Assembly: GCA_027214385.1 (NCBI GenBank)
Contig: JAPVXR010000020.1
Span: 1-64,000, forward strand
Direction of reading: 5' to 3'
Length of the DNA stretch: 64,000 bases
DNA from: Cryomorphaceae bacterium 1068
Lineage (GTDB): Bacteria; Bacteroidota; Bacteroidia; Flavobacteriales_D; Cryomorphaceae
The notes beneath the pieces were generated by a model that saw only the letters and a list, made by a program, of their open reading frames with translations, had not been told where the DNA came from and did not search any database. The translations under genes and the position numbers were made by a program. Below are positions 1-64,000 of this stretch, piece after piece (within the stretch, counting starts at the first letter, position 1; each line of letters starts with the position of its first letter).

Positions 1-950
1 CCATTCAGGAAAGTAGCTACGAAAACTTGATTTTCACCTTCAGCTCCTTCTACTTGGAGCGTGAAGCTGTCATCGATTCCATCGCTCTTACAAACAGTGG
101 TCGGACCATCTACGGTCAGTTCTCCACCTACGGCGGTGCACTCACTATCAGAAGAGCTGAGGCTACCTGCTTCCAAGAGTAACGCGCTATCGAATAATGC
201 ATCTCCTCCGTCAGCAATCACCCATCTTATTGTATACGATTCGCCTGGAGTAACGGTGAACTCACCTTCTAGTGATATAGTGCGTCCGTTGTACTCATGG
301 TTCAGCCCGCCTTCGTTGTCCACATAGTAGGCACTATTATCCAGTCCTCCTTCAGGGCATCCTTCTTCACTCCATATATTATCTTCGATTGAGCCCGAGT
401 TTATGGTATTGGATGTAACCAATAAATCGGTCCCGGGAACCAAAGCAATATTTTGATTGTCATATTCTCCTCCGTCGACAAATACGGCCATCACATCAGA
501 GAATGGTGAGCACACATAAGCACTGTAATCTTCTGATGCGAACAAGTATGAAAAGCTGATATTGCTTCCTTCAGCTACAAAATCCGCTGAGAGCGAAACA
601 GCATCATTCGTTGATTGATCAGTCAATTGTTCCAGGTCGTCATCGCCTGCAACTCCGTTTACAGTAGTTGTCGCCATCGAGTTGTTTGGACCCGCAGCGT
701 CTACTACTACTCCTGTAGAGAGTATTACTCCTTCGCTCGCGCCGAAGTCGGCATTCATATAAGTACCGGAGGCACCTTCAGCACCAATTAAGGTTGCATT
801 GGAGTATGTCAAATTGCCGTTGTCGTTTAGAAAGAGTTCGATCAATTCGTTCGCATCCGATGATTCGGTTGCAGAAAGCTGAGCAAACCCTGTATTTAAT
901 AAAAGACAACCCGCTAGTATTCCGAAGAATTGGGTAAAAAATCGTTTCAT
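1..950 (-). CDS. Secreted choice-of-anchor L domain protein, 3' end outside window
   Basis: The reading frame is open from an ATG at 950 to the window edge, so about 316 residues are visible and the C-terminus is missing. It starts with a signal peptide (MKRFFTQFFGILAGCLLLNTG followed by FAQ). The mature part has the choice-of-anchor L pattern: an early LIG-A-G segment, then VILSTGVVVDAAGPNN, a GDDDLEQL segment, the FSYLFASEDYSAYVC core, a MAVFVDGG segment and IALVPGT. Family members are extracellular adhesion-like proteins usually anchored by T9SS or other C-terminal signals; the expected sorting domain would lie beyond position 1. It is the last gene of a minus-strand run, 19 bp after the stop of the small secreted protein upstream. 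Binding partner is unknown. Confidence 0.85.
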   Translation of the reverse strand, partial: MKRFFTQFFGILAGCLLLNTGFAQLSATESSDANELIELFLNDNGNLTYSNATLIGAEGASGTYMNADFGASEGVILSTGVVVDAAGPNNSMATTTVNGVAGDDDLEQLTDQSTNDAVSLSADFVAEGSNISFSYLFASEDYSAYVCSPFSDVMAVFVDGGEYDNQNIALVPGTDLLVTSNTINSGSIEDNIWSEEGCPEGGLDNSAYYVDNEGGLNHEYNGRTISLEGEFTVTPGESYTIRWVIADGGDALFDSALLLEAGSLSSSDSECTAVGGELTVDGPTTVCKSDGIDDSFTLQVEGAEGENQVFVATFLN

Positions 951-969
951 GTTTGGTTTTGATTAGGAT

Positions 970-1311
970 TTATTGTTCAAGAAGGTTGATGTCAGAGATG
1001 GTATTGTTCCAGTCAGAAACAGACCATTCGGGTTTTCTATTAATTTGCAAGAATACCGTTGCGGTTGTTCCGTCCGCATTGGGTCTGAACATGATTAAGT
1101 TGGTGTTTTTCTCAGAGAAGAATTCTACAGCCTCTTCGATTGAATTCAATTCCAAAGAGGAAATGTCGATTGAATAGACTTCTTTGAGATTTGTAGATGG
1201 AATTTGGAAAGTTCCGTCCTCTTGAATGGCCAGTGAATTTTCAGTTTGGCCGAAGAGGGCAAGACTTGAAAAAACCATGCAAGCGATGAACATGTTCTTT
1301 AGTGTTTTCAT
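970..1311 (-). CDS. Small secreted protein of unknown function
   Basis: A 113-residue protein. I place the start at the ATG at 1311 rather than the longer frame because this exposes a clean signal peptide (MKTLKNMFIACMVFSSLALFGQ). The mature part of about 90 residues has no motif I recognise; it ends with a WSVSDWNNTISDINLLEQ tail. It lies 19 bp upstream of the choice-of-anchor L gene on the same strand, so the two may be co-transcribed. A periplasmic or exported accessory protein is an inference only. Confidence 0.65.
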   Translation of the reverse strand: MKTLKNMFIACMVFSSLALFGQTENSLAIQEDGTFQIPSTNLKEVYSIDISSLELNSIEEAVEFFSEKNTNLIMFRPNADGTTATVFLQINRKPEWSVSDWNNTISDINLLEQ

Positions 1312-1495
1312 ATTAAGGTATTTAACATTAGGTTTTTGGCTACCCCGATTTTCGGAGAAGGTTTGTTGCACACACAATATTAACTACTAGCGCGGGTTTT
1401 TTTGTACGACAGTCAGCCAAAACATGAACAATGTCGTTTTCTTAACAAGCTGAGCTTTAAGATGTTTTTTTTTACGAAAGTGGGGTAGGGAAAAA

Positions 1496-2509
1496 TCAGC
1501 TGAATTTGTCTTTGGCCAAATTGAGCCAAGAGAGTGCGGAACCGCTCAATAGTTGCTCTTTCAGCTCGTCGTCATAAGACATGGAGTGGATGAGTTGGCC
1601 TGGCTGAAGTTCTCCCAAAGGAAAGGGATAGTCCGTCCCCAAGGCTATTCGGTTGGCTCCCATCAATTTCACAACGTAATCCAGCACGTTTGGATCATGA
1701 ACCAAAGAATCTATCCAAAACTTACCGAGATAGTCTCGAGGGTTAACATTATTGTCTACCGCGCATAGATCGGGACGAACATTAAACCCATGCTCTACAC
1801 GACCTACGGTAGCCGGAAAAGAACCTCCACCATGAGCAAAAGCTACTCTTAGTTTTGGTAATCTTTCAAAAACTCCACCAAATATCATTGAGCATATAGC
1901 CAGCGATGTTTCTGCGGGCATTCCTACCAACCAAGGTAGCCAATAGCGCTCCATCTTACTCTTGCCCATCATATCCCACGGGTGAATGAAGACACACATG
2001 TCTAAATCTTGACAAGCCTCAAAAACAGGGAAAATGTTTGGGTCATTGAGATTCCAGTCGTTTACATGGGAACCAATTTCAACACCCGTCAGGCCTATTT
2101 CCTTGCACCTTTGTAATTCCCGGATAGCCAGCTCAGGGTCTTGCATGGGAAGTGTTCCCAAGCCAACGAACCTCTTCGGATAGCGATCGACAATTTCAGC
2201 AATATGATCATTGAGGAAACGAGAAACCTGAAGGCAGTCTTCAGGTTTGGCCCAATAGCTGAACATGACGGGGACCGTACTCAGAACTTGAACATCAACG
2301 TGCTGTTCATTGCACTCTTTCATGCGGGCTTCGGCATCCCAGCAATTGTCTTCTACCTCGCGAAAGAATTTGTTATCCATCATCATCCTTGCGCGGCAAG
2401 GCACATGATGATCTAAGTGTATAAAGCCACCGTATCCAAAGCGCTCCCGAAAGGAGGGAATATTCTCAGGGAGAATATGCGTGTGGATATCAATGGTGAA
2501 TATTTCCAT
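1496..2509 (-). CDS. Aminocarboxymuconate-semialdehyde decarboxylase (ACMSD)-like amidohydrolase
   Basis: A 337-residue amidohydrolase-fold protein that closely resembles animal ACMSD (EC 4.1.1.45, also about 336 residues). ACMSD removes CO2 from 2-amino-3-carboxymuconate-6-semialdehyde in tryptophan/kynurenine breakdown. Visible metal and catalytic residues are His9 and His11 (DIHTHIL), His176 (IHPWDM), His226 (FAHGGG) and Asp293 (GTDYPFPLGE). The stretches LSTVPVMFSYWAKPED and YWLPWLVGMPAETS match the ACMSD-specific core. The start overlaps the end of hemB by 20 bp, so translation is probably coupled. No other kynurenine-pathway gene is in the window. Subfamily is confident; that the substrate is the kynurenine intermediate is inferred. 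Confidence 0.88.
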   Translation of the reverse strand: MEIFTIDIHTHILPENIPSFRERFGYGGFIHLDHHVPCRARMMMDNKFFREVEDNCWDAEARMKECNEQHVDVQVLSTVPVMFSYWAKPEDCLQVSRFLNDHIAEIVDRYPKRFVGLGTLPMQDPELAIRELQRCKEIGLTGVEIGSHVNDWNLNDPNIFPVFEACQDLDMCVFIHPWDMMGKSKMERYWLPWLVGMPAETSLAICSMIFGGVFERLPKLRVAFAHGGGSFPATVGRVEHGFNVRPDLCAVDNNVNPRDYLGKFWIDSLVHDPNVLDYVVKLMGANRIALGTDYPFPLGELQPGQLIHSMSYDDELKEQLLSGSALSWLNLAKDKFS

Positions 2510-3476
2510 TCAGGAATCGGGTTGCGTAGTCTTTCGCAAAGTAAGTTAAAATTATATCTGCTCCGGAGCGCGCTATGCTAAGAAGCATCTCGTCAGCAGC
2601 TTTTGCCTCGTCAAGCCAGCCTTTTTCTGCTGCTGCTTTGATCATGGCATACTCTCCGCTAACATTGTAAGCGGATATGGGCAATGAGCTGAATTCCTTT
2701 AACTTGGCTATAATATCCAGGTAACACAGTGCGGGCTTAACCATTAAGAAGTCGGCACCTTCTTCCTCATCCAGCAAAGCTTCTCGTAATGCCTCCAAGG
2801 AATTGGCAGGATCCATTTGGTAGGTTTTTTTGTCCCCGAATTTTGGTGTTGAATCCAGTGCATCTCGGAAAGGACCGTAATACGCACTGGCATACTTAGC
2901 AGTATACGACATGATAGACACATCAGTGTAGCCGTTTTCGTCCAGTGCTGTTCTGATTTCTCCAACTCGGCCATCCATCATATCGGATGGACCTATGATA
3001 TCAATCCCCGCTTGCGCTTGAGCTACGGACATTTTTGATAAAATGGGCAGTGTTTCGTCATTCAAAATCTTACCATTTTTCACCAAGCCGTCGTGTCCGT
3101 CAGAGCTGTATGGGTCCATGGCCACGTCGCTCATCAAAACTGATTCGGGAAATCGATCTTTAATGCCTTTGATTCGGTGCAGGTAAAAGTTTTCTTCTGC
3201 CCATGAATAAGATGCAGTATCATTTTTGAGTTCTTCCTCTACAGCGGGAAAGAGAACAAAGGCATTGATGCCGAGTTTTAACGATTCCTCTATTTCTCGT
3301 AGAAGTTCTTTTTCGCCTAGTTGTGCCTGTCCGGGCAATGAAGAAATTGGATTGTACGCCGATTTATCTGCCGTGATGAATAGCGGGTAGATCAATCGAT
3401 CGGGAGTCAATCGAGTTTCACGCACCAAGCTTCGAATCGCCGGTGACTTGCGGTTTCTTCTGGGTCTGTTAACCAT
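2490..3476 (-). CDS. hemB: Delta-aminolevulinic acid dehydratase (porphobilinogen synthase)
   Basis: A 328-residue, full-length HemB that condenses two 5-aminolevulinate molecules into porphobilinogen for haem synthesis in the cytoplasm. The two active-site lysines are present at Lys194 (SYTAKYASAYYGPFRDA) and Lys247 (DFLMVKPALCYLD). The metal loop reads DVAMDPYSSDGHDG (residues 117-130), lacking the three cysteines of zinc-dependent enzymes, so this is the cysteine-free, magnesium-type variant. It sits third in a tight minus-strand operon: 8 bp overlap with the upstream lipoprotein gene and 20 bp overlap with the downstream ACMSD-like gene. Confidence 0.96.
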   Translation of the reverse strand: MVNRPRRNRKSPAIRSLVRETRLTPDRLIYPLFITADKSAYNPISSLPGQAQLGEKELLREIEESLKLGINAFVLFPAVEEELKNDTASYSWAEENFYLHRIKGIKDRFPESVLMSDVAMDPYSSDGHDGLVKNGKILNDETLPILSKMSVAQAQAGIDIIGPSDMMDGRVGEIRTALDENGYTDVSIMSYTAKYASAYYGPFRDALDSTPKFGDKKTYQMDPANSLEALREALLDEEEGADFLMVKPALCYLDIIAKLKEFSSLPISAYNVSGEYAMIKAAAEKGWLDEAKAADEMLLSIARSGADIILTYFAKDYATRFLNGNIHH

Positions 3477-3951
3477 TTTGATCGTACATGTCTATTGTAA
3501 TGAGCAGCCCTCTAATCTGAGCAGCTACTTCATCGAGTCTTTCTTTAAGTGCTATTTGGAGCTCCAAAATCTCTTTGTCGCTCATTCCTGCAGCTATTTC
3601 TTCTTTCATAGGATCGTGGCTGTGGTGGTGATCTCCGTCGTGTTTGTGTTCGTAACCAGGTACCGAAACTACCGACTCTTCCCAAGAGGCCAAAGCACGA
3701 AAACTCTTGTCAATGCTCCGAATCATTGCATCGTAAGCAGATTTTTTATCCTTGTTAGAAATACCTTCCTCTAATTCTGCTGTCACACGGGTCTTTACCT
3801 GCATCAATGCAGAGTAGATGGAATCGTGCCTCGTCATGATTTCCTCATGTATTGCTGCCGCCTCTTTGATGGTTCGGTTTTGGCCCCGACCTGAATCTCC
3901 GCAACTTGCCATCACGGCCAATCCCAAACTTAAAATGATAATCCAACGCAT
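3469..3951 (-). CDS. Histidine-rich lipoprotein of unknown function
   Basis: A 160-residue protein with a lipoprotein signal (MRWIIILSLGLAVMASCG; lipobox cysteine at residue 17). The rest is mostly helical with heptad-like spacing and contains a histidine cluster (YEHKHDGDHHHSHDP) suggestive of metal binding. I chose the ATG at 3951 because it gives the lipobox and lies one base after the yidD stop codon; the longer frame simply runs back through yidD. It overlaps hemB by 8 bp. Function is unknown; proximity to haem synthesis and YidD says little by itself. Confidence 0.75.
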   Translation of the reverse strand: MRWIIILSLGLAVMASCGDSGRGQNRTIKEAAAIHEEIMTRHDSIYSALMQVKTRVTAELEEGISNKDKKSAYDAMIRSIDKSFRALASWEESVVSVPGYEHKHDGDHHHSHDPMKEEIAAGMSDKEILELQIALKERLDEVAAQIRGLLITIDMYDQNG

Positions 3952-3952
3952 A

Positions 3953-4201
3953 TTAACTTTTCGTTTTTTCTGTTTTCTCCTTTCGGGGAACCGGGTCATA
4001 CCCGTGTGATCCCCAGGGGTGACATTTTGAAATACGCCTAATTCCCATCCAAGTTCCCTTAAACGCTCCCCATTCATTAATGGCCTCTATAGTATAGCTG
4101 GAGCAAGTGGGAGTGAACCTACAGTTGGCACCAAACCAAGGCGAAATGGCAACTTGATAGAATCGGACGAATCCAATAAATATTATGTTGAGCACTTTCA
4201 T
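3953..4201 (-). CDS. yidD: Membrane protein insertion efficiency factor YidD
   Basis: An 82-residue member of the YidD family, which helps insertion of membrane proteins together with YidC. The signature is clear: an N-terminal hydrophobic segment followed by FYQVAISPWFGANCRFTPTC, then SSYTIEAI and a histidine-containing KCHPWGSHGYDPVP tail. The three conserved cysteines are present. It is the first gene of the yidD - lipoprotein - hemB - ACMSD run; the next start codon lies one base after its stop. Confidence 0.93.
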   Translation of the reverse strand: MKVLNIIFIGFVRFYQVAISPWFGANCRFTPTCSSYTIEAINEWGAFKGTWMGIRRISKCHPWGSHGYDPVPRKEKTEKTKS

Positions 4202-4470
4202 GCGGCTGCAAAAATACGTATTCCCTTAAGCTTAAAGGTGTGATCTACGTCATTTTTAGCGAGATTTGATGGCGTAGGAGATCTGAATCTTAGCGAAGTG
4301 ATTAAAAAAGTCCAATCAGCACACCTTAACGAATATTTTCAGATATTCATCGCTGGTGCCATATCACCTTTTTCTGTAAAAAAATAGTGATAAGACTAAT
4401 CCCAATATGAAATACATTTTGAGAAGGACTTTCGAAAGTATCGCTTACTAACTTTTCTCTTGCTGCAGAG

Positions 4471-6984
4471 TTAAGCAGCGTTTCTAAGAACTTCTTCCCA
4501 AGTCAGGTTTCCGCTGTAGCGATGTGATACTTTTCCCTCATCATCCATGGCCATCAGGTATATCCATCCATTGTCGCATAAGTCTCTGACGGCTTTGTGT
4601 TTCTCCAAGATGGAATTCATGGCTTCAATCGGTGCTTCTATGATCACGTTCAAGCGGAGTGGGTCGTGCTGAAATTGCTCCCCATCGTGTATTGACTGCA
4701 ATGGCAGTCCTACTCTTAAGTCACCTGAATATCCTTCAAGTACGCCAACTCCGGCGGTTACATTATGAAGGGTCTTATTTCCCGACCCGAAGTTTTTGTT
4801 GTCTACAGTCGAACCGTAGTACTGCAAGTTGATCCAGCTCGTTACTACCATCGGTGCCGTCATGATCAGTTCCAGGACTGAAAACTCCGTATCCTTCCTC
4901 CATTCATACGAGTGCAAGAAGGACTTTCCTTCGAGATCGATTCCTTTGGTTCTTCCGCGTGGCGCTACCACAAAAGCAGAGCATCCCGCTAGTCCCCATT
5001 CGGGACGCAATTGTGCCCAGTCTTTACTTCTTGCCATCATTGCCTTGTCGCTTTGAGAAGCGTTACCTGACGTTAATCGCAGAGAACGTTCCGTTCTGGT
5101 TGCTTTACCAGCTATGGCTAGAGACTTCTTTAGGTCGATTAAGTCTTCAGCTTTATCAGCGGGTACATCTGTCTCATTCAAAATACTCACTTCATCAGTA
5201 GTCGTATCGTGAAGACAGGCGAGGAATACCGTATTCGATGGGATGGAAATATTTGCCTCGAGCAATGCCGTTCTCACTTTAGGATTATTCAAAACCGCGG
5301 CCGCTACTCTGGCATTGGCTTCACCCGTATGACCTCCGCAAGCGCCGCAGTCGTATCCTGTAGCATGCGGATTATTGACCATCGTAGACCCATGGCCGGT
5401 AATCATTACGAATTTCGCAAAATCACTATCCAGCGACATGGCCTTCAAAGCATTTTGACCCATTTCAATTTGTTGATCCAATGAGATTCCTACGGTCGGA
5501 TCATCTTTATCCGTAGCCAGGCTGATTCCTTTCTTTTCAGAAAAATCATCTTTCGTTCCTACCGTATTAGGATTGGGGACAGGTCTGGTCCAGCCAAAAG
5601 CATCTGTAAAGATCTTTGGTAGATAGCTCAACCCCATTGGACTTACGAAGCTGAAACAAGTCACTGCTCCTGATTTGAAAGACTTCCAGACTTGTTGAAC
5701 TTGTCTATGCAGAATTCGATTATTTAGGGCCGATTTGTTTTGATCCTCATCGGGCAACTGCTCCATTATTTTTGGTCCCGTAGTCAATAGAACAGGACAT
5801 TGCGCTTCGCCATGATCATGACCTACGGGTACATACTCGATAGGGAAAGCAAAGAACCCGGCAAATCCGAGCGTTTCAATTTGGCTATCAGCCAACTCAA
5901 GATTTCTACGGTATACTTCTGATCGCACATCAATGCAAAAGATGGCTTGCGCTTTGGCTTGTTTAGTCTTCTTTTCCTCACTCTTCTGCTCTCCCTTAAA
6001 CTTACTTACAAGATGACGTTGGGCAGATGCATCAAATGCTTCCTGCAGAATCAGGTTGTTGATCAGGTTTTGGTTGAGGTCTTTTTCGACATTAACATGC
6101 GCCAATATAGAGCGCGCACTATTCCATTTGGTTTCTAATTCCTGTGAGTGAAGACTTTCAAGTAAACAGATTTCCCAACACAAGAGAACGGCCAAAAATT
6201 CCATCAGTTTTCCATCCTTACCACCATTTAACTCGCTATCCCAATCCAGTCGAGCAGCATATGCCGACCAACCTCCCATACGGAGAAGTAAGCGATGGAG
6301 GTAGAGAGAAGTTCCATCATCTGAAATCTTCAGTTGATTTAAAGCATATTCAGTTGCTTCAACGGGGTGATCAGGCAGGGCTTTTATCAATTTTCTAAAT
6401 CCCTTTAATCCGCTTAATTCAGGGGTGCGGTCAATAAGGGCTTCGGCCTTCCACGACGCAAACAATCCCGCCTTCTGATCAGCAGTAGACCAAACAGCTT
6501 GGCCATTGTCAAAGTATGAAGCTGCCCAGGTAGATATTCTGCCAACGATAAAGCGATTCCAGTCTTTATTGGTCACTTGAGTGGCAATATCAGCAACGGT
6601 CGCGAACGTTGATGTTTCTTCGCAGTTATGTGAATCCTTTTCTAATCCTTCAATGAATTTCCATGCATCCGTATAGATTCTTCGGCTATTTAATGCAGTT
6701 GTCAGATCATCCATCTGAATCCGGCCCTCTTTAATCTTTTGTAAGTAAAAAGAAGTAGGTAAAGTCATCTGAATACCTCCTGCCGCTGCTAGTTCTTGGG
6801 CTACTGAACTGAACTTTTTATCAGTAAATCCGAGATATGGATTTACGGCAACAAAGTTTTCCAAAGGCCACACTGGTGCAATTTTTTTACAAGCTGTTCT
6901 CAAAGTGTTTACCAGCCGCTTTTGATCAGCATTCAGCTTTTTGAAGATGTCCACTTGACTGTTAGCTATGTTTAAGTCTTTCAT
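4471..6984 (-). CDS. dabA: Inorganic carbon transporter subunit DabA (DUF2309)
   Basis: An 837-residue DabA, the beta-carbonic-anhydrase-like cytoplasmic subunit of the DAB system that accumulates bicarbonate by energy-coupled CO2 hydration. The zinc/active-site residues known for the family are visible: Cys350 and Asp352 (AIFCIDVRSE), His531 (MITGHGST) and Cys546 (YDCGACGGH). Length is typical. It starts 26 bp after the dabB stop, in the order small gene - dabB - dabA, as in other DAB loci. In heterotrophic Bacteroidota the pathway probably supplies bicarbonate to carboxylases at low CO2. The LysR gene on the opposite strand is the likely regulator. Confidence 0.95.
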   Translation of the reverse strand: MKDLNIANSQVDIFKKLNADQKRLVNTLRTACKKIAPVWPLENFVAVNPYLGFTDKKFSSVAQELAAAGGIQMTLPTSFYLQKIKEGRIQMDDLTTALNSRRIYTDAWKFIEGLEKDSHNCEETSTFATVADIATQVTNKDWNRFIVGRISTWAASYFDNGQAVWSTADQKAGLFASWKAEALIDRTPELSGLKGFRKLIKALPDHPVEATEYALNQLKISDDGTSLYLHRLLLRMGGWSAYAARLDWDSELNGGKDGKLMEFLAVLLCWEICLLESLHSQELETKWNSARSILAHVNVEKDLNQNLINNLILQEAFDASAQRHLVSKFKGEQKSEEKKTKQAKAQAIFCIDVRSEVYRRNLELADSQIETLGFAGFFAFPIEYVPVGHDHGEAQCPVLLTTGPKIMEQLPDEDQNKSALNNRILHRQVQQVWKSFKSGAVTCFSFVSPMGLSYLPKIFTDAFGWTRPVPNPNTVGTKDDFSEKKGISLATDKDDPTVGISLDQQIEMGQNALKAMSLDSDFAKFVMITGHGSTMVNNPHATGYDCGACGGHTGEANARVAAAVLNNPKVRTALLEANISIPSNTVFLACLHDTTTDEVSILNETDVPADKAEDLIDLKKSLAIAGKATRTERSLRLTSGNASQSDKAMMARSKDWAQLRPEWGLAGCSAFVVAPRGRTKGIDLEGKSFLHSYEWRKDTEFSVLELIMTAPMVVTSWINLQYYGSTVDNKNFGSGNKTLHNVTAGVGVLEGYSGDLRVGLPLQSIHDGEQFQHDPLRLNVIIEAPIEAMNSILEKHKAVRDLCDNGWIYLMAMDDEGKVSHRYSGNLTWEEVLRNAA

Positions 6985-7010
6985 GATGTTCGGATTGAGA
7001 ATGAGGGAGG

Positions 7011-8675
7011 TTAGACGGTCTCAACTAGAGGTTTTTTGATTTCTACCTGTTGGTGATTGATTTGCTCAAGGCTCTCTATCACTTGAGGTTTGCGCTCTGT
7101 TCCATGAGAGTATAGCGAACGCACCGTTCGGTCAAAAACGGTATTTACATATAAACCATTTCTCAAATGGATCGCCCAAGCTCTAGTGAATGGTGATGTC
7201 GAAATGAGGGGGGCAATGATTTGGATAAATACTGTGCCTGTGAAAATCAGTAGGATACCACCCATTAGAATGGTTTCCGGTGTTCCTGGAATGGCCAATA
7301 CGGGCAGCTCATTTGCCAATATGAAGTGCATTCCCGATTCCAAGGTAAAGAATGCAGTCGTGACAACGAGAGAAAGAAAAGATGCCCTCAAAATCAACTT
7401 CATGCTTCCATTCGAATCCAATGCGGAAGTAAAGAGTCTGGAAAGCCCCAATGCTATTATTCCGCCGATTATTAGAAGCGAACGTTCTTTTATCGGGTCA
7501 ATTCCCCAAAGGATAGCGAATCCAGTGTAAACACCAAGACCTAGTAGTATTCCAAGTGCAATTCTAACAGGGCTACCAATCCTTTTAGCCGATTTTACTT
7601 TGGCTGATCGAATGGTGTCAATCACACTACCCGATGATAGGAATGAATGAGCTTTATAGAAGGAGTGGGCTACCAAGTGCAGCATAGCTGCTGCATAAGC
7701 CCCGAGTCCGCAAGTCATTAAGCTGAAACCCATGTGAGCGATGCTTGAATAAGCCAAGGCCGTCTTGACTGAGGTTTGAGTAAGGAAGACGACTGACGCA
7801 AACAGTGCAGTAAACCCTCCAATGCCGATTAGTACCATTGACGCATAAGTACTCGCGTCCATGACGTAGGCCATTCTGATGATAAGAAATGGTCCTGCGT
7901 TGAGTAATCCTGCATGCAGCAACGCCGACACCGGAGTCGGTGTTTCCATCACCTCTATTAACCAACCATGCGTAGGAAATTGTGCGGACTTTAGCAATGC
8001 GGCTCCTGCGAGCAGACCTGCAACAGTTTCAATTCCTTCGGGAGTTTGACCTGAGGCAATGGCTGTTTGTAGTGAATCAAAAATGCTTTCCAGATTGCCT
8101 GTACCATAGAGAGTGTAGAGCAAAACGGTCGCTGCTAGGAGACAAGCATCACCCAACCGCGCAAGGATAAACTTTTTACGCGCGGAGATGATCGCGCCCG
8201 GTCGCTCTTTGTAAAAAACCAAAAGGCGATGCAGAGACATGCTGGTGAGAACCCATGATAGAAAAAGAATGGCGAGATTCCCAGAAAGAACCAGAAGTTG
8301 AACGGATGCCATAGTGGCCGCAAGCCGGCCGATAAATGCACCTTGTCTTTCGTCGCCATCTAAGTAGTTCAGGCTAAAGCGCACCACGATAAAACCAATG
8401 AGTGCAATCATGCCAAACATTAGGGTGCTCACCGAATCAAAACGCAAGCTGAGGCCAAGGCCTTCTATGTCAATAAACGAAGTTTCAAGCATTCCATACT
8501 CGAACACAAAAAAACCGCTGATTGCGGCTATTACAATGCTGATCCAAGTGGAGACTACTGCCATCTTTTTCACAGTAGACGGACGTAAACCTCGCTCAAA
8601 CCACGAAACCAAAGCAGTAAGAGCAAATATTACAGGTGATGCTACTGCAATCAGAGATATTAAGGATTGATTCAT
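7011..8675 (-). CDS. dabB: Inorganic carbon transporter subunit DabB (NuoL/ND5-like proton-conducting membrane protein)
   Basis: A 554-residue polytopic membrane protein of the NuoL/MrpA family with roughly fourteen hydrophobic segments. It is shorter than respiratory NuoL and carries the family core, for example the FPTHGWLIEVMETPTPVSALLHAG region and the following lysine-containing TSVKTALAYSSIAHMG helix implicated in proton conduction. Adjacent to dabA it is best read as DabB, which couples cation flux to vectorial CO2 hydration. It lies 26 bp upstream of dabA and 29 bp downstream of the small third gene, all on one strand. Confidence 0.93.
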   Translation of the reverse strand: MNQSLISLIAVASPVIFALTALVSWFERGLRPSTVKKMAVVSTWISIVIAAISGFFVFEYGMLETSFIDIEGLGLSLRFDSVSTLMFGMIALIGFIVVRFSLNYLDGDERQGAFIGRLAATMASVQLLVLSGNLAILFLSWVLTSMSLHRLLVFYKERPGAIISARKKFILARLGDACLLAATVLLYTLYGTGNLESIFDSLQTAIASGQTPEGIETVAGLLAGAALLKSAQFPTHGWLIEVMETPTPVSALLHAGLLNAGPFLIIRMAYVMDASTYASMVLIGIGGFTALFASVVFLTQTSVKTALAYSSIAHMGFSLMTCGLGAYAAAMLHLVAHSFYKAHSFLSSGSVIDTIRSAKVKSAKRIGSPVRIALGILLGLGVYTGFAILWGIDPIKERSLLIIGGIIALGLSRLFTSALDSNGSMKLILRASFLSLVVTTAFFTLESGMHFILANELPVLAIPGTPETILMGGILLIFTGTVFIQIIAPLISTSPFTRAWAIHLRNGLYVNTVFDRTVRSLYSHGTERKPQVIESLEQINHQQVEIKKPLVETV

Positions 8676-8704
8676 TGCTTAAATGTTTTGGTTGAGTTTT
8701 CCGT

Positions 8705-9016
8705 CTAGAGAAATTCTATTGTTACGCTAGATTTTAAGCGTAAAGTCTTGCCTTTTTCTTCCGCCAATTGAATAAGTTCTTTGATGGCAGTTTTACTCTG
8801 CTTCAATTCTTCCGTGCGCTTTACTGATTTTTCATGTACTTGACCAAATCTGATCTCAGTACTGAAAGTCTTCAACTCATGGAAGTTGATTTTCTTATCA
8901 ATTAAATAATTAAGAATTTCCAAGGCTTCTTCGGGTGTGAAGTCTCCTTTAATCAGATCGTAATCTGCTTTTTCAACTAATTTGTTTCCTTGTAATTCGG
9001 GTGATGAATTTGTCAT
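8705..9016 (-). CDS. Small conserved third gene of the dab operon
   Basis: A 103-residue soluble protein. The ATG at 9016 is preferred; the longer frame has a hydrophobic, AT-rich leader that runs through the promoter region of the divergent gene. The sequence is charged and probably helical (ADYDLIKGDFTPEEALEIL, then a K/E-rich centre, ending TLRLKSSVTIEFL). I recognise no catalytic motif. As the first gene of the dab transcript, immediately downstream of the divergent promoter region, it may be an assembly or regulatory partner of DabA/DabB. That role is inference. Confidence 0.75.
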   Translation of the reverse strand: MTNSSPELQGNKLVEKADYDLIKGDFTPEEALEILNYLIDKKINFHELKTFSTEIRFGQVHEKSVKRTEELKQSKTAIKELIQLAEEKGKTLRLKSSVTIEFL

Positions 9017-9103
9017 GATTTTTTTTGTTTGTGGGGCAAAGGTTAGAAAGTTGATCCATATATTTGCATTTATATTTATTATGATGTGTATAAACGATAG
9101 TTT
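9017..9103. promoter_or_regulatory. Divergent promoter region between the dab operon and its LysR regulator
   Basis: This 87-bp AT-rich interval separates the divergently transcribed dab operon and LysR gene, the usual place for a LysR operator. On the minus strand TAACCTTTG (9037-9045) is one base longer than the Bacteroidota -7 consensus TAnnTTTG and would give a leader of about 20 nt. I see no clean T-N11-A dyad, so the exact operator is not defined. Confidence 0.5.
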
Positions 9104-10015
9104 ATGAACTATACCATTCATCAGCTTCAAATATTTCTGAAAGTTGTACAGACACGTAGTATTACCAAAGCTTCGGAAGAGTTATTTATGACTCAGCCTG
9201 CCGTATCCATACAGTTAAAAAAGTTGCAAGACCAATTCGAGATTCCGCTGACAGAGGTTATCGGTCGGCAGCTATATATCACTGATTTTGGAAAAGAAAT
9301 AGCAGTGATCGCCGAGCGCATGGTACAGGAATTGGAAAGTATTAATTATAAAACTCAGGCTTTCCAGGGCATCGTGACGGGAAAGCTGCGCATTTCTGCT
9401 GCCTCTACCGGTAAGTATGTCATTCCATTCTTTTTAACGGAGTTTCTCGAAAAACACAAGGGAATAGACCTCTTACTGGACGTGACGAACAAAACAAAGG
9501 TGGTTGATAGCCTGAAAAAGAATGAGATCGATTTTGCCTTGGTGTCTGTATTGCCCGAAAAGTTGAATGTAGAAGAAGAAATCCTGATTGAAAACAAGCT
9601 TTATTTCATCGGAAATCAAGTGGAGAGAAAGGAGAACAAGCCCCTTATCTATAGGGAAGAGGGCTCTGCCACAAGGGCTTCGATGGAATCCTATTTTGTT
9701 TCTCGTGAAGGACAGCAGCGAAAGCAGATGGAGCTTACTTCAAACGAGGCCGTAAAACAAGCAGTTATCGCAGGACTGGGCTATTCCATAATGCCTTTAA
9801 TTGGGATACAAAATGAACTGCTAAACGGGCAAATGCATATTCTAGAAGCCGAGGGATTGCCTATCACAACAGAATGGAGATTGATTTGGCTGAAAGGGAA
9901 AAAGCTATCTCCCGTGGCTCTAACCTATCTTGAATTTGTCAGGGCAGAAAAACAAAGAATACTAATCGATCATTTTGATTGGTATATGAAGTATGAGCAA
10001 GCCTCTGGAAAGTAG
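9104..10015 (+). CDS. LysR-family transcriptional regulator, probable regulator of the dab operon
   Basis: A 303-residue LysR-type regulator. The N-terminal winged helix-turn-helix covers residues 1-62 (HQLQIFLKVVQTRSITKASE and LFMTQPAVSIQLKKLQDQF), followed by a type 2 periplasmic-binding-like effector domain from about residue 90 (GKLRISAASTGKYVIPFFL). It is close in style to the CbbR/CmpR branch that senses carbon status. Divergent placement 87 bp from the dab operon supports local control. A hairpin plus T-run follows 48 bp downstream. Confidence 0.92.
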   Translation: MNYTIHQLQIFLKVVQTRSITKASEELFMTQPAVSIQLKKLQDQFEIPLTEVIGRQLYITDFGKEIAVIAERMVQELESINYKTQAFQGIVTGKLRISAASTGKYVIPFFLTEFLEKHKGIDLLLDVTNKTKVVDSLKKNEIDFALVSVLPEKLNVEEEILIENKLYFIGNQVERKENKPLIYREEGSATRASMESYFVSREGQQRKQMELTSNEAVKQAVIAGLGYSIMPLIGIQNELLNGQMHILEAEGLPITTEWRLIWLKGKKLSPVALTYLEFVRAEKQRILIDHFDWYMKYEQASGK

Positions 10016-10063
10016 TCTTGGAAACTTTTTGGGAGGCTTGTAAAAAGATCTTCCCAAATAAAA

Positions 10064-10087
10064 GAGGCATTGAAAGTTGCCTTTTTT
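10064..10087 (+). terminator. Rho-independent terminator after the LysR gene
   Basis: AGGCA (10065-10069) pairs with TGCCT (10078-10082) and is followed by a run of T to 10087. A second, looser hairpin (TTGGGA with TCCCAA) lies just upstream between about 10029 and 10056. The adjacent sequence is a decayed copy of the peptidase 3' end, and this hairpin occupies the same relative place as the intact peptidase terminator at 14201-14220. Confidence 0.65.
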
Positions 10088-10089
10088 GT

Positions 10090-10129
10090 TAGTCCTGATT
10101 TCTTTGTGATGTCTTACGGGATGGCATCT
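10090..10129 (-). pseudogene. Remnant of the 3' end of a C1 peptidase gene
   Basis: Positions 10090-10129 match the last codons of the intact peptidase gene (14228-14267) at 35 of 40 bases. Read on the minus strand the intact gene ends DAIPKDIAKKLGL; here the same frame reads DAIP-stop-DITKKSGL and the original stop codon is lost. The match is collinear and includes a terminator hairpin at the same distance, so it is a vestige of a second copy, not chance. Nothing of the gene body remains; the ABC permease stop codon follows 9 bp away. Confidence 0.75.
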
Positions 10130-10138
10130 ATAGCCAGC

Positions 10139-12679
10139 TTATACCACTTTCCTCAGTACCTCAAGGGGAGGCTTATTTAAAATACTACGGCTATTGCTGA
10201 GTCCGATTAATACGGTGAGCGAAGTGATGGTAAGGTAAACCCCGAGAAGGACCAATAAATCGGGCGTGAGAGTGGTTTCGAAACTGAGCCAAGCCAATAG
10301 GCTTCCTGCCATCAAAGCAATTACAATACCCGACATGGCCGCCAAGCTTCCCAATAGAAAATACTCCATGGCATTAATCAGAAGTATCTGATTTCGCCGA
10401 GCGCCGAGGGTGCGTAGTAAAACACTCTCTTGCATGCGTTGGTATTTGCTGATAAGCACTGAGCCCGTGAGCACCAGCAATCCGGTGAATATGCTGAAGA
10501 AGGCCATAAAACGAATGGCAAAGCTCACCTTGGAAAGCACCGTGTCGATGGTTTCCAATACCAATTGCAGGTCAATGACGGATATGTTTGGGAATTGCTT
10601 TACCAATTTTTGCTGAAAAGAAGCGGATTGATCGGGTGATTCAAACCGCGTGAGCAGAACGTGAAATTTCGGGGCATTTTCCAATACTCCTTTCGGGAAC
10701 ACTACCAGAAAATTGGTTTGCATTCGCTGCCAATCTACTTCTCGAATACTCCCCACATAGGTTTTCAAGCGAGCGCCTTGTACATTGAAAATGAGTTCAT
10801 CACCGAGATCTACGTTCATGTCTTCACGAAGTCGCTTCTCGAGTGACACGAAAATGCTGTCGCCGCTTCCTTTGTAATTTTCCTGCCATTGACCGCTCAG
10901 CAATGTTTCCGATTCGCTGAGGCTGTCACGGTAGCTCACACGGTACTCCCTGCTCAAAACCCAGTCGCGGATGTTGGCAGTAGTATCGGCTCTCAACTCT
11001 TCTATGCCCCGGCCTTTAATGCCTTCCAGTCGCATAGTGACGATGGGCACTTCACTGATCACGGGTAGGCCACTTTTCTGGGTTAGTTCCCGCACATTTT
11101 CTACCTGATTTGATTGGATATCAAAAAGTACCATGTTGGGGCGGCTCTCGGGTGCGGAGGTCAACTTCACCTTGTCGACAAGAAGCTCCTGACTGATAAA
11201 AAGCGTAGTGATCAGAGCGGTTCCCAGCCCAATGGTGACCACCAGAATGAGTGTTTGATTATTCGGTCGGTAGAGATTGGCCAAGCCCTGCCGCCATACG
11301 AAAGGGCTCCTCGAAGGGAAAAAGCGCTTGGCGAAATAGATGGCTAGTTGCGCCAGCCCCGCCAAGATGGCGAAAGCTACCAGAATGCCTAGCGAAAAAG
11401 AAAGGGCACTGCTCCACTCGTTGAGCTGCAATCGCGAAAAAATAAGGATAAAGACGAGAATTCCTGCTCCCGCCACCCATGGCGCTTTATCCTTAACGGC
11501 CGGCTCAAGGGAAGTGCGAATGGCCCTAAGTGGCGATATCTTTCGTAAACGCACCAGGGAAAGAAGAGCAAATAGCACGGCGGCAATCACTCCAGTGAGA
11601 ATGCCTTCGAGAATAGAAGACCAGCTGAGACTAATAGCCACATCTACCAAAAGGAAATCGTCGAAAAGAGCGGGTAGAAAATACTGAATGGCCGCCCCCA
11701 GCGATGCTCCTAGCACTGACCCGATTAGGGCCATTGCCAGCACTTGGATCAAGAAAATGGCCATTGCTTGCCGACCCGAAGCACCGAGAACGCGGAGAAC
11801 CGCCACTGCCGTGGTTTTTTCTTTGAGGTAAATATGGACGGAACCCGCCACACCAATACATCCCAAGATGAGAGCTACGAAAGCCGTCAGGTTCAAAAAA
11901 CCCGTAAGGTCTGAATAAGCATCTCCAATTTCCTCTTTTCGCTCAGCCACATCATCGAAACTCAATTCGGTTGTTTCGAGCCAAGGTGAGAGGTATTCTG
12001 TAAAAACGGCATTGTCAAATCCCTCGGGATACTTTGCGTAAATCTTATAATTAATTCGGCTTCCCAATTGATTCAGCCCCGTTTCTTCCATCAGGCGAAG
12101 GGGAATGAAAACGGGAGGTGCAACCGTGGTGGTGATGGCAGATTGCCCGGGCACTTCCAGCACGCTACCTTCGATGAGGAAGGTCACTTCTCCAACCTTC
12201 ACTGAATCGCCGGGAAAGGCGTCAAATTGGAGCAAGAGTGTTTGATCTATTAAGGCTTTTTGCCCTTCGGTAAACTTGGTCGCTTTGCCGGCAGGCTCGG
12301 TAATGATCTCTCCGTAAAAGGGAAAGTTCTCTTCCACCGCTCGCACGTTGATGAGTCTCGTGCCGTCATTCTTGGGAAAGTAAACCATGGAGGCAAAGCT
12401 CATTTCCTCAGACATTTCAAATCCGAGCGAGTCAAAACGTTGCCTCACTTCATCAGGAATCGGCGTGCGGCTACTTATTTCGAGGTCGGCGCCGAGCAGT
12501 GCTTTGGCTTCTCCATCGATCTCATCGTTTAGGTTTTCGCCAAAGGAATTGATGGCCACCAAGGCGGCAATACCCAAAACGATGCTACTCATAAAAAGGA
12601 GAAGTCGCGAGGCATTTCTGCGGCTGTCGCGCAAAGCCATTTTTGTCAACCAACCGAATCCTGCTTTATTCGTTCCCAT
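10139..12679 (-). CDS. ABC transporter permease, FtsX/YbbP type
   Basis: An 846-residue permease with the YbbP layout: one N-terminal membrane helix (about residues 25-45), a large extracytoplasmic domain, three helices around 260-370, a middle pair near 400-440, a second large periplasmic domain, and three C-terminal helices. Two FtsX domains are thus present. I use the ATG at 12679, which overlaps the ATPase stop as TGATG; a GTG one codon upstream is also possible. With its ATPase it forms an MacB/Lol-like mechanotransmission exporter. The divergent tesA gene matches the ybbA-ybbP-tesA arrangement seen in many Gram-negatives, suggesting a lipid or envelope role. Confidence 0.9.
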   Translation of the reverse strand: MGTNKAGFGWLTKMALRDSRRNASRLLLFMSSIVLGIAALVAINSFGENLNDEIDGEAKALLGADLEISSRTPIPDEVRQRFDSLGFEMSEEMSFASMVYFPKNDGTRLINVRAVEENFPFYGEIITEPAGKATKFTEGQKALIDQTLLLQFDAFPGDSVKVGEVTFLIEGSVLEVPGQSAITTTVAPPVFIPLRLMEETGLNQLGSRINYKIYAKYPEGFDNAVFTEYLSPWLETTELSFDDVAERKEEIGDAYSDLTGFLNLTAFVALILGCIGVAGSVHIYLKEKTTAVAVLRVLGASGRQAMAIFLIQVLAMALIGSVLGASLGAAIQYFLPALFDDFLLVDVAISLSWSSILEGILTGVIAAVLFALLSLVRLRKISPLRAIRTSLEPAVKDKAPWVAGAGILVFILIFSRLQLNEWSSALSFSLGILVAFAILAGLAQLAIYFAKRFFPSRSPFVWRQGLANLYRPNNQTLILVVTIGLGTALITTLFISQELLVDKVKLTSAPESRPNMVLFDIQSNQVENVRELTQKSGLPVISEVPIVTMRLEGIKGRGIEELRADTTANIRDWVLSREYRVSYRDSLSESETLLSGQWQENYKGSGDSIFVSLEKRLREDMNVDLGDELIFNVQGARLKTYVGSIREVDWQRMQTNFLVVFPKGVLENAPKFHVLLTRFESPDQSASFQQKLVKQFPNISVIDLQLVLETIDTVLSKVSFAIRFMAFFSIFTGLLVLTGSVLISKYQRMQESVLLRTLGARRNQILLINAMEYFLLGSLAAMSGIVIALMAGSLLAWLSFETTLTPDLLVLLGVYLTITSLTVLIGLSNSRSILNKPPLEVLRKVV

Positions 12680-13377
12680 CACGATACGGAGTCGGCTAAG
12701 GTGTCGGAAAACAATTTTCCGTTTTTCATGTGTATTATCCGTCCGGCGCGTTGCGCCAGATCAAGGTCGTGGGTAACGAGGATCAATGTCGTTCCGGCAT
12801 CGGTATTGAGTCGGAAGATCAATTCTTCTATGGTGGTGCCCGTCTCGCCGTCTAGATTTCCAGTGGGCTCATCGGCGAAGAGTATAGAAGGCTCATTGGC
12901 AAAAGCCCGTGCAATCGACACTCTTTGCTGCTCCCCGCCTGAAAGCTGGGTGGGGTAGTGGCCTCCTCTATCGGCCAATCCTACTTTTTCGAGCAAGTCA
13001 TTTGCCTTTTTTCGAGCCTTTTTGTCACCCTTCAATTCCAATGGAATCATGACATTTTCTAAGGCAGTAAGCGTAGGAAGCAGGTTGAAACTTTGAAAAA
13101 TAAACCCCACATGAGCACTGCGCACCTGTGCTTTTTCATCCTCGCTGAGTTTGTCGAGCGAAATTCCGTTGAGGGTAACCGAGCCCGAGGAAGGTACGTC
13201 TAGGCCCGCCGAGAGTCCTAGCAAGGTGGTCTTACCACTCCCTGAAGGCCCCACAATTGCGCAAGTAGATCCGCGTTTCACATCGAGACTCACTTTGTTG
13301 AGTACAGTCAACTGTCGAGATCCGCTTTTGTAGTTCTTCGTAAGTTCGCGTATCCGTAAAATGGGCTCGTTATTCAT
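12679..13377 (-). CDS. ABC transporter ATP-binding protein, YbbA/LolD type
   Basis: A 232-residue ATPase with all hallmark motifs: Walker A GPSGSGKT (43-50), Q-loop Gln95, signature LSGGEQ (145-150), Walker B ILFADE (165-170) and switch His203. It belongs to the LolD/MacB/YbbA group. It is translationally coupled to the permease downstream by a one-base stop/start overlap. An 80-bp divergent interval separates it from tesA. Confidence 0.94.
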   Translation of the reverse strand: MNNEPILRIRELTKNYKSGSRQLTVLNKVSLDVKRGSTCAIVGPSGSGKTTLLGLSAGLDVPSSGSVTLNGISLDKLSEDEKAQVRSAHVGFIFQSFNLLPTLTALENVMIPLELKGDKKARKKANDLLEKVGLADRGGHYPTQLSGGEQQRVSIARAFANEPSILFADEPTGNLDGETGTTIEELIFRLNTDAGTTLILVTHDLDLAQRAGRIIHMKNGKLFSDTLADSVS

Positions 13378-13457
13378 GGAAATATGGGGTTTCGGATAAA
13401 AGGAATAGTTTCAAAACCGACAAAGCTACCGGATGTTTTGTTTGATAGATATCGATT

Positions 13458-14153
13458 ATGCTAATTAACAATATTAAACTGCTCGTCGTCACCACGGGAC
13501 TCTTGGTTTTTTCTGCTTGTGGTGATACCGCTCCAAAGGAGGAGACGGCAAAAACGACTCAATCTACCACAGTAAATACGGAGCGAGCTGAGGACAAACA
13601 GGTGATTCTCTTTTTTGGCAATAGCCTCACGGCGGGTTATGGCGTGAAAACAGAGGAAAGTTTTCCTGCCTTAATCCAACAGCGCATCGACTCGCTTGGG
13701 TTAAACTATGAGGTGATCAATGCAGGTGTAAGCGGTGAGACAACTGCTACGGGTCTCAATCGCCTCGATTGGGTACTCGGTAATTATGAGGTGAATATTT
13801 TCGTGCTCGAACTGGGCGCCAATGATGGATTACGCGGCCTCCCGCCCGAGCAGACTCAAAAGAACCTACTGGAAATCATCGATAAAGTGCGTGCGCTAGA
13901 GAAAGGGGTAGAAGTAATTCTGGCAGGTATGATGGTGCCACCGAGCATGGGCTCAGAATACATGGCAGCTTACAACCCCATTTTCAAAGAAATCGCTCTT
14001 AACAAGGACATCGAACTTATCCCTTTTCTTTTGCAGGGAGTCGGAGGAATAGATTCACTTAATCAAGATGATGGGATACACCCTAACCCTAAGGGAAATC
14101 TTATTGTACGCGAAAACGTGTGGGAAATATTGGGGCCTATGCTTGAGCAATAG
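13458..14153 (+). CDS. tesA: Lipoprotein SGNH-hydrolase esterase (TesA-like arylesterase/lysophospholipase)
   Basis: A 231-residue lipoprotein (lipobox cysteine 21, VFSACGD) with an SGNH hydrolase domain from about residue 47. Block I is FFGNSLTAGYG with nucleophile Ser56 (Asn replaces the Asp of GDSL, common in this family in Bacteroidota); block II glycine is in GVSGET; block III is LGANDG; block V is DGIHPN with Asp205 and His208. It hydrolyses acyl esters in the periplasm. Its divergent position next to a YbbA/YbbP exporter fits the TesA context. A bidirectional terminator follows. Confidence 0.93.
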   Translation: MLINNIKLLVVTTGLLVFSACGDTAPKEETAKTTQSTTVNTERAEDKQVILFFGNSLTAGYGVKTEESFPALIQQRIDSLGLNYEVINAGVSGETTATGLNRLDWVLGNYEVNIFVLELGANDGLRGLPPEQTQKNLLEIIDKVRALEKGVEVILAGMMVPPSMGSEYMAAYNPIFKEIALNKDIELIPFLLQGVGGIDSLNQDDGIHPNPKGNLIVRENVWEILGPMLEQ

Positions 14154-14200
14154 TCGCTATTCTTATTAAAGTCGAGGATCAACAAGCTTTTCAATAAAAA

Positions 14201-14220
14201 AAGGCACCGAGCGGTGCCTT
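14201..14220. terminator. Bidirectional terminator between tesA and the C1 peptidase
   Basis: AAGGCACC (14201-14208) pairs perfectly with GGTGCCTT (14213-14220) around a GAGC loop. It is flanked by an A-run on the left and T-rich sequence on the right, so it can terminate both convergent genes. Confidence 0.9.
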
Positions 14221-14224
14221 TTGA

Positions 14225-15427
14225 TTATAGTCCTAATTTCTTCGCAATGTCTTTCGGGATGGCATCTTTGTGGAGGTAGATGTTCATCGTTTTCAACTTT
14301 GCGTAAGCTTCGCTGGCAAAGAAGTAGCCGTCGAGGTTGTTGTACTTCGTTCCCCAAGAGTTCTTCACGAGGAAGTACTTGTCGCCGTTTTGGTCTTCTA
14401 CGATTCCCGTGATTTGCATACCATGATCGTCGGTGGTTTGCCAATTGTCAAATTGCTCTTGGCGCATTTCCTGATCCACATCCAATTGCTTTACAGGTGT
14501 TTCAAAAGCATTGGAGATTTTGTCTGCACCTGCATCGTTAAACTGGTTGTTGTCTTTTCCCTTTACATCAATGGTCGATTCGTCTTCCGGAAGAATTGCC
14601 AACCCCTCTCTGAAGGCAAAACCCTTTTCCGATACATCTGCACCCCATGCAAATGAGTAGCCATTCATCACCGACTCTTCCATCACGCGCATCAATTCCT
14701 CGATGGGCAAATTGTAGCTCTGGACGTGCAACCAATTATCGGGAATTTCCAGTACAAACTTCTCATAAAACGGATGGTGCGTGTAGCTGGTGATGGACAC
14801 GTAATCGTCCATGTTCAAGCCCAAATCTTCAGCATAGGTTTTAGGAGTGTAGCGCTTTCCGCGGTATTCAAACTCTGATGGTACCTCCCCAAGGTAAGCT
14901 TCTACTACTGCGTCGTAGCCTTTTTGCCAGCTTGTAGTAAGATTCTTTTGTTTGTTTTCTACTACCGCTTCCACATAGGCTGTCAATATATTGTCCAGTT
15001 CCGAGTGGTTGTGGGTTTCTGTGCCGTACTCCAATCCGTCATAGACTTCTTCGGGTACCATTCCGTACTTTTCCCACACGTGGGCAATGTCTACAAAAGC
15101 ACCACCTGCACCAAAATTAGTGTGGCCATGCATCCGCACGTATCGATCTGCTTTTTCCTTGTAGGTATTGTTTACTACGTACATCTCGCTTAGGTTGTGT
15201 TCACCTGCACCTGTCCGAATGAGTTCGCTTTCGAAAAAGCCTAAAGCAGAAAAGCTCCAGCAAGTTCCGGTGCGGTTTTGATTCTGAACCGGGGTAGCTT
15301 CGATGTCTTTCACTACTGTGAATGAATAGCCGCTTTCGGGCTTTATTTTGATGGTTTCACCGTCTTGCGCACTCGCGCTCAGGGTAATCGCCAAAGCCGT
15401 AGCCCCGAGTATAAATTTGTTAGGCAT
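14225..15427 (-). CDS. Secreted bleomycin-hydrolase-like C1 peptidase (aminopeptidase C family)
   Basis: A 400-residue papain-fold peptidase of family C1B with a signal peptide (MPNKFILGATALAITLSASA then Q). The catalytic residues are Cys56 (RTGTCWSF), His335 (TTDDHGMQITG) and Asn356 (VKNSWGT). I start at 15427, since this gives the signal peptide; an ATG nine codons earlier is possible. Members trim peptides from the N-terminus; the signal peptide places this one in the periplasm or outside, unlike cytoplasmic PepC. A degraded copy of its 3' end lies at 10090-10129. Confidence 0.92.
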   Translation of the reverse strand: MPNKFILGATALAITLSASAQDGETIKIKPESGYSFTVVKDIEATPVQNQNRTGTCWSFSALGFFESELIRTGAGEHNLSEMYVVNNTYKEKADRYVRMHGHTNFGAGGAFVDIAHVWEKYGMVPEEVYDGLEYGTETHNHSELDNILTAYVEAVVENKQKNLTTSWQKGYDAVVEAYLGEVPSEFEYRGKRYTPKTYAEDLGLNMDDYVSITSYTHHPFYEKFVLEIPDNWLHVQSYNLPIEELMRVMEESVMNGYSFAWGADVSEKGFAFREGLAILPEDESTIDVKGKDNNQFNDAGADKISNAFETPVKQLDVDQEMRQEQFDNWQTTDDHGMQITGIVEDQNGDKYFLVKNSWGTKYNNLDGYFFASEAYAKLKTMNIYLHKDAIPKDIAKKLGL

Positions 15428-15541
15428 GTATTTATTGAATTTTAGGAACGCCAATTTACAATAAATGATTGTAGGTGTGACCGGCTACAGCTAGTTGATA
15501 AGTGAACCAGAGCGCAGCAAAAGGTTTTACAGGGTTTTGAT

Positions 15542-15754
15542 TTACGCTGAGTTCACCGAGAATTTTTTAACGTGTAGGGTGTTTTAGAGTTCACCGAGGA
15601 TCGCATGTGCGATCGAGGGAGTTAGCCGAGCCGGGTCATTCGCTTGAGCTTGTAATGCTTATAGCTCTGTGATCTCCCTTGAGCTTCAGCGAACTCAGTG
15701 TTCTCGCAGAAAACTAACACGCTCTGCGATTAATTCTCTGTGGGCTCGGTGTAA
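15542..15754. repeat. Gene-less inverted-repeat element related to the GxxExxY element
   Basis: The ends form a 22-bp inverted repeat, 15542-15563 against 15733-15754, with 17 of 22 matches. The right end (about 15678-15754) closely resembles the right end of the GxxExxY element at 39190-39268, including TGAGCTTCAGCGAACTC versus CGAGCTTTAGCGAGCTC and the terminal CTCGGTGTAA. The left end has two copies of GAGTTCACCGAG (15549 and 15587). No coding sequence is inside. It looks like a deleted or non-autonomous copy. It also accounts for the spurious upstream extension of the bshC frame. The rest of 15428-15914 holds nothing else I recognise apart from the promoter-like box. Confidence 0.65.
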
Positions 15755-15902
15755 AATATCTTATAACCCAATTCACATCGCCAAACCAATAAAGCTCTAT
15801 TGGCTATTGCGCTGCGATGTAGGGCAATGGCACAGGGGCATTCTCAAATTTTTTTGCAAAATCAATTCAGAAACCTCAGAACATATCGCCAATCAGATTG
15901 TC

Positions 15903-15910
15903 TATTTTTG
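15903..15910 (+). promoter_or_regulatory. TAnnTTTG promoter-like box before bshC
   Basis: TATTTTTG matches the Bacteroidota -7 consensus and lies only four bases before the bshC ATG, an arrangement common in this phylum. No clear -33 TTTG is seen, so the call is tentative and the mRNA would be nearly leaderless or start inside the frame. Confidence 0.4.
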
Positions 15911-15914
15911 CACC

Positions 15915-17531
15915 ATGCCCGAATCGACCCCAGCTACTATTTCCATCGATCGAAAGTCCATCCCTTACCAAGAGACGGGATACTTTGGAAAAGCCATTCT
16001 CGACTACCTCCGAGATGCCGATCAGCTCAAGCCCTTTTACGGCCGACGGCCCGAGATCGAATCCTTCGAGGCTCAACTCAAAGAGAAGTCAGCGAGTTAC
16101 GGCTTTCGCGACCTCTTGGTGAGTGCCCTCAAAGACCAATATGCCAAGGCCAAGCTAAAGTCGGATAGCATTGAGGCTTTGGCCAATGACAAAACTTTTA
16201 CGGTCACCACGGGACATCAGGTCTGTTTTTTCACTGGGCCGCTTTACTCGTTTTACAAGATTGTCTCCACCATCAATACCTGTCGCCAACTCAAGGAGAC
16301 CTATCCCGAATACCATTTCGTTCCCGTTTTTTGGATGGCCACCGAAGACCACGATTTTGAAGAGGCCAATCACTTCTTTTTGCCAAACGGAAAAATAGAG
16401 TGGGAGAGTGGCCAAGGCGGCGCCGTAGGGCGAATGGAGCTCGTGGGTATGGAGGAGATTCTCGAATTGATGAAGGAAAAACTCGGTATCGGTTACCGCT
16501 CAGGCGAGATTCTGGAGATCTTCAAATCGGCTTACCTCAAACACAAAAACGTGGCCGATGCCACCCGTTACCTCGTTCACCATTTCTTTGGATCTTATGG
16601 AGTGGTGAGCCTGGATGGCGATGATGCCGTTCTTAAAGGTGCGATGGTTCCGGCTTTCGCCAAAGAGATCGTGGAACAGACATCATTCAAGGCCGTTTCG
16701 CAAACGAATAAAGAGCTAAAAGAGAATTACAATTTGCAAGTGACTCCTCGCGAGATCAACTTGTTTTACCTCCACGATCAATTGCGCGAGCGCATCGTGG
16801 AGGCCGAAGACGGGATCTATGAGGTACTCAATTCCCCTATCCGGTTTTCGGCAGAAGAGCTTAAAGAAGAAATGGAGCATCATCCGGAGCGATTCAGTCC
16901 CAATGTGGTTTTGCGCCCGCTTTATCAGGAAATGATACTGCCCAATCTCGCTTACATCGGCGGCGGTGGCGAGTTGAATTACTGGTTTCAGCTAAAGAGA
17001 GTTTTTGATTCCTTCGAGGTGCCGATGCCCATTCTCATGTTGCGCAATTCGGTCATGGTGATCGATCGAGCGTCTTCGCACCGCATGGACAGATTGGGCT
17101 TGACCACCGAAGAGCTATTTAGAAACTCTGCTTTCGAATTGGAGCAAGAACTGGTAAAAGAGACCAGCGAAGAAGAGCTAAACCTACGTGAGGCTCGCGA
17201 AAAGCTGGAGGCCCTCTTCTTGGAGATGGAAGCAAAACTGCGAAAGGTGGACAAGATCTTGGAAAAATCCGTAAGAAGCGGCTACGTGCGTTCCGAGCGC
17301 ATCGTCATCAACTTGGAGAAGAAAATGCTCCGTGCTGAGAAGAAAAAACACAACATCTTGACAGGAAGACTGCATAAGCTCCACAGCGCCCTCTTTCCAC
17401 GAAATGGCTTGCAGGAACGGAATCTCAATTTTTCCGTTTTGTACGAAGAGTTTGGTGCCGATTTAGTACCTATGCTAATCGACAACCTCGACCCTTTTTC
17501 GGGAGAGTTTACCGTCCTTCGGGTGAAATGA
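15915..17531 (+). CDS. bshC: Bacillithiol biosynthesis cysteine-adding enzyme BshC
   Basis: A 538-residue BshC, the putative ligase that adds cysteine to GlcN-malate in the last step of bacillithiol synthesis. Family features include the TVTTGHQVCFFTGPLYSFYK segment near residue 95, FWMATEDHDFEEANHF, and the C-terminal coiled-coil region (LEKSVRSGYVRSERIVINLE then KKMLRAEKKK). Length equals the usual 530-540. The frame is open further upstream, but that part is the repeat element; the ATG at 15915 begins the conserved protein. It overlaps the epimerase gene by 4 bp. Confidence 0.94.
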   Translation: MPESTPATISIDRKSIPYQETGYFGKAILDYLRDADQLKPFYGRRPEIESFEAQLKEKSASYGFRDLLVSALKDQYAKAKLKSDSIEALANDKTFTVTTGHQVCFFTGPLYSFYKIVSTINTCRQLKETYPEYHFVPVFWMATEDHDFEEANHFFLPNGKIEWESGQGGAVGRMELVGMEEILELMKEKLGIGYRSGEILEIFKSAYLKHKNVADATRYLVHHFFGSYGVVSLDGDDAVLKGAMVPAFAKEIVEQTSFKAVSQTNKELKENYNLQVTPREINLFYLHDQLRERIVEAEDGIYEVLNSPIRFSAEELKEEMEHHPERFSPNVVLRPLYQEMILPNLAYIGGGGELNYWFQLKRVFDSFEVPMPILMLRNSVMVIDRASSHRMDRLGLTTEELFRNSAFELEQELVKETSEEELNLREAREKLEALFLEMEAKLRKVDKILEKSVRSGYVRSERIVINLEKKMLRAEKKKHNILTGRLHKLHSALFPRNGLQERNLNFSVLYEEFGADLVPMLIDNLDPFSGEFTVLRVK

Positions 17532-18511
17532 AAATCGAGGCAGAACCCTATCGGCTGGAACTGAAAAGACCTTTTAAATTGGCCATTGGCACTCGCAGCC
17601 ATACTGACGTGGTGTACATTCGGCTTACCGCAAATGGCCTTACCACCGTCGGCGAATCTTCGCTGCCGCCTTACCTCGGCGAGAGTGTAGACTCTGTTTT
17701 GGCTTTCGCCAATGGCATTGATCCGGCCAAACTGAATCCCGAAAACTTAGCTGCCTCCAAAGCTTATCTCGATCATTTTGCCGAGGGAAATCTTGCCGCA
17801 AAAGCGGGAGTGGAGATGGCACTTGTTTCCATGGCGGCGCAAATGCAAAACCAAACCGTCGGAGAATTATTGGGCATCGCCGACCGACCCATCGAAACAT
17901 CCTACACCATCGGCATTTCCTCAAAAGCCGAGATGAAGGAGAAGATCGAAGAGGCCACACCTTTCAAGACCCTCAAACTGAAACTCGGCTCAGACGATGA
18001 CATGGAATTACTTCAGAATTTTAGGGAATTGACAAACAAACCTTTTTCGGTGGATGTCAACCAAGGGTGGAGCAATTTGGAAACGGCCATGCCGATCGTC
18101 CGCTTGCTGGAAGAGATGAACTGCCTTTTTATCGAGCAGCCCTTTCACGCCGCAGACATTGCTTCGCATGCCAAGCTCAAGACGGCGCCCGAGCTTCCCA
18201 TCTTTGCCGATGAGTCCGTAAAGCGATTGAAAGACTTGAAAGAGCACGCCGACGCGTTCGATGGAGTAGTGGTAAAGCTGATGAAAAGCACCGGGCCAAT
18301 CGAAGCCGTCGAGATGTTGAAGGAAGCCAAGCGCCTCGGCCTGAAAACCGTGATGGGCTGCATGGCCGAGTCGAGCGTGTCCGTGGCGGTGGCCAGAGCT
18401 ATTGCTCCTCTTGCCGATTACGCTGATTTGGACGGACCGTTTTTGATTAAGAGCGATCCTTACGGTAAAATCTCTTATCGAGATGGCCAAGTGGAATTGG
18501 TTGTGAGTTAG
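17528..18511 (+). CDS. Dipeptide epimerase (L-Ala-D/L-Glu epimerase-like, enolase superfamily)
   Basis: A 327-residue enolase-superfamily protein of the muconate-lactonizing subgroup. Catalytic lysines are Lys150/Lys152 (TLKLKLG) and Lys250 (GVVVKLMKSTG); metal ligands are Asp176 (SVDVNQGW), Glu203 (FIEQPF) and Asp228 (IFADESVK). These are the residues of L-Ala-D/L-Glu epimerases that interconvert murein-derived dipeptides for recycling. It overlaps bshC by ATGA, so the two are co-translated. Exact dipeptide specificity cannot be read from sequence. Confidence 0.9.
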   Translation: MKIEAEPYRLELKRPFKLAIGTRSHTDVVYIRLTANGLTTVGESSLPPYLGESVDSVLAFANGIDPAKLNPENLAASKAYLDHFAEGNLAAKAGVEMALVSMAAQMQNQTVGELLGIADRPIETSYTIGISSKAEMKEKIEEATPFKTLKLKLGSDDDMELLQNFRELTNKPFSVDVNQGWSNLETAMPIVRLLEEMNCLFIEQPFHAADIASHAKLKTAPELPIFADESVKRLKDLKEHADAFDGVVVKLMKSTGPIEAVEMLKEAKRLGLKTVMGCMAESSVSVAVARAIAPLADYADLDGPFLIKSDPYGKISYRDGQVELVVS

Positions 18512-18512
18512 A

Positions 18513-18680
18513 CTAATGCCGATAGCCCTTCCACGTCCCGCCATACCGATAAAACTCTCCCTTGGCATGTTTCGCTTGACATTCCGGACAAACGAAAATC
18601 CATACTTTCCCTTTCCTTGTTTGGATGCGGTACATCACTTCACTTTGATTTGTACAGGTACGGCACTCTTTGATTTTCAC
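18513..18680 (-). CDS. 55-residue zinc-ribbon-like protein
   Basis: A short frame on the minus strand, convergent with the epimerase gene. It begins with GTG at 18680, directly preceded by an in-frame TGA, so no longer start exists. The product begins MKIKECRTCTNQSEVMYRIQ and has two CxxC pairs (Cys6/Cys9 in ECRTC and Cys31/Cys34 in VCPEC), then ends with YRYGGTWKGYRH. The spacing is that of a small treble-clef or zinc ribbon. I recall similar conserved uncharacterised proteins of about 55 residues in marine bacteria, but have no function to assign. The stop codon lies one base beyond the epimerase stop. Confidence 0.75.
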   Translation of the reverse strand: MKIKECRTCTNQSEVMYRIQTRKGKVWIFVCPECQAKHAKGEFYRYGGTWKGYRH

Positions 18681-18721
18681 TCAAGTCAAAACCTTTTTGC
18701 CCACTATTTGGTTCAAGGTTT

Positions 18722-19057
18722 ATGCTAAAGCGAATCATCCGACCGGGAATTGTCCTCCTAATGGGTATTGTCTTCATGGCTCTGAGCAATCCGTCAGAAG
18801 AAAAATTCCTGAACAAAGTGTCTCAGAAATACGGAGCGGTTCATGGAGGAACGAACTTTACGAATGCAGATCTGCTTCAGATGGGCGAAAGCCGCAGGCA
18901 GTCCTATTTTATCTTCAGTACTTACGAGTATGAGTTTGGAACGATCGGAGTGCGGTACGTCGGTTTTTTGTTCAGCGTTTTTCATGTGGAGAGTTACCGC
19001 GAGGAAGACCCGCAAAAGAAAGAGCGAGACGAAGTTTTGGCTGAAGGATTAATGTAG
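18722..19057 (+). CDS. Small membrane-anchored protein, DUF4359-like
   Basis: A 111-residue protein with an N-terminal hydrophobic helix (IVLLMGIVFMALSNPSEEKF) followed by a soluble domain of about 85 residues with aromatic-rich strands (RQSYFIFSTYEYEFGTIGVR, then YVGFLFSVFHVESY). The helix-NPSEE-F layout and a final RYVGFL segment resemble DUF4359. Function is unknown. It starts 42 bp from the divergent zinc-ribbon gene and precedes the first attC-like site. Confidence 0.65.
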   Translation: MLKRIIRPGIVLLMGIVFMALSNPSEEKFLNKVSQKYGAVHGGTNFTNADLLQMGESRRQSYFIFSTYEYEFGTIGVRYVGFLFSVFHVESYREEDPQKKERDEVLAEGLM

Positions 19058-19086
19058 TTAGCTTACTCTGCGGAGCAGGTTATTGC

Positions 19087-19139
19087 GCTACAACGGTTAA
19101 TGTAAAATGCGTTTTAATGCATTTTTACATAGTGTTAGC
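19087..19139. repeat. attC-like imperfect palindrome 1
   Basis: Outer ends are a degenerate GCTA-CA-ACG and GTTAGC (19134-19139). The inner stem TGTAAAATGC (19101-19110) pairs with GCATTTTTACA (19119-19129) leaving one unpaired base, as in integron attC sites. It lies just 3' of the minus-strand esterase gene. Confidence 0.5.
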
Positions 19140-19146
19140 AAGCGTA

Positions 19147-20382
19147 TTATTTTCCTTTTTTCAATTCCTCCAATTTTTGTTTAGTACCATCGACTCCCCC
19201 TAACTCTAACGACTTGGATAAACATTTTATAGCATTTGCTGAATCAGAAATACTGATATAGTAATCTCCGATAGAATCATAACTATTTGGACTGTCAGGG
19301 TAATTTTTTACGTTTAATTCAAAGAAGGGGAATGCTCTTTCAAAATCGTTTCTACCCAAAAACATATAGGCCAACCTGTTAATTTCATATTCCTCAGGGA
19401 GATAAGTATATCCTAGTTTCTCTGAAATAATGTTAAAATGAGACTCAATCAATCCTACTAGTTCTTTGCCCGAAAGTTTTGGTTCAGGAGCGTAGAATTC
19501 GTCCCAATCTTCAAATTTAAACCAAGAAAATAGAAATCTAAGAGCATGATGTTCGGCAACAATAGGAACTGTTCCGTGAGTTTCATCTGGATAATACTTC
19601 CACTTCGAAGCTAACTGATCATTAGATTTAGCCAACTCAGAAAACTCATGAATTGACCTTAAATGAAGTGTAGCAGTTGTCGTATCTTTCAATGCATCTT
19701 CAAAATTCATATCAGTTAATTTGCCATTATTTATTGTGTTTGCAATGGCTACATATAGTGCCTTATTTTCATAATTACCCTCTTTAACTTGAAGTCTTCC
19801 TTCATTTAGTAATTTCTGATTATCCCATCCAAGGCTTGGGTCAATTGCTAAGTAATTATCGAAAAATGTGGAGTGGTTCAATAGGGCATTTACTACAACT
19901 AAACCACCAAGCGAATGTCCAATCAAAGTTCTGTGAGATACTGTAGGATACGTGCTGTCGACATATGGAATCAACTCATTAGTAATAAACTTGGTAAAGT
20001 TCTCAGCACCCCCTGACGAGTTTGAGTCATCCCCAATATGAGAGGTGGATAAATCTCTATATCTATCTGTATTTGGAATAGCCACTATTATCATCTCTGG
20101 TATTAGTCTGCTGATGGCATTGGACCTCATAATTCCATAAACGGATTCAAAATGAAACTCACCATCCAATAAATAGATTACTGGGTATTTTAGTCCGTAT
20201 ATACGTGACTCTGGGACGTGAATCAATACTTCCCTTTCTTCACCTAAGATTTGGGAATATACCTGATCTCGAATGCCTATATTAATCTGATTTGTACTAG
20301 AATCTATGCTGTTATTGGTCTGACCAAAACAAAGGTTCTGATATAAGCTTAATACTATTATCAAATTAATTAATCTCTTCAT
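19147..20382 (-). CDS. Secreted esterase with C-terminal TPR-like region
   Basis: A 411-residue protein with a signal peptide (MKRLINLIIVLSLYQNLCFG then Q). Residues about 30-290 form an alpha/beta hydrolase of the putative esterase family (Fes/IroE/EstD type): KYPVIYLLDGEFHF, nucleophile elbow TLIGHSLGGLV, acidic region LAIDPSLGWDNQ, and a catalytic histidine likely in PDETHGTVP. The C-terminal 100 residues look like tetratricopeptide helices (NPD-type spacing: FERAFPFFELNVKNYPDSPN, then SYDSIGDYY). Substrate is unknown. The gene is AT-rich compared with the flanking core genes and is bounded on both sides by attC-like sites. Confidence 0.82.
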   Translation of the reverse strand: MKRLINLIIVLSLYQNLCFGQTNNSIDSSTNQINIGIRDQVYSQILGEEREVLIHVPESRIYGLKYPVIYLLDGEFHFESVYGIMRSNAISRLIPEMIIVAIPNTDRYRDLSTSHIGDDSNSSGGAENFTKFITNELIPYVDSTYPTVSHRTLIGHSLGGLVVVNALLNHSTFFDNYLAIDPSLGWDNQKLLNEGRLQVKEGNYENKALYVAIANTINNGKLTDMNFEDALKDTTTATLHLRSIHEFSELAKSNDQLASKWKYYPDETHGTVPIVAEHHALRFLFSWFKFEDWDEFYAPEPKLSGKELVGLIESHFNIISEKLGYTYLPEEYEINRLAYMFLGRNDFERAFPFFELNVKNYPDSPNSYDSIGDYYISISDSANAIKCLSKSLELGGVDGTKQKLEELKKGK

Positions 20383-20402
20383 TTTAATTTTCTTTTATGC
20401 TT

Positions 20403-20467
20403 GCTAACGCTCAGGGTAAGATGTCGTAAGCGACGATAGGAAGCTCTGCATTTTACTCAATGTTGGC
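20403..20467. repeat. attC-like imperfect palindrome 2
   Basis: Outer ends GCTAAC (20403-20408) and GTTGGC (20462-20467). The arm GGGTAAGATG pairs with CATTTTACTC around a spacer that itself contains a GTCG-TAAG-CGAC hairpin (20423-20434). It lies between two minus-strand orphan genes. Confidence 0.6.
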
Positions 20468-20476
20468 GTGTCGTCT

Positions 20477-21271
20477 TTATTTTTTGCTTAGCACGTCTAT
20501 CATCGGATAATAAAATTCTACCACAACTATTCGTTTTATGAAAGAGTCTGACAAGTCCACCTCGGTTTCATTGAATTCGATTAATGAAGGAACTAAAACA
20601 CACGGTGAAAGAGCTATTTGAATTTGAGCTTCAGAATAACTCTTCACATACGAACTATCTTCTGAATATTTCATCAACGCGTAAATGAAATCCCCATACT
20701 CGTTATAGTAAAGTGAATTTTTTCTCATCTCTCTTTTAGCCTTCATGGATTTAAGCAAGGTGTCATAATCATACCCCTGCATCCTTGAGAACCATTCCGC
20801 TTCTTCCATAAGAATGGAATCACTGCGAAGAGTTACAGGAGAAAATGTATCTGGGAAGAAATACATTATGCTTGTGTCAAGCAATTCGGTGAGGTCATTT
20901 TTGGGGTAATACTCTTCATAACCGTACAACCAAAGTTCTCTCCTTAAACCTGAGTTTTCAAATAAGTCGACTATTCGACTATTATCTTCTGTATTAAACT
21001 GCCAAGGCCAATTTGCACCAAAGTTCAGTCCATCACGGCAAGCAGAATCAAGCTCCAATAAAAAAGAGAACGCTCGTTCGGAGTAGGTCTTTTGATTTGG
21101 GTAATTCACTGTTAAGAACTCTTCAAATGACACCACCGCTTCGTCGAGTGCTTTGGATTTTTCTACCCCAAGAGTTTCATTGAAAGCCTTTAGTCCATTC
21201 TTTTCCAATGGCTGATTTTCAGGGGAGCAACCTACGACGACAATCATTAAGAAGAGAGCTAATTTTCTCAT
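20477..21271 (-). CDS. Lipoprotein of unknown function
   Basis: A 264-residue protein with a lipoprotein signal (MRKLALFLMIVVVGCSPEN, lipobox cysteine 15). The mature part is acidic and rich in aromatic residues (for example FGANWPWQFN and ELWLYGYEEYYPK) with no recognisable catalytic motif. It sits alone between attC-like sites 2 and 3 and has the AT-rich composition of the neighbouring cassette-like genes. No function is proposed. Confidence 0.7.
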   Translation of the reverse strand: MRKLALFLMIVVVGCSPENQPLEKNGLKAFNETLGVEKSKALDEAVVSFEEFLTVNYPNQKTYSERAFSFLLELDSACRDGLNFGANWPWQFNTEDNSRIVDLFENSGLRRELWLYGYEEYYPKNDLTELLDTSIMYFFPDTFSPVTLRSDSILMEEAEWFSRMQGYDYDTLLKSMKAKREMRKNSLYYNEYGDFIYALMKYSEDSSYVKSYSEAQIQIALSPCVLVPSLIEFNETEVDLSDSFIKRIVVVEFYYPMIDVLSKK

Positions 21272-21287
21272 ATCTGTTTTAATGCAC

Positions 21288-21337
21288 GCTAACGTCTAGT
21301 ATAAGCTGCGTTTTTATGCAGTTTATACATTGTTAGC
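21288..21337. repeat. attC-like imperfect palindrome 3 (best example)
   Basis: Ends GCTAAC (21288-21293) and GTTAGC (21332-21337) are exact complements. AGTATAAGCTGC (21298-21309) pairs with GCAGTTTATACA (21318-21329) around an AT loop. Total 50 bp. The box-spacer-stem layout is that of attC, although the outer 6-mer differs from the class 1 consensus GTTRRRY at two positions. Confidence 0.65.
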
Positions 21338-21345
21338 TACTGGTT

Positions 21346-21741
21346 TTACTTTGTTTTGTTTTCCTTCCTAATCAAACTTAACCCAATTAAGCCAATAGTT
21401 AATTCTAAAACCAAGTAAACAATCAATAGCCAATGTGCAACTCCATCCAGAATAAGGCTTAATACTCTCCCAGCTGCCAAGCCTAGCATAAATACAACCA
21501 AACAATACATCGCAGGCATTCTCAATTTGGTACTAGAAACTCCTAGAAACCAAATAATTATTTGTCCAAAATACAACCCCATTACAGCTCTCATGATGTG
21601 TTTTAGATTTACGTTTTCGACATCAAATCCATAAAGAGGGGTTAATGTTTTTTCTGGCATAAAACCATATCCTAAAGCAATCGGAATTAATCCAATACCA
21701 GCTAAAATTAAAAGCGATTTTTGAGCTTTTTCTAGTGTCAT
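21346..21741 (-). CDS. Four-helix membrane protein, DUF4345-like
   Basis: A 131-residue protein with four predicted membrane helices (about residues 8-27, 47-67, 75-97 and 103-123). The first loop GFMPEKTLTPLYGFDVENVN and the HIMRAVMGLYFG motif match DUF4345 membrane proteins. Function is unknown. Its coding strand and AT-rich composition follow the two preceding orphan genes. Upstream of its start there is only a GTTAGC half-site (complement of 21777-21782), which would suit the first position of a cassette array. Confidence 0.75.
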   Translation of the reverse strand: MTLEKAQKSLLILAGIGLIPIALGYGFMPEKTLTPLYGFDVENVNLKHIMRAVMGLYFGQIIIWFLGVSSTKLRMPAMYCLVVFMLGLAAGRVLSLILDGVAHWLLIVYLVLELTIGLIGLSLIRKENKTK

Positions 21742-21787
21742 TGTATTTAAAATTTAGTTGTTTGATTTAGCTTGTAGCTAACAAGCA

Positions 21788-21847
21788 AATATCACACACT
21801 AGTGTGCTTTTACCCCTAATATTGACGAATATAACACACTAGTGTGT
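21788..21847. repeat. Two direct copies of a palindromic box upstream of the DUF4345 gene
   Basis: CACACTAGTGTG occurs at 21795-21806 and 21835-21846, within a longer direct repeat AATAT(C/A)ACACACTAGTGTG. Centres are 40 bp apart, close to four helical turns. The arrangement is that of a paired operator. The interval 21742-22035 otherwise contains only the half-site GCTAAC at 21777-21782 and no gene I can support. Confidence 0.55.
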
Positions 21848-22035
21848 CTTATCCGGCTTTTGGGTTGACGGGTGCCTGCCTCCGATTGTGTATTTTTTGA
21901 ATTGCACACAAAATAGAAAATCTTCTCTGAGACGGGGCCAATGTGCGGCTTATTTTGAAGTACGGATCTACGGGATTGAACTTCGTCCGGCGACGCTGAG
22001 TAATAACCCTGTGGCATCTATCCCCAAATTGATCT

Positions 22036-23019
22036 TTATAGGTCAATCCTATAAGATACTCTGCTTTCCTCGACGTGCAAGTCGGGTACCGTGCCATACT
22101 TTGTAAATACCTCATTGCGTTTCTCTTTCTCATTCCATATCTCATCCGATTCAGACAGCATTGCCTTATTCTTGTTTCGGCTGTACTCACTCCAGCCGCC
22201 TACATACAGTGCAGGAGGCTCAAAGCGCGCCGACTCCAAAGCCAGGATAAGGTGACAGGCCGTAACACCCGAGCCGCAGCAAACCATAGGACTGCAATCC
22301 CAAAGAAAATCCTCGTACTTCTCCCTTATTTCAGCAGTAGGCAGCATCATGCCCTGTTCGTTCATAGTATCCGTGTAGGGAGTATTGATAGCATAAGAAA
22401 TACTGCCGGCTACCAAATCTATCGGTTCTGACTGTCCCCTGTAGCGGTGGTCTTCCCGTGCGTCCATGATCACATTGTATTTCATCTTATACCAGCTCTT
22501 ATCAGCCTCCCGTTCCTTCTGCATGGTGCGCACATCGGCCATAGTGGCTGTGGGCCATTGCCATTCTTTGGCGGGGTAGGGCGGGGCAGGTTCAAAGCGG
22601 GGTGCAGTGCTGCTCATGGGTATATTCTCCCTTTCGGCGGCTTGGAGGCCACCGTTGAGCACCTGCACGCGCCTATGACCGATGGAGCGCAGCATCCACC
22701 AAAAGCGGGCCGCGGCATTGGCTCCGCCCTGATCGTCGTAGACCACCACGCGCGATTGAGGCGTAATGCCCAACCGACCCAATACCTTGCCAAAAGCGCG
22801 TGGCGTGGGCAGGGGATGCCGACCTCCTTTGGAGAGGTCTTTCTTTATATCGGATAGTTCATACTCCAAGTCCACGTAGCGAGCTCCTTTGATGTGTTTC
22901 TGTTCGTAGGCTTCTTTGGGGTCCTTGCCGCCACGGGCATCTATCAGTACTATGCTTCTGCGGCCTACATGCGGTGCCAACTCAGCGGCTGAGATAAGGG
23001 TGTGTCGTTTTGGTTTCAT
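22036..23019 (-). CDS. Sulfurtransferase with two rhodanese domains
   Basis: A 327-residue protein with tandem rhodanese domains (about 8-130 and 160-280). The catalytic cysteine is Cys248 in VCCGSGVTACH, the CGSGVT loop of thiosulfate/mercaptopyruvate sulfurtransferases; the N-terminal domain is inactive, as usual. About 45 residues follow the normal end of the family (LYVGGWSEYS), a lysine- and glutamate-rich tail of uncertain origin. I start at the ATG at 23019. Base composition is clearly more GC-rich than the surrounding cassette-like genes, so it has a different history from them. Confidence 0.88.
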   Translation of the reverse strand: MKPKRHTLISAAELAPHVGRRSIVLIDARGGKDPKEAYEQKHIKGARYVDLEYELSDIKKDLSKGGRHPLPTPRAFGKVLGRLGITPQSRVVVYDDQGGANAAARFWWMLRSIGHRRVQVLNGGLQAAERENIPMSSTAPRFEPAPPYPAKEWQWPTATMADVRTMQKEREADKSWYKMKYNVIMDAREDHRYRGQSEPIDLVAGSISYAINTPYTDTMNEQGMMLPTAEIREKYEDFLWDCSPMVCCGSGVTACHLILALESARFEPPALYVGGWSEYSRNKNKAMLSESDEIWNEKEKRNEVFTKYGTVPDLHVEESRVSYRIDL

Positions 23020-23144
23020 GACAAAAAAGGTTTTAAGGTTATGCTGACACACAAGATATACATAAAATGGAAAAACCGGAGAGATGACTTCCTGCTACTT
23101 TGGGTTCGGGAACCTAAGGTAATCAGGTGGAAATAAATCGGGTA

Positions 23145-23225
23145 CCGCAGGATTGCAAATCCTGAGGAGCTAGATTATGGTTTGCGGTGCCTGTTCTTGC
23201 CGCAGGGTCGCAGACCCAGCGGAGC
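23145..23225. repeat. Two copies of a stem-loop repeat with compensatory changes
   Basis: Copies at 23145-23170 and 23200-23225 share CCGCAGG...GGAGC. Their stems are GGATT-GCA-AATCC and GGGTC-GCA-GACCC: both arms changed together so pairing is kept. This looks like a REP-type palindromic repeat. Confidence 0.55.
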
Positions 23226-23241
23226 AGAGGTAATCACCCCC

Positions 23242-23320
23242 TCAAACCTCAGGGTTTTACCCCCTGAAACAACAGGAATTTTCCTCTCAAAATACAGGAA
23301 ATCTCCTGTAGAGGGTTTGA
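23242..23320. repeat. Nested hairpins in the intergenic region before the TIR operon
   Basis: An outer stem (TCAAACCTC 23242-23250 with GAGGGTTTGA 23311-23320, one bulge) encloses three small hairpins: CAGGG/CCCTG, AGGAA/TTCCT and TACAGGA/TCCTGTA (23293-23299 with 23304-23310, perfect 7 bp). A folded RNA or a DNA structural element is possible. Apart from this and neighbouring repeats, 23020-23537 carries no gene. Confidence 0.4.
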
Positions 23321-23421
23321 AAGACAAGGGGTATCTTGGGAGCAGACTTTTGAGTCGTTAACCACGTAAATGGGAAATGGCCATAAGGCTATACAAGACA
23401 GAAGGGGGATATACGCAATAG

Positions 23422-23475
23422 GTCTATTCTTCTATTCATATTATCCCTCTTATAGGAGGGGTGTAATGAATAGAC
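23422..23475 (+). promoter_or_regulatory. Hairpin upstream of the TIR operon
   Basis: GTCTATTC (23422-23429) pairs with GAATAGAC (23468-23475), with an inner CCCTC/GAGGG stem (23445-23449 with 23456-23460). It ends 62 bp before the TIR start codon and could be an operator, leader structure or terminator of unknown transcript. No clear promoter box was found. Confidence 0.35.
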
Positions 23476-23537
23476 TGCTTTAGTTTTGGTTGTATGCAGT
23501 TAATGGGGGTGATTTGAAAACAAAAAAAAGAAAATAA

Positions 23538-23936
23538 ATGGCAAAAAAGAAAGTATTTATAAGCTACGATTACGACAATGATAGACATTTTAAGAACCTG
23601 TTATTGGCTTGGGATGGAAATCGACAGTTTGATTTTTCAATTAGCGATCACTCTGCTGATGTATCAATCAATAGTACTAGGGCAACAACCATTAAGGCGG
23701 TTTTGAGTAGAAAAATTAATGAATGCTCCAGATTCTTAATAATTGTAGGTAAAAGTACCTACAGAAGCAATTGGGTTAATTGGGAAATTGAAAAAGCTCA
23801 TTCGCTCGGTAAAAAAATAATTGCTGTAAAAACCGATCGCTCAAACACAACTCCTTTAGGGTTATATGGTATAGGTGTTAGTTGGGCTATGTCATTTACA
23901 CATTTATCTATTACCAACGCTATAAATAATGCCTGA
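23538..23936 (+). CDS. ThsB-like TIR domain protein (candidate anti-phage sensor)
   Basis: A 132-residue single-domain protein of the TIR-like DUF1863/ThsB family. It opens with KKKVFISYDYDND (beta-A and the family Ser/Asp motif), has a second strand around residue 65 (RFLIIVGKST), the SNWVNWEIEKA helix with Glu83 at the catalytic position of TIR NADases, and KKIIAVKTD. In Thoeris systems ThsB senses phage and makes an NAD-derived cyclic signal. No ThsA is adjacent; instead the next gene overlaps by 8 bp (stop TGA inside ATGCCTGA), so the partner is made in step. The pair is AT-rich and sits among cassette-like and repeat elements. Confidence 0.85.
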   Translation: MAKKKVFISYDYDNDRHFKNLLLAWDGNRQFDFSISDHSADVSINSTRATTIKAVLSRKINECSRFLIIVGKSTYRSNWVNWEIEKAHSLGKKIIAVKTDRSNTTPLGLYGIGVSWAMSFTHLSITNAINNA

Positions 23937-25161
23937 TTACGCGGAAAAAACTTGCTTTGTTATAATGGGCTATGGTCCTAAAAAGGACTATGAGAGTGGG
24001 CGTACCTTAGACCTTGATAAAACTTTTGAAAACTTGATAAAACCCGTTTTCGATAATCTGAAAATCAAATGTTTTCGGGCAAAAGATATTCGACATACAG
24101 GTGTTATTGATGTTCCAATGTATGAATGGATATATAAGGCTGATATTGTCGTAGCTGATTTGTCCACCCTAAATGCAAACGCATTGTATGAGTTAGGAGT
24201 GAGACATGCCTTGAAGCCATATACAACTATTGTTATTTCAGAAGACCAATGTAAATATCCTTTTGATGTGAACCATACAGTAATCGAACCATATGAACAC
24301 CTTGGTAAAGATATTGGAGTGACAGAATCTAAAAGGTTTAAAAGAGAACTTAAGAAAAAAGTCAAATCAATACTTGAAGATGAAAGAAAAGATAGTCCGG
24401 TTTACACTTATCTGCCAGATTTAGAGCCACCTCAACTTAAGGGTGCAACAAAGCCAGTCCTTAAGGAGAGAACCAATGCTGAACCGACTCTCTCAGAATT
24501 GATTCAAGACGCAGAAAAAGCAAAGAACAATAACGAATTCAAGATAGCTCAAGAGCTATATAAAATATGTTTGCGATTTGAAGAAAACAATAGATTCTTA
24601 ATACAGCGCTTGGCTTTGGTCACCTATAAATCCAAAAGTCCAAACCCAAAACAAGCATTAATTAATGCAGCAAAAATATTAGAACCATTGAACCCTGAAG
24701 ATACGACTGACATTGAGACACTTGGGTTGTCAGGTGCAATTGATAAAAGACTATTCGAAGAAACAGGTGATATTTCTTTTCTGAAAAGTTCAATTAAATT
24801 CTACGAAAAGGGATTTCATATTAATGATGACTATTATAACGGAATTAACTTAGCCTATCTATTCAATGTTTTATCCAAACATTCTTCTGACCAAAAAGTA
24901 GCTGACTCCTATTTCGTTCAGGCAAGAATTGTAAGAGAAAAAGTAATTGAGATTTGCAATGAGCTAATTGCTGATAAAGACTTTAAAACAAGAGAAGACA
25001 AACATTGGATTTATCAGAGTCTAGCGCAAGCGTATTTAGGATTAGGTGAAGAAGAGAAAATAAAAGGTATTGAAAAGGAAATTAAAGAATATTCAGAAGG
25101 GCAATTTGATATGGATACATTCTTAGAGCAGAATAGAAAATTGATTAATCTAATAAGCTAA
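23929..25161 (+). CDS. Nucleoside-deoxyribosyltransferase-like domain plus TPR (DUF4071/TRAF-binding-like) partner of the TIR protein
   Basis: A 410-residue protein. Residues 7-145 form a Rossmann-like NDT/TIR-related domain: CFVIMGYG, DLDKTFENLIKPVF, ADIVVADLSTLNANALYELG with Glu88 at the position of the deoxyribosyltransferase nucleophile. Residues about 185-410 are helical repeats of the DUF4071 (MAP3K TRAF-binding-like) type found fused to such domains. Coupled translation with a ThsB-like TIR suggests an effector or sensor of a two-gene immune module. Whether the N-terminal domain degrades a nucleotide or binds a signal is open. It is not a known ThsA (no SLOG or SIR2 motif). Confidence 0.75.
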   Translation: MPDYAEKTCFVIMGYGPKKDYESGRTLDLDKTFENLIKPVFDNLKIKCFRAKDIRHTGVIDVPMYEWIYKADIVVADLSTLNANALYELGVRHALKPYTTIVISEDQCKYPFDVNHTVIEPYEHLGKDIGVTESKRFKRELKKKVKSILEDERKDSPVYTYLPDLEPPQLKGATKPVLKERTNAEPTLSELIQDAEKAKNNNEFKIAQELYKICLRFEENNRFLIQRLALVTYKSKSPNPKQALINAAKILEPLNPEDTTDIETLGLSGAIDKRLFEETGDISFLKSSIKFYEKGFHINDDYYNGINLAYLFNVLSKHSSDQKVADSYFVQARIVREKVIEICNELIADKDFKTREDKHWIYQSLAQAYLGLGEEEKIKGIEKEIKEYSEGQFDMDTFLEQNRKLINLIS

Positions 25162-25290
25162 AAACTACCACTGCCAACAGGGTTTGGAAACCTTTGGTAT
25201 CTACCCCAAATTGACCTTCCACGACAATTAAAAGTTAAAAAACCACCTGTCATTTCCGGGGAAGCTATGGGTTCTTTTATGCTGATGTAT

Positions 25291-25818
25291 TCAGTCTTTT
25301 ATTTTATAGTGTTTTCGAATCTCACCCATAATCAAACTAAATCCCCCTTGCCCAACTTCTTTTGAGTTAACTCTGACGGGCATTCCTTTTCGGGACTTTG
25401 GGATTAGGAAGATAGAATTTTTCAAGAGAACGGCTTTTTTGTATGAACTCCAGAAACAACTGAATTTTTCACTTTTCCAACTGAACTCAATATGTGTTTT
25501 GTAAAGTGTTATTGATTCATCTTTTGTTGGGATATTACTCGCTGTTTTCTGTATATCAATCATTCCAGTGGTAAGGTATACGATTTCAAATAATACGAGT
25601 ATCCCAACACCTACAGCCACAGCAGGTAGTCCAATTTGAAAGACCATAGGGTAAAAATTAAAATATTCAACAGAGTTTAAATGGTCAACAAAGAGGAAAA
25701 TGAATAGAACAATTGAACCAATTAGAATTTCTATCCACTGCCTTTTATGCACGTATATCAGGTACCTTCGAAAATCTTCTTTGAATTCATCTGCTTCATA
25801 TCTCACTTTAATAGTCAT
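25291..25818 (-). CDS. YcxB-like membrane protein
   Basis: A 175-residue protein: a short N-terminal segment (MTIKVRYEADEFKEDFRRYL), two membrane helices (about residues 29-47 and 57-82), then a C-terminal domain with TLYKTHIEFSWKSEK and FIL IPKS-type motif (SIFLIPKSRKGMP). This order is typical of YcxB-family proteins, whose function is unknown. It is convergent with the TIR operon; the 129-bp interval has a GCCAAC half-site at 25173-25178 and a short repeat shared with 22012. Confidence 0.75.
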   Translation of the reverse strand: MTIKVRYEADEFKEDFRRYLIYVHKRQWIEILIGSIVLFIFLFVDHLNSVEYFNFYPMVFQIGLPAVAVGVGILVLFEIVYLTTGMIDIQKTASNIPTKDESITLYKTHIEFSWKSEKFSCFWSSYKKAVLLKNSIFLIPKSRKGMPVRVNSKEVGQGGFSLIMGEIRKHYKIKD

Positions 25819-25845
25819 CTTCCAATAATTAAATACGACGCTCAG

Positions 25846-25891
25846 CTAAGAAACGTGTCCCGAAGGGCATGTATTCTTAGGTATTGTTGGC
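25846..25891. repeat. attC-like imperfect palindrome 4 (degenerate outer box)
   Basis: CTAAGAAACGTG (25846-25857) pairs with CATGTATTCTTAG (25868-25880) with one unpaired T. The right outer box is GTTGGC (25886-25891); the left box is degenerate, but ACGCTCAG before the stem matches the same part of site 2. Confidence 0.5.
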
Positions 25892-25907
25892 ATTAGTGTT
25901 TCTCTTT

Positions 25908-26474
25908 TTAAAAAATTCCAGAACTCAAATCGTACGTTCGTGTCCAAATGCCGTCCTTTTGTTTATAGACGCTGATTGATGTCGGTCCAGTAATGTTTCC
26001 TTTACCTGATAAACTCGAAAAATAACATATTCCAAATTCATTGTTTCGAATGAAAAGTGGTCTAGAGACTGAAATTACAACATAATCAATGTCACGGTTC
26101 ATCAAGTATTTAACATATTCATCTCCAGGAATATGCTCTAAATCTTTAATATTTGGTATGGATAGGTTTGTCATATCTTTAAAAAAGTCTTCAATCATCT
26201 GAATTTCTTGAGGGTTAAGTACAAGTGTGTCTTCACGATTTCTAGACAAAAGACTACTTTCTTTCAATGAATCAATAATTCTCAAATGATGATTTAATCT
26301 TGAACTGTCGACCGAACTTGTAATCCTGATTTGCTGATCTTTGTGAAACTGTAATTCCGTTTGTACAATTGAGTTAATTAATTGTTCATCAATTGATTCT
26401 TGACATTTGATACTGGTCGTCAAGATCAGGAAGCACATCAATATTTTCAGTTTCTCTGGCATTAGTTTATTCAT
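25908..26474 (-). CDS. Secreted protein of unknown function
   Basis: A 188-residue protein starting at the ATG at 26474, which gives a signal peptide (KLKILMCFLILTTSIKCQ). The mature part has no recognisable motif; it ends with strand-rich sequence (DIDYVVISVSRPLFIRNNEF). It overlaps the upstream gene's stop by 8 bp, so the two form one transcription unit inside what looks like a single cassette bounded by site 4 and the GCCAAC half-site at 27241-27246. An ATG at 26462 is an alternative start. Confidence 0.6.
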   Translation of the reverse strand: MNKLMPEKLKILMCFLILTTSIKCQESIDEQLINSIVQTELQFHKDQQIRITSSVDSSRLNHHLRIIDSLKESSLLSRNREDTLVLNPQEIQMIEDFFKDMTNLSIPNIKDLEHIPGDEYVKYLMNRDIDYVVISVSRPLFIRNNEFGICYFSSLSGKGNITGPTSISVYKQKDGIWTRTYDLSSGIF

Positions 26475-27228
26475 ATTTCGTGTAGTAGACATCCGAGGAT
26501 GCCGAGCCATAGTTAACTTTTGAAATGTGAAATGTACTGTCCAAAATATTTTCGCTAGGTTTTATTCCTATTTTCTTCATCTTTGAAGAATCCATGAGAT
26601 TTACAACATAACTGTACTCACCAAGGTGTCCGATATACTTAAAGTCACATCCATTTTGAATTACATAGCAGTTGACCGAATCAAGTAGATTAATAGTATT
26701 CCTTATTCGATTCGTCAAACCCAATCGATTTAAGTATTCGTTGTTTAGAATATTGTCCAAGGAATCGGTGACATGTAAAGACCAAGAATTCAAGGTCACG
26801 TTTTCATTGTCAAATTTCAATTGAATGCTATCTGCCGAAACAAATGTGATTTCATATCCTGATGCCGAGCTGATTTCTTCGTCTAATGAAAGTGGAAAAT
26901 ACTCCTCGTAAAGCCCATAGCAGTTTTCATCGTATTTGAGAGGGGGAAAGAAAGCTTGCACTTCAACGCGATTTTCATTTCGATATTCAACTAAATAAAT
27001 TTCGTTGAGCTTAAAACTCTCATCCAGCAGTGCGTACAGGTTCACTTTGTTTTCTTCAAACTTCGCGATCATTCCAGGAATTATTTTAGGTTCAACTAGG
27101 CTGCTTTTCCACTCGAGATATTCAAGATGAATGGCCGATCTAAAATCTGGGACTATAATCAAACTGCTAGCTAGCACTAGAAAGATTATGAGCGGCATCC
27201 AAGTTGTCAAACGTTTATTCTGTCTCAT
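26467..27228 (-). CDS. Membrane-anchored protein of unknown function
   Basis: A 253-residue protein with an N-terminal membrane helix (WMPLIIFLVLASSLIIVPDF) and an extracytoplasmic domain with no motif I know. It contains two cysteine-bearing segments (DENCYGLYEEYF and NCYVIQNGCDF) that might form a disulfide. The downstream gene overlaps by 8 bp. AT-rich composition matches the other orphan genes of the 19-27 kb region. No function is proposed. Confidence 0.6.
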   Translation of the reverse strand: MRQNKRLTTWMPLIIFLVLASSLIIVPDFRSAIHLEYLEWKSSLVEPKIIPGMIAKFEENKVNLYALLDESFKLNEIYLVEYRNENRVEVQAFFPPLKYDENCYGLYEEYFPLSLDEEISSASGYEITFVSADSIQLKFDNENVTLNSWSLHVTDSLDNILNNEYLNRLGLTNRIRNTINLLDSVNCYVIQNGCDFKYIGHLGEYSYVVNLMDSSKMKKIGIKPSENILDSTFHISKVNYGSASSDVYYTKYE

Positions 27229-27487
27229 TTTCTAATTAATGCCAACAACTAAATAAGCGCATCCCACTACATTATCCTGCCTATGGAATAACAGTTACAC
27301 TCCCTTGTGGTTGCTGAATTAATTTACGCTTACAAAATAGGAAATCTCCAAAGATGCAGGGCTATTCTACAGATTTTTCGTGAGCCTTTGATCCCCCACA
27401 AAATACCAATTCCTTTTTCTCGGATGCCATTCTAAGCCACAGATTTTCTAACGGCTAAGGGTATTCTCCCAAGCCTATCTCCCGATG

Positions 27488-27843
27488 GCATTCGTTCAAA
27501 GCGGTTTTGAATGGATGCACCGGCTTTTTGCCTGGGTGAAAATCCCGATGAATGTATGCAAAGCCATTTTGCATGTGTTCAAAGACTTTTTGAATGTGTG
27601 CAAAGAACTTTTGAACGTGTGCAAAAAACTTTTGCATGTGTTCAAAGAACTTTTGAATGTGTGCAAAAACTTTTTGAACGTGTGCAAAAAACTTTTGCAT
27701 GTGTTCAAAAACATTTTGAATGTGTGCAAAAAACTTTTGAATGTGTTCAAAGACTTTTTGAACGTATGCAAAACACTTTTGAATGTGTTCAAAAACATTT
27801 TGAACGTGTGCAAAACACTTTTGAACGTGTGAAAAAGTGCTTT
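27488..27843. repeat. 21-bp tandem repeat array, about 17 units
   Basis: Fourteen consecutive 21-bp units run from 27550 to 27843 with consensus G(A/C)A(T/C)GTGT(G/T)CAAA(A/G)A followed by (A/C)(C/A)TTTT. Three more degenerate units (one of 20 bp) extend it left to 27488. Many junctions read TTTGAATGTGTTCAAA or near variants, so each unit carries an imperfect dyad. Because 21 is a multiple of three and the unit lacks stops in several frames, long frames appear on both strands (peptides such as LNVCKKL, FERVQKT, FAHVQKV); none has a start, signal or flank that makes it convincing as a gene. Between 27229 and 27487 there is only the GCCAAC half-site. Confidence 0.9.
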
Positions 27844-27975
27844 TTTGATCGAATCGGAACCCGATTTGGATGGAATCGGAGGCTTGGAAGAGGCAAAATA
27901 GGGTGGGGATTTGAGGCTTTTTTTGCGGAAGCATATGCACGGTTTCAAAAAAAAATGAATTTTTTTTTCGGGGTG

Positions 27976-28148
27976 CAAACTGTTAAATGGCCCCTTCTGA
28001 GCGGGCCTGAAAAGAGCGCAATACGGGCGGTCAAAAAAAAGGCGATTTAACAGTTTGATTTTCTAAAAGCTTAGGGCGCGAAGGCATAGCAGAGATGAAG
28101 ATCCATAAAACGAAAGACTGTTAAATTTTGACGTCAAAATTTAACAGT
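27976..28148. repeat. Inverted repeats built on ACTGTTAAAT, including a perfect 32-bp palindrome
   Basis: A 13-bp arm CAAACTGTTAAAT (27976-27988) has its exact complement at 28045-28057. Further on, 28117-28148 is a perfect 32-bp palindrome whose left half is ACTGTTAAATTTTGAC. The 10-mer ACTGTTAAAT thus occurs four times in alternating orientation within 173 bp. The remainder of 27844-28283 holds no gene I can support. Confidence 0.8.
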
Positions 28149-28283
28149 GATTGGAAACGTGGATTTTAGCAGCTCCGCAAAGTGCTGCAATACAGGTAGA
28201 TGCGTAACCGTTTCGCAGCCCTTCCCGTTTTATCAGGCAACTGCGGCGGCAACGTAGCCAATGCTTTTATAAATCAAATTATC

Positions 28284-28901
28284 ATGTACAAAGTGAAGAT
28301 GAGCGTAGCGCGGCTCAACCCAACAGCGCTGATTGACTTCACGGAAAAATTAATCGCACGGATGACGGGGAATGCAAACTTTGCCGATCCGCAACCTTCG
28401 CTCGCAGACCTTACCGCGAAGAAGGATGAGCTCGACGCGCTGGTTATAGCAGCTGACGACGGTACGAGGCAGGACAGGTTTGACCGCAATCAGGCGGCCA
28501 CTGAACTGAAGGATATGATACGGGTGCTGGCAAATTATGTAAGTATGGTGGCAGCCGGCGATGGTAGCATCATCTTGTCATCGGGGTTTAAAATCAGAAA
28601 TACGTCGGAGCCCGTGCCGCCGCTTAGCGTGCCCCAATCGCTTAAGGCGATGTACACCGACCACAGGGGTATGATCGAGCTGGATTGGGCCCGTGTGGAG
28701 AATGCGTTGAACTACCAGGTGTTGATGTCTACCGACCCGGCTTTGCCCTTATCGGACTGGACAGCTGTGGCGCTTACCTCGCGAAGCAAAGCAGAAATAA
28801 GCAACCTTAACCGCGGGCAGACTTACTGGTTTAAAGTGCAGGCCGTGGGCCGCACGGACAAGAGTGGTTTCAGCGACCCTGCAGAAATCATGGCTGCCTG
28901 A
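28284..28901 (+). CDS. Fibronectin type III domain protein of unknown function
   Basis: A 205-residue protein starting at the ATG at 28284 (MYKVKMSVARLNPTALIDFT). The first 100 residues are helical; residues about 115-205 form a fibronectin type III domain (PPLSVPQSLKAMYTDHRGMI, ELDWARVENALNYQVLMS, then NRGQTYWFKVQAVGRTDKSG and FSDPAEI). There is no signal peptide, so it may be cytoplasmic. I recall similar short helical-FN3 proteins in Bacteroidota, often in variable regions. It is more GC-rich than the cassette-like genes and is followed by a strong terminator. Confidence 0.8.
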   Translation: MYKVKMSVARLNPTALIDFTEKLIARMTGNANFADPQPSLADLTAKKDELDALVIAADDGTRQDRFDRNQAATELKDMIRVLANYVSMVAAGDGSIILSSGFKIRNTSEPVPPLSVPQSLKAMYTDHRGMIELDWARVENALNYQVLMSTDPALPLSDWTAVALTSRSKAEISNLNRGQTYWFKVQAVGRTDKSGFSDPAEIMAA

Positions 28902-28941
28902 CAGCCTTTGTTACGGAGAAACCTCGTTCTCCTCTTATGCT

Positions 28942-28978
28942 AAAACCCCCGAATGGCGATTTGCGATTCGGGGGTTTT
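28942..28978 (+). terminator. Strong rho-independent terminator
   Basis: AAAACCCCCGAAT (28942-28954) pairs perfectly with ATTCGGGGGTTTT (28966-28978) around an 11-nt loop, directly after the FN3 protein gene. The A/T flanks make it potentially bidirectional. Confidence 0.92.
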
Positions 28979-29465
28979 GGTTTTACCTTCGACTACGGAG
29001 CGGGTGTAAGGGAGTATGGTGCTTCGAAAAATTCTGTTTCTCTTTACTTTGTGTTACTCATGAATTGTTGGCTTTAATCGGTATTCGTGAGCTCAGTCGG
29101 TTGCACCGCCTTCGGTTGAAACAAAGTAAACAAAATTCAAGGCCGTCGAAAGGCAATTTTTGCGCAAGTTAAAGCGAACTTGAGGGTACAATTCGTTAAT
29201 GCGCAAAACCCCGGAAAAAAAGTGACGCGCGCAGTGGCAAACTTCATTCTACATGATTGGAAAATTGCTCTACCATGTTCAACTTATCGTGATACCCTTT
29301 TTACCGGTATTGCTGCACGACGTCCGAACCATCTTGTAGTGACAATTTAGCGATAGACATCAGAAAGTAGAGGCGTAATAATATGTATTGTGAAATGCTG
29401 AAAGAAGAATTCTAGCTACTATCTACCACCTGCGGAGCGGAGGAAGGAGTATCAAACTCAATCTG
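28979..29465. other. Gene-free interval with a short inverted repeat
   Basis: No supported gene. The only structure seen is TTTACTTTGT (29043-29052) with its exact complement ACAAAGTAAA at 29121-29130, plus scattered TGCGGAGC-type fragments like those at 19068 and 23217. It looks like decayed repeat sequence. Confidence 0.5.
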
Positions 29466-29852
29466 CTAAAACCTTTCTGTAACATCACATTCCTTAGCGG
29501 CTTTTTTTTGCTCAATGAAGTTGACCAGGCCCTCATCGCAGCGTTGCCGAGATGAGTAAGGTCTACTTCTGAGAATTTCGTCACCGTCGCTGTTTCTCAA
29601 GATATAAACCCATTTTTCTTTGGTCTTATTTGTAGTCAATTCCCTGATGTAAGAATTGGTATTATTGGCTCGCCGTATGCAGCGCAGGTTTCTTTTAAGG
29701 GTTTTTTCGTCTTCTACCTCCATCCAGTCCAGCAAGGTGTATCCGCCTTTGGATCTAAAACTGAACGATAGTTCTTTCTTGGACTTGTAGATTAAAAAAA
29801 GTGCTTTGTCTTTCACATCAAGTAGGTTTTGGTTAACGACTAACCAACCCAC
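29466..29852 (-). CDS. Small protein with a possible DUF1508 (YegP-like) C-terminal half
   Basis: A frame of 128 residues beginning with GTG; the true start may be the internal ATG (MEVEDEKT). The C-terminal part KEKWVYILRNSDGDEILRSR followed by PYSSRQRCDEGLVNFI resembles the DUF1508 repeat (residue pattern W-y-x-L-k-x-x-n-G-x-x-I-x-x-S-x-x-Y-x-s-x-x-x-C-x-x-g-I). The N-terminal half is unrecognised. It is isolated, with gene-poor sequence on both sides, and could be a decaying gene. The following interval 29853-30109 is empty. Confidence 0.45.
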   Translation of the reverse strand: MGWLVVNQNLLDVKDKALFLIYKSKKELSFSFRSKGGYTLLDWMEVEDEKTLKRNLRCIRRANNTNSYIRELTTNKTKEKWVYILRNSDGDEILRSRPYSSRQRCDEGLVNFIEQKKAAKECDVTERF

Positions 29853-30109
29853 ATGCTGCGTATCTCCAATAAAAACGTTCTACACTCTTTCTCCTGCTGC
29901 GTTTGTACTTCTGTGATACTTACGATGCGAGGTCGGCTCTATACCGTGAAAATAATAATTTTTTGGAATATAATTGATGTGCTTGGCGGGGGTAAAGAAC
30001 AGTGTGTTCTTGTCTCGTTCTGCTTTGCTTGTTTTACCTTTGGTGAGATTGCTCCTTTGTCCCTAAGTTGCTACCCCTAATGCGAAGCAGTAAATAAGGA
30101 AAGCGCTTG

Positions 30110-31276
30110 CTACCATTTGCCAATGGTCTCGTTATACACGTCGTCGGGCGCTTCGATTGCTCCGTTTACAAGTGGAAAGGAAAAGGTGTCGTAGATAGAA
30201 AATTCCGTAATTCCTTGTGGTGGATTAATCGCCGTTGCACAACGCACCTTCCATTGGTAATCACCATTTCCAAGGGCGTTTGAATTTACAAAAGCGAAGG
30301 AAGGATCTGAATTGAGAATCGTAAGACTTGCACCGTCATTTCCGCCTACCTGGCCTCCGCGAACTTCGCAGCCAATGGCACCTTCAGGAAGATCCCAAGA
30401 AAGCAAAACGCCGTTCACGAAAACCTGTGAAGTAGGATTGAAGCTGAGATCGGCTGAGGGCTCTTGGTATACTCTTACATAATCTATTTCCATTGCCGAC
30501 TCATCAAAGCTTTGAGTGATGTCACCATTGATGGCAACGTTCAACAATAGATATTGATCGCTGTCGAATGGCCACGTGTCGGGGTTTTGAACTTCAGGCT
30601 CATAAGTATAAAACTCATTGCCGTCTACACTGAAAACAATACGTTCCGGGCTCCATTCCATCTCATAAATGTGAAAAGTGTTGAAGACATCCGGAAGGTT
30701 TGTTCCTCCTACGTTGAAGGTACCTCCAAAAGATGATGGCGTGTGCAGTGCGGAGGAGACATAGTTTGGGTTGACACCCCAATGCTCCATAATGTCTATT
30801 TCGCCGCAAGCCGGCCATCCCACAGTACCAAATTGATTGTAAAAATATCCTCCGGGTTCTGTAATGTTTTTACCCAGCATCCAAATGGCAGGCCACGTTC
30901 CGGCACCTTGAGGAAGCTTAGCTCTTACCACAACCCGACCGTAGGTAAAGGCAAATTTTGAATTGAGTCGCGCGGAGGTGTACTGCTTGGTGACACCTTG
31001 ATCAGAAAAGGATTCATTGATGGCTTTTATAAATAATGATCCATTTTCCTGATAGGAGTTTTCATCTCGATCAGTGTAGTGTTGAAGTTCCCCGTTAAAC
31101 CAGCTATTGCCATTAGGCAATAGGGTCTGATGGTGCCACTTGGTTGTGTTAATAGAGCCATTTCCATTAAACTCATCAGACCATACCAAATCGGTGTAAG
31201 GAGAGTTGTTTGACTGGGAAAAAGCTAAAAGGCAGAAAATGGAGAATAAGGTTGTCAGCGCAGATCGATTCATCAC
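30110..31276 (-). CDS. Glycoside hydrolase family 16 beta-glucanase (laminarinase-like)
   Basis: A 388-residue secreted enzyme with a signal peptide ending LLAFSQS. The GH16 domain covers about residues 27-275: DLVWSDEFNG, NGELQHYTDRDEN, and the catalytic motif GEIDIMEHWG with Glu159, Asp161 and Glu164 (ExDxxE, so no insertion of the kappa-carrageenase type), then the MEIDYVRVYQEP end strand. Residues 290-388 form a single FN3-like domain. No T9SS sorting domain is present. GH16 enzymes of this form cut beta-1,3 or mixed-linked glucans such as laminarin from algae. It stands alone, without SusCD genes nearby. Confidence 0.92.
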   Translation of the reverse strand: MMNRSALTTLFSIFCLLAFSQSNNSPYTDLVWSDEFNGNGSINTTKWHHQTLLPNGNSWFNGELQHYTDRDENSYQENGSLFIKAINESFSDQGVTKQYTSARLNSKFAFTYGRVVVRAKLPQGAGTWPAIWMLGKNITEPGGYFYNQFGTVGWPACGEIDIMEHWGVNPNYVSSALHTPSSFGGTFNVGGTNLPDVFNTFHIYEMEWSPERIVFSVDGNEFYTYEPEVQNPDTWPFDSDQYLLLNVAINGDITQSFDESAMEIDYVRVYQEPSADLSFNPTSQVFVNGVLLSWDLPEGAIGCEVRGGQVGGNDGASLTILNSDPSFAFVNSNALGNGDYQWKVRCATAINPPQGITEFSIYDTFSFPLVNGAIEAPDDVYNETIGKW

Positions 31277-31439
31277 AATGTTTTAAGAAACTGCAAGATA
31301 AGTCAATTGTTAACTTTTGTGTAGAAAATTTTAATCCAAGTAATCCCAACCTTGGATTTTAATAAACAAATACAACGGTTTAAACTTTGGCATTGTCATT
31401 AAACCATTTCCTTTGTTGTAGAATGTATAAGCTGATAAA

Positions 31440-32504
31440 ATGCAAATAGATAAGACGAAACCTATCCTGATTACAGGTGCTACGGGCTATGTGGCGGGCT
31501 GGCTGGTAAAAAGACTTTTGGAAGAAGGAATGACAGTGCACGCAGCCGTTAGAAATCCCGAAAACAAAGAAAAGCTAGCACATTTAGAGTCAATAGCTTC
31601 AAATTCGAGCGGACAGATCAAGTATTTCAAATCTGACTTATTGCAAGACGGTTCTTATGCTGAGGCAATGGATGGCTGCGAATTGGTCTTCCATACGGCA
31701 TCGCCTTTCACCACTGATGTGAAAGACCCACAAAAGGAATTGATCGATCCGGCTGTAAAAGGTACCGAAAATGTTTTGGAGCAAGCCAATAAAACACCAT
31801 CGGTGAAACGAGTAGTTCTAACCAGTAGTTGTGCTGCGATATACACTGATTGCAGTGATTTGGAGCTTACGCCAAATGGTGTGTTTACAGAAGAAATTTG
31901 GAACACAACCGCTTCTCTGAACCACCAACCTTATTCTTATTCAAAGACCCTTGCAGAGAGGGAAGCTTGGCGCATTCAGGCAGAGCAAACACGATGGGAT
32001 TTGGTAGCAGTGAATCCGAGCATGGTTATGGGCCCGTCGCTGAATGCGAAAACCAATACTTCGGAAAGTATGAATTTGCTCAAGCAGTTGGGTGATGGAA
32101 CCATGAAGTCGGGTGTGCCCAATGCAGGTGTGGGAGTTGTAGATGTGCGTGATTTGACCGAAGCTCATTATCAAGCAGGCTTCAGGCCTACTGCCGAAGG
32201 AAGACATATCGTAAGTGGTCATAACTCGAATTTTTTGGAATTGGCACAGATTCTTAACATGGATTTTGGCGACCGTTATCCCGTTCCCAAAAAGGCCTTA
32301 CCCAAATGGTTACTCATGATTATAGGTCCTATTGTAAATAAGGTAGTGACACGAAGATGGGTGAGAAATAATATCAATATGAATTGGAAAGCGGATAACA
32401 CCAAGAGTAAGAAGGAGCTTGGCGTTACCTACAGACCTTTGCAGGAGACCATGTATGCGGGGTTTGAGCAGTTGATCGAATCGGGAGTTCTGAAAAAGAA
32501 GTAG
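31440..32504 (+). CDS. NAD(P)-dependent epimerase/reductase of the dihydroflavonol-4-reductase/cinnamyl-alcohol dehydrogenase type
   Basis: A 354-residue extended short-chain dehydrogenase. The nucleotide-binding motif is ILITGATGYVAGWLVKRLLE near residue 10 (GxxGxxx G variant GATGYVAG), the catalytic pair is in PYSYSKTLAE (YxxxK), and VVLTSSCAAIY marks strand 5. This subgroup reduces aldehydes or ketones such as dihydroflavonols or methylglyoxal; the actual substrate here is unknown. It is monocistronic and divergent from the GH16 gene with a 163-bp interval. Confidence 0.88.
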   Translation: MQIDKTKPILITGATGYVAGWLVKRLLEEGMTVHAAVRNPENKEKLAHLESIASNSSGQIKYFKSDLLQDGSYAEAMDGCELVFHTASPFTTDVKDPQKELIDPAVKGTENVLEQANKTPSVKRVVLTSSCAAIYTDCSDLELTPNGVFTEEIWNTTASLNHQPYSYSKTLAEREAWRIQAEQTRWDLVAVNPSMVMGPSLNAKTNTSESMNLLKQLGDGTMKSGVPNAGVGVVDVRDLTEAHYQAGFRPTAEGRHIVSGHNSNFLELAQILNMDFGDRYPVPKKALPKWLLMIIGPIVNKVVTRRWVRNNINMNWKADNTKSKKELGVTYRPLQETMYAGFEQLIESGVLKKK

Positions 32505-32545
32505 TCGACTGATTTTTTTTAGTACATGAGTCTGACAAGTTCTGC

Positions 32546-32553
32546 TACCTTTG
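32546..32553 (+). promoter_or_regulatory. TAnnTTTG box upstream of the DEAD-box helicase
   Basis: TACCTTTG matches the Bacteroidota -7 consensus. It would give a leader of about 125 nt before the helicase ATG at 32684, long for this phylum but usual for cold-responsive DEAD-box helicases. No -33 box is evident. Confidence 0.45.
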
Positions 32554-32683
32554 TGCATTCCGAGTTAGGGAGTGTTGACGTATTACAATCAAATCATTGC
32601 ATCTTTTCACATCCTGTTCTCAAGTCTCGCAGCCGTCAATTACCGGTTTTACATTCTGTGCGAGCTAATTTTCAATTACACAA

Positions 32684-33973
32684 ATGACATTCGAACAATT
32701 AAAGTTAATACCCAACATCCTCAAATCATTGAGGGATGAAAACTACACTTCACCTACCGATATACAAGCTCAAGCCATCCCGCTCATTTTAGATGGAGAG
32801 GATGTGCTAGGCAGTGCTCAAACGGGAACAGGGAAAACAGCAGCGTTTGCAATTCCCATTATTCAACATTTAGAACAAGATCAAGACAGAGCTCACGGAC
32901 GACGCAAAATTTTATCGTTGATCGTCACCCCGACAAGGGAGCTCGCAATACAAATTGGTGAAAGCTTTGATGCATACGCGCGATATACCAACGTAAAAAC
33001 GACAGTCGTTTTCGGAGGTGTTTCTCAAGGTTCTCAGACCAATGCGCTCCGCTCCGGAGTAGATGTATTGGTGGCCACTCCCGGTCGACTACTCGATCTG
33101 ATGGATCAAGGTTATATCTCGCTAAACGATGTGAAGTATTTCGTTCTGGACGAAGCAGACCGTATGCTTGATATGGGGTTTATCCACGATATCAAAAAGC
33201 TTTTAAAGAAATTACCACGAGAGCGTCAATCGCTCTTTTTCTCAGCCACCATGCCGAAGAGTATTCTCAAGCTTTCTAATGAAATCTTGAGAAACCCGAA
33301 AAAGGTAGAAGTAAGTCCGGTTTCGTCAACAGCGGAGACCATTCAACAGAAACTTTATATGACCAATAAGTCGAGCAAGAAGGAATTGCTCCTCCATTTG
33401 CTCAAAGACCCCGATCTTGATCAGGTATTGCTGTTTTCGCGTACCAAGCACGGTGCCGATCGAATCGTGAGAGATCTTCGGAAGAAAAGAATTGAAAGTG
33501 CAGCCATTCATGGTGATAAGAGTCAAGGTCAGCGGCAAAGAGCCTTAAGTGAATTCAAAGACGGTAAAATCAGACTCTTGGTAGCGACGGATATTGCTGC
33601 TCGAGGTATCGATATCGACAAGCTTCGGTATGTGATAAACTATGATATCCCGAATGAGCCTGAAACCTATGTGCATCGAATTGGTCGATGTGGAAGAGCA
33701 GGAGAAGAGGGTGTTTCCATCTCCATTTGTGAGCCTGAAGAGAATGCATATGTTCGAGATATTGAGAAGTTGACCAGGCAAACAATTGAGGTAGTTAAGG
33801 ACAATCCTTTCCCGCAAACGGATAGGCCTATGAACGCTCAGGAGAAGAAAGAAGCGGAAAAAGAAAAGCAGCGTCGCAAACAAGAGTTTTTTGCCAATCG
33901 CAAGAAAAATAAGGAGAATGGTGGCGGAAGAGGGAGAAGAAATAGCGGTGGGCAAAATCGCGGAAGGCGATAG
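32684..33973 (+). CDS. DEAD-box ATP-dependent RNA helicase (RhlE-like)
   Basis: A 429-residue helicase with all motifs in order: Q motif (YTSPTDIQAQAIP), motif I AQTGTGKT (45-52), Ia PTRELA, TPGR, II DEAD, III SAT, IV region LLFSRT, V ARGIDID and VI HRIGRCGR. A basic, glycine- and arginine-rich tail follows (GGGRGRRNSGGQNRGRR), typical of RhlE. It unwinds structured RNA in ribosome assembly or mRNA decay. It is convergent with the Usp gene, with only 3 bp between stop codons. Confidence 0.95.
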   Translation: MTFEQLKLIPNILKSLRDENYTSPTDIQAQAIPLILDGEDVLGSAQTGTGKTAAFAIPIIQHLEQDQDRAHGRRKILSLIVTPTRELAIQIGESFDAYARYTNVKTTVVFGGVSQGSQTNALRSGVDVLVATPGRLLDLMDQGYISLNDVKYFVLDEADRMLDMGFIHDIKKLLKKLPRERQSLFFSATMPKSILKLSNEILRNPKKVEVSPVSSTAETIQQKLYMTNKSSKKELLLHLLKDPDLDQVLLFSRTKHGADRIVRDLRKKRIESAAIHGDKSQGQRQRALSEFKDGKIRLLVATDIAARGIDIDKLRYVINYDIPNEPETYVHRIGRCGRAGEEGVSISICEPEENAYVRDIEKLTRQTIEVVKDNPFPQTDRPMNAQEKKEAEKEKQRRKQEFFANRKKNKENGGGRGRRNSGGQNRGRR

Positions 33974-33976
33974 TAG

Positions 33977-34777
33977 CTAGTCAATTGCCGTATTTACACA
34001 AAACACGGGTATCCCTTGCTCATTGAGTAAGACATCTTCTTTCTCCATCTTTCCAAAGTGCTTATTACGCTCCGATACATTGGAGATGATAGAGACTAAA
34101 TCCATTCCTGCTTCTTTGACTTTCTTTAGAGTGATGGCAGCGTAGCCGTGGCTTCTGTTTTCTCTTTCGAATTCAATTACACTTGATTTCACTTCATTTT
34201 CCTTGAGGTACGCCATTGTTGAATCCAAGTTGGCTCTTGAATCCTCGTCGAGTTCTACCCCTTTTCTGAGCACAGCAAGTACAACGATCTCACCGTCTTC
34301 AGCAAGAACTTTTCTGGTCTCGATCACCTTTTTCAAGAATTTGGGGTGAGGTGAGACGGGAAACATCACCTTTCTATAACCCTCTTCTGCTACATGAGAG
34401 TCGGTAGGGAGAACCAATGAGCTGAATGGCAACTCACTGACCAGTTTGTAAATGGCTGATCCATGCAAACTCATATCAAAGCCTTCAGCACCTCTGGTGC
34501 CAACGATTACCAAATCGGGTGACACTCCGTTTGCAATTTGTATTGCTGTTTCAAAAAATCCACCTTCTTTAAAAATCAGTTCAGACTTAAGGCTTGCTTC
34601 GTTCACTTGATCCAAATAAGGCTGTAGATCTGACTTGAGCTTTTCGGGATCATTCTTGCCATCAGAAATATGACTGACAAAGATTTCAGATCCATGCATC
34701 CGGCCAAATGCTACCGCTTGATCTATCGCGCGTTGTGACGCTTCAATGAAGTTGACGAAGACGAGTATCTTTTTCAT
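33977..34777 (-). CDS. Universal stress protein, tandem-domain
   Basis: A 266-residue protein with two Usp domains (about 1-140 and 145-266). The first has the nucleotide-binding pattern VIVGTRGAEGFDMSLHGSAI, and LPFSSLVLPTD closes it; the second is degenerate and lacks the full glycine loop. Usp proteins bind ATP or other ligands and respond to stress. The gene starts well away from others and ends 3 bp from the helicase stop on the opposite strand. Confidence 0.88.
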   Translation of the reverse strand: MKKILVFVNFIEASQRAIDQAVAFGRMHGSEIFVSHISDGKNDPEKLKSDLQPYLDQVNEASLKSELIFKEGGFFETAIQIANGVSPDLVIVGTRGAEGFDMSLHGSAIYKLVSELPFSSLVLPTDSHVAEEGYRKVMFPVSPHPKFLKKVIETRKVLAEDGEIVVLAVLRKGVELDEDSRANLDSTMAYLKENEVKSSVIEFERENRSHGYAAITLKKVKEAGMDLVSIISNVSERNKHFGKMEKEDVLLNEQGIPVFCVNTAID

Positions 34778-34893
34778 ACCGTGATTCTTTAAGAATAAGA
34801 GTTCGAAGAATTTGAGTTGCGAAGATAGGGATTGATGTGGCTCTTGGTGATTTTCTTGCTACTTGATGAGAATTAAAAAGTGGGTGATGCTAC

Positions 34894-35598
34894 TTAATTA
34901 TCCGATGTAGATTTCTTTTTTCCTGCTCCTATACGAATGTTGGCTTGGAGGTATAAACTGCTATTGTGCGAGCCCGATATTGATTTGTAAACATCAAAAA
35001 GACCATAATAGTACCGAACACCAATAGACATTCCTTTTCCTTTCATCAGAGTATAGCCCGTCCCTAAAGAAAAACCCATATCGAAGCGATTCAGTTTATC
35101 CGTATTGGTTTGCTCGCTAACTGTTGAAACATCATCCATTTCTGTTTCAAACTCAACAAGTCCATTTTTGAGTAATCCGAATTGAGGTCCAAGAGTTACA
35201 TAGATATGATTGTCAAACCTGTATTTCGCAAAAAGGGGAGCGACAAAATAATTCAACGTCTGACTGTATGTCCCATCTGCGCCATAGTAGTTGGCTTCGA
35301 TTGCATTCAAGTCTTTTTCTGACAATTTGCTCACTCCCAAATTTGACTTCAGCAATAGGCCAGTGTAAATCCAAAGATTATTCTTGGCTCTAATGTCAAA
35401 ATAAAGGCCGAGATTAAAACTGGACAGGGCCTTATTTGCTTCAAGGGCATTCATTTCAGACCAGCTAAATCCTCCTTCAAGACCGAATTCTACGTTGGGC
35501 GAGTTCAACTTATCCCCGAATAAAAGTGAAATCAAAATCTGCGATTGTGCTTGATAGCTTATCAGTGCGAGCGAGCAGACTAAAAAAAGACGTTTCAT
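34894..35598 (-). CDS. Outer membrane beta-barrel protein
   Basis: A 234-residue protein with a signal peptide (MKRLFLVCSLALISYQAQS). The mature part has alternating hydrophobic strands separated by polar turns (VEFGLEGGFSWSEMN, LWIYTGLLLKSN, YVTLGPQFGLL, MDMGF-type RFDMGFSLGTGYTL, SIGVRYYYGLFDVYKS, SLYLQANIRIG). This is the PorT/OMP beta-barrel style of small Bacteroidota outer membrane proteins. The function is not known. The interval 35599-35827 has no other gene. Confidence 0.8.
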   Translation of the reverse strand: MKRLFLVCSLALISYQAQSQILISLLFGDKLNSPNVEFGLEGGFSWSEMNALEANKALSSFNLGLYFDIRAKNNLWIYTGLLLKSNLGVSKLSEKDLNAIEANYYGADGTYSQTLNYFVAPLFAKYRFDNHIYVTLGPQFGLLKNGLVEFETEMDDVSTVSEQTNTDKLNRFDMGFSLGTGYTLMKGKGMSIGVRYYYGLFDVYKSISGSHNSSLYLQANIRIGAGKKKSTSDN

Positions 35599-35827
35599 AA
35601 TTGAAGTTAGATTTCCAGAAGTTTAAATATAGAGACTAGTCTTCGAAGATACAGCAGTTGATTTCGGTATCATAGTCGCTTTGTAAACAAATCCATATTG
35701 GCATCCGTTTTGATAATACATAAAAAATAAATTATGTTATTAACTGAAAGTATAGGCATAAGGTAATTAGATGAGCTGTTGTTCATAGACCTAAATGAGT
35801 GTCATGCTTTCGCAAAACGATAAAACC

Positions 35828-36607
35828 ATGAAAGCGCTCACCATTCGAATATCGCTGCTATGTGCCGCGGTTGTTTTTCTCTCAAGTTGTGTTACTATTC
35901 GTCAAGGAACCGTAGGTGTTAAAAGGACCATCGGAAAAATTGATGAAAAGGTTATTCCTCCAGGGGCAAAAGCCTATAATCCATTTGCCACTCGCATTAT
36001 CGTCGTTCCGGTTCGAACGGAAAACCTCGAAGTGAATCTAGATCTTCCATCGAAAGAAGGTGTTAATGTCAATGCAGAAATTTCTATCCTTTATCACGTC
36101 GAAAAAGAAAAAGCCACTGATGTAATCGGCAACATTGGGATGGATTATGAAAGCACGGTCATTCTTCCGGTCTTCAGGGCAGCTGCCGCTGATGTATCGG
36201 CACGTTACATGGCCAAGGATATGCACACGGGTAATCGCTACGAAATCGAAACAGAGATTAAAGAGCAAATGATGAAAATTATCGGTGATCGCGGATTTGT
36301 CATTGAAGCTGTACTCATGAAAAGTATCCAATTACCGCAGGGGTTATACGCCTCCATCGAAGACAAGCTTCAAGCCGAGCAGGAGTCGCAACGTATGGAG
36401 TGGGTGCTGCAGAAGGAGCGCCAAGAAGCTGAGCGGCGCACCATCGAAGCTGAAGGAATAAGAGATGCCAATCGCATCATTTCTGAAGGCTTGACGCCAC
36501 AGATCATTCAATACAAAACCATTGAAGCCTATCGTGAACTCTCCAAGTCTCCCAATGCCAAAGTCATTATCGGTGGCGGAGATCAAATGATGCTGATGGA
36601 ACCGTAG
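35828..36607 (+). CDS. Prohibitin-like SPFH-domain lipoprotein
   Basis: A 259-residue protein starting at the ATG at 35828, which gives a lipoprotein signal (ISLLCAAVVFLSSCVTIRQG). An SPFH/prohibitin domain follows (GTVGVKRTIGKIDEKVIPPG, AEISILYHVEKEKA, then GFVIEAVLMKSIQLP), and residues 180-225 form a charged coiled coil (KLQAEQESQRMEWVLQKERQ). SPFH proteins build ring scaffolds at membranes; the lipobox would place this one in the periplasm, which is unusual for the family but common for Bacteroidota homologues. A strong terminator follows. Confidence 0.88.
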   Translation: MKALTIRISLLCAAVVFLSSCVTIRQGTVGVKRTIGKIDEKVIPPGAKAYNPFATRIIVVPVRTENLEVNLDLPSKEGVNVNAEISILYHVEKEKATDVIGNIGMDYESTVILPVFRAAAADVSARYMAKDMHTGNRYEIETEIKEQMMKIIGDRGFVIEAVLMKSIQLPQGLYASIEDKLQAEQESQRMEWVLQKERQEAERRTIEAEGIRDANRIISEGLTPQIIQYKTIEAYRELSKSPNAKVIIGGGDQMMLMEP

Positions 36608-36632
36608 TTGAATAGAATTAGAAATGAAAATG

Positions 36633-36659
36633 AGCAACGTCGTTTGGCGTTGCTTTTTT
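36633..36659 (+). terminator. Rho-independent terminator after the SPFH gene
   Basis: AGCAACG (36633-36639) pairs with CGTTGCT (36648-36654), followed by a T-run to 36659. Confidence 0.88.
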
Positions 36660-36737
36660 ACAATTAGTGATTTTAAATTTTTCGATCGAAATTTCTTGGT
36701 TACAATTAGAAGTAGTTGATTGTAGCAAAATATTCTC

Positions 36738-37304
36738 TTGGGAACTCTTCGAAAAATACTACTGGTTTTAGGTTCAGTATTTCTGATTTATCAGACTTGG
36801 CGTTTGATGGTGAGTCTTACCGCTATCCAAGGTCAAGAGTTCGATTGGTACCTAGACTTGATTCTCGCCTTTCTGCTCAACCTTTTTACCACCGGGATCT
36901 TTGCCTTCGTTGGATTTGGGTTTCCTACTTATCGGCTTTTGCCAAAAAAGTATTATTCCATCTCAAATCCAGCGATCATTTCTTTTTGGTTTCGCTCGCT
37001 AGGAGTTGCTGCCTTTAGAAATTTATTGATGTTTACTTTTTGGGGGACTGCGAAAAATCGTCAAAAGTATTTTGATGGTACGCGCAGTGGGATTCGGAAT
37101 TTCATCTACCAAACAAAACAATCGGAATTTGGTCACTTGGCGGCTCTTATTGTGATTGGAATTCTCAGTGTCATCTTGGCTTTTGACGAATACTATCTGA
37201 TGGCCACTATGGCGACAGGGATTAATCTTATTGGAAATCTCTACCCAGTGATCTTGCAGCGCCATCATCGTATGCGGTTGGGGAAGCTCGCAGAGATGAA
37301 TTGA
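36738..37304 (+). CDS. Membrane protein resembling CrtO-type acyltransferase
   Basis: A 188-residue protein with four predicted helices (about residues 5-25, 42-65, 80-105, 135-170). The start is TTG at 36738, directly after an in-frame TAG at 36723; the first ATG (residue 24) would lose helix 1. The TKQSEFGHLAALIV segment (Glu and His spaced E-x-x-H) and the ending NLYPVILQRHHRMRL match the pattern of glycosyl-4,4'-diaponeurosporenoate acyltransferase CrtO-like proteins. No carotenoid genes are nearby, so the substrate is open. It is convergent with the sugar transporter gene (16 bp apart). Confidence 0.6.
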   Translation: MGTLRKILLVLGSVFLIYQTWRLMVSLTAIQGQEFDWYLDLILAFLLNLFTTGIFAFVGFGFPTYRLLPKKYYSISNPAIISFWFRSLGVAAFRNLLMFTFWGTAKNRQKYFDGTRSGIRNFIYQTKQSEFGHLAALIVIGILSVILAFDEYYLMATMATGINLIGNLYPVILQRHHRMRLGKLAEMN

Positions 37305-37319
37305 GCTTCACAAGTGAAA

Positions 37320-38636
37320 TCACGCTGCCGACCGAGATCTTCTTGCGAACCACCAAACATAGCCGTAACAAGCAATCGGCAGTAAAAAGGCCAACTTAAA
37401 ACCAAGTCCATCTGCTAATGCGCCGAAGAGCGGAGAGATCAATGCGCCTCCGAAAATAGCCGTACAAAGCACTCCCGAAATTCGCGGTTTCAAATCGCCT
37501 TGACCTTCTAGTGTGAGCGAGAATATCGTTGGGAAAATGATGCTGTTAAAAAGCCCAACCGACAAGATGGCAAACATAGAAACGAGTCCTGCGGTGCTCA
37601 TGGAAATCACTACCATCAAAACGGCCATGACTGCAAAACCCGCAAGTACTTTGCTCGGTGAGAGAACATTGGTTAGCAAGCTCCCGATAAAACGCCCCAA
37701 CATGGCGCCACCCCAATAAATGAATACAAAACTTCCCACTACTGCTTTTCCATCAATAGACTGCAGATTTCCACCGGAAAAAATGGAGGCTATCCAATTC
37801 ATGAATTGACTTTCGCGAATTGGTTCGACCAAATTCATGTCGAGAAAGTAACTCACCAAATAGCTTCCTATAGCCACTTCCGCTCCCACGTAGAGAAAAA
37901 TCCCAAGTGCTCCAAGTTGCGTTTTTCTGTTTTGCAACACCTCCTTGTAGCCACCTTGCGGATGGTCTTTAATGATTTTCGGAAGGGGAACCACGATGAA
38001 GAATAGAACCAAGAATCCGATTGCCGCGGCCAACCAAAGAAAGGGTCCTTGAACGGCACTCGCTTCTGAAATGTAATAGTCCATTTGAGCTACTTCGTCC
38101 AAGACATCAATTTCAGCTTGGGTCTTAATGGAGTCACTCAGCAAGAAGGCTGCGCCCGCGATCGGTGCGATGGTCGTTCCCACGCTATTGAATGCTTGTG
38201 CCAGATTGAGTCGGCTAGAGGCTTTTGACTCATCGCCCAAAACGGCCACATAGGGATTAGCCGCTACTTGCAGAATTGTCATTCCACCCGCAAGGGTGAA
38301 ATAGGCCAGCATGAACAGCCCGAAAATCCGCTCTCCTGCAGCGGGGTAGAAGAGGAGGCAGGCTATGGCCATTGTCGAAAGACCTAGTACTACTCCTTTT
38401 TGGTAGCCAATTCGAGTTAAGATTAATCCCGCCGGAATGGACAATAAAAGGTAAGCCAAGAAGAAGGCAAACTGAACCAACCCCGCCTCGAAATAGGAGA
38501 GTTCAAAAACATCCTTCAATCGCGGGATGAGGCTATCGACTAAAACGGTAATAAACCCCCACAAGAAGAAGAGAGAGGTGATAATGGCAAAAGGAACGGT
38601 GTATTTGTTGCTTTTCACTTGAGAGCTATTTGTCAA
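37320..38636 (-). CDS. FucP/GluP-family sugar:proton symporter (MFS)
   Basis: A 438-residue major facilitator protein with twelve predicted helices. The start FAIITSLFFLWGFITVLVDS and the segment GGMTILQVAANPYVAVLGD are hallmarks of the FucP/glucose-galactose branch, with NLAQAFNSVGTTIAPIAG following. Substrates in this family are fucose, glucose, galactose, mannose or GlcNAc. Its neighbours beyond the GxxExxY element, a GH92 mannosidase and a glycosylasparaginase, suggest uptake of a sugar released from N-glycans. That link is inferred. Confidence 0.9.
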   Translation of the reverse strand: MTNSSQVKSNKYTVPFAIITSLFFLWGFITVLVDSLIPRLKDVFELSYFEAGLVQFAFFLAYLLLSIPAGLILTRIGYQKGVVLGLSTMAIACLLFYPAAGERIFGLFMLAYFTLAGGMTILQVAANPYVAVLGDESKASSRLNLAQAFNSVGTTIAPIAGAAFLLSDSIKTQAEIDVLDEVAQMDYYISEASAVQGPFLWLAAAIGFLVLFFIVVPLPKIIKDHPQGGYKEVLQNRKTQLGALGIFLYVGAEVAIGSYLVSYFLDMNLVEPIRESQFMNWIASIFSGGNLQSIDGKAVVGSFVFIYWGGAMLGRFIGSLLTNVLSPSKVLAGFAVMAVLMVVISMSTAGLVSMFAILSVGLFNSIIFPTIFSLTLEGQGDLKPRISGVLCTAIFGGALISPLFGALADGLGFKLAFLLPIACYGYVWWFARRSRSAA

Positions 38637-38691
38637 TTTTAAAAGTTTATCTTGTTAAGAGTTGGCAAATATAGACTTTAGCAATTCTGCT

Positions 38692-39268
38692 GTTACACCG
38701 AGCCCGCCGAGATTTTGATGATTCTCAGGCGTGTTAATTGAGAGGCCACAGAGCTCGCTAGAGCTCGAAGGAGAACCAAATAATTAAATAGGCATCCTTT
38801 AAAATGAAAAAAGATGAATTGACTTCGGCTATTATTGGAGCTGCTATTGAAGTTCATAAAACACTTGGCCCAGGTCTCCTCGAATCTGTTTATGAGAAAA
38901 GCTTAGCTCATGAATTGGTGCTAAACGGTTTTGAAGTTAAGAAACAGGTGTGGCAGCCTGTGCACTATAAAGGGATTAAGATGGATCAAGGGTATCGGCT
39001 TGATATGGTAGTAAACGAAGAAGCGATTGTTGAATTAAAGCATGTCGAAGTAATATTGGACGTTCATACTGCCCAAGTTCTAACATACCTGCAATTATCC
39101 AAGTACAAAAAAGCGTTGCTCATTAATTTTAATGTGCGACTTCTGAAGCATGGCATAAAAAGGTTTGTCAATTAATATCTCGTAATACTCTTTCGAGCTT
39201 TAGCGAGCTCTGTGCTCTCAGATTGAATAGCACATCAGTCAAAAAAATCTCGGAGAGCTCGGTGTAAC
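38692..39268. mobile_element. 577-bp element with ~80-bp terminal inverted repeats carrying a GxxExxY gene
   Basis: The outermost 25 bp, GTTACACCGAGCCCGCCGAG... at 38692-38716 and its complement at 39244-39268, match at 23 of 25 positions. The complementarity continues inward with small gaps to about 80 bp per arm (38692-38771 and 39190-39268), for example GCGAGCTCTGTG in both. Between them lies one gene. I see no clear target-site duplication. A gene-less relative lies at 15542-15754. Whether it moves is inference from structure. Confidence 0.7.
38804..39175 (+). CDS. GxxExxY protein (PD-(D/E)XK nuclease fold)
   Basis: A 123-residue member of the GxxExxY family (PF13366). The naming motif is GPGLLESVYEKSLAHEL (Gly24, Glu27, Tyr30), preceded by IEVHKTLGPG. 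The putative nuclease core is intact: RLDMVVN with Asp67, IVELKHVE with Glu77 and Lys79, and Gln91 in HTAQVLTYL; it ends LLINFNVRLLKHGIKRFVN. Function of the family is unestablished. The gene fills almost the whole inside of the inverted-repeat element, which hints that the protein may act on the repeats. Confidence 0.92.
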   Translation: MKKDELTSAIIGAAIEVHKTLGPGLLESVYEKSLAHELVLNGFEVKKQVWQPVHYKGIKMDQGYRLDMVVNEEAIVELKHVEVILDVHTAQVLTYLQLSKYKKALLINFNVRLLKHGIKRFVN

Positions 39269-39296
39269 CAATAGCAAAACATGTAACACCAACAAG

Positions 39297-40280
39297 TTAA
39301 CCCAAGTAAAACTCCGACGCGATTCTATTGTTCTTCCCACCACGAAACTCCATTCTGGCGAATCCTTCATGAAGGCTGTAGCTTCCCGTTTCACCAGCTT
39401 TATTTATTGCGATGTAGCCAATTTGAAAGTCTTTAATATCCTTGGATTTTTTAACGGTCCGCATTACCGCTTCTTTGCACGCCTCGGCAGGGCTCATTCC
39501 GTTCCTCATTAGCTCAACTATTAAAAAGCTTCCGACTTGTTTCATGATTTCTTCTCCCAATCCTGTTCCTGAGGCACCGCCCACCTCATTGTCGACAAAA
39601 AGACCACTTCCAATGATAGGCGAATCGCCAACTCTGCCGGCCATCTTATATCCGAGACCCGAAGTAGTGCATGCTCCTGCAATATCTCCGTTTTTATCAA
39701 GAGTCAACATCCCGATGGTATCGTGATTTTCAATATTGATTATTGGTTTATAGTCTTTTTCTTTTAACCATTCCTTGTATTTGGCTTCGCTTTCTTCCGT
39801 CAATAAATCTTCTTTAGGGAATCCATTTTGGTATCCAAATTCTTCGGCCCCCTTTCCTGCGAGCATCACGTGCGGAGTGTCGGTCATTACTTTTCGTGCT
39901 AGGGATGCGACATGAGTAATGTTTTGCACGCATACAACACTTCCGGCATTTCCATCAGGAGCCATGACGCATGCATCTAAAGTTACTCTGCCCTCACGGT
40001 CGGGTGCTCCGCCTCTTCCAACGGTCGTGTTTTTGATATCCGCTTCCTCGACTGAAACACCTTCAATGGCAGCATCTAGCGCTGATTTTCCTTTTTCAAG
40101 TGCGTTGCCCGAAGTTTGATTTGCATCCACAAATCCCCAGGTGCAGATTGAGATAGGGCCTCCTGAATTGACCTTCGCCGGAGCTGCTTTTTGCTCGGAT
40201 TCAGGGCTAACGCCACAGCTTACTACTGCGAGTCCAAGTCCTACTTGACCTGTTGATCGGATGAATTTTCTACGGTCCAT
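39297..40280 (-). CDS. N4-(beta-N-acetylglucosaminyl)-L-asparaginase (glycosylasparaginase)
   Basis: A 327-residue Ntn-hydrolase. The autoprocessing site is NHDTIGML with Thr188 as the new N-terminal nucleophile after cleavage of Asp187-Thr188. A TAT-like or lipoprotein signal is present (MDRRKFIRSTGQVGLGLAVV then SCG), so it acts outside the cytoplasm. Other family segments are TWGF near residue 47, TTVGRGGAPD, and GRVGDSPIIGSGLFVDNEVG. It cleaves the GlcNAc-Asn bond of N-glycopeptides. It overlaps the GH92 stop by one base (TAATG), indicating a joint role in N-glycoprotein breakdown. Confidence 0.94.
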   Translation of the reverse strand: MDRRKFIRSTGQVGLGLAVVSCGVSPESEQKAAPAKVNSGGPISICTWGFVDANQTSGNALEKGKSALDAAIEGVSVEEADIKNTTVGRGGAPDREGRVTLDACVMAPDGNAGSVVCVQNITHVASLARKVMTDTPHVMLAGKGAEEFGYQNGFPKEDLLTEESEAKYKEWLKEKDYKPIINIENHDTIGMLTLDKNGDIAGACTTSGLGYKMAGRVGDSPIIGSGLFVDNEVGGASGTGLGEEIMKQVGSFLIVELMRNGMSPAEACKEAVMRTVKKSKDIKDFQIGYIAINKAGETGSYSLHEGFARMEFRGGKNNRIASEFYLG

Positions 40281-43207
40281 TATTCAACGCTTATTTCATC
40301 AATAAATACCCAAGCGGTCCCTTCGTATTCATAGCCAATATGCCATTCAGGCAATGGGCCTACTGTTTTTGCGGTAAGTCTTACCCGTTTTATTTTCCTC
40401 TCGGAAAAATCAACTTGAATTTCTTTCACCGCAATTTCGTCAGATTGAGCGGTCGATTGAATTTCAACTGTTTTGACGGATTCCCAAGTCTTACCATCGG
40501 CTGAGACTTCCAGCGTCACCAAAGTTGGATAAAATATCCAGCTCTTCTGGTCTTGCAGGAAAGCTGTTTCGATATGACTCACTGTTTTCATATCTCCGAG
40601 ATTTATCGTAGCCACGACATCCTGATTTTGATACCCCTGCCACGACCCCGTTCGAAAATCACTCGTTCCGCGAATTCCATCGATCAAGGCATCGTTGCCA
40701 CCTGCGCTGTATTCATTAGCGAATTCACTGTCCAGTTCAATTGTCACATTCGGATCGATCTTAAAAAACTCCGTTTCCAAGCGAACACTTTCCTGTTCAT
40801 CCTTTTTAGCGTAAACGCTGAGCTTTCCTTTTTCAGAAAGCTCAAATGGTTCTTTGTAGAGAAGGAACTCTGCTTCATTCCATTGATAGTAAATTTCTAC
40901 TGTAGGGTCGATATGACCAAGCTCGACCAAAGTCGTATTTTTAAAGGCCGATTCTCCGTTTGCGATAAATGGAGGGGTGAGAATAAGGTGTTCTTTTATC
41001 TCCGTTTGAGGGATGTCGGCATCTGTCGAAGCCCAGTCGGTGGGATTTGGCGAAAGCTCAAAAACCAATGTACCGCCAGCTACAATTTCGTTGTGCTCCA
41101 GGTAACTTCTTTCCAAGGATTCTCCATTCAGGCTTGCAGACTTGATGTACTTATAGCCCTCTTCAACTCCATTGGCTACTATGGTAAATTGATTTCCGTT
41201 TTCCAGGTTGATGGTTGCTTTTTCTACGAGTGGAGAACCAATGATGTAATGATTGCTTCCTGGTGTGACGGGGTAAAAACCCAATGCCGAGAAAACATAC
41301 CAAGCGCTCATTTGACCACAGTCCTCGTTTCCCGAAATACCATCGGGGGAGTTAGAGTACAGAGTGGTGAGAATTTCGTTGACTATCTCCTGAGATTTTG
41401 ATGGCTTGTTTACAAAATTATACAAGTAAGCCATGTGGTGACTTGGCTCGTTGCCATGCGCGTATTGACCGATCAATCCGGTTATATCGGCTTGGTGTCT
41501 TCCGGCCGTTTCGTTTTTGGCGCTGAAGAGTTGGTCGAGATGCCCTTCGTACTTCTTCTTTCCACCCATCAATCCAAAGTGACCCGAAATATCCTGTGGC
41601 ACATAGAGGCTGTACTGCCAAGCGTTGGCTTCGGTATAATTGAAGTTAACCTCATAGGGATCAAAGGGGCTAAACCATGTATTTCTAAAACGCGCCCGCA
41701 TGAATCCGGTAGACGGGTCAAAGTGGTTTTTGTATGACTGTGCTCGTTCGAGGTACGTTTCGTAATCAGCCGTTTTACCCATGGCTTTTGCCACTTGGGC
41801 AATGGTCCAGTCGTCATAGGCATATTCCAATGTTTTGGAAACCGATTCGCTTTCGGATTCTACCGCTACAAAGCCATTTTTCTTGTAGCCTTCCAGTCCC
41901 AAGTGATCTCTTGTGGCGGAATGCATCATGGCCTCGAAGGCGAGTTCCTCATCGTAGCCGTTAATTCCTTTGAGGTAAGCATCGGCAATAACCGGAATGC
42001 CGTGGTAGCCGATCATGCAACCCGTGTAGCCTGCCGATAAGTCCCAAATCGGAATGATGCCACCTTCTTCGTACTTCGCCAGCATGGTATTTATGAAATC
42101 ATTTGTTCGCTCTTGCTCGATGATGGTGAAGAGCGGATGTGCCGCGCGGTAGGTGTCCCAAAGTGAGAATACCGTGTAGTAATCGAAGTCCTTGGTCTCG
42201 TGAATTTCTAAATCCATTCCACGGTAACGTCCGTCGATATCTTGGTAGAGATTTGGCGCAATCATCGTATGATAGAGCGAGGTGTAAAAAGTCGTTTTTC
42301 GATCCAGGTCGCTTTCTTCAATCGCGATCTTTGAGAGTTGAGTATTCCACGCGTCTTGCGCATTTTTCCGCACTTCGTCGAAGCTCAAGCCGCCTATTTC
42401 TTCGAGCATATTCTGCTTTGCCCCTTCTTCGTCGACGGCCGAAATACCCACTTTTACAATGACTGGTTCGTTCTCAGGATTGTCAAGGACAAAGGCTCCT
42501 TTGGTTGGCTTTTGATCTGCATTGAATACTTCACTCTCGATGGGGTGTGAAAACTCGATATAGAAGAATAGACGCTGATCATTTGCCCAAGCCTGAGAAT
42601 GGCGGTACCCCGAGAGGGCAGTGGGAGAGGTTTTTTCTATTTTATGATCGAGCAATTTATCGCGGTGCTCCAAATCCAAAATGATGACTTGGTTTTCTGA
42701 AGTTGGAAAATGATAGCGATGAATTCCAGCTCTGAGTGTGGTCGTTAATTCAACCTCAATGTCGGTGTCATCAAGATTCACTTTGTAATAACCCGCTTTG
42801 GCTTCTTCATTTTCATGAGAAAAGGAAGACGAATAACCCACTTCACCATCGGCGCCATTATTGAAAACAACCGCATTGGTAGGCATTAGCAGAATGTCGC
42901 CGTAATCGCTCACTCCCGTTCCGCTCAAATGGGTATGTGAAAATCCATAAATCACAGAATCGCTGTAATGGTATCCTCCACATCCGTCCCATCCGTCGAG
43001 GCGCGTATCAGGGCTGAGTTGAACCATTCCAAAGGGAAGAGTAGAACCAGGGAAAGTATGTCCGTGACCACCTGTGCCAATAAATGGATTGACAAATTGG
43101 GTGTAATTCTCCTCGATGGAAACTGGCTCGATGGGTGCTTTCGGGGATGTTTGTCCGCATGAAATCAGAATCAATAGCAGACTAAAAAGGGTAAAGTGCC
43201 TGAACAT
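40280..43207 (-). CDS. GH92 family alpha-mannosidase lipoprotein
   Basis: A 975-residue lipoprotein (start ATG 43207; lipobox cysteine in LLLILISCGQ). GH92 signatures: FVNPFIGTGGHGHTFPGSTL, PFGMVQLSPDTRLDGWDGCG, YSDSVIYGFSHTHLSGTG, and the C-terminal catalytic region SGNEDCGQMSAWYVFSALGF then YPVTPG. A lectin/F5-8-type beta-sandwich domain ends the protein (residues about 840-975). Family members are calcium-dependent exo-alpha-mannosidases that trim high-mannose N-glycans. It is co-transcribed with the glycosylasparaginase downstream. Confidence 0.94.
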   Translation of the reverse strand: MFRHFTLFSLLLILISCGQTSPKAPIEPVSIEENYTQFVNPFIGTGGHGHTFPGSTLPFGMVQLSPDTRLDGWDGCGGYHYSDSVIYGFSHTHLSGTGVSDYGDILLMPTNAVVFNNGADGEVGYSSSFSHENEEAKAGYYKVNLDDTDIEVELTTTLRAGIHRYHFPTSENQVIILDLEHRDKLLDHKIEKTSPTALSGYRHSQAWANDQRLFFYIEFSHPIESEVFNADQKPTKGAFVLDNPENEPVIVKVGISAVDEEGAKQNMLEEIGGLSFDEVRKNAQDAWNTQLSKIAIEESDLDRKTTFYTSLYHTMIAPNLYQDIDGRYRGMDLEIHETKDFDYYTVFSLWDTYRAAHPLFTIIEQERTNDFINTMLAKYEEGGIIPIWDLSAGYTGCMIGYHGIPVIADAYLKGINGYDEELAFEAMMHSATRDHLGLEGYKKNGFVAVESESESVSKTLEYAYDDWTIAQVAKAMGKTADYETYLERAQSYKNHFDPSTGFMRARFRNTWFSPFDPYEVNFNYTEANAWQYSLYVPQDISGHFGLMGGKKKYEGHLDQLFSAKNETAGRHQADITGLIGQYAHGNEPSHHMAYLYNFVNKPSKSQEIVNEILTTLYSNSPDGISGNEDCGQMSAWYVFSALGFYPVTPGSNHYIIGSPLVEKATINLENGNQFTIVANGVEEGYKYIKSASLNGESLERSYLEHNEIVAGGTLVFELSPNPTDWASTDADIPQTEIKEHLILTPPFIANGESAFKNTTLVELGHIDPTVEIYYQWNEAEFLLYKEPFELSEKGKLSVYAKKDEQESVRLETEFFKIDPNVTIELDSEFANEYSAGGNDALIDGIRGTSDFRTGSWQGYQNQDVVATINLGDMKTVSHIETAFLQDQKSWIFYPTLVTLEVSADGKTWESVKTVEIQSTAQSDEIAVKEIQVDFSERKIKRVRLTAKTVGPLPEWHIGYEYEGTAWVFIDEISVE

Positions 43208-43283
43208 GTGAGCAAGATAGGAAAAGGGAGTTTGTACCAAAAAAGAATTCTATTTTCGAAATCCCTTTCTCATATTTGAGCTT

Positions 43284-44201
43284 ATGATACATGGCACCCA
43301 CAATGCACTTTCTGACTCTCGCAACGACTCAGTTTTAATCTTCATCAATAATGAACTTCTACCTCGTGAAGACGCCAAGATCTCTGTTTTTGATAGTGGC
43401 TATTTGGTCGGCGATGGTGTTTGGGAAGGCATCCGACTACACCACGGAGTACTCTGCTTTATTGATGATCACCTCGACCGTCTTTGGGAAGGTGCCGCAT
43501 CTATAGGAATGCAGCTTCCCTTTTCGAGAGAAGAATTGGTAGAGACGATCAGAAAGACGCTTCACGCAAACAAAATGGAAGACGATGTCCACGTGCGAGT
43601 TATGGTAACGCGTGGAATCAAGAAGACTCCCTCTCAAGATCCGCGTTTGACCATTTCCGGACCTAACTTGGTGATCATAGCCGAGCACAAAAAGGCTTCC
43701 GAAGAAACGCGGGAAAAAGGAATCACTCTTTTCACCTCTACGATTCGTCGAGGTTCTCCCGACTACCTTGACCCGCGACTCAATTGCCACAGCAAGCTCC
43801 ACGAAGTTCAAGCCCTTATCCAAGCTTTGGAGGCGGGAGCAGATGAAGCGCTGATGCTCGATGTCCGCGGTTTTGTTTCAACGTGCAACGCCACTAATTT
43901 CTTTATCGTAAGAAAAGGAGAAGTATGGACTTCGACCGGTCAATATTGCATGAACGGAATCACGCGAGCCAAGGTGATCGAGGTTTGTGAGCGAAACGGA
44001 ATCCCTTGTCATCAGAAGGATTTTTCACTCTATGATGTCTATGGAGCTGACGAAGCTTTTGTAACGGGAACCTTTGGAGGTCTTACCCCAGTGACCAAAA
44101 TTGACGGACGAACAATCGGCGAAGGAACCTATGGGCCAATGACGAAAAAGCTTCACCAACTCTATCAATCACTTATAAAAGAAGAAGTAAGCAATGGCTG
44201 A
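43284..44201 (+). CDS. Class IV PLP aminotransferase (branched-chain/D-amino acid type), paired with a sulfotransferase
   Basis: A 305-residue fold-type IV aminotransferase. Features are VFDSGYLVGDGVWEGIR near residue 35, the PLP lysine Lys171 in LNCHSKLHE, and the cofactor loop GFVSTCNATNFFIV. In that loop Thr200 stands where branched-chain and D-amino acid aminotransferases have the glutamate that contacts the pyridine nitrogen; the substitution is a notable departure. It overlaps the following sulfotransferase gene by 8 bp. Substrate is unknown; ordinary IlvE is unlikely given the changed loop and partner. Confidence 0.82.
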   Translation: MIHGTHNALSDSRNDSVLIFINNELLPREDAKISVFDSGYLVGDGVWEGIRLHHGVLCFIDDHLDRLWEGAASIGMQLPFSREELVETIRKTLHANKMEDDVHVRVMVTRGIKKTPSQDPRLTISGPNLVIIAEHKKASEETREKGITLFTSTIRRGSPDYLDPRLNCHSKLHEVQALIQALEAGADEALMLDVRGFVSTCNATNFFIVRKGEVWTSTGQYCMNGITRAKVIEVCERNGIPCHQKDFSLYDVYGADEAFVTGTFGGLTPVTKIDGRTIGEGTYGPMTKKLHQLYQSLIKEEVSNG

Positions 44202-44916
44202 TAATACTACACGAATCTGTCTCTGGTCGGGACCTCGTAATGTGTCCACCGCACTAATGTATTCTTTCGCACAGCGAAGTGATTGTCGGGTTTTTGATGA
44301 ACCATTGTACGCTCATTACCTCAGTCATACTGATGCACACGAATATCACCCCAGATCAGATGAGATTCTGTCTACGATGGAAAACGACGGTGAGAAAGTG
44401 GTGGAAATGATGATGGGCTCTCATAAGAAGCCCGTGGCGTTTTTCAAGCACATGACCCATCATCTGTTCGATTTAAAGCTGGACTTTTTGAAAGACTGTG
44501 TTAATGTAATATTGACACGCGATCCTCGCGAAATGTTGGTGTCATTTGACAAGGTCATTCCCAATCCCTCCATGCAAGATGTGGGCTACGAAGCTCACTT
44601 GATGCTAATGGATCATCTCGAACGAATAGGACAGAAGGCCATCGTTTTGGATTCAAAGGAAATATTGCTTGATCCTAAAACTGCCCTGACCAAATTTTGC
44701 GATACCATTGGAATTTCTTTTCAAGATGGCATGCTTTCATGGAAAGTGGGTCCGATACCGGAAGACGGTATTTGGGCTGAGTACTGGTATGGTAATGTGC
44801 ATAAGTCCACTGGATTTCGACCATACTTCGAAAAGGAGATTGATTTTCCCGAAAGGTTGGAGCCTCTTTTAGAAAAGTGTCAAAAAATCTATCAGGAATT
44901 GGTTAATAGAAATTGA
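44194..44916 (+). CDS. Sulfotransferase-family protein
   Basis: A 240-residue sulfotransferase fold protein. The PAPS 5'-phosphosulfate loop is LWSGPRNVSTALMYSF (residues 10-25), followed by FDEPLYAHYL, and a 3'-phosphate binding region in VNVILTRDPREMLVSFDK. This is the short, stand-alone type often placed next to a class IV aminotransferase in marine bacteria. Start and upstream stop overlap by 8 bp, so the two are coupled. A shared pathway making or using a sulfated or sulfonated amino-acid derivative is a possibility, not shown. It is convergent with a T9SS gene. Confidence 0.8.
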   Translation: MADNTTRICLWSGPRNVSTALMYSFAQRSDCRVFDEPLYAHYLSHTDAHEYHPRSDEILSTMENDGEKVVEMMMGSHKKPVAFFKHMTHHLFDLKLDFLKDCVNVILTRDPREMLVSFDKVIPNPSMQDVGYEAHLMLMDHLERIGQKAIVLDSKEILLDPKTALTKFCDTIGISFQDGMLSWKVGPIPEDGIWAEYWYGNVHKSTGFRPYFEKEIDFPERLEPLLEKCQKIYQELVNRN

Positions 44917-44957
44917 AAAAGCGCAGAGATAACTCTCCACCCCTTCCTCTTCATATT

Positions 44958-44973
44958 AGCAGAATGGTCTGCT
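44958..44973. terminator. Possible terminator between convergent genes
   Basis: AGCAGA (44958-44963) pairs with TCTGCT (44968-44973) around ATGG. The stem is short and the following T-run is weak, so it is tentative. Confidence 0.4.
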
Positions 44974-45975
44974 CTATTTCGTAAAGTGCTTAGTCGCCAT
45001 TCCCTCTTCTGTTTGAATATTGATCGAGTAGAAACCCGATGCTAAATCAGAAACGTCAAAACGTGTCACTTGAGCCATTCCTTGGGTAAACTCCTTGATC
45101 ACCGCACCGCGGATATCGAAGATTCTGATCGTTGCTTCTCCTGTTTGATTGTCACCCATATCGAGGTTTACAAAATCAACCGCAGGAACGGGATAAATAG
45201 AAACTCCTTTCAGGGAATTGTAATCTGAAGTAAGCAATGGCACTCCTGAAAGGTATCGCGCGTTTCCACCATCAGAAATTCCGTCAGTAGATTGTTGAAA
45301 GGTCAAGAAAATCGGAACGGGATATCCGTCGATCACCCAGCCGTAGCTATCAAGAATCGTTTCGGAAACAATGGGCTCTCCTATACCTACGTCGAATGTA
45401 AGTTCGGTGGTCTCCACTGTGTGGATGCGAAGCACATTTTGATAAGTGGCATCGGGAGTAATTAAAGTACCATAGCCATCTACCTCCAACTGGTATTCAG
45501 AAACTCCTTCGGTTTCAAAACCGAAAGATTCAGTCGTAAACTCTGCTAAGTCAGTATAGGAATCCCCAAATGTCATTGGAGTGGATAGGTCTCGTCTCGG
45601 GTTTGAATAAACTTGTGAAACAAAGCCAATGACCTCCAGACCAGCCGTGTATACCCCATCAGATTCAAAATTATAAAAGATATAAGTGTTACCTCCTGCT
45701 GCTTCAGCAATTCCAACAAGGTCTGAATTGGGATAGGCCAATGCGAAAGGAGTATTTTCCGGTAAATCAAAAGTGGTCATTTGTACTTCAGGAAAGCTTC
45801 CTGACGAAAAGTCCCATACTTGGTTTTCACCATCAGGTCCGGGTTCTACTGCATCACCGACATTAAAAGTCGGTTCAGACTCCAATAGGTCATTGGAAAA
45901 CGGAAAGGTTAGGGTAGGTTGAGCCAAAAGCCCGTTGGCGGCTATGAGCCACACAAAAAGTAACATTCTTTTCAT
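44974..45975 (-). CDS. Secreted protein with T9SS type A sorting domain
   Basis: A 333-residue protein with a signal peptide (MKRMLLFVWLIAANGLLAQ) and a C-terminal sorting domain of about 80 residues (GVSIYPVPAVDFVNLDMGDN, IRIFDIRGAVIKEF, FDVSDLASGFYSINIQTEEG, then KHFTK). The central part (about 20-250) is strand-rich and of unknown function. It is exported by the type IX system and probably attached to the surface. It is a single gene, convergent with the sulfotransferase. Confidence 0.88.
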   Translation of the reverse strand: MKRMLLFVWLIAANGLLAQPTLTFPFSNDLLESEPTFNVGDAVEPGPDGENQVWDFSSGSFPEVQMTTFDLPENTPFALAYPNSDLVGIAEAAGGNTYIFYNFESDGVYTAGLEVIGFVSQVYSNPRRDLSTPMTFGDSYTDLAEFTTESFGFETEGVSEYQLEVDGYGTLITPDATYQNVLRIHTVETTELTFDVGIGEPIVSETILDSYGWVIDGYPVPIFLTFQQSTDGISDGGNARYLSGVPLLTSDYNSLKGVSIYPVPAVDFVNLDMGDNQTGEATIRIFDIRGAVIKEFTQGMAQVTRFDVSDLASGFYSINIQTEEGMATKHFTK

Positions 45976-46192
45976 GATGATTTGTTTTGGTTAACGATTT
46001 AATTTGAGTGATGCTGGAAAGTCAAAACACTTTAAAACAGTTGATTCTTTCTGATGTGCTAGAGACTTTCAACGACTCTACATTCTCAAATATACCGCCA
46101 ATAGTCAAAAAGTCAATTTGAAAAATGACGAATGTCATTCTGATTTGATTTTATGATCGCTAACTTCATATTAAACTTTTAAAACCCTCTAC

Positions 46193-46696
46193 ATGAAAAC
46201 TACTATGATTTCAGTTTTATTCGTTGTGCTCCTCGGGGCCTTTTTTTCCTGTGAGCCATCTCAATCTCCCGTTCAGGAAGAATATTCATATTGGCTAGCG
46301 AAACATGATAGCAGTCATCACTATCATGAGCTTGTGTATAAACGGCATGAAGTCATGCTGGCCAATCACGAAGAGTTGATGGAGTTTTTAAATTCTCAGG
46401 AAAAACCCGATACTGCATTGATGAACGATGCGGCAAGACATACTCAGTTTTACAAAGAGCATGAGAACATCATGAAGAACCACTCGGTCATCATGAGAGA
46501 GCATGTGGCTTTTAAGAAACGATACGACGGAGGTAAGATTTCCGATGATGAGCTTAGAGCCAAACTAGACTCCATGAAGCACGATCATCAACACATGGAT
46601 ATTGATCATGAATATGTCATGGAAATGACCACGCAAATCAGGAAGGAGCACAATGATATGCGCCGCAGATTGAATGAAAGCTTGGATAAAAAATAG
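46193..46696 (+). CDS. Histidine-rich lipoprotein
   Basis: A 167-residue lipoprotein (lipobox in LLGAFFSCEPS). The mature part is a long helical sequence with 15 histidines spread regularly (HDSSHHYHELVYKRHEVM, then MKHDHQHMDIDHEYVMEM), suggesting binding of a transition metal or a histidine-rich coiled coil. No named family is recognised. It resembles in style the histidine-rich lipoprotein at 3469-3951. It is convergent with the RND efflux operon, whose outer membrane factor stops 38 bp away; an imperfect hairpin (AGCTGAGC with GCTTCAGCT) lies between and may terminate both. Confidence 0.7.
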   Translation: MKTTMISVLFVVLLGAFFSCEPSQSPVQEEYSYWLAKHDSSHHYHELVYKRHEVMLANHEELMEFLNSQEKPDTALMNDAARHTQFYKEHENIMKNHSVIMREHVAFKKRYDGGKISDDELRAKLDSMKHDHQHMDIDHEYVMEMTTQIRKEHNDMRRRLNESLDKK

Positions 46697-46734
46697 ACAG
46701 ATAGCTGAGCAAACAATCGCGCAGCTTCAGCTTA

Positions 46735-48147
46735 TTATTCATTAATTCGCCATCCGCCACCTAGCGCTCGGTAAAGCTGAGCATAGGAGGAGAGTAGCTG
46801 CTGCTTGGTACCTGCAAAATTGAGTTGAGCCTCAAATTTTTGACGCTGCGACTCAAGGTATTCAAGGTAGCTTGTCACTCCTTCCGAATATCTGGCTTCG
46901 GAGAGTCTCTGGGCATTCGTGGCGGCAGTTACGTGTGCCTCTCTCGCTATAAGCTCATCTTTCAACGTTTCGATGCCAATCAAAACGTCTTCTACTTCTT
47001 GGTATGCTTCGAGAACAGTTCGCTCATATGCTAATTGTGCTTGGTCTCTTTTACTCTTTTCGATTTCGGCCACTCGCTTAAGCCTGTTGAAATAAAATAG
47101 CGGACCTAGCAGTGAAGCTCCAACGTTCCAAACCGGTGCATTGGTTCCTAATCCGTCTATCTCATTACTAGCCACTCCAATTAATCCGGTAAGACTGATA
47201 CTGGGTAGTCGGTTTGCTTGAGCTGCACCTACGAGGGCATTTTGTGCAACGAGGGCTTGTTCGGCCACCAGTACATCGGGTCTTCTCGACAATATGTCCA
47301 AAGGAAGTCCTTCGGGCATGTCAGCATTAAACTCTTGCTGAGTCAAAGGTTTTCCAACTTCAATAGATCTTGGGTTTTGCCCTGTCAACACGCTAAGCTG
47401 GTGCTCCGTTTGAGCTATTGCTCTTCGCCAAACAGGAACTTGCGTCTGCGCTATAGCTAGTTGTATTTCAGCTTGATTGACATCAATTTCAGGTATGATA
47501 CCCTTATCAAAACGCAATTCAATGATGCCGAGCATACTATCTCGCAATGCCACGGTTTGCTGCGAAATTTCGAGCCTGGCTTCGTATTCGAGTAAGAGGA
47601 AATAAAGATCTGCCACAGTAGAGGTAAGGCTAATCTGTGCCGCTCTATACCCTTCTACGGTACCCATCAAATCTGCTCTGGCAGCTTCATTCAGTCGTCT
47701 AAATTTACCCCAAAAGTCGAGTTCCCAATCTACCGTTCCGAAACCAGTGAATAGATTTTGAGGCTCGCTCAGCACGATTTGCTGAAAGTTTCCTCGAGAA
47801 GCTCCGACTTGATAACTGAACTCGGGAAGCATCTCCGTTTTTTGGTTGGAAAGAGCCAATTGAGCTTGTACAATGTTTTCTCCAGCTATCGCCAAATCTT
47901 GATTATAGGTCAAGGCCTTTACTACAAGCGAATCGAGAACAGGATCATCGAAAATGGCAAACCAATCATAATCGATGGTGGTGTCCGGTTCGAGGCTATC
48001 GGTATTTACCAAGAACTCTTCCGGAATGTCGTTTGCTTCTGCAAATCGGTATCCATCAGGAATTTCTAGTTCCGCGCCTTGGTAGTTTTTTCCCATTTTG
48101 CAGGAAGCAACTGCAAGAACTAAGAATATCAAAACGAATTTTCTCAT
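46735..48147 (-). CDS. Outer membrane efflux lipoprotein, TolC/NodT family
   Basis: A 470-residue outer membrane factor with a lipoprotein signal (FLVLAVASCKMGKNY). Two OEP repeats of coiled-coil hairpins are seen; typical phrases are FDDPVLDSLVVKALTYNQDL, GTVDWELDFWGKFRRLNEAA and SRRPDVLVAEQALVAQNALV. It forms the trimeric exit duct for the RND pump encoded upstream. Start overlaps the pump stop by 4 bp. Last gene of the operon. Confidence 0.93.
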   Translation of the reverse strand: MRKFVLIFLVLAVASCKMGKNYQGAELEIPDGYRFAEANDIPEEFLVNTDSLEPDTTIDYDWFAIFDDPVLDSLVVKALTYNQDLAIAGENIVQAQLALSNQKTEMLPEFSYQVGASRGNFQQIVLSEPQNLFTGFGTVDWELDFWGKFRRLNEAARADLMGTVEGYRAAQISLTSTVADLYFLLLEYEARLEISQQTVALRDSMLGIIELRFDKGIIPEIDVNQAEIQLAIAQTQVPVWRRAIAQTEHQLSVLTGQNPRSIEVGKPLTQQEFNADMPEGLPLDILSRRPDVLVAEQALVAQNALVGAAQANRLPSISLTGLIGVASNEIDGLGTNAPVWNVGASLLGPLFYFNRLKRVAEIEKSKRDQAQLAYERTVLEAYQEVEDVLIGIETLKDELIAREAHVTAATNAQRLSEARYSEGVTSYLEYLESQRQKFEAQLNFAGTKQQLLSSYAQLYRALGGGWRINE

Positions 48148-51100
48148 GATGCTCCTCCTTCTTTAATTAGTTCGGCGTCGCGATTTTGTTCGTACTTAGC
48201 TACTTTTCCAACCAGAACGAAAAGCATGGGGTAGAAGACAATTCCCAGTGCTGTGGCAATGCCCATGCCTCCTAGCAGTGCCACACCCATTACTTTCCTG
48301 GCTTCAGCCCCAGACCCTGAAGCTAACAGCAGAGGCAGAATTCCTAAAATGAAAGAGAATACCGTCATTAAGATGGGCCTGAACCGAAGTTTTGCTGCTG
48401 CCACTGCAGCCTCAATTAAAGAGAGGCCTTCGTCAAATTTCATTTTGGCAAACTCTACGATCAAAATGGCATTTTTGGCGGCCATTGCTATAAGCATCAC
48501 CAGTGAGATCTGTGCGAAGATGTTTGTAAGGTAGCTTTCGCTGAAAAGCCGGAAGAACCACAAAAACAAGAATGCCCCGAATAATGCGAAGGGCGTTCCC
48601 AATAGGATGGCGAAAGGCATGGACCAACTTTCGTATTGTGCTGCAAGAATCAGGAATACGAAAAGCAGCGAGAAGGCAAATACAATTCCTGCCTGTCCGG
48701 AGGATTTTTTCTCTTGGAAGCTCATTGCGTTCCAAGAGTAAGTCATGTCATCAGGGAGCGTTTCGGCAGCGACTTCTTCCAGTGCATCTAGTGCTTGAGC
48801 GCTACTAAATCCTTGTGCAGGTGACCCTGTAATTTCGGTGCTTCGCAATAGGTTGAACCGATTGGTGTAATCGGGACCCGACGTATTTTTTACCGTCACG
48901 AAAGTAGAAACGGGTACTGACTCTCCTTCTTTATTTTTCACATAGAAGAGTTCGAGTCCGTGTTCGTTTTGCCTATACTCGGGTTCGGCTTGCACATACG
49001 CTTTGTAGAGTCTACCGAACCGATTAAAATCATTGACATAAGCACCGCCCAAAAACGCGGCAAATGTGCTGTATACATCGCCAATGGCTACCCCGGATTT
49101 CAAAATCTTGTCGGTGTTGACTTCCATCGAGCGCTGCGGGACAGTGGCTTGGAAGGTGGTAAACGCCGAGGCTATCTCCGGCCTTTTTTGAGCTTCAGCA
49201 ATAAACTTGTAAGTGTTTTGTGCCAAATAAACCGGATCATTACCCCCACGATCTTGCAGTATCAAACTGAAACCAGAGCCATTTCCTAGTCCCGGAATGG
49301 CAGGCGGGCCGAAAGCCATTGCCTGAGCTTCATTTATATTTTGAGAAAGCATCACATTGACTTCCCGCATCACTTCTGCTACTGTTTTCTCTCGAAGATC
49401 CCAATTGGTCAATTTCACGAACATAAAGCTGGTGTTTGGGATCATTGCACCTGCCAAGAGGCTGAATCCTGCGACGGTAGTTACATATTCTACATCCTCG
49501 CGTTCCATGAGCAGATTTTCAATCCTTTCTGAAACGGCGTCACTTCGCTGAAGAGAAGATGCATTGGGCAGCTGAATGTTGACATAAAAATAGCCCTGAT
49601 CCTCTTCCGGTAAGAAGCCTCCAGGGACGAGTGAGCCGAAAACACCCGCTGCAATTCCCGCAATAACCACGTAAACTATTCCGCGTTTAAACTTACCGGT
49701 AACGACTCGCGCTGTGGCTGAATATGATTCCGTTGTTTTATCAAAACCTCGGTTGAACGAATTGAAAAATCGTTGCAAAGGGCCTGGCTTTTTCTCTTCG
49801 GATTCTTTGCTCTTAGGTTTGAGGATAAGCGAACAGAGGGCCGGTGATAAACTCAGTGCATTGATGGATGAAAAAACAACCGATACTGCGATGGTGATGG
49901 CAAATTGTTGGTAGAGTTTACCCGTAATTCCCGCCATTGCGGCAACAGGCACAAATACTGCAATCATCACAAGGGTGGTGGCTATAATAGGGGCTGTCAC
50001 TTCGCGCATGGCAGCAGAAGTAGCCTGCTTGGCAGACATTCCTTTGTCCATATTCACTTGCACAGCCTCCACCACCACAATGGCATCATCTACCACGATT
50101 CCGATGGCCAATACCAAACCGAGAAGAGAAAGTGTATTGATGGTAAATCCCAATAGGGGGAAGAACATAAAGGCCGCGACCAACGAAACGGGGATAGCCA
50201 ATGTTGGGATAAGTGTGGCGCGCCAGTCTTGAATAAAGATGAACACTACCAACACAACCAGAATAAGCGCGATAATAAGCGTTTCAATGATTTCGTCTAT
50301 CCCTGCGGTGATGGGTTCTGTCGCATCCAGAGAAACGGTGTAGCCGATACCTTCCGGGAAATTTTCAGCCATCTTATCCATGGCAGCTATTACATCTTCT
50401 GCTAAGACTACCGCATTAGAACCGGGAGCTTGGTAGATCGACAAGAGGGCACATTGTTCACCATTCAAACGAGTAAAAGCATTGTAGCTCTCTACTCCGA
50501 GTTCGACGCGAGCAATATCTCCGATTCTAACCTGACTTCCATCAGCGGCAGATCGAATAACTATCTCTTCAAATTCTTTCTCCGTAACTAATCTGTCCGG
50601 CAGGCGAACGGTGTAAGTGAATTCGGTTCCTTTTGGTGCCGGTTCTGCTCCGAATTTTCCACCGGGAGAGATCACATTTTGCTCTTGGATAGCGGTGGTT
50701 ATTTCGGGAATGGTGATACCCAATTTGGCTAATCTATCAGGTTTGACCCATATTCTCATAGAGTAATCACTCGCTCCGAGTACATCCACACGGCCAATTC
50801 CCTTGATCCTCGCCAACTCATCTTTCACGTTGATAATGGCGTAATTACCCAAGGTGCTTTGATCATAGCGCCCGTCCGGAGATGTCATAGAAATGAGCAT
50901 GAGAATGTTGGGCATTGACTTTTGGGTCTTAACACCGATTCTTTTAACTTCTTCAGGGAGTTTTGGAGTAGCCGCCGATGACCTTGTTTGAGTAAAAACC
51001 GTGTTCATATCAGGGTCAGTACCCAAATCGAAAGTCACATCCAAAGACATTGTACCGTCATTGGCATTGGTCGACTTCATGTAGAGCATATTCTCTACGC

Positions 51101-51323
51101 CGTTGATTTCTTGCTCCAAAGGTGAGGCGACAGATTGCTCCACACTTACGGCATTCGCTCCTGTAAAAGAGGTGCTCACTCGCACAACGGGTGGTGTAAT
51201 GTTCGGATACTGCTCGATCGGTAACCCCAAAATCGATACGCCACCGATGATGATCATAAAGAGAGCAATGACTATGGCGACTATTGGCCTACGGACAAAA
51301 AAGATGTCGTTCTTATCTTCCAT
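48144..51323 (-). CDS. RND efflux pump inner membrane transporter, HAE-1 family (AcrB-like)
   Basis: A 1059-residue transporter of the hydrophobe/amphiphile efflux-1 family. Proton relay residues are present: the adjacent aspartates in GIVVDDAIVVVEAVQ on helix 4 and the lysine of MAAKNAILIVEFAK on helix 10. It begins FFVRRPIVAIVIALFMIIIG and has two large periplasmic loops. HAE-1 pumps export drugs, bile salts, dyes and solvents with broad specificity. It directly abuts the adaptor gene (stop codon of the adaptor adjacent to this ATG) and overlaps the TolC-like gene by 4 bp. Confidence 0.95.
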   Translation of the reverse strand: MEDKNDIFFVRRPIVAIVIALFMIIIGGVSILGLPIEQYPNITPPVVRVSTSFTGANAVSVEQSVASPLEQEINGVENMLYMKSTNANDGTMSLDVTFDLGTDPDMNTVFTQTRSSAATPKLPEEVKRIGVKTQKSMPNILMLISMTSPDGRYDQSTLGNYAIINVKDELARIKGIGRVDVLGASDYSMRIWVKPDRLAKLGITIPEITTAIQEQNVISPGGKFGAEPAPKGTEFTYTVRLPDRLVTEKEFEEIVIRSAADGSQVRIGDIARVELGVESYNAFTRLNGEQCALLSIYQAPGSNAVVLAEDVIAAMDKMAENFPEGIGYTVSLDATEPITAGIDEIIETLIIALILVVLVVFIFIQDWRATLIPTLAIPVSLVAAFMFFPLLGFTINTLSLLGLVLAIGIVVDDAIVVVEAVQVNMDKGMSAKQATSAAMREVTAPIIATTLVMIAVFVPVAAMAGITGKLYQQFAITIAVSVVFSSINALSLSPALCSLILKPKSKESEEKKPGPLQRFFNSFNRGFDKTTESYSATARVVTGKFKRGIVYVVIAGIAAGVFGSLVPGGFLPEEDQGYFYVNIQLPNASSLQRSDAVSERIENLLMEREDVEYVTTVAGFSLLAGAMIPNTSFMFVKLTNWDLREKTVAEVMREVNVMLSQNINEAQAMAFGPPAIPGLGNGSGFSLILQDRGGNDPVYLAQNTYKFIAEAQKRPEIASAFTTFQATVPQRSMEVNTDKILKSGVAIGDVYSTFAAFLGGAYVNDFNRFGRLYKAYVQAEPEYRQNEHGLELFYVKNKEGESVPVSTFVTVKNTSGPDYTNRFNLLRSTEITGSPAQGFSSAQALDALEEVAAETLPDDMTYSWNAMSFQEKKSSGQAGIVFAFSLLFVFLILAAQYESWSMPFAILLGTPFALFGAFLFLWFFRLFSESYLTNIFAQISLVMLIAMAAKNAILIVEFAKMKFDEGLSLIEAAVAAAKLRFRPILMTVFSFILGILPLLLASGSGAEARKVMGVALLGGMGIATALGIVFYPMLFVLVGKVAKYEQNRDAELIKEGGAS

Positions 51324-52475
51324 CTAGTTTGCGCTTCTCAACTCGGTATACTGCGATTCAAACTCAATGACTTCCACATTTACTTTTTGGCCATCCTTGG
51401 TTTTTTGAATTCCCTCAAAAACAATGGATTCCCCTTTGGTTAAGCCCTTCGAAATGATGTAGTAATCTTTGTACTTACCGAGAATATCAATCGGTTTTTG
51501 AGTAACGGTGCTGCTATCTGTTACCACCATTACGCTAAACCTGCCTTGAAATTCGGAAACCGCTCTTTGTGGAACGAGCATGCCATTATCCAGCTCGTTT
51601 ATCACAGCACGAACTCTGGCAAATTGACCAGGTCGTATAAGCCCGTCTGGATTTGGAAACGATGCTTGAATCAATAGAGCACCAGTGTTGGAATCTACTT
51701 CTCGATTTATAAAATCTACTTTCCCCGAATGTGCGAAAACACTTCCATCGGACAGGATGAGTTTGAGTCCAAAAACTTCACGCTCATGACCATTCGAAAT
51801 ATCTTCTCTTATTTCCTTGGCCAATTGCAAGTAGTCATTTTCCGTGATGAAGAATTCTACCCTTACTGAATCAATTCTTGAAACCGTATTCAGCAATACG
51901 GGGTTTGGGCTGCGACCAACGAACTCACCAACTTTTGCTTGTGTTTTTCCAATAAGCCCGTTGATAGGCGACTTGATTTGAGTGTAGCTAAGCTGGATTT
52001 CTTGCATTTCTACATTGGCTGCAGCAGCGTTGACCATTTCTTCAGAAGCATCCCTTTCGGCTATAGACGCATCGCGATCACGCTCACTAACTGCTTTCAT
52101 ATCAGCAAGTGGTTCAACGCGATCCAAATCATTTGAGGCGCGAACTTGACCAACTTTTGCCTCTGCCAATTGACTTTGAGCGGCAGTCAGCAATGCTTGA
52201 AATGGCTGAGGATCGATCGAATAGAGGAGTTGATCTTTAGTGACTTTCATTCCTTCTCTAAAATGAATCCCTTCTAAAAAACCTTCCACTCTGGCCCGAA
52301 TGGGAATATCGATAATTCCGTATACCTGACCGACAAAATCTTTTTCAATTCTGACAGTGTCTTCTATAACTTTTACTACTTGCACGGTCGGAGGAGGCGG
52401 AGCCTGAACTTGTTCTTCTTTGCACGAAAAAAGAACGATTAGGCAAACAATGCCTGAGATAAGCTTCTTCATCAC
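51324..52475 (-). CDS. RND efflux periplasmic adaptor (MFP), lipoprotein
   Basis: A 383-residue membrane fusion protein with a lipoprotein signal (CLIVLFSCKEEQ). Order of parts: membrane-proximal strand (KDFVGQVYGIIDIPIRARVE), lipoyl half-motif GFLEGIHFREGMKVTKDQLL, alpha-hairpin (residues about 95-165), second lipoyl half (SYTQIKSPINGLIGKTQAKV), and beta-barrel domain. It links the RND pump to the outer membrane duct. It is the first gene of the three-gene operon; no regulator gene is adjacent. Confidence 0.93.
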   Translation of the reverse strand: MMKKLISGIVCLIVLFSCKEEQVQAPPPPTVQVVKVIEDTVRIEKDFVGQVYGIIDIPIRARVEGFLEGIHFREGMKVTKDQLLYSIDPQPFQALLTAAQSQLAEAKVGQVRASNDLDRVEPLADMKAVSERDRDASIAERDASEEMVNAAAANVEMQEIQLSYTQIKSPINGLIGKTQAKVGEFVGRSPNPVLLNTVSRIDSVRVEFFITENDYLQLAKEIREDISNGHEREVFGLKLILSDGSVFAHSGKVDFINREVDSNTGALLIQASFPNPDGLIRPGQFARVRAVINELDNGMLVPQRAVSEFQGRFSVMVVTDSSTVTQKPIDILGKYKDYYIISKGLTKGESIVFEGIQKTKDGQKVNVEVIEFESQYTELRSAN

Positions 52476-52491
52476 TGATTGGGTTAGCTGA

Positions 52492-52499
52492 CAAAAATA
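52492..52499 (-). promoter_or_regulatory. TAnnTTTG promoter-like box for the RND operon
   Basis: On the minus strand TATTTTTG lies 17-24 bp before the adaptor ATG and fits the Bacteroidota -7 consensus. A -33 TTTG at the right distance is not clear. Confidence 0.45.
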
Positions 52500-52559
52500 G
52501 GATATTATTTGGTGGAGATACAGACTCGAAAATCTTCAAAAAAGTGCGACTTCGGATAT

Positions 52560-53321
52560 TTACAAACTCCTCGTTTTCATCTCCGATTCAAGCAAGCTAA
52601 GCACAGAATCAAGGTGTTCTGAAGTTTTTGTCAATTGAGCTATTTGAATGGAGTACAATTTCTTTTGAACGATAACCGTATTCGCATATTCAGAATTGTG
52701 AATGAGCTCTTGGTAGTTTTTCGGATCATAGAAGTCCATGGAAAATTCATCGAAATCAGGGATCTTGAATTCCACTCTTTGTTTGATTATAAACAATCTG
52801 TTAGACTGCGGGCTAAGATGGTTATCAATGTGATTTGAGAGCATTTCTTGCCGTTTCTGAATGTCGCGAAAATCACCTTCGTAGAGCTGGGCGATGCGGT
52901 TCCGCAGCTCACTATTTTGGATGAGTGAACCGAGTGATCCGCTCAATTGTGAATAACCCGAAGTGGCCATAGTGAAGAAAAACCTGCGGTGCAAGAGGGA
53001 AGTGTGAAATGCAACACCTCTGATTTCTTCTTGTGTGCGGAAGCCTTCCAGCAATGAGTCTGCCGAAGCCTTGATAATCTCCATTTTGGAGCGCATCGAT
53101 TTTATTTCAGCCGAATTTGATTGCAAGTCGGCTTTAATTTGTTGGAGCAATTGAACTTCCTGTTTTCTATCCAGCTTATTTTGATTCCAATTATTCACCT
53201 GTAGGGCAAGCAGGATTCCGACCATCACCAAAAAAATCTCTCCAACAGCATAGAGGATATACTTCTTCACTTTCTCCTGTTTTATCAATTTAGCTCGTGT
53301 CCTTCTAAATAAACTCAACAT
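52560..53321 (-). CDS. DUF6090-family membrane protein
   Basis: A 253-residue protein. The N-terminal part matches DUF6090: basic start (MLSLFRRTRAKLIKQEKVKK), then YILYAVGEIFLVMVGILLAL and QVNNWNQNK, a single membrane helix followed by an extracytoplasmic helical domain (coiled-coil about residues 55-110). It ends with another helix pair (LTKTSEHLDSVLSLLESEMK). Function is unknown. It precedes the RND operon by 84 bp on the same strand but probably has its own transcript, as a promoter box lies between. Confidence 0.85.
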   Translation of the reverse strand: MLSLFRRTRAKLIKQEKVKKYILYAVGEIFLVMVGILLALQVNNWNQNKLDRKQEVQLLQQIKADLQSNSAEIKSMRSKMEIIKASADSLLEGFRTQEEIRGVAFHTSLLHRRFFFTMATSGYSQLSGSLGSLIQNSELRNRIAQLYEGDFRDIQKRQEMLSNHIDNHLSPQSNRLFIIKQRVEFKIPDFDEFSMDFYDPKNYQELIHNSEYANTVIVQKKLYSIQIAQLTKTSEHLDSVLSLLESEMKTRSL

Positions 53322-53378
53322 ATTCTAAAGGATTCAAACGCCAAAATAGTGATAAATTCTTCCAGCGGTACAGGGGGG

Positions 53379-54035
53379 CTAGTCTCGATTCAAATCGGGA
53401 TAGTACTCAGAGTTGCCAATTATTTTTTCCTTTTCGGGAGCCGAAATGACTTGACAATGGCTGATCAATATCTTGGAGAACTTCCAACCCGGGTCGATGT
53501 CGGAATCTCCTTCATAGAACTCGTATTGCACATTGAACTTGCCTTTGAAATGAAAGTCGGTGACGGGTTGATTGACGGTCAACTCGGCTTCTGTTTCTAT
53601 TTCGTAGAGATTGCCCGACAGTTCTGAGTCACCCACTTGGAATGATTTTATTTCTTGTAGAGAAGCTATGTCCAGCTTGTGCACGGTTTCATAGCATGGA
53701 ATCAAAACACCATTGAAGTTGTAGTCCACAAAGGTGGATTGGAGTTCTTTGAAAGTGGGATTTGGCAGGGCCTTTCGCAGCGAATCGCGCAAGATGGTTT
53801 TTTGTTCCTTGGTCATTCTTGCAAAGTCATCACCACTGCCCTTACGCGATTGCACGTCGTTGACCAAGGCGACAATTCCGATGGCGATTAAGAATCCGAC
53901 CAAACCAATAATGGAGTAGTACAGACCCTTGGTGAATACTTTTCTGAAGGGCGTTCTCTTTGGTGTTGTGATTTGTGCAATCAGAAGAGACACGAGAAAG
54001 ATGATGACTAATCCGACGTAGATGAAAATGCGCAT
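53379..54035 (-). CDS. Membrane protein of unknown function
   Basis: A 218-residue protein with two N-terminal helices (IFIYVGLVIIFLVSLLIAQI at about 3-22 and GLYYSIIGLVGFLIAIGIVA at about 38-57) and an extracytoplasmic domain of about 155 residues. The latter contains strand-rich sequence (FHFKGKFNVQYEFYEGDSDI) and ends SEYYPDLNRD. I do not recognise the family. Same strand as its neighbours, 57 bp before DUF6090. Confidence 0.65.
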   Translation of the reverse strand: MRIFIYVGLVIIFLVSLLIAQITTPKRTPFRKVFTKGLYYSIIGLVGFLIAIGIVALVNDVQSRKGSGDDFARMTKEQKTILRDSLRKALPNPTFKELQSTFVDYNFNGVLIPCYETVHKLDIASLQEIKSFQVGDSELSGNLYEIETEAELTVNQPVTDFHFKGKFNVQYEFYEGDSDIDPGWKFSKILISHCQVISAPEKEKIIGNSEYYPDLNRD

Positions 54036-54068
54036 GTAGTTTACTGTTTCCCGAAAGGTACGATGAAA

Positions 54069-56228
54069 TTATCGCTCAGCTATTTTCATGAACTTTTGTC
54101 TGCTTTGCAAATTGCCCGCAACCAGATTAAGCAGATACATCCCATCCGATAAATCATTTACTTCCAGGAGAAAAATGTTGTTGGCAGAGGTAATTTGCGA
54201 TTTCACAAGCCTACCCGATAAATCGTAAATCTCAATTCGATCCACTTCCACATCCTGCTCCCAAGAAATGGTGATGTTTTGATCGGCGGGGTTTGGGAAT
54301 AGCCGTGTTTCAAATGCTGATTCAGTCGACACGCTTAATGGATTTCCAAATTCCGTCACCACCGTATTCGTCATAATGGGTTCATTGAAATCAAAATAGA
54401 TGTAAGCAGTATTTTCAATGGTTTCTCCTTCGCTGAAGGTCGGTAGCGGATCGATCTCATAGCGCACGTGTCCGATACTTCCGTCAAAGTCGGTAGTGCT
54501 ATCGGGCAAGAAGATTTGGTCAAATTCGAAGTAGAGCACGTTTCCTTCACGGGACAACTCCATGTTATGCGAAGTGGAGATAATTTGAAGTGAATTAATG
54601 TCGAGATCGGAATCGATGGTATCGGCGATCACCACTCGCTCGGCGTAAAAAGTTCCCGTGTTTTGGAATCGAATGGTGTACTTCAAAGGAGCGCCAACTT
54701 CGAGGAATTCATCTCCGATGGTTGTCGCACTCACTTGCTTGTCGTTGGGGTCGATTGAGCCGACTACTTCCGTTACTGAGGTGAAAGTATTGTTCAGTTC
54801 ATTTGGATCATCCGCTGAAACATTGGTAGAAATGGTTGCTTCAAGCATCGTTCCGAGACTCACCGTATCGTCGAGTAGAATGGTCAGATTGAATTCAAAT
54901 GGTAGAAAAGGACAAGCTTGATCGACCTCTATTGAAGCCGAATTGTCGGTTATAATTAGGTCGGGATTAGGAGAGCTTACAATTTCCACATAATCGGGAA
55001 ATGTGATTTCGACACTGATATCATCTTCGCAGATGGTTCCCACATTGCTGACTTGAGCGAGATAAGTAGCCTCAAACCCAGGTCGATTAGGTTCTAGCGA
55101 GATGAGATCGACTGCTACATCTGAGACCAATTCTGTTGCTATAATTGGAATTAAATATTCCTCAAATTGATCTCCTTGTTCTAAAGTTATACTCACGGGA
55201 TCGCTAGTAAAATAATTTGGTACGTTTTGTATCTCTAGCGCACCACTACCCGTTTCGCCGCATTCTGCGAAATCCCCATTAACTGCTCCGAAAAGTTCAT
55301 TTCCATCTATTGAATTCAATATACTCGGAAATGGAAAGGCAACTTCACCCTCATCCAATAGACCGTTTGAGTTAAAATCATAATAGGTGTGACCTCGATA
55401 GTTTGGGCTACATGTAAGGGAAAGGCATACTCCGTACAGGACCCCATCGTCGTTTTCCGTATTGTCGGTAACTCTCAAAATCCAATCGCCCTGAGCAGGT
55501 AGCCCATTGAAAGTTGATAATGGTTCAGCCGGAAGATAGCGACCTCTTGGTCCCATAAAATTATCGAAGTCTTGGGGAGACTCTATTCCGAGATCACTGA
55601 ACAATACACTGAAGTCCTTATTTCCTTCTTCATTCCCATCAAAATCCAAAAGCGAAATAGTCAAACCTGATGGGTGCTCAAGCTCGATAGATAAGTCGGT
55701 GCGGTTATCGTGTCCGATATCAACAAAAATCTCAAAAGATTCAACCAACTCGCCGTCACCGGGATAGGTGAGAATGGTCTCGGCTACGTTTTCCGGTTGT
55801 TCTGAGAATTTCGCGAATGGCATAACCAAGTTTTCACACTCGAAATCATTACCGCCCAATAATGAATGACTGCTCATATAAAATTCTGCTGTACCGGTGT
55901 CTTCTTGACCACAGTCGCGCACCAAGAGGCATTTGAAATAGTAGGTTTCCTCATCATTGTAGTAAAGAGCTGTGAGGTACATCACCACGTAATTAACACC
56001 TACTGTTTCCGCCTCTACTTGGTACGAAACCGAACCGCCTTCGGCCGGTCCATAATCCATTTCCACGGTTAGTGTGTAAGAGCCTGCCTCCGGGGCATAA
56101 AACGTGATTCCGTAAGTCCATTCCCATTCAGGTAATACTACCCAATCGATTATTTCAGGGGGCTCGCATTGAGATTTAACTGTAGTGCTCGATAAGGCAA
56201 TTAATAGAATGAGAATTATCTGTTTCAT
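54069..56228 (-). CDS. T9SS secreted protein: P/Homo B-like domain, DUF7619, sorting domain (paralogue A)
   Basis: A 719-residue secreted protein (signal MKQIILILLIALSSTTVKSQ). Order: an N-terminal strand-rich domain (20-130); a proprotein convertase P-domain (about 135-280: ESFEIFVDIGHDNRTDLSIE, QGDWILRVTDNTENDDGVLY); a short cysteine-bearing repeat; a CARDB/DUF11-like segment (380-480); DUF7619 (about 490-630: SIDPNDKQVSATTIGDEFLE, IRFQNTGTFYAERVVIADTI); and a T9SS sorting domain (LFPNPADQNITISWEQ to KFMKIAER). It is followed 17 bp upstream by its paralogue. The segment from about residue 370 to 670 is almost identical to the paralogue, whereas both ends are diverged. Confidence 0.88.
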   Translation of the reverse strand: MKQIILILLIALSSTTVKSQCEPPEIIDWVVLPEWEWTYGITFYAPEAGSYTLTVEMDYGPAEGGSVSYQVEAETVGVNYVVMYLTALYYNDEETYYFKCLLVRDCGQEDTGTAEFYMSSHSLLGGNDFECENLVMPFAKFSEQPENVAETILTYPGDGELVESFEIFVDIGHDNRTDLSIELEHPSGLTISLLDFDGNEEGNKDFSVLFSDLGIESPQDFDNFMGPRGRYLPAEPLSTFNGLPAQGDWILRVTDNTENDDGVLYGVCLSLTCSPNYRGHTYYDFNSNGLLDEGEVAFPFPSILNSIDGNELFGAVNGDFAECGETGSGALEIQNVPNYFTSDPVSITLEQGDQFEEYLIPIIATELVSDVAVDLISLEPNRPGFEATYLAQVSNVGTICEDDISVEITFPDYVEIVSSPNPDLIITDNSASIEVDQACPFLPFEFNLTILLDDTVSLGTMLEATISTNVSADDPNELNNTFTSVTEVVGSIDPNDKQVSATTIGDEFLEVGAPLKYTIRFQNTGTFYAERVVIADTIDSDLDINSLQIISTSHNMELSREGNVLYFEFDQIFLPDSTTDFDGSIGHVRYEIDPLPTFSEGETIENTAYIYFDFNEPIMTNTVVTEFGNPLSVSTESAFETRLFPNPADQNITISWEQDVEVDRIEIYDLSGRLVKSQITSANNIFLLEVNDLSDGMYLLNLVAGNLQSRQKFMKIAER

Positions 56229-56245
56229 GATGATGGAGTTTTTGG

Positions 56246-58420
56246 TTATTTTTTCATAAACATACTCGTACTGATTAATCCACTGGAATTCACTTTCAGC
56301 AAATAAATTCCACTTGCCAGATCAGAAACATCAAGCGTGGTTTGAGATAAGTTGTTGATGTTGTTTCCTTGAAGCAATCTTCCCGATAAATCAAAAATCT
56401 CAATTCGATCCACTTCCACATCCTGCTCCCAAGAAATGGTGATGTTTTGATCGGTGGGATTCGGGAAAAGGCGTGTTTCAAACGCAGATTCATTCGATAC
56501 GCTCAATGGATTTCCAAATTCCGTAACCACCGTATTGGTCACAACGGGTTCATTGAAATCAAAATAGATGTAGGCAGTATTTTCGATGGTCTCACCTTCG
56601 CTGAAGGTCGGTAGCGGATCGATCTCGTACCGCAAATGTCCGATACTTCCGTCAAAGTCAGTGGCGCTGTCGGGAAGGAAGATTTGGTCAAATTCGAAGT
56701 ATAGCACGTTTCCTTCACGGGACAACTCCATGTTATGCGAAGTGGAGATAATTTGAAGTGAATTAATGTCGAGATCGCTGTCGATGGTATCGGCTATCAC
56801 CACTCGCTCGGCGTAAAAAGTTCCCGTGTTTTGGAAGCGGATGGTGTACTTAAGCGGCGAACCATCTTCGAGGAATTCATCTCCGATGGTTGTCGCACTC
56901 ACTTGCTTGTCGTTGGGGTCGTATGAGCCGACTACTTCCGTTACTGAGGTGAAAGTATTGTTCAGTTCATTTGGATCATCCGCTGAAACATTGGCAGAAA
57001 TGGTTGCTTCAAGCATCGTTCCGAGGCTTACAGTATCGTCGAGTAGAATCGTCAGATTAAATTCAAATGGCCCGAAAGGACAAGCTTGATCGACCTCTAT
57101 TGAAGCCGAATTTTCGGAAATAATCAGGTCGGGATTAGGAGAGCTGACAATTTCCACATAATCGGGAAATATGATTTCGACACTGATATCATCTTCGCAG
57201 ATGGTTCCCACATTGCTTATCTGCGCCAAGTAGTTTGCCTCAAAGCCAGGTCTGTTTGGTTGTAGAGAAATGAGATCGACTGCTACATCCGAGATGATTT
57301 CTGAAGCGGTTATAGGAATTAAAACATCTTCGAGTTGATCGCCATCTATTAATGAAATGTCGACGTCAGCTGCCTCGTAGTATTCAAGCACGTTAAGAAC
57401 TTCTAGTGTTCCGTTTCCTTCTTCAGAGCAATTCCAAAAGTCTCCGTCAGCTCCGGCAAAGAATTGGTCGCCGCTAATCGAGTTTTCAATAAAGGCATAA
57501 GAAAAACCGGGTTCGGGATCGTTTTGCACGCCATTTCCATTAAAGTCGTAAAATGCTTTTCCTTCTACTGATGCAATGCAGGGTACTCCGTTTAGCGTTA
57601 AACAAATTCCGAAAACCATTCCATCGTCGAGATTGAGATTGTCCACTATCGTCAGCGTCCATTCGCCCGCCATGGGCTCTCCGATCAATACGGACAGAGG
57701 CTCGTTCGGTAAAAAAATGCCACGTGGACCTGGACCGTTATTATTGACGTCGGGAATACCTTCATCAGCTTCATCTGTAAAAATCACACTAAAGCCCCAA
57801 CTTGAACCTAAAAAGGCCTGACCGATTTCCAATAATGATACTTGTGTGCCATTAGGGTGTGTCAGATACATGCTTAAATCACCGTTAAACGTATGCCCTA
57901 AGTCAATAAAAGCACTCAGCGATTCCACCACGTCACCATTGTCTGGAACCGTAAACCCAATTTCGTAAACCGCTCCTGATCCATCTGGAAGAGGTTCAAA
58001 GGGTTGGTATAAGCTATCGCAATTAAAGCCGGATTCACCCACCAATGAGTGAGCGCTGAGATAAAACTTTGTTGAGTCTGAGTAAATGCCGGCCTTACAT
58101 TCCACGCTTAGGTAGGCGGTGAAATAGATTGCTCCCAGCGTGGTCCAAGGGGTTAAAAGGCTTTGACTCACGCTAACAGTCATCGTATTCGTGCCCGCCA
58201 CCGCCGATCCATTAATCGTTAGTATTTCGTTGATGCCAACCTCTTCGGCATAGTCTAAGTTCAAGTCTAGTTGATAGTTTCCTGTGACCGAAGACTCAAA
58301 AGTGATGTTGAAAGTGCTGTCGTTCACTGCTGACCAATCCACCAATTCAGGTGCCTCACACTGGGCATTAACAATTGTAGAAATTATAAGGGCTGTGAAA
58401 AGAAGGGTTATCTGTTTCAT
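56246..58420 (-). CDS. T9SS secreted protein: P/Homo B-like domain, DUF7619, sorting domain (paralogue B)
   Basis: A 724-residue secreted protein (signal MKQITLLFTALIISTIVNAQ) with the same order as paralogue A: P-domain (SLSAFIDLGHTFNGDLSMYL, MAGEWTLTIVDNLNLDDGMV), CARDB/DUF11-like segment, DUF7619 (SYDPNDKQVSATTIGDEFLE) and sorting domain (LFPNPTDQNITISWEQ to STSMFMKK). The first 370 residues and the last 50 differ clearly from A; the part between is near-identical at DNA level. Both are likely surface proteins; the function is unknown. The 171-bp upstream interval is shared with the divergent polymerase gene. Confidence 0.88.
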   Translation of the reverse strand: MKQITLLFTALIISTIVNAQCEAPELVDWSAVNDSTFNITFESSVTGNYQLDLNLDYAEEVGINEILTINGSAVAGTNTMTVSVSQSLLTPWTTLGAIYFTAYLSVECKAGIYSDSTKFYLSAHSLVGESGFNCDSLYQPFEPLPDGSGAVYEIGFTVPDNGDVVESLSAFIDLGHTFNGDLSMYLTHPNGTQVSLLEIGQAFLGSSWGFSVIFTDEADEGIPDVNNNGPGPRGIFLPNEPLSVLIGEPMAGEWTLTIVDNLNLDDGMVFGICLTLNGVPCIASVEGKAFYDFNGNGVQNDPEPGFSYAFIENSISGDQFFAGADGDFWNCSEEGNGTLEVLNVLEYYEAADVDISLIDGDQLEDVLIPITASEIISDVAVDLISLQPNRPGFEANYLAQISNVGTICEDDISVEIIFPDYVEIVSSPNPDLIISENSASIEVDQACPFGPFEFNLTILLDDTVSLGTMLEATISANVSADDPNELNNTFTSVTEVVGSYDPNDKQVSATTIGDEFLEDGSPLKYTIRFQNTGTFYAERVVIADTIDSDLDINSLQIISTSHNMELSREGNVLYFEFDQIFLPDSATDFDGSIGHLRYEIDPLPTFSEGETIENTAYIYFDFNEPVVTNTVVTEFGNPLSVSNESAFETRLFPNPTDQNITISWEQDVEVDRIEIFDLSGRLLQGNNINNLSQTTLDVSDLASGIYLLKVNSSGLISTSMFMKK

Positions 58421-58518
58421 TGGTTTACTGATTGGTTAAGAACCATGAAGATATAAAAATGATGATGGCCCGAAGATTAGATGTTTGCTGTTTATAGGAT
58501 TCTCAACAACAGAATTAG

Positions 58519-58550
58519 TTTGCAAACCATATTTGCATTAAGTAATTTTG
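58519..58550 (+). promoter_or_regulatory. Bacteroidota-type promoter for the DnaE gene
   Basis: TTTG (58519-58522) and TAATTTTG (58543-58550), separated by 20 bp, fit the -33/-7 consensus TTTG-N19-TAnnTTTG. The ATG at 58592 follows with a leader of about 35 nt. Confidence 0.7.
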
Positions 58551-58591
58551 ATTTGCATTTCGAAGCCCGATGCTGATCGCTTATTCAATAC

Positions 58592-61546
58592 ATGTTTCCT
58601 ACGCACACATACTATTCATTCAAGTATGGAGTCCTCTCCCCTGAGGAAGTTCTAGAAGCCGCTATGGCCAATGATTACGAGGTGGTGGCACTGGCAGATA
58701 TCAATTCTACCGCGGGGTCGATCAACTTTGTGCGCCTGGCCAACAAGAAGGGAATTAAGACGGTTTTGGGCATTGACTTTCGCAACGGGGCGGAGCCGTG
58801 CTTTGTGGCTTTCGCCAAAAACAACGAGGGATTTAAGGAGATCAACGCTTACTTGTCGCAATTTCTCCATTCGGGTGAACCAATTCCCGCAGAGGCACCG
58901 CCGTTTAAAAATGCCTTCGTGATTTATCCTTTCACATCGGTGACTCCCGAAATGAGCTTGCGCCCGAATGAATTTATCGGCGTTCACCCCCGTGACTTGG
59001 TTCGCTTATCGCGATCGCCATTGGCGAAGCAAAAGAACAAACTGGTGATGTGGCATCCGTACAGCTTCAATTCCAAGCGGCACTTTAATGCCCACCGTCT
59101 GTTGCGCGCCATCGACAACAATTGCCTCCTTTCCAAACTCCCCAAAAGCGAGGAAGGGCAGCCCGATGACCGCTGGATGCACCGCAACGAGATGATGGCC
59201 CTCTACAGCGATTTTCCACAAATCATCGCCAATACCACCCACCTCTTGCAGCGCTGCCGCATCAACTTCGAATTCGGCGATGCTTACCCGCACAAGAACC
59301 TGCGCACCTACACCACTTCCGTGGAAGAAGACGAGGCGCTCATTCGCAAGCTTTGCTACGAGAACATCGCCTACCGCTACCCCGATGCCAATCATGTGGT
59401 GATCGACCGACTGGAAAAGGAGCTGGAGATCATCACCCAAAAGGAATTTGTCTCTTACTTTTTGATCAATTGGGACATTACCTCCTACGCCCGTCGCCAA
59501 GGTTATTTCTACGTGGGGCGGGGGAGCGGTGCCAACAGTATGGTGGCCTATATCCTTCGCATCACCGATGTGGATCCCATCGAGCTCGACCTCTACTTCG
59601 AGCGGTTTATAAATCTCTACCGAAAGAATCCACCCGACTTCGACCTCGACTTTTCCTGGCGCGATCGTCCCGACGTGACGCGCTACATCTTCGAGCGATT
59701 CAAAAACTGCGCTATTTTGGCTACTTACAATACCTTTCAATACCGCGCCGTGGTGCGCGAGCTGGGGAAGGTTTTTGGTTTGCCGAAAGAAGAAATCGAC
59801 ATCCTGACAACGGGCAAGTTCGACACATCCAAGCTGGACGATATGGCCATTTTGGTGCTGCGCTACAGCCAGCTGATTCAAGGCTTCCCCAGTCACCTGA
59901 GTCTCCATGCAGGTGGTATTCTCATTGCCGATGAGCCCATCCACACCTATTCGCCCACGTGGATGCCGCCTAAGGGTTTTCCCACCGTGCAGTACGACAT
60001 GATCGTGGCGGAAGACATCGGCCTTTATAAATTCGATATTCTCGGTCAGCGGGGACTCGGGAAAATCAAAGACAGCCTCGCCATCATCAAAGAAAACCAC
60101 CCCGATGACCCCGAATTCGACATTCACAACCTGCGGCGATTTAAGCAAGACGAGACCATCCGCGAGATGCTGCGCAATGGCGATGCGATAGGCTGCTTTT
60201 ATGTGGAGAGTCCTGCTATGCGCATGCTCATGAAAAAGCTCCGCGTGGACAATTACCTTGGCTTGGTGGCGGCCAGTTCGGTGATACGTCCGGGAGTGGC
60301 GCGCTCCGGAATGATGCGGGAGTTTATCCTCCGCTACCGCTTTCCCGAAAGGAGAGAAAAGGCCCATCCCGTGATGCTGGAGATCATGCCCGAGACCTAC
60401 GGAGTGATGGTGTACCAGGAAGATGTGATCAAAGTGGCGCATTACTTCGCGGGCCTCACCTTGGGCGAAGCCGACGTGCTGCGTCGCGGGATGAGCGGGA
60501 AGTTTCGCTCCCGTGAGGAGTTTGCCAAAGCCAAGGGCAAGTTCTTTAGCAATTGCAAAAAGAAGGGTTACAAGGACGAACTCACCGCCGAGATTTGGCG
60601 ACAGGTAGAGAGTTTTGCGGGGTACGCTTTCGCGAAAGGGCACTCTGCATCTTACGCTGTGGAGAGCTACCAAAGTCTTTTCCTCAAGGCGCATTATCCG
60701 CTGGAGTACATGGTGGCGACTCTCAACAATGGAGGCGGATTTTACAGCCGCGAATTTTACGTGCACGAAGCCCGCATGAAGGGCGGGGAGGTCCTGCCGC
60801 CTTGCGTCAATACGAGTCGCCATGAGGCGGTCATCCGCGGGAAGTCGATCTACCTCGGCATGGGCATGCTCAATGCCATCGAAGACGAAACCATCCATCG
60901 CATTCTGCGCGCGCGGGAGCGTGAAGGCGCCTTTGCCAACCTCGACGACTTCCTCGATCGGGTGCCCATCGGGGTGGAACAAATCGATATTTTGATTCGC
61001 ATCGATGCCTTCCGCTTTACGGGAAAGAACAAGCGCGAATTGCTCTGGCAGGCCCGCTTCAAACTCGACCCCACCAAGCGACAGCTCGAACAGCAAATCC
61101 TCTTTCGCGAACCGCGCACCCACTACGATCTTCCCACCCTCGAGAGCAGCCAACTCGAAGACGCTTTTGATCAAATCGAACTGCTGGGCTTCCCGCTGGT
61201 TGATCCGTTTACCCTGCTGGAAGAAGAGCCCGATAGCCGTTTGCTAGCATCTGAATTACCGCAAAGGGTAGGGCAGCGAGTGAAGATCTTTGGCTATATG
61301 GTCACCCGCAAGCAGACCAGCACCGCTCGGGGCGACCGCATGGCATTTGGCAATTTCGTGGACTTCCGCGGGGAGTTTATCGACACCGTTCACTTTCCTC
61401 AAGTGGCGCGGCAGTATCCCTTTCGTGGTCGTGGGGTGTATTGTATCGAGGGAAAAGTGACGGAGGAGTTCGACTGCTTTAGCATCGAGGTTGAGCGAAT
61501 GGAGAAGGTGAAGCTGGTGCCTGATGCGAGGTATGTGGAGACGTAG
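58592..61546 (+). CDS. DNA polymerase III alpha subunit, short DnaE type
   Basis: A 984-residue C-family polymerase, shorter than the replicative Bacteroidota DnaE (about 1,450 residues), so probably a second copy of the DnaE2/ImuC-like or repair type. The PHP domain begins FPTHTYYSFKYGVLSPEE, where the usual His-x-His pair has Pro in place of the first His, so PHP exonuclease activity may be lost. Catalytic aspartates of the palm are Asp351 and Asp353 in PPDFDLDFSW and Asp482 in KFDILGQRGLG. Then come helix-hairpin-helix (GMGMLNAIEDETIHRI) and an OB-fold near the C-terminus. No imuA/imuB lies beside it in the window. Confidence 0.93.
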   Translation: MFPTHTYYSFKYGVLSPEEVLEAAMANDYEVVALADINSTAGSINFVRLANKKGIKTVLGIDFRNGAEPCFVAFAKNNEGFKEINAYLSQFLHSGEPIPAEAPPFKNAFVIYPFTSVTPEMSLRPNEFIGVHPRDLVRLSRSPLAKQKNKLVMWHPYSFNSKRHFNAHRLLRAIDNNCLLSKLPKSEEGQPDDRWMHRNEMMALYSDFPQIIANTTHLLQRCRINFEFGDAYPHKNLRTYTTSVEEDEALIRKLCYENIAYRYPDANHVVIDRLEKELEIITQKEFVSYFLINWDITSYARRQGYFYVGRGSGANSMVAYILRITDVDPIELDLYFERFINLYRKNPPDFDLDFSWRDRPDVTRYIFERFKNCAILATYNTFQYRAVVRELGKVFGLPKEEIDILTTGKFDTSKLDDMAILVLRYSQLIQGFPSHLSLHAGGILIADEPIHTYSPTWMPPKGFPTVQYDMIVAEDIGLYKFDILGQRGLGKIKDSLAIIKENHPDDPEFDIHNLRRFKQDETIREMLRNGDAIGCFYVESPAMRMLMKKLRVDNYLGLVAASSVIRPGVARSGMMREFILRYRFPERREKAHPVMLEIMPETYGVMVYQEDVIKVAHYFAGLTLGEADVLRRGMSGKFRSREEFAKAKGKFFSNCKKKGYKDELTAEIWRQVESFAGYAFAKGHSASYAVESYQSLFLKAHYPLEYMVATLNNGGGFYSREFYVHEARMKGGEVLPPCVNTSRHEAVIRGKSIYLGMGMLNAIEDETIHRILRAREREGAFANLDDFLDRVPIGVEQIDILIRIDAFRFTGKNKRELLWQARFKLDPTKRQLEQQILFREPRTHYDLPTLESSQLEDAFDQIELLGFPLVDPFTLLEEEPDSRLLASELPQRVGQRVKIFGYMVTRKQTSTARGDRMAFGNFVDFRGEFIDTVHFPQVARQYPFRGRGVYCIEGKVTEEFDCFSIEVERMEKVKLVPDARYVET

Positions 61547-61680
61547 AGGAGGTGTTAGGCTGCCGGCTGCAAGCTACAGGCTGCCAGCTGTATTTTGTGG
61601 TTGTTTAATTGAGGCAGAAGAATTCGGCATTATCAATAAAAAGAGATTTCTCTTAGCGAAAATTAGCTGATTGCCAACAG

Positions 61681-61829
61681 CTAGCGGCCAGCCGCTCCAC
61701 CCTCATATTCCCCAATCAACTCATCCCTCTGCTTCATGATAGCTTGGTAGGCTTGGGGCATACGTCTGCGGAGGTTGATGACTCTGACCATGCGAACGGA
61801 GTCGAACTACATGCGGTCGTACCAAGCTG
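61681..61829 (-). pseudogene. Remnant of the 3' end of a PlsC-like acyltransferase gene
   Basis: On the minus strand this segment reads M-stop-FDSVRMVRVINLRRRMPQAY, then QAIMKQRDELIG and EYEGGAAGR-stop, matching the last 50 residues of the acyltransferase at 62977 (MWFDFVRMVRVINRRRRRPE). A Trp codon has become TAG and the seven-residue ELNQLKG part is deleted, but frame and stop are kept. It is a partial paralogue remnant. To its left, 61547-61680 contains a CTGC/GCAG-rich stretch (61558-61592: GGCTGCCGGCTGCAAGC) and no gene. Confidence 0.8.
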
Positions 61830-61893
61830 TTATCTGTGGAAGAGAACCAATCATTTTCTTTACATTGTCTTACATTTTTTTATGTTACAGGCG

Positions 61894-62838
61894 ATGAAAA
61901 TCAAGATGCCCACTCTTTCTGTAGAGATTAACTCTCGGGTTCTGCTAGTAATCACTGCTATTTTTTTCCTTACAGCGGACTCATTTTCTCAAGTCACTTC
62001 AAGAGTGAGCGATGAAAAAACCAAAAAACCAATTCCTTTCGCCAGTATTTGGATTCAAGGCACTCAGATCGGAACGACGTCTGCGGCGGATGGTTCTTTT
62101 CAAATTGATACCGGTGAGGACGACAGTCTGGTATTTTCAGCAGTCGGATATAAAAGGAGCGTTTTAGCTGTAAACGATATCTCAGACACGGTTCGTTTGA
62201 CCTCAAGTGTGATCGAGTTGAGTGAGGTAACAATCAGTCCTTCAGCGGATCGGTTTCTCAAATTAGGTGAAGTAAACAGAAAGGATATAGAGATACATTG
62301 GCGGCCTTCGGTTTCCTGGAGTGTCGGGCGGTACTTTGAATACAATGGGGAGATCGCTGAGACTCCCTACATCAAAGATTTATCGATTGTTACTACGAGC
62401 AAACTAAAGGAATCTACTGTGAAGATTCTTCTATATGAACTTGATGAAGACGGGAACCCCACGGGATTAATTCACGATGAAAACATTATTGCTACGGTGA
62501 AAAAAGGGAAGCGAAAACAAACTTTGGTTGATCTTTCTGAATTGTTCCTCCGCTTTCCCAAAAATGGACTATTGGTAGCCGTGGAAGCAATAAATTTAGA
62601 GTCAAATATTTACCATTTCACAAAGAAGATTTGTAACAAGGAAACGGGAAAGTGTAAAAAACAAGAGTTTCAGTCATTACAGCCAAAATGGGGAGGTCTT
62701 CCGAGATCTTACAATTCTTACGCTTGGATTTACAGAGATGAAAAATGGTCAAAACTCGGCGACCATTTGGATGAGTTTACAGAAGAAGGAAAGCGATATG
62801 GAGGGGCACTCGCCGTTGATCTCACACTGAGTGATTGA
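61894..62838 (+). CDS. Secreted carboxypeptidase-regulatory-like (CarboxypepD_reg) protein
   Basis: A 314-residue protein. I use the ATG at 61894, giving a signal peptide (INSRVLLVITAIFFLTADSF followed by SQ); an ATG at 61882 is also possible. Residues about 32-110 form the beta-sandwich regulatory domain common on Bacteroidota TonB-type and surface proteins (TSRVSDEKTKKPIPFASIWI, GTQIGTTSAADGSFQIDTGE, DSLVFSAVGYKRSVL). The rest is strand-rich and unassigned (STVKILLYELDEDGNPTGLI). It sits between the acyltransferase gene and a decayed copy of that gene's 3' end. Confidence 0.8.
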   Translation: MKIKMPTLSVEINSRVLLVITAIFFLTADSFSQVTSRVSDEKTKKPIPFASIWIQGTQIGTTSAADGSFQIDTGEDDSLVFSAVGYKRSVLAVNDISDTVRLTSSVIELSEVTISPSADRFLKLGEVNRKDIEIHWRPSVSWSVGRYFEYNGEIAETPYIKDLSIVTTSKLKESTVKILLYELDEDGNPTGLIHDENIIATVKKGKRKQTLVDLSELFLRFPKNGLLVAVEAINLESNIYHFTKKICNKETGKCKKQEFQSLQPKWGGLPRSYNSYAWIYRDEKWSKLGDHLDEFTEEGKRYGGALAVDLTLSD

Positions 62839-62976
62839 TTCCCTGGTTTCAGCTCTATACAACAGGCTGCGCTTCATTAGGTGAGTAACGACAGAATCGA
62901 TTGGCAGACCACTTTGTTTGTGCAGCCAAAGTAGATTGAGAACTTTCCACAAAATGGTGATTTCAAGAAAATTCAG

Positions 62977-64000
62977 CTAGCGTCCAGCAGCTCCACTCTC
63001 ATATTCCCCTTTCAACTGATTCAGCTCCCCAATCAACTCATCCCATTGTTTCACGATGGCCTGGTAAGCCTCAGGTCTGCGTCTACGTCGATTGATCACC
63101 CGGACCATGCGGACAAAATCAAACCACATGCGGGCATAGCGAGCTGCGTATATTCCAAACCCATAGCCGGCTAGGATAAGCACGGGAATGAGCCAGGCCA
63201 CACCCGTAATCGCAACCAAGCCTATGGACACGAAAAGGTACCATACCAGAAAGACGGCCATACCAATGATAAAGACCATCGAAGCAATAAAGGAGGGGTT
63301 CAGTCTACCCGCCACATAGACCGTTGTAAATTTGGGCCGGATGTACTTCTCAAAGGCCCATCTGGTTCCCAAGAAAGGTACAATGTTGATTATCCAACCC
63401 AAGAGGAAAAAGGGCAATCCAAAGACTAGTCTGATCAAGAGAAAAGTCGGCCAGCGGTAGCCTTTCATATACCTCAGGTCGAGCTTTTGATCCTTCAGGT
63501 CTTTTTTGAATAACCTGATTTTTTTGTCGATTTCCTTCAGCTTCTCGGGTTCGTGCTCGTGGAAAAAATGCGCCGCATCCAGTATTCCCTTTTTCAGAAG
63601 ATAGGTCTTGGCGATATCGTCTTTAGAGAGGTTCATCTGCTCAAGTAAATGTCCCCCGTAGATGAGGTAGACATCTTTGGCTACTCGCCTGAAGTCTTCC
63701 TTTTCAAAGTGGAAAACAAGTTCGGCCATTTTCGTTCGGATGCGCTCCGTCATCAGCCTGACCCGTTCCTTCTCGTCTGTCTCATCGATATCGCTAAAGT
63801 CAATGGGGTCGCCCAGGTGCATTACCACATCACTCTGAAATCTTCTGGGGTGGTAGTAGTTCAATCCCAGTGGAATGATCTTAACGTCTTGCCATCGTGC
63901 ATTGGTCTTTTTCAAAAAAGAGTCGCCACCCAATTTGATGCGGGCAGCTCCCGTTTTTACCTCTCTGATATTGGCCACCGTCACACTGCTTCCTTCGGGG
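62977..64000 (-). CDS. PlsC-like 1-acyl-glycerophosphate acyltransferase with C-terminal membrane domain, 5' end outside window
   Basis: The frame is open to position 64000, so the start is beyond the window; a GTG at 63984 is only an internal codon. Motif III of the acyltransferase family is visible at the edge (PEGSS, then IREVKTGAARIKLG), followed by LGLNYYHPRRFQSDVVMHLG (motif IV region). The last 150 residues carry two membrane segments (LIRLVFGLPFFLLGWIINIV and SMVFIIGMAVFLVWYLFVSI plus a third near 265-290) and a basic tail ending GEYESGAAGR. It transfers acyl groups to a lysophospholipid or glycerol-3-phosphate. A remnant of its 3' end is at 61681-61829. Confidence 0.88.
   Translation of the reverse strand, partial: PEGSSVTVANIREVKTGAARIKLGGDSFLKKTNARWQDVKIIPLGLNYYHPRRFQSDVVMHLGDPIDFSDIDETDEKERVRLMTERIRTKMAELVFHFEKEDFRRVAKDVYLIYGGHLLEQMNLSKDDIAKTYLLKKGILDAAHFFHEHEPEKLKEIDKKIRLFKKDLKDQKLDLRYMKGYRWPTFLLIRLVFGLPFFLLGWIINIVPFLGTRWAFEKYIRPKFTTVYVAGRLNPSFIASMVFIIGMAVFLVWYLFVSIGLVAITGVAWLIPVLILAGYGFGIYAARYARMWFDFVRMVRVINRRRRRPEAYQAIVKQWDELIGELNQLKGEYESGAAGR

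Follow-up and report, generated by a model that had tools for sequence, protein, structure and literature searches.

The window, by which we mean the whole analysed stretch of 64,000 nucleotides from Cryomorphaceae bacterium 1068 (contig JAPVXR010000020.1, positions 1 to 64,000), contains at 27483..27839 a tandem array of 17 units of 21 bp in strict register (unit TTTTGNAYGTGTNCAAAAAAC, no strand assigned). In a layout made by hand the array was clean from 27546, its first 4 units being degenerate and the other 13 close to TTTTGNAYGTGTNCAAAAAAC. TRF reported 13.8 copies of 21 bp at 27549-27836 (score 324) and, for a period of 42 bp, 6.7 copies (score 375). This was in agreement with the first-pass annotation, which had counted about 17 units, 14 of them exact in length. 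Higher-order repeats of 42 and 63 bp are present within the array. A CRISPR array was also considered for this locus and rejected, as the units abut head to tail without unique spacers and no cas protein was found among the neighbouring genes scanned.

A single-gene unit lies about 445 bp downstream of the array; its gene (28284..28901, plus strand) encodes a protein of ~205 aa with an N-terminal helical bundle and a C-terminal FN3 domain. The start is placed at 28284; a longer ORF from 28200 would overlap a promoter-like site, GTAACC-N16-CGTTTTAT (28204..28233, plus strand), which we presume from its general likeness to be a putative promoter of the ECF-sigma type. The form GTAACC-N16-CGTTTNAT occurs four times in the genome, in every case at about -77 to -83 of a family member, including the window gene, and a fifth family gene of the genome carries a looser form of it. 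The same motif was absent from the family loci of other genomes, in some of which the array ends only 60-110 bp from the gene; the order array-promoter-gene is established only for the window genome. Two further features were found between the array and the gene: an inverted pair CTGTTAAAT ... ATTTAACAG (27980..28053, read directly from the sequence), to which equivalents made up of other bases correspond in the paralogues L017 and L019, and a palindrome ACTGTTAAATTTTGACGTCAAAATTTAACAGT of 14 pairs with a 4-base loop (28117..28148), the same-place counterparts of which in paralogues are AGGTTAAAAA/TTTTTAACCT and CAGGTTAAAAT/ATTTTAACCT. The position of these palindromes is constant among the paralogues and their sequence changes. 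The unit is closed by an intrinsic terminator, AAAACCCCCGAAT...ATTCGGGGGTTTT (28942..28984, plus strand), and of 80 homologous loci 47 have a terminator within 200 bp downstream of the gene. An empty-site comparison could not set the ends of the element, since the neighbourhood of the window locus is not retained in the nearest genomes. Elsewhere in the window, a likely two-gene conflict/defence unit is located at 23538-25161 (plus strand), in which a gene for a ThsB-type TIR protein (PF08937, E 9e-19) overlaps a TPR-S gene (PF20308, E 6e-18) without a match in seven family relatives; a weak 23-bp tandem repeat (2.8 copies, 23236-23299) lies ~240 bp upstream of the TIR gene.

AlphaFold provided a confident two-domain model of the ~205-aa protein (pLDDT 91), in which the N-terminal domain is helical and contains a conserved MTGNxNF.xPxP loop and the C-terminal FN3 domain ends in SDPAxIMAA. 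Residues 111-205 adopt the FN3 fold, as indicated by matches to the FN3 domains of neogenin and PTP with Z 15-16 and rmsd 1.4 Å. At the sequence level the window protein had no match in NCBIfam and just weak FN3-like matches in Pfam, scoring 16.7 bits for PF00041 (Fibronectin type III domain) against a cut-off of 25, which is passed by paralogue L024 (34.3) and relative L010 (26.1). A fold search with the N-terminal domain gave no match above background; the weak rows included Avd (4dwl, 8ub7) and an S23-family protein (2rld), with a Z of ~6 that equals the helical-bundle background. Avd, an accessory protein of diversity-generating retroelements, and S23 proteins likewise have a four-helix-type bundle. 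However, no reverse transcriptase was found among the neighbouring genes scanned at the window locus and the family protein, unlike Avd, is not basic; the possible Avd/S23 likeness may serve only as a lead. No DNA-binding fold was detected above background in the FN3 protein, and the near-neutral charge of the family proteins (median net charge -1 for the helical domain and +2 for the FN3 domain) does not favour direct DNA binding. The family carries no name in Pfam (beyond FN3), NCBIfam or PADLOC, and no relatives were found in phage, plasmid or viral-contig collections.

The main point beyond a reading of the window alone is that the array goes with a gene family in which each member has an array of its own. 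The window genome encodes ~9 further paralogues (10 matches including the window protein), nearly all of them preceded by their own upstream array, of 21 bp or of 7n, 22 or 63 bp and mostly of different sequence. The core of the window unit has no other occurrence in the 4.32-Mb genome. Across 34 genomes, from Bacteroidota but also from Verrucomicrobia and Planctomyces-labelled contigs, a periodicity of 20-22 or 40-44 bp was present within 1 kb upstream of the gene at 82 of 102 family loci, compared with 1 of 400 control windows (autocorrelation, z of at least 6 at lag 20-22 or 40-44); the exact Fisher p of 1e-73 counts related loci as independent and indicates an order of magnitude only. The remaining 20 loci had decayed or no arrays. 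By TRF, 49 of 90 family loci had a period of ~21n with a score of at least 100 within 1 kb upstream, and control DNA (400 kb, two genomes) contained no array of period ~21n with a score of 80 or more. Many of the arrays missed by TRF had diverged to ~50% unit identity and still held the 21-bp phase. The commonest lags were 21 and 42, followed by 22 and 44, as expected for two turns of B-DNA. A sister subfamily had no such period in five testable loci (L011, L012, L015, L018 and L175). Family members were found in Cryomorpha, Lacibacter and other Chitinophagaceae, Flavobacteriales and Luteolibacter (Verrucomicrobia), as well as in metagenome bins labelled Ignavibacteriae, Planctomyces and Kuenenia; since the Planctomyces- and Kuenenia-labelled bins hold nearly identical copies of the locus, one of these labels may be due to contamination. 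The association of the arrays with the gene family is solid. Private ~21-bp arrays beside FN3 genes are a widespread and apparently undescribed pattern, as no description of it was found in the open-access literature, to which the search was confined.

The spacing of the upstream array is alike from gene to gene, and the repeat sequence mostly differs. Of 12 pairs of proteins 70-85% identical, all could be aligned in the gene DNA, 8 in the proximal 120 bp and only 2 in the array, although array-array BLAST similarity is inflated by simple repeats and serves as a rough measure only. In the L237/L238 pair the DNA aligned on both sides of unrelated arrays, and in L102/L103 the flanks aligned around differing arrays, which the rough BLAST measure scored as similar. 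In the ortholog pair L157/L159 (86% identity) the array could still be aligned and differed by exactly one 21-bp unit. Together with the 70-85% pairs, this indicates that change in the arrays proceeds in whole units and ends in their replacement. The recent duplicates L168/L169 have a common block from -884 to about the stop codon, with no visible terminal repeats. Some loci carry additional repeats: in L157/L159 inverted copies, CTTCATCAAG and GTCATCAAG, flank the direct array of GATGAAG units; in L102/L103 of Lacibacter cauensis a conserved hairpin CGTGTGCAAACG...GTTTGCACACG is located ~860-1030 bp upstream of the genes, beyond the arrays; and in L178 a short run of CGTGATAAATCACG palindromes ~22 bp apart is found 410-650 bp upstream, besides the main array.

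As a class, the arrays exhibit dyad symmetry (mean z 1.44, p ~4e-13 for 80 arrays against a dinucleotide-preserving null), with individually significant dyads (p < 0.05) in 29 of the 80 and none in more than half. Four paralogues of the window genome share the plan arm-4-arm-5 = 21, with the dyads TTTGNA-TGTG-TNCAAA, TTTGAA-GGGC-TTCAAA, TTTGAT-TGTC-ATCAAA and TTTTT-AGTC-AAAAA. For the window array itself the symmetry was borderline (p = 0.07, same null), and its dyad is convincing only as a class property. The first-pass annotation had proposed that the dyad was kept by alternation of bases within the units. This did not hold, as the variable half-site bases inside units are for the most part anti-complementary, C standing with T in 3 of 3 cases and A with G in most others, and their variation tracks the 63-bp higher-order repeat. 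Half-site pairing is better between adjacent units than within a unit. No signal of phased A-tracts or curvature was found in the arrays, and two array units searched against viruses gave no exact match.

The explanation that we consider best is that of a DNA-level, helically phased array of putative protein-binding dyads, private to each gene unit, to which we would assign a probability of roughly 0.4. The array would then be a cis-acting double-stranded DNA element of a self-contained multicopy unit (array, proximal promoter region, helix-bundle/FN3 gene and terminator), presenting ~7-18 dyad-like sites two helical turns apart, all on one side of the DNA. Such sites would most likely be bound cooperatively by a dimeric protein, and the bound protein may control the neighbouring gene or mark the locus, the private sequences possibly keeping the gene copies from cross-talk. 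This mechanism behind the association is one that we infer. Against it count the lack of a link between the array and any DNA-binding protein, the near-neutral charge of the FN3 protein, the many arrays without an individually significant dyad, the failure of array dyads to recur in the two genomes tested beyond a few or chance-level sites, so that no known regulator would read them, and the plus-strand excess of open frames described below. The phased DNA-site array put forward in the first-pass annotation fits these observations; the iteron- or partition-like form given to it there stays unproven, the adjacent protein being a neutral helix bundle with FN3 and not a Rep or Par protein. It is also conceivable, and we suggest it tentatively, that the array is a private DNA address: selection would keep the two-turn spacing and the dyad character and would permit or promote replacement of the sequence in each copy, so that several copies within one cell stay distinct, and the FN3 protein or a partner would read the spacing or its own array and not a shared sequence. 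If so, the arrays would represent a class of element that conserves the repeat period and not the sequence. Neither common descent nor shared regulation readily explains a rule of copy-specific 21-bp arrays, which suggests a mechanism by which repeat spacing is read or private sites are made. The rule would also offer a handle for finding the function of an unnamed multicopy protein family, and account for odd intergenic tandem repeats as a class, which are otherwise met singly.

The main rivals to the reading as DNA-level dyads are an RNA scaffold and a functionless minisatellite. In the former, the transcribed array would fold into a chain of small hairpins acting as a scaffold or leader for the FN3 or another protein. 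Indeed, the folding energy of the arrays is below that of unit-permuted arrays (mean z ~-2.1), and neighbouring units of the window array can pair over ~19 bp into a 19-pair hairpin. However, the gain in energy does not differ between the strands (p = 0.94) and G.T and A.C pairs are balanced (13 vs 12 arrays), so that wobble is favoured on neither strand. A covariation signal with an initial z of 11.7 turned out to be an artefact of choosing the best dyad phase, and that claim was dropped; after calibration covariation was marginal (241.7 vs 200.5 +/- 18.6 on unit-permuted arrays; total z ~2, mean per array 0.05). Moreover, the arrays are not set off by terminators, which between array and gene were not found beyond chance across homologous loci, and the promoter-like site of the window genome lies ~365 bp downstream of the array. 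Rfam gave no match above the gathering score, only sub-threshold matches to eukaryotic microRNAs and snoRNAs. The array is not an obvious RNA, and we consider an RNA-level element unlikely.

In the second rival, the locus would keep generating 21-22-bp arrays that are tolerated, for example by palindrome slippage or because of a protein bound every two turns, and the arrays would have no function. The complete turnover of sequence, the gains and losses of whole units and the 20 of 102 loci with decayed or no arrays are what such a locus-specific minisatellite would leave behind. On the other hand, the association is retained across 34 genomes, among them Verrucomicrobia and Planctomyces-labelled contigs, and the period is kept even at a unit identity of ~0.5, which makes a functionless origin doubtful in our view.

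We regard as still less probable a homotypic operator cluster, in which each copy would have amplified the site of a different existing host regulator. The repeat of L179, TTTGAT-N4-ATCAAA, is presumably similar to an FNR-type box, and a TTTGA/TCAAA-like theme is common to four paralogues of the window genome; outside the array, however, that genome contains the exact L179 dyad at only 3 places, the L123 dyad occurs outside its array at control level in G488, and the core of the window unit occurs nowhere else. Operators of a shared regulon were rejected for three arrays in two genomes, as the sites were not upstream of other genes beyond a few or chance. That the array codes for a fast-evolving repeat protein, with heptads such as FERVQKT, was the second option of the first-pass annotation and is very improbable: open frames are indeed present on both strands of the window array, as had been noted, and the class has a mild excess of open frames on the plus (gene) strand (43 vs 29.7 expected of 68, dinucleotide null, stop triplets not being fewer overall), but the non-codon-multiple units of 22, 41, 43 and 44 bp in homologous loci almost never have an open frame, a plus-strand open frame is missing from 25 of 68 codon-multiple arrays, the translations have no common pattern and Pfam gave only sub-threshold coiled-coil noise for the window ORFs. 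The arrays are non-coding.

Among known systems, the iteron arrays of plasmid origins (R6K, RK2) are helically phased direct repeats of 17-22 bp beside a gene, with replicon-specific sequence. The window array is likewise composed of phased direct repeats within this range (21 bp), but the gene beside it encodes a helix bundle with FN3 and no replication initiator or other Rep domain, and the family differs in having up to a dozen copies per genome and no homologue in plasmid or phage collections. In homotypic operator clusters and in plasmid centromere (parC/parS) arrays, dyad-like sites likewise stand in tandem upstream of a gene, on one face of the DNA; here, no Par or regulator gene is part of the array unit, and the sites tested are not common to a regulon. 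Cyanobacterial STRR heptamers are also intergenic tandem arrays with a seven-related length, and 7-bp repeats are found at some family loci too. STRR sequences, however, are common genome-wide and not bound to one gene family, whereas the arrays described here mostly have private sequences next to a constant gene.
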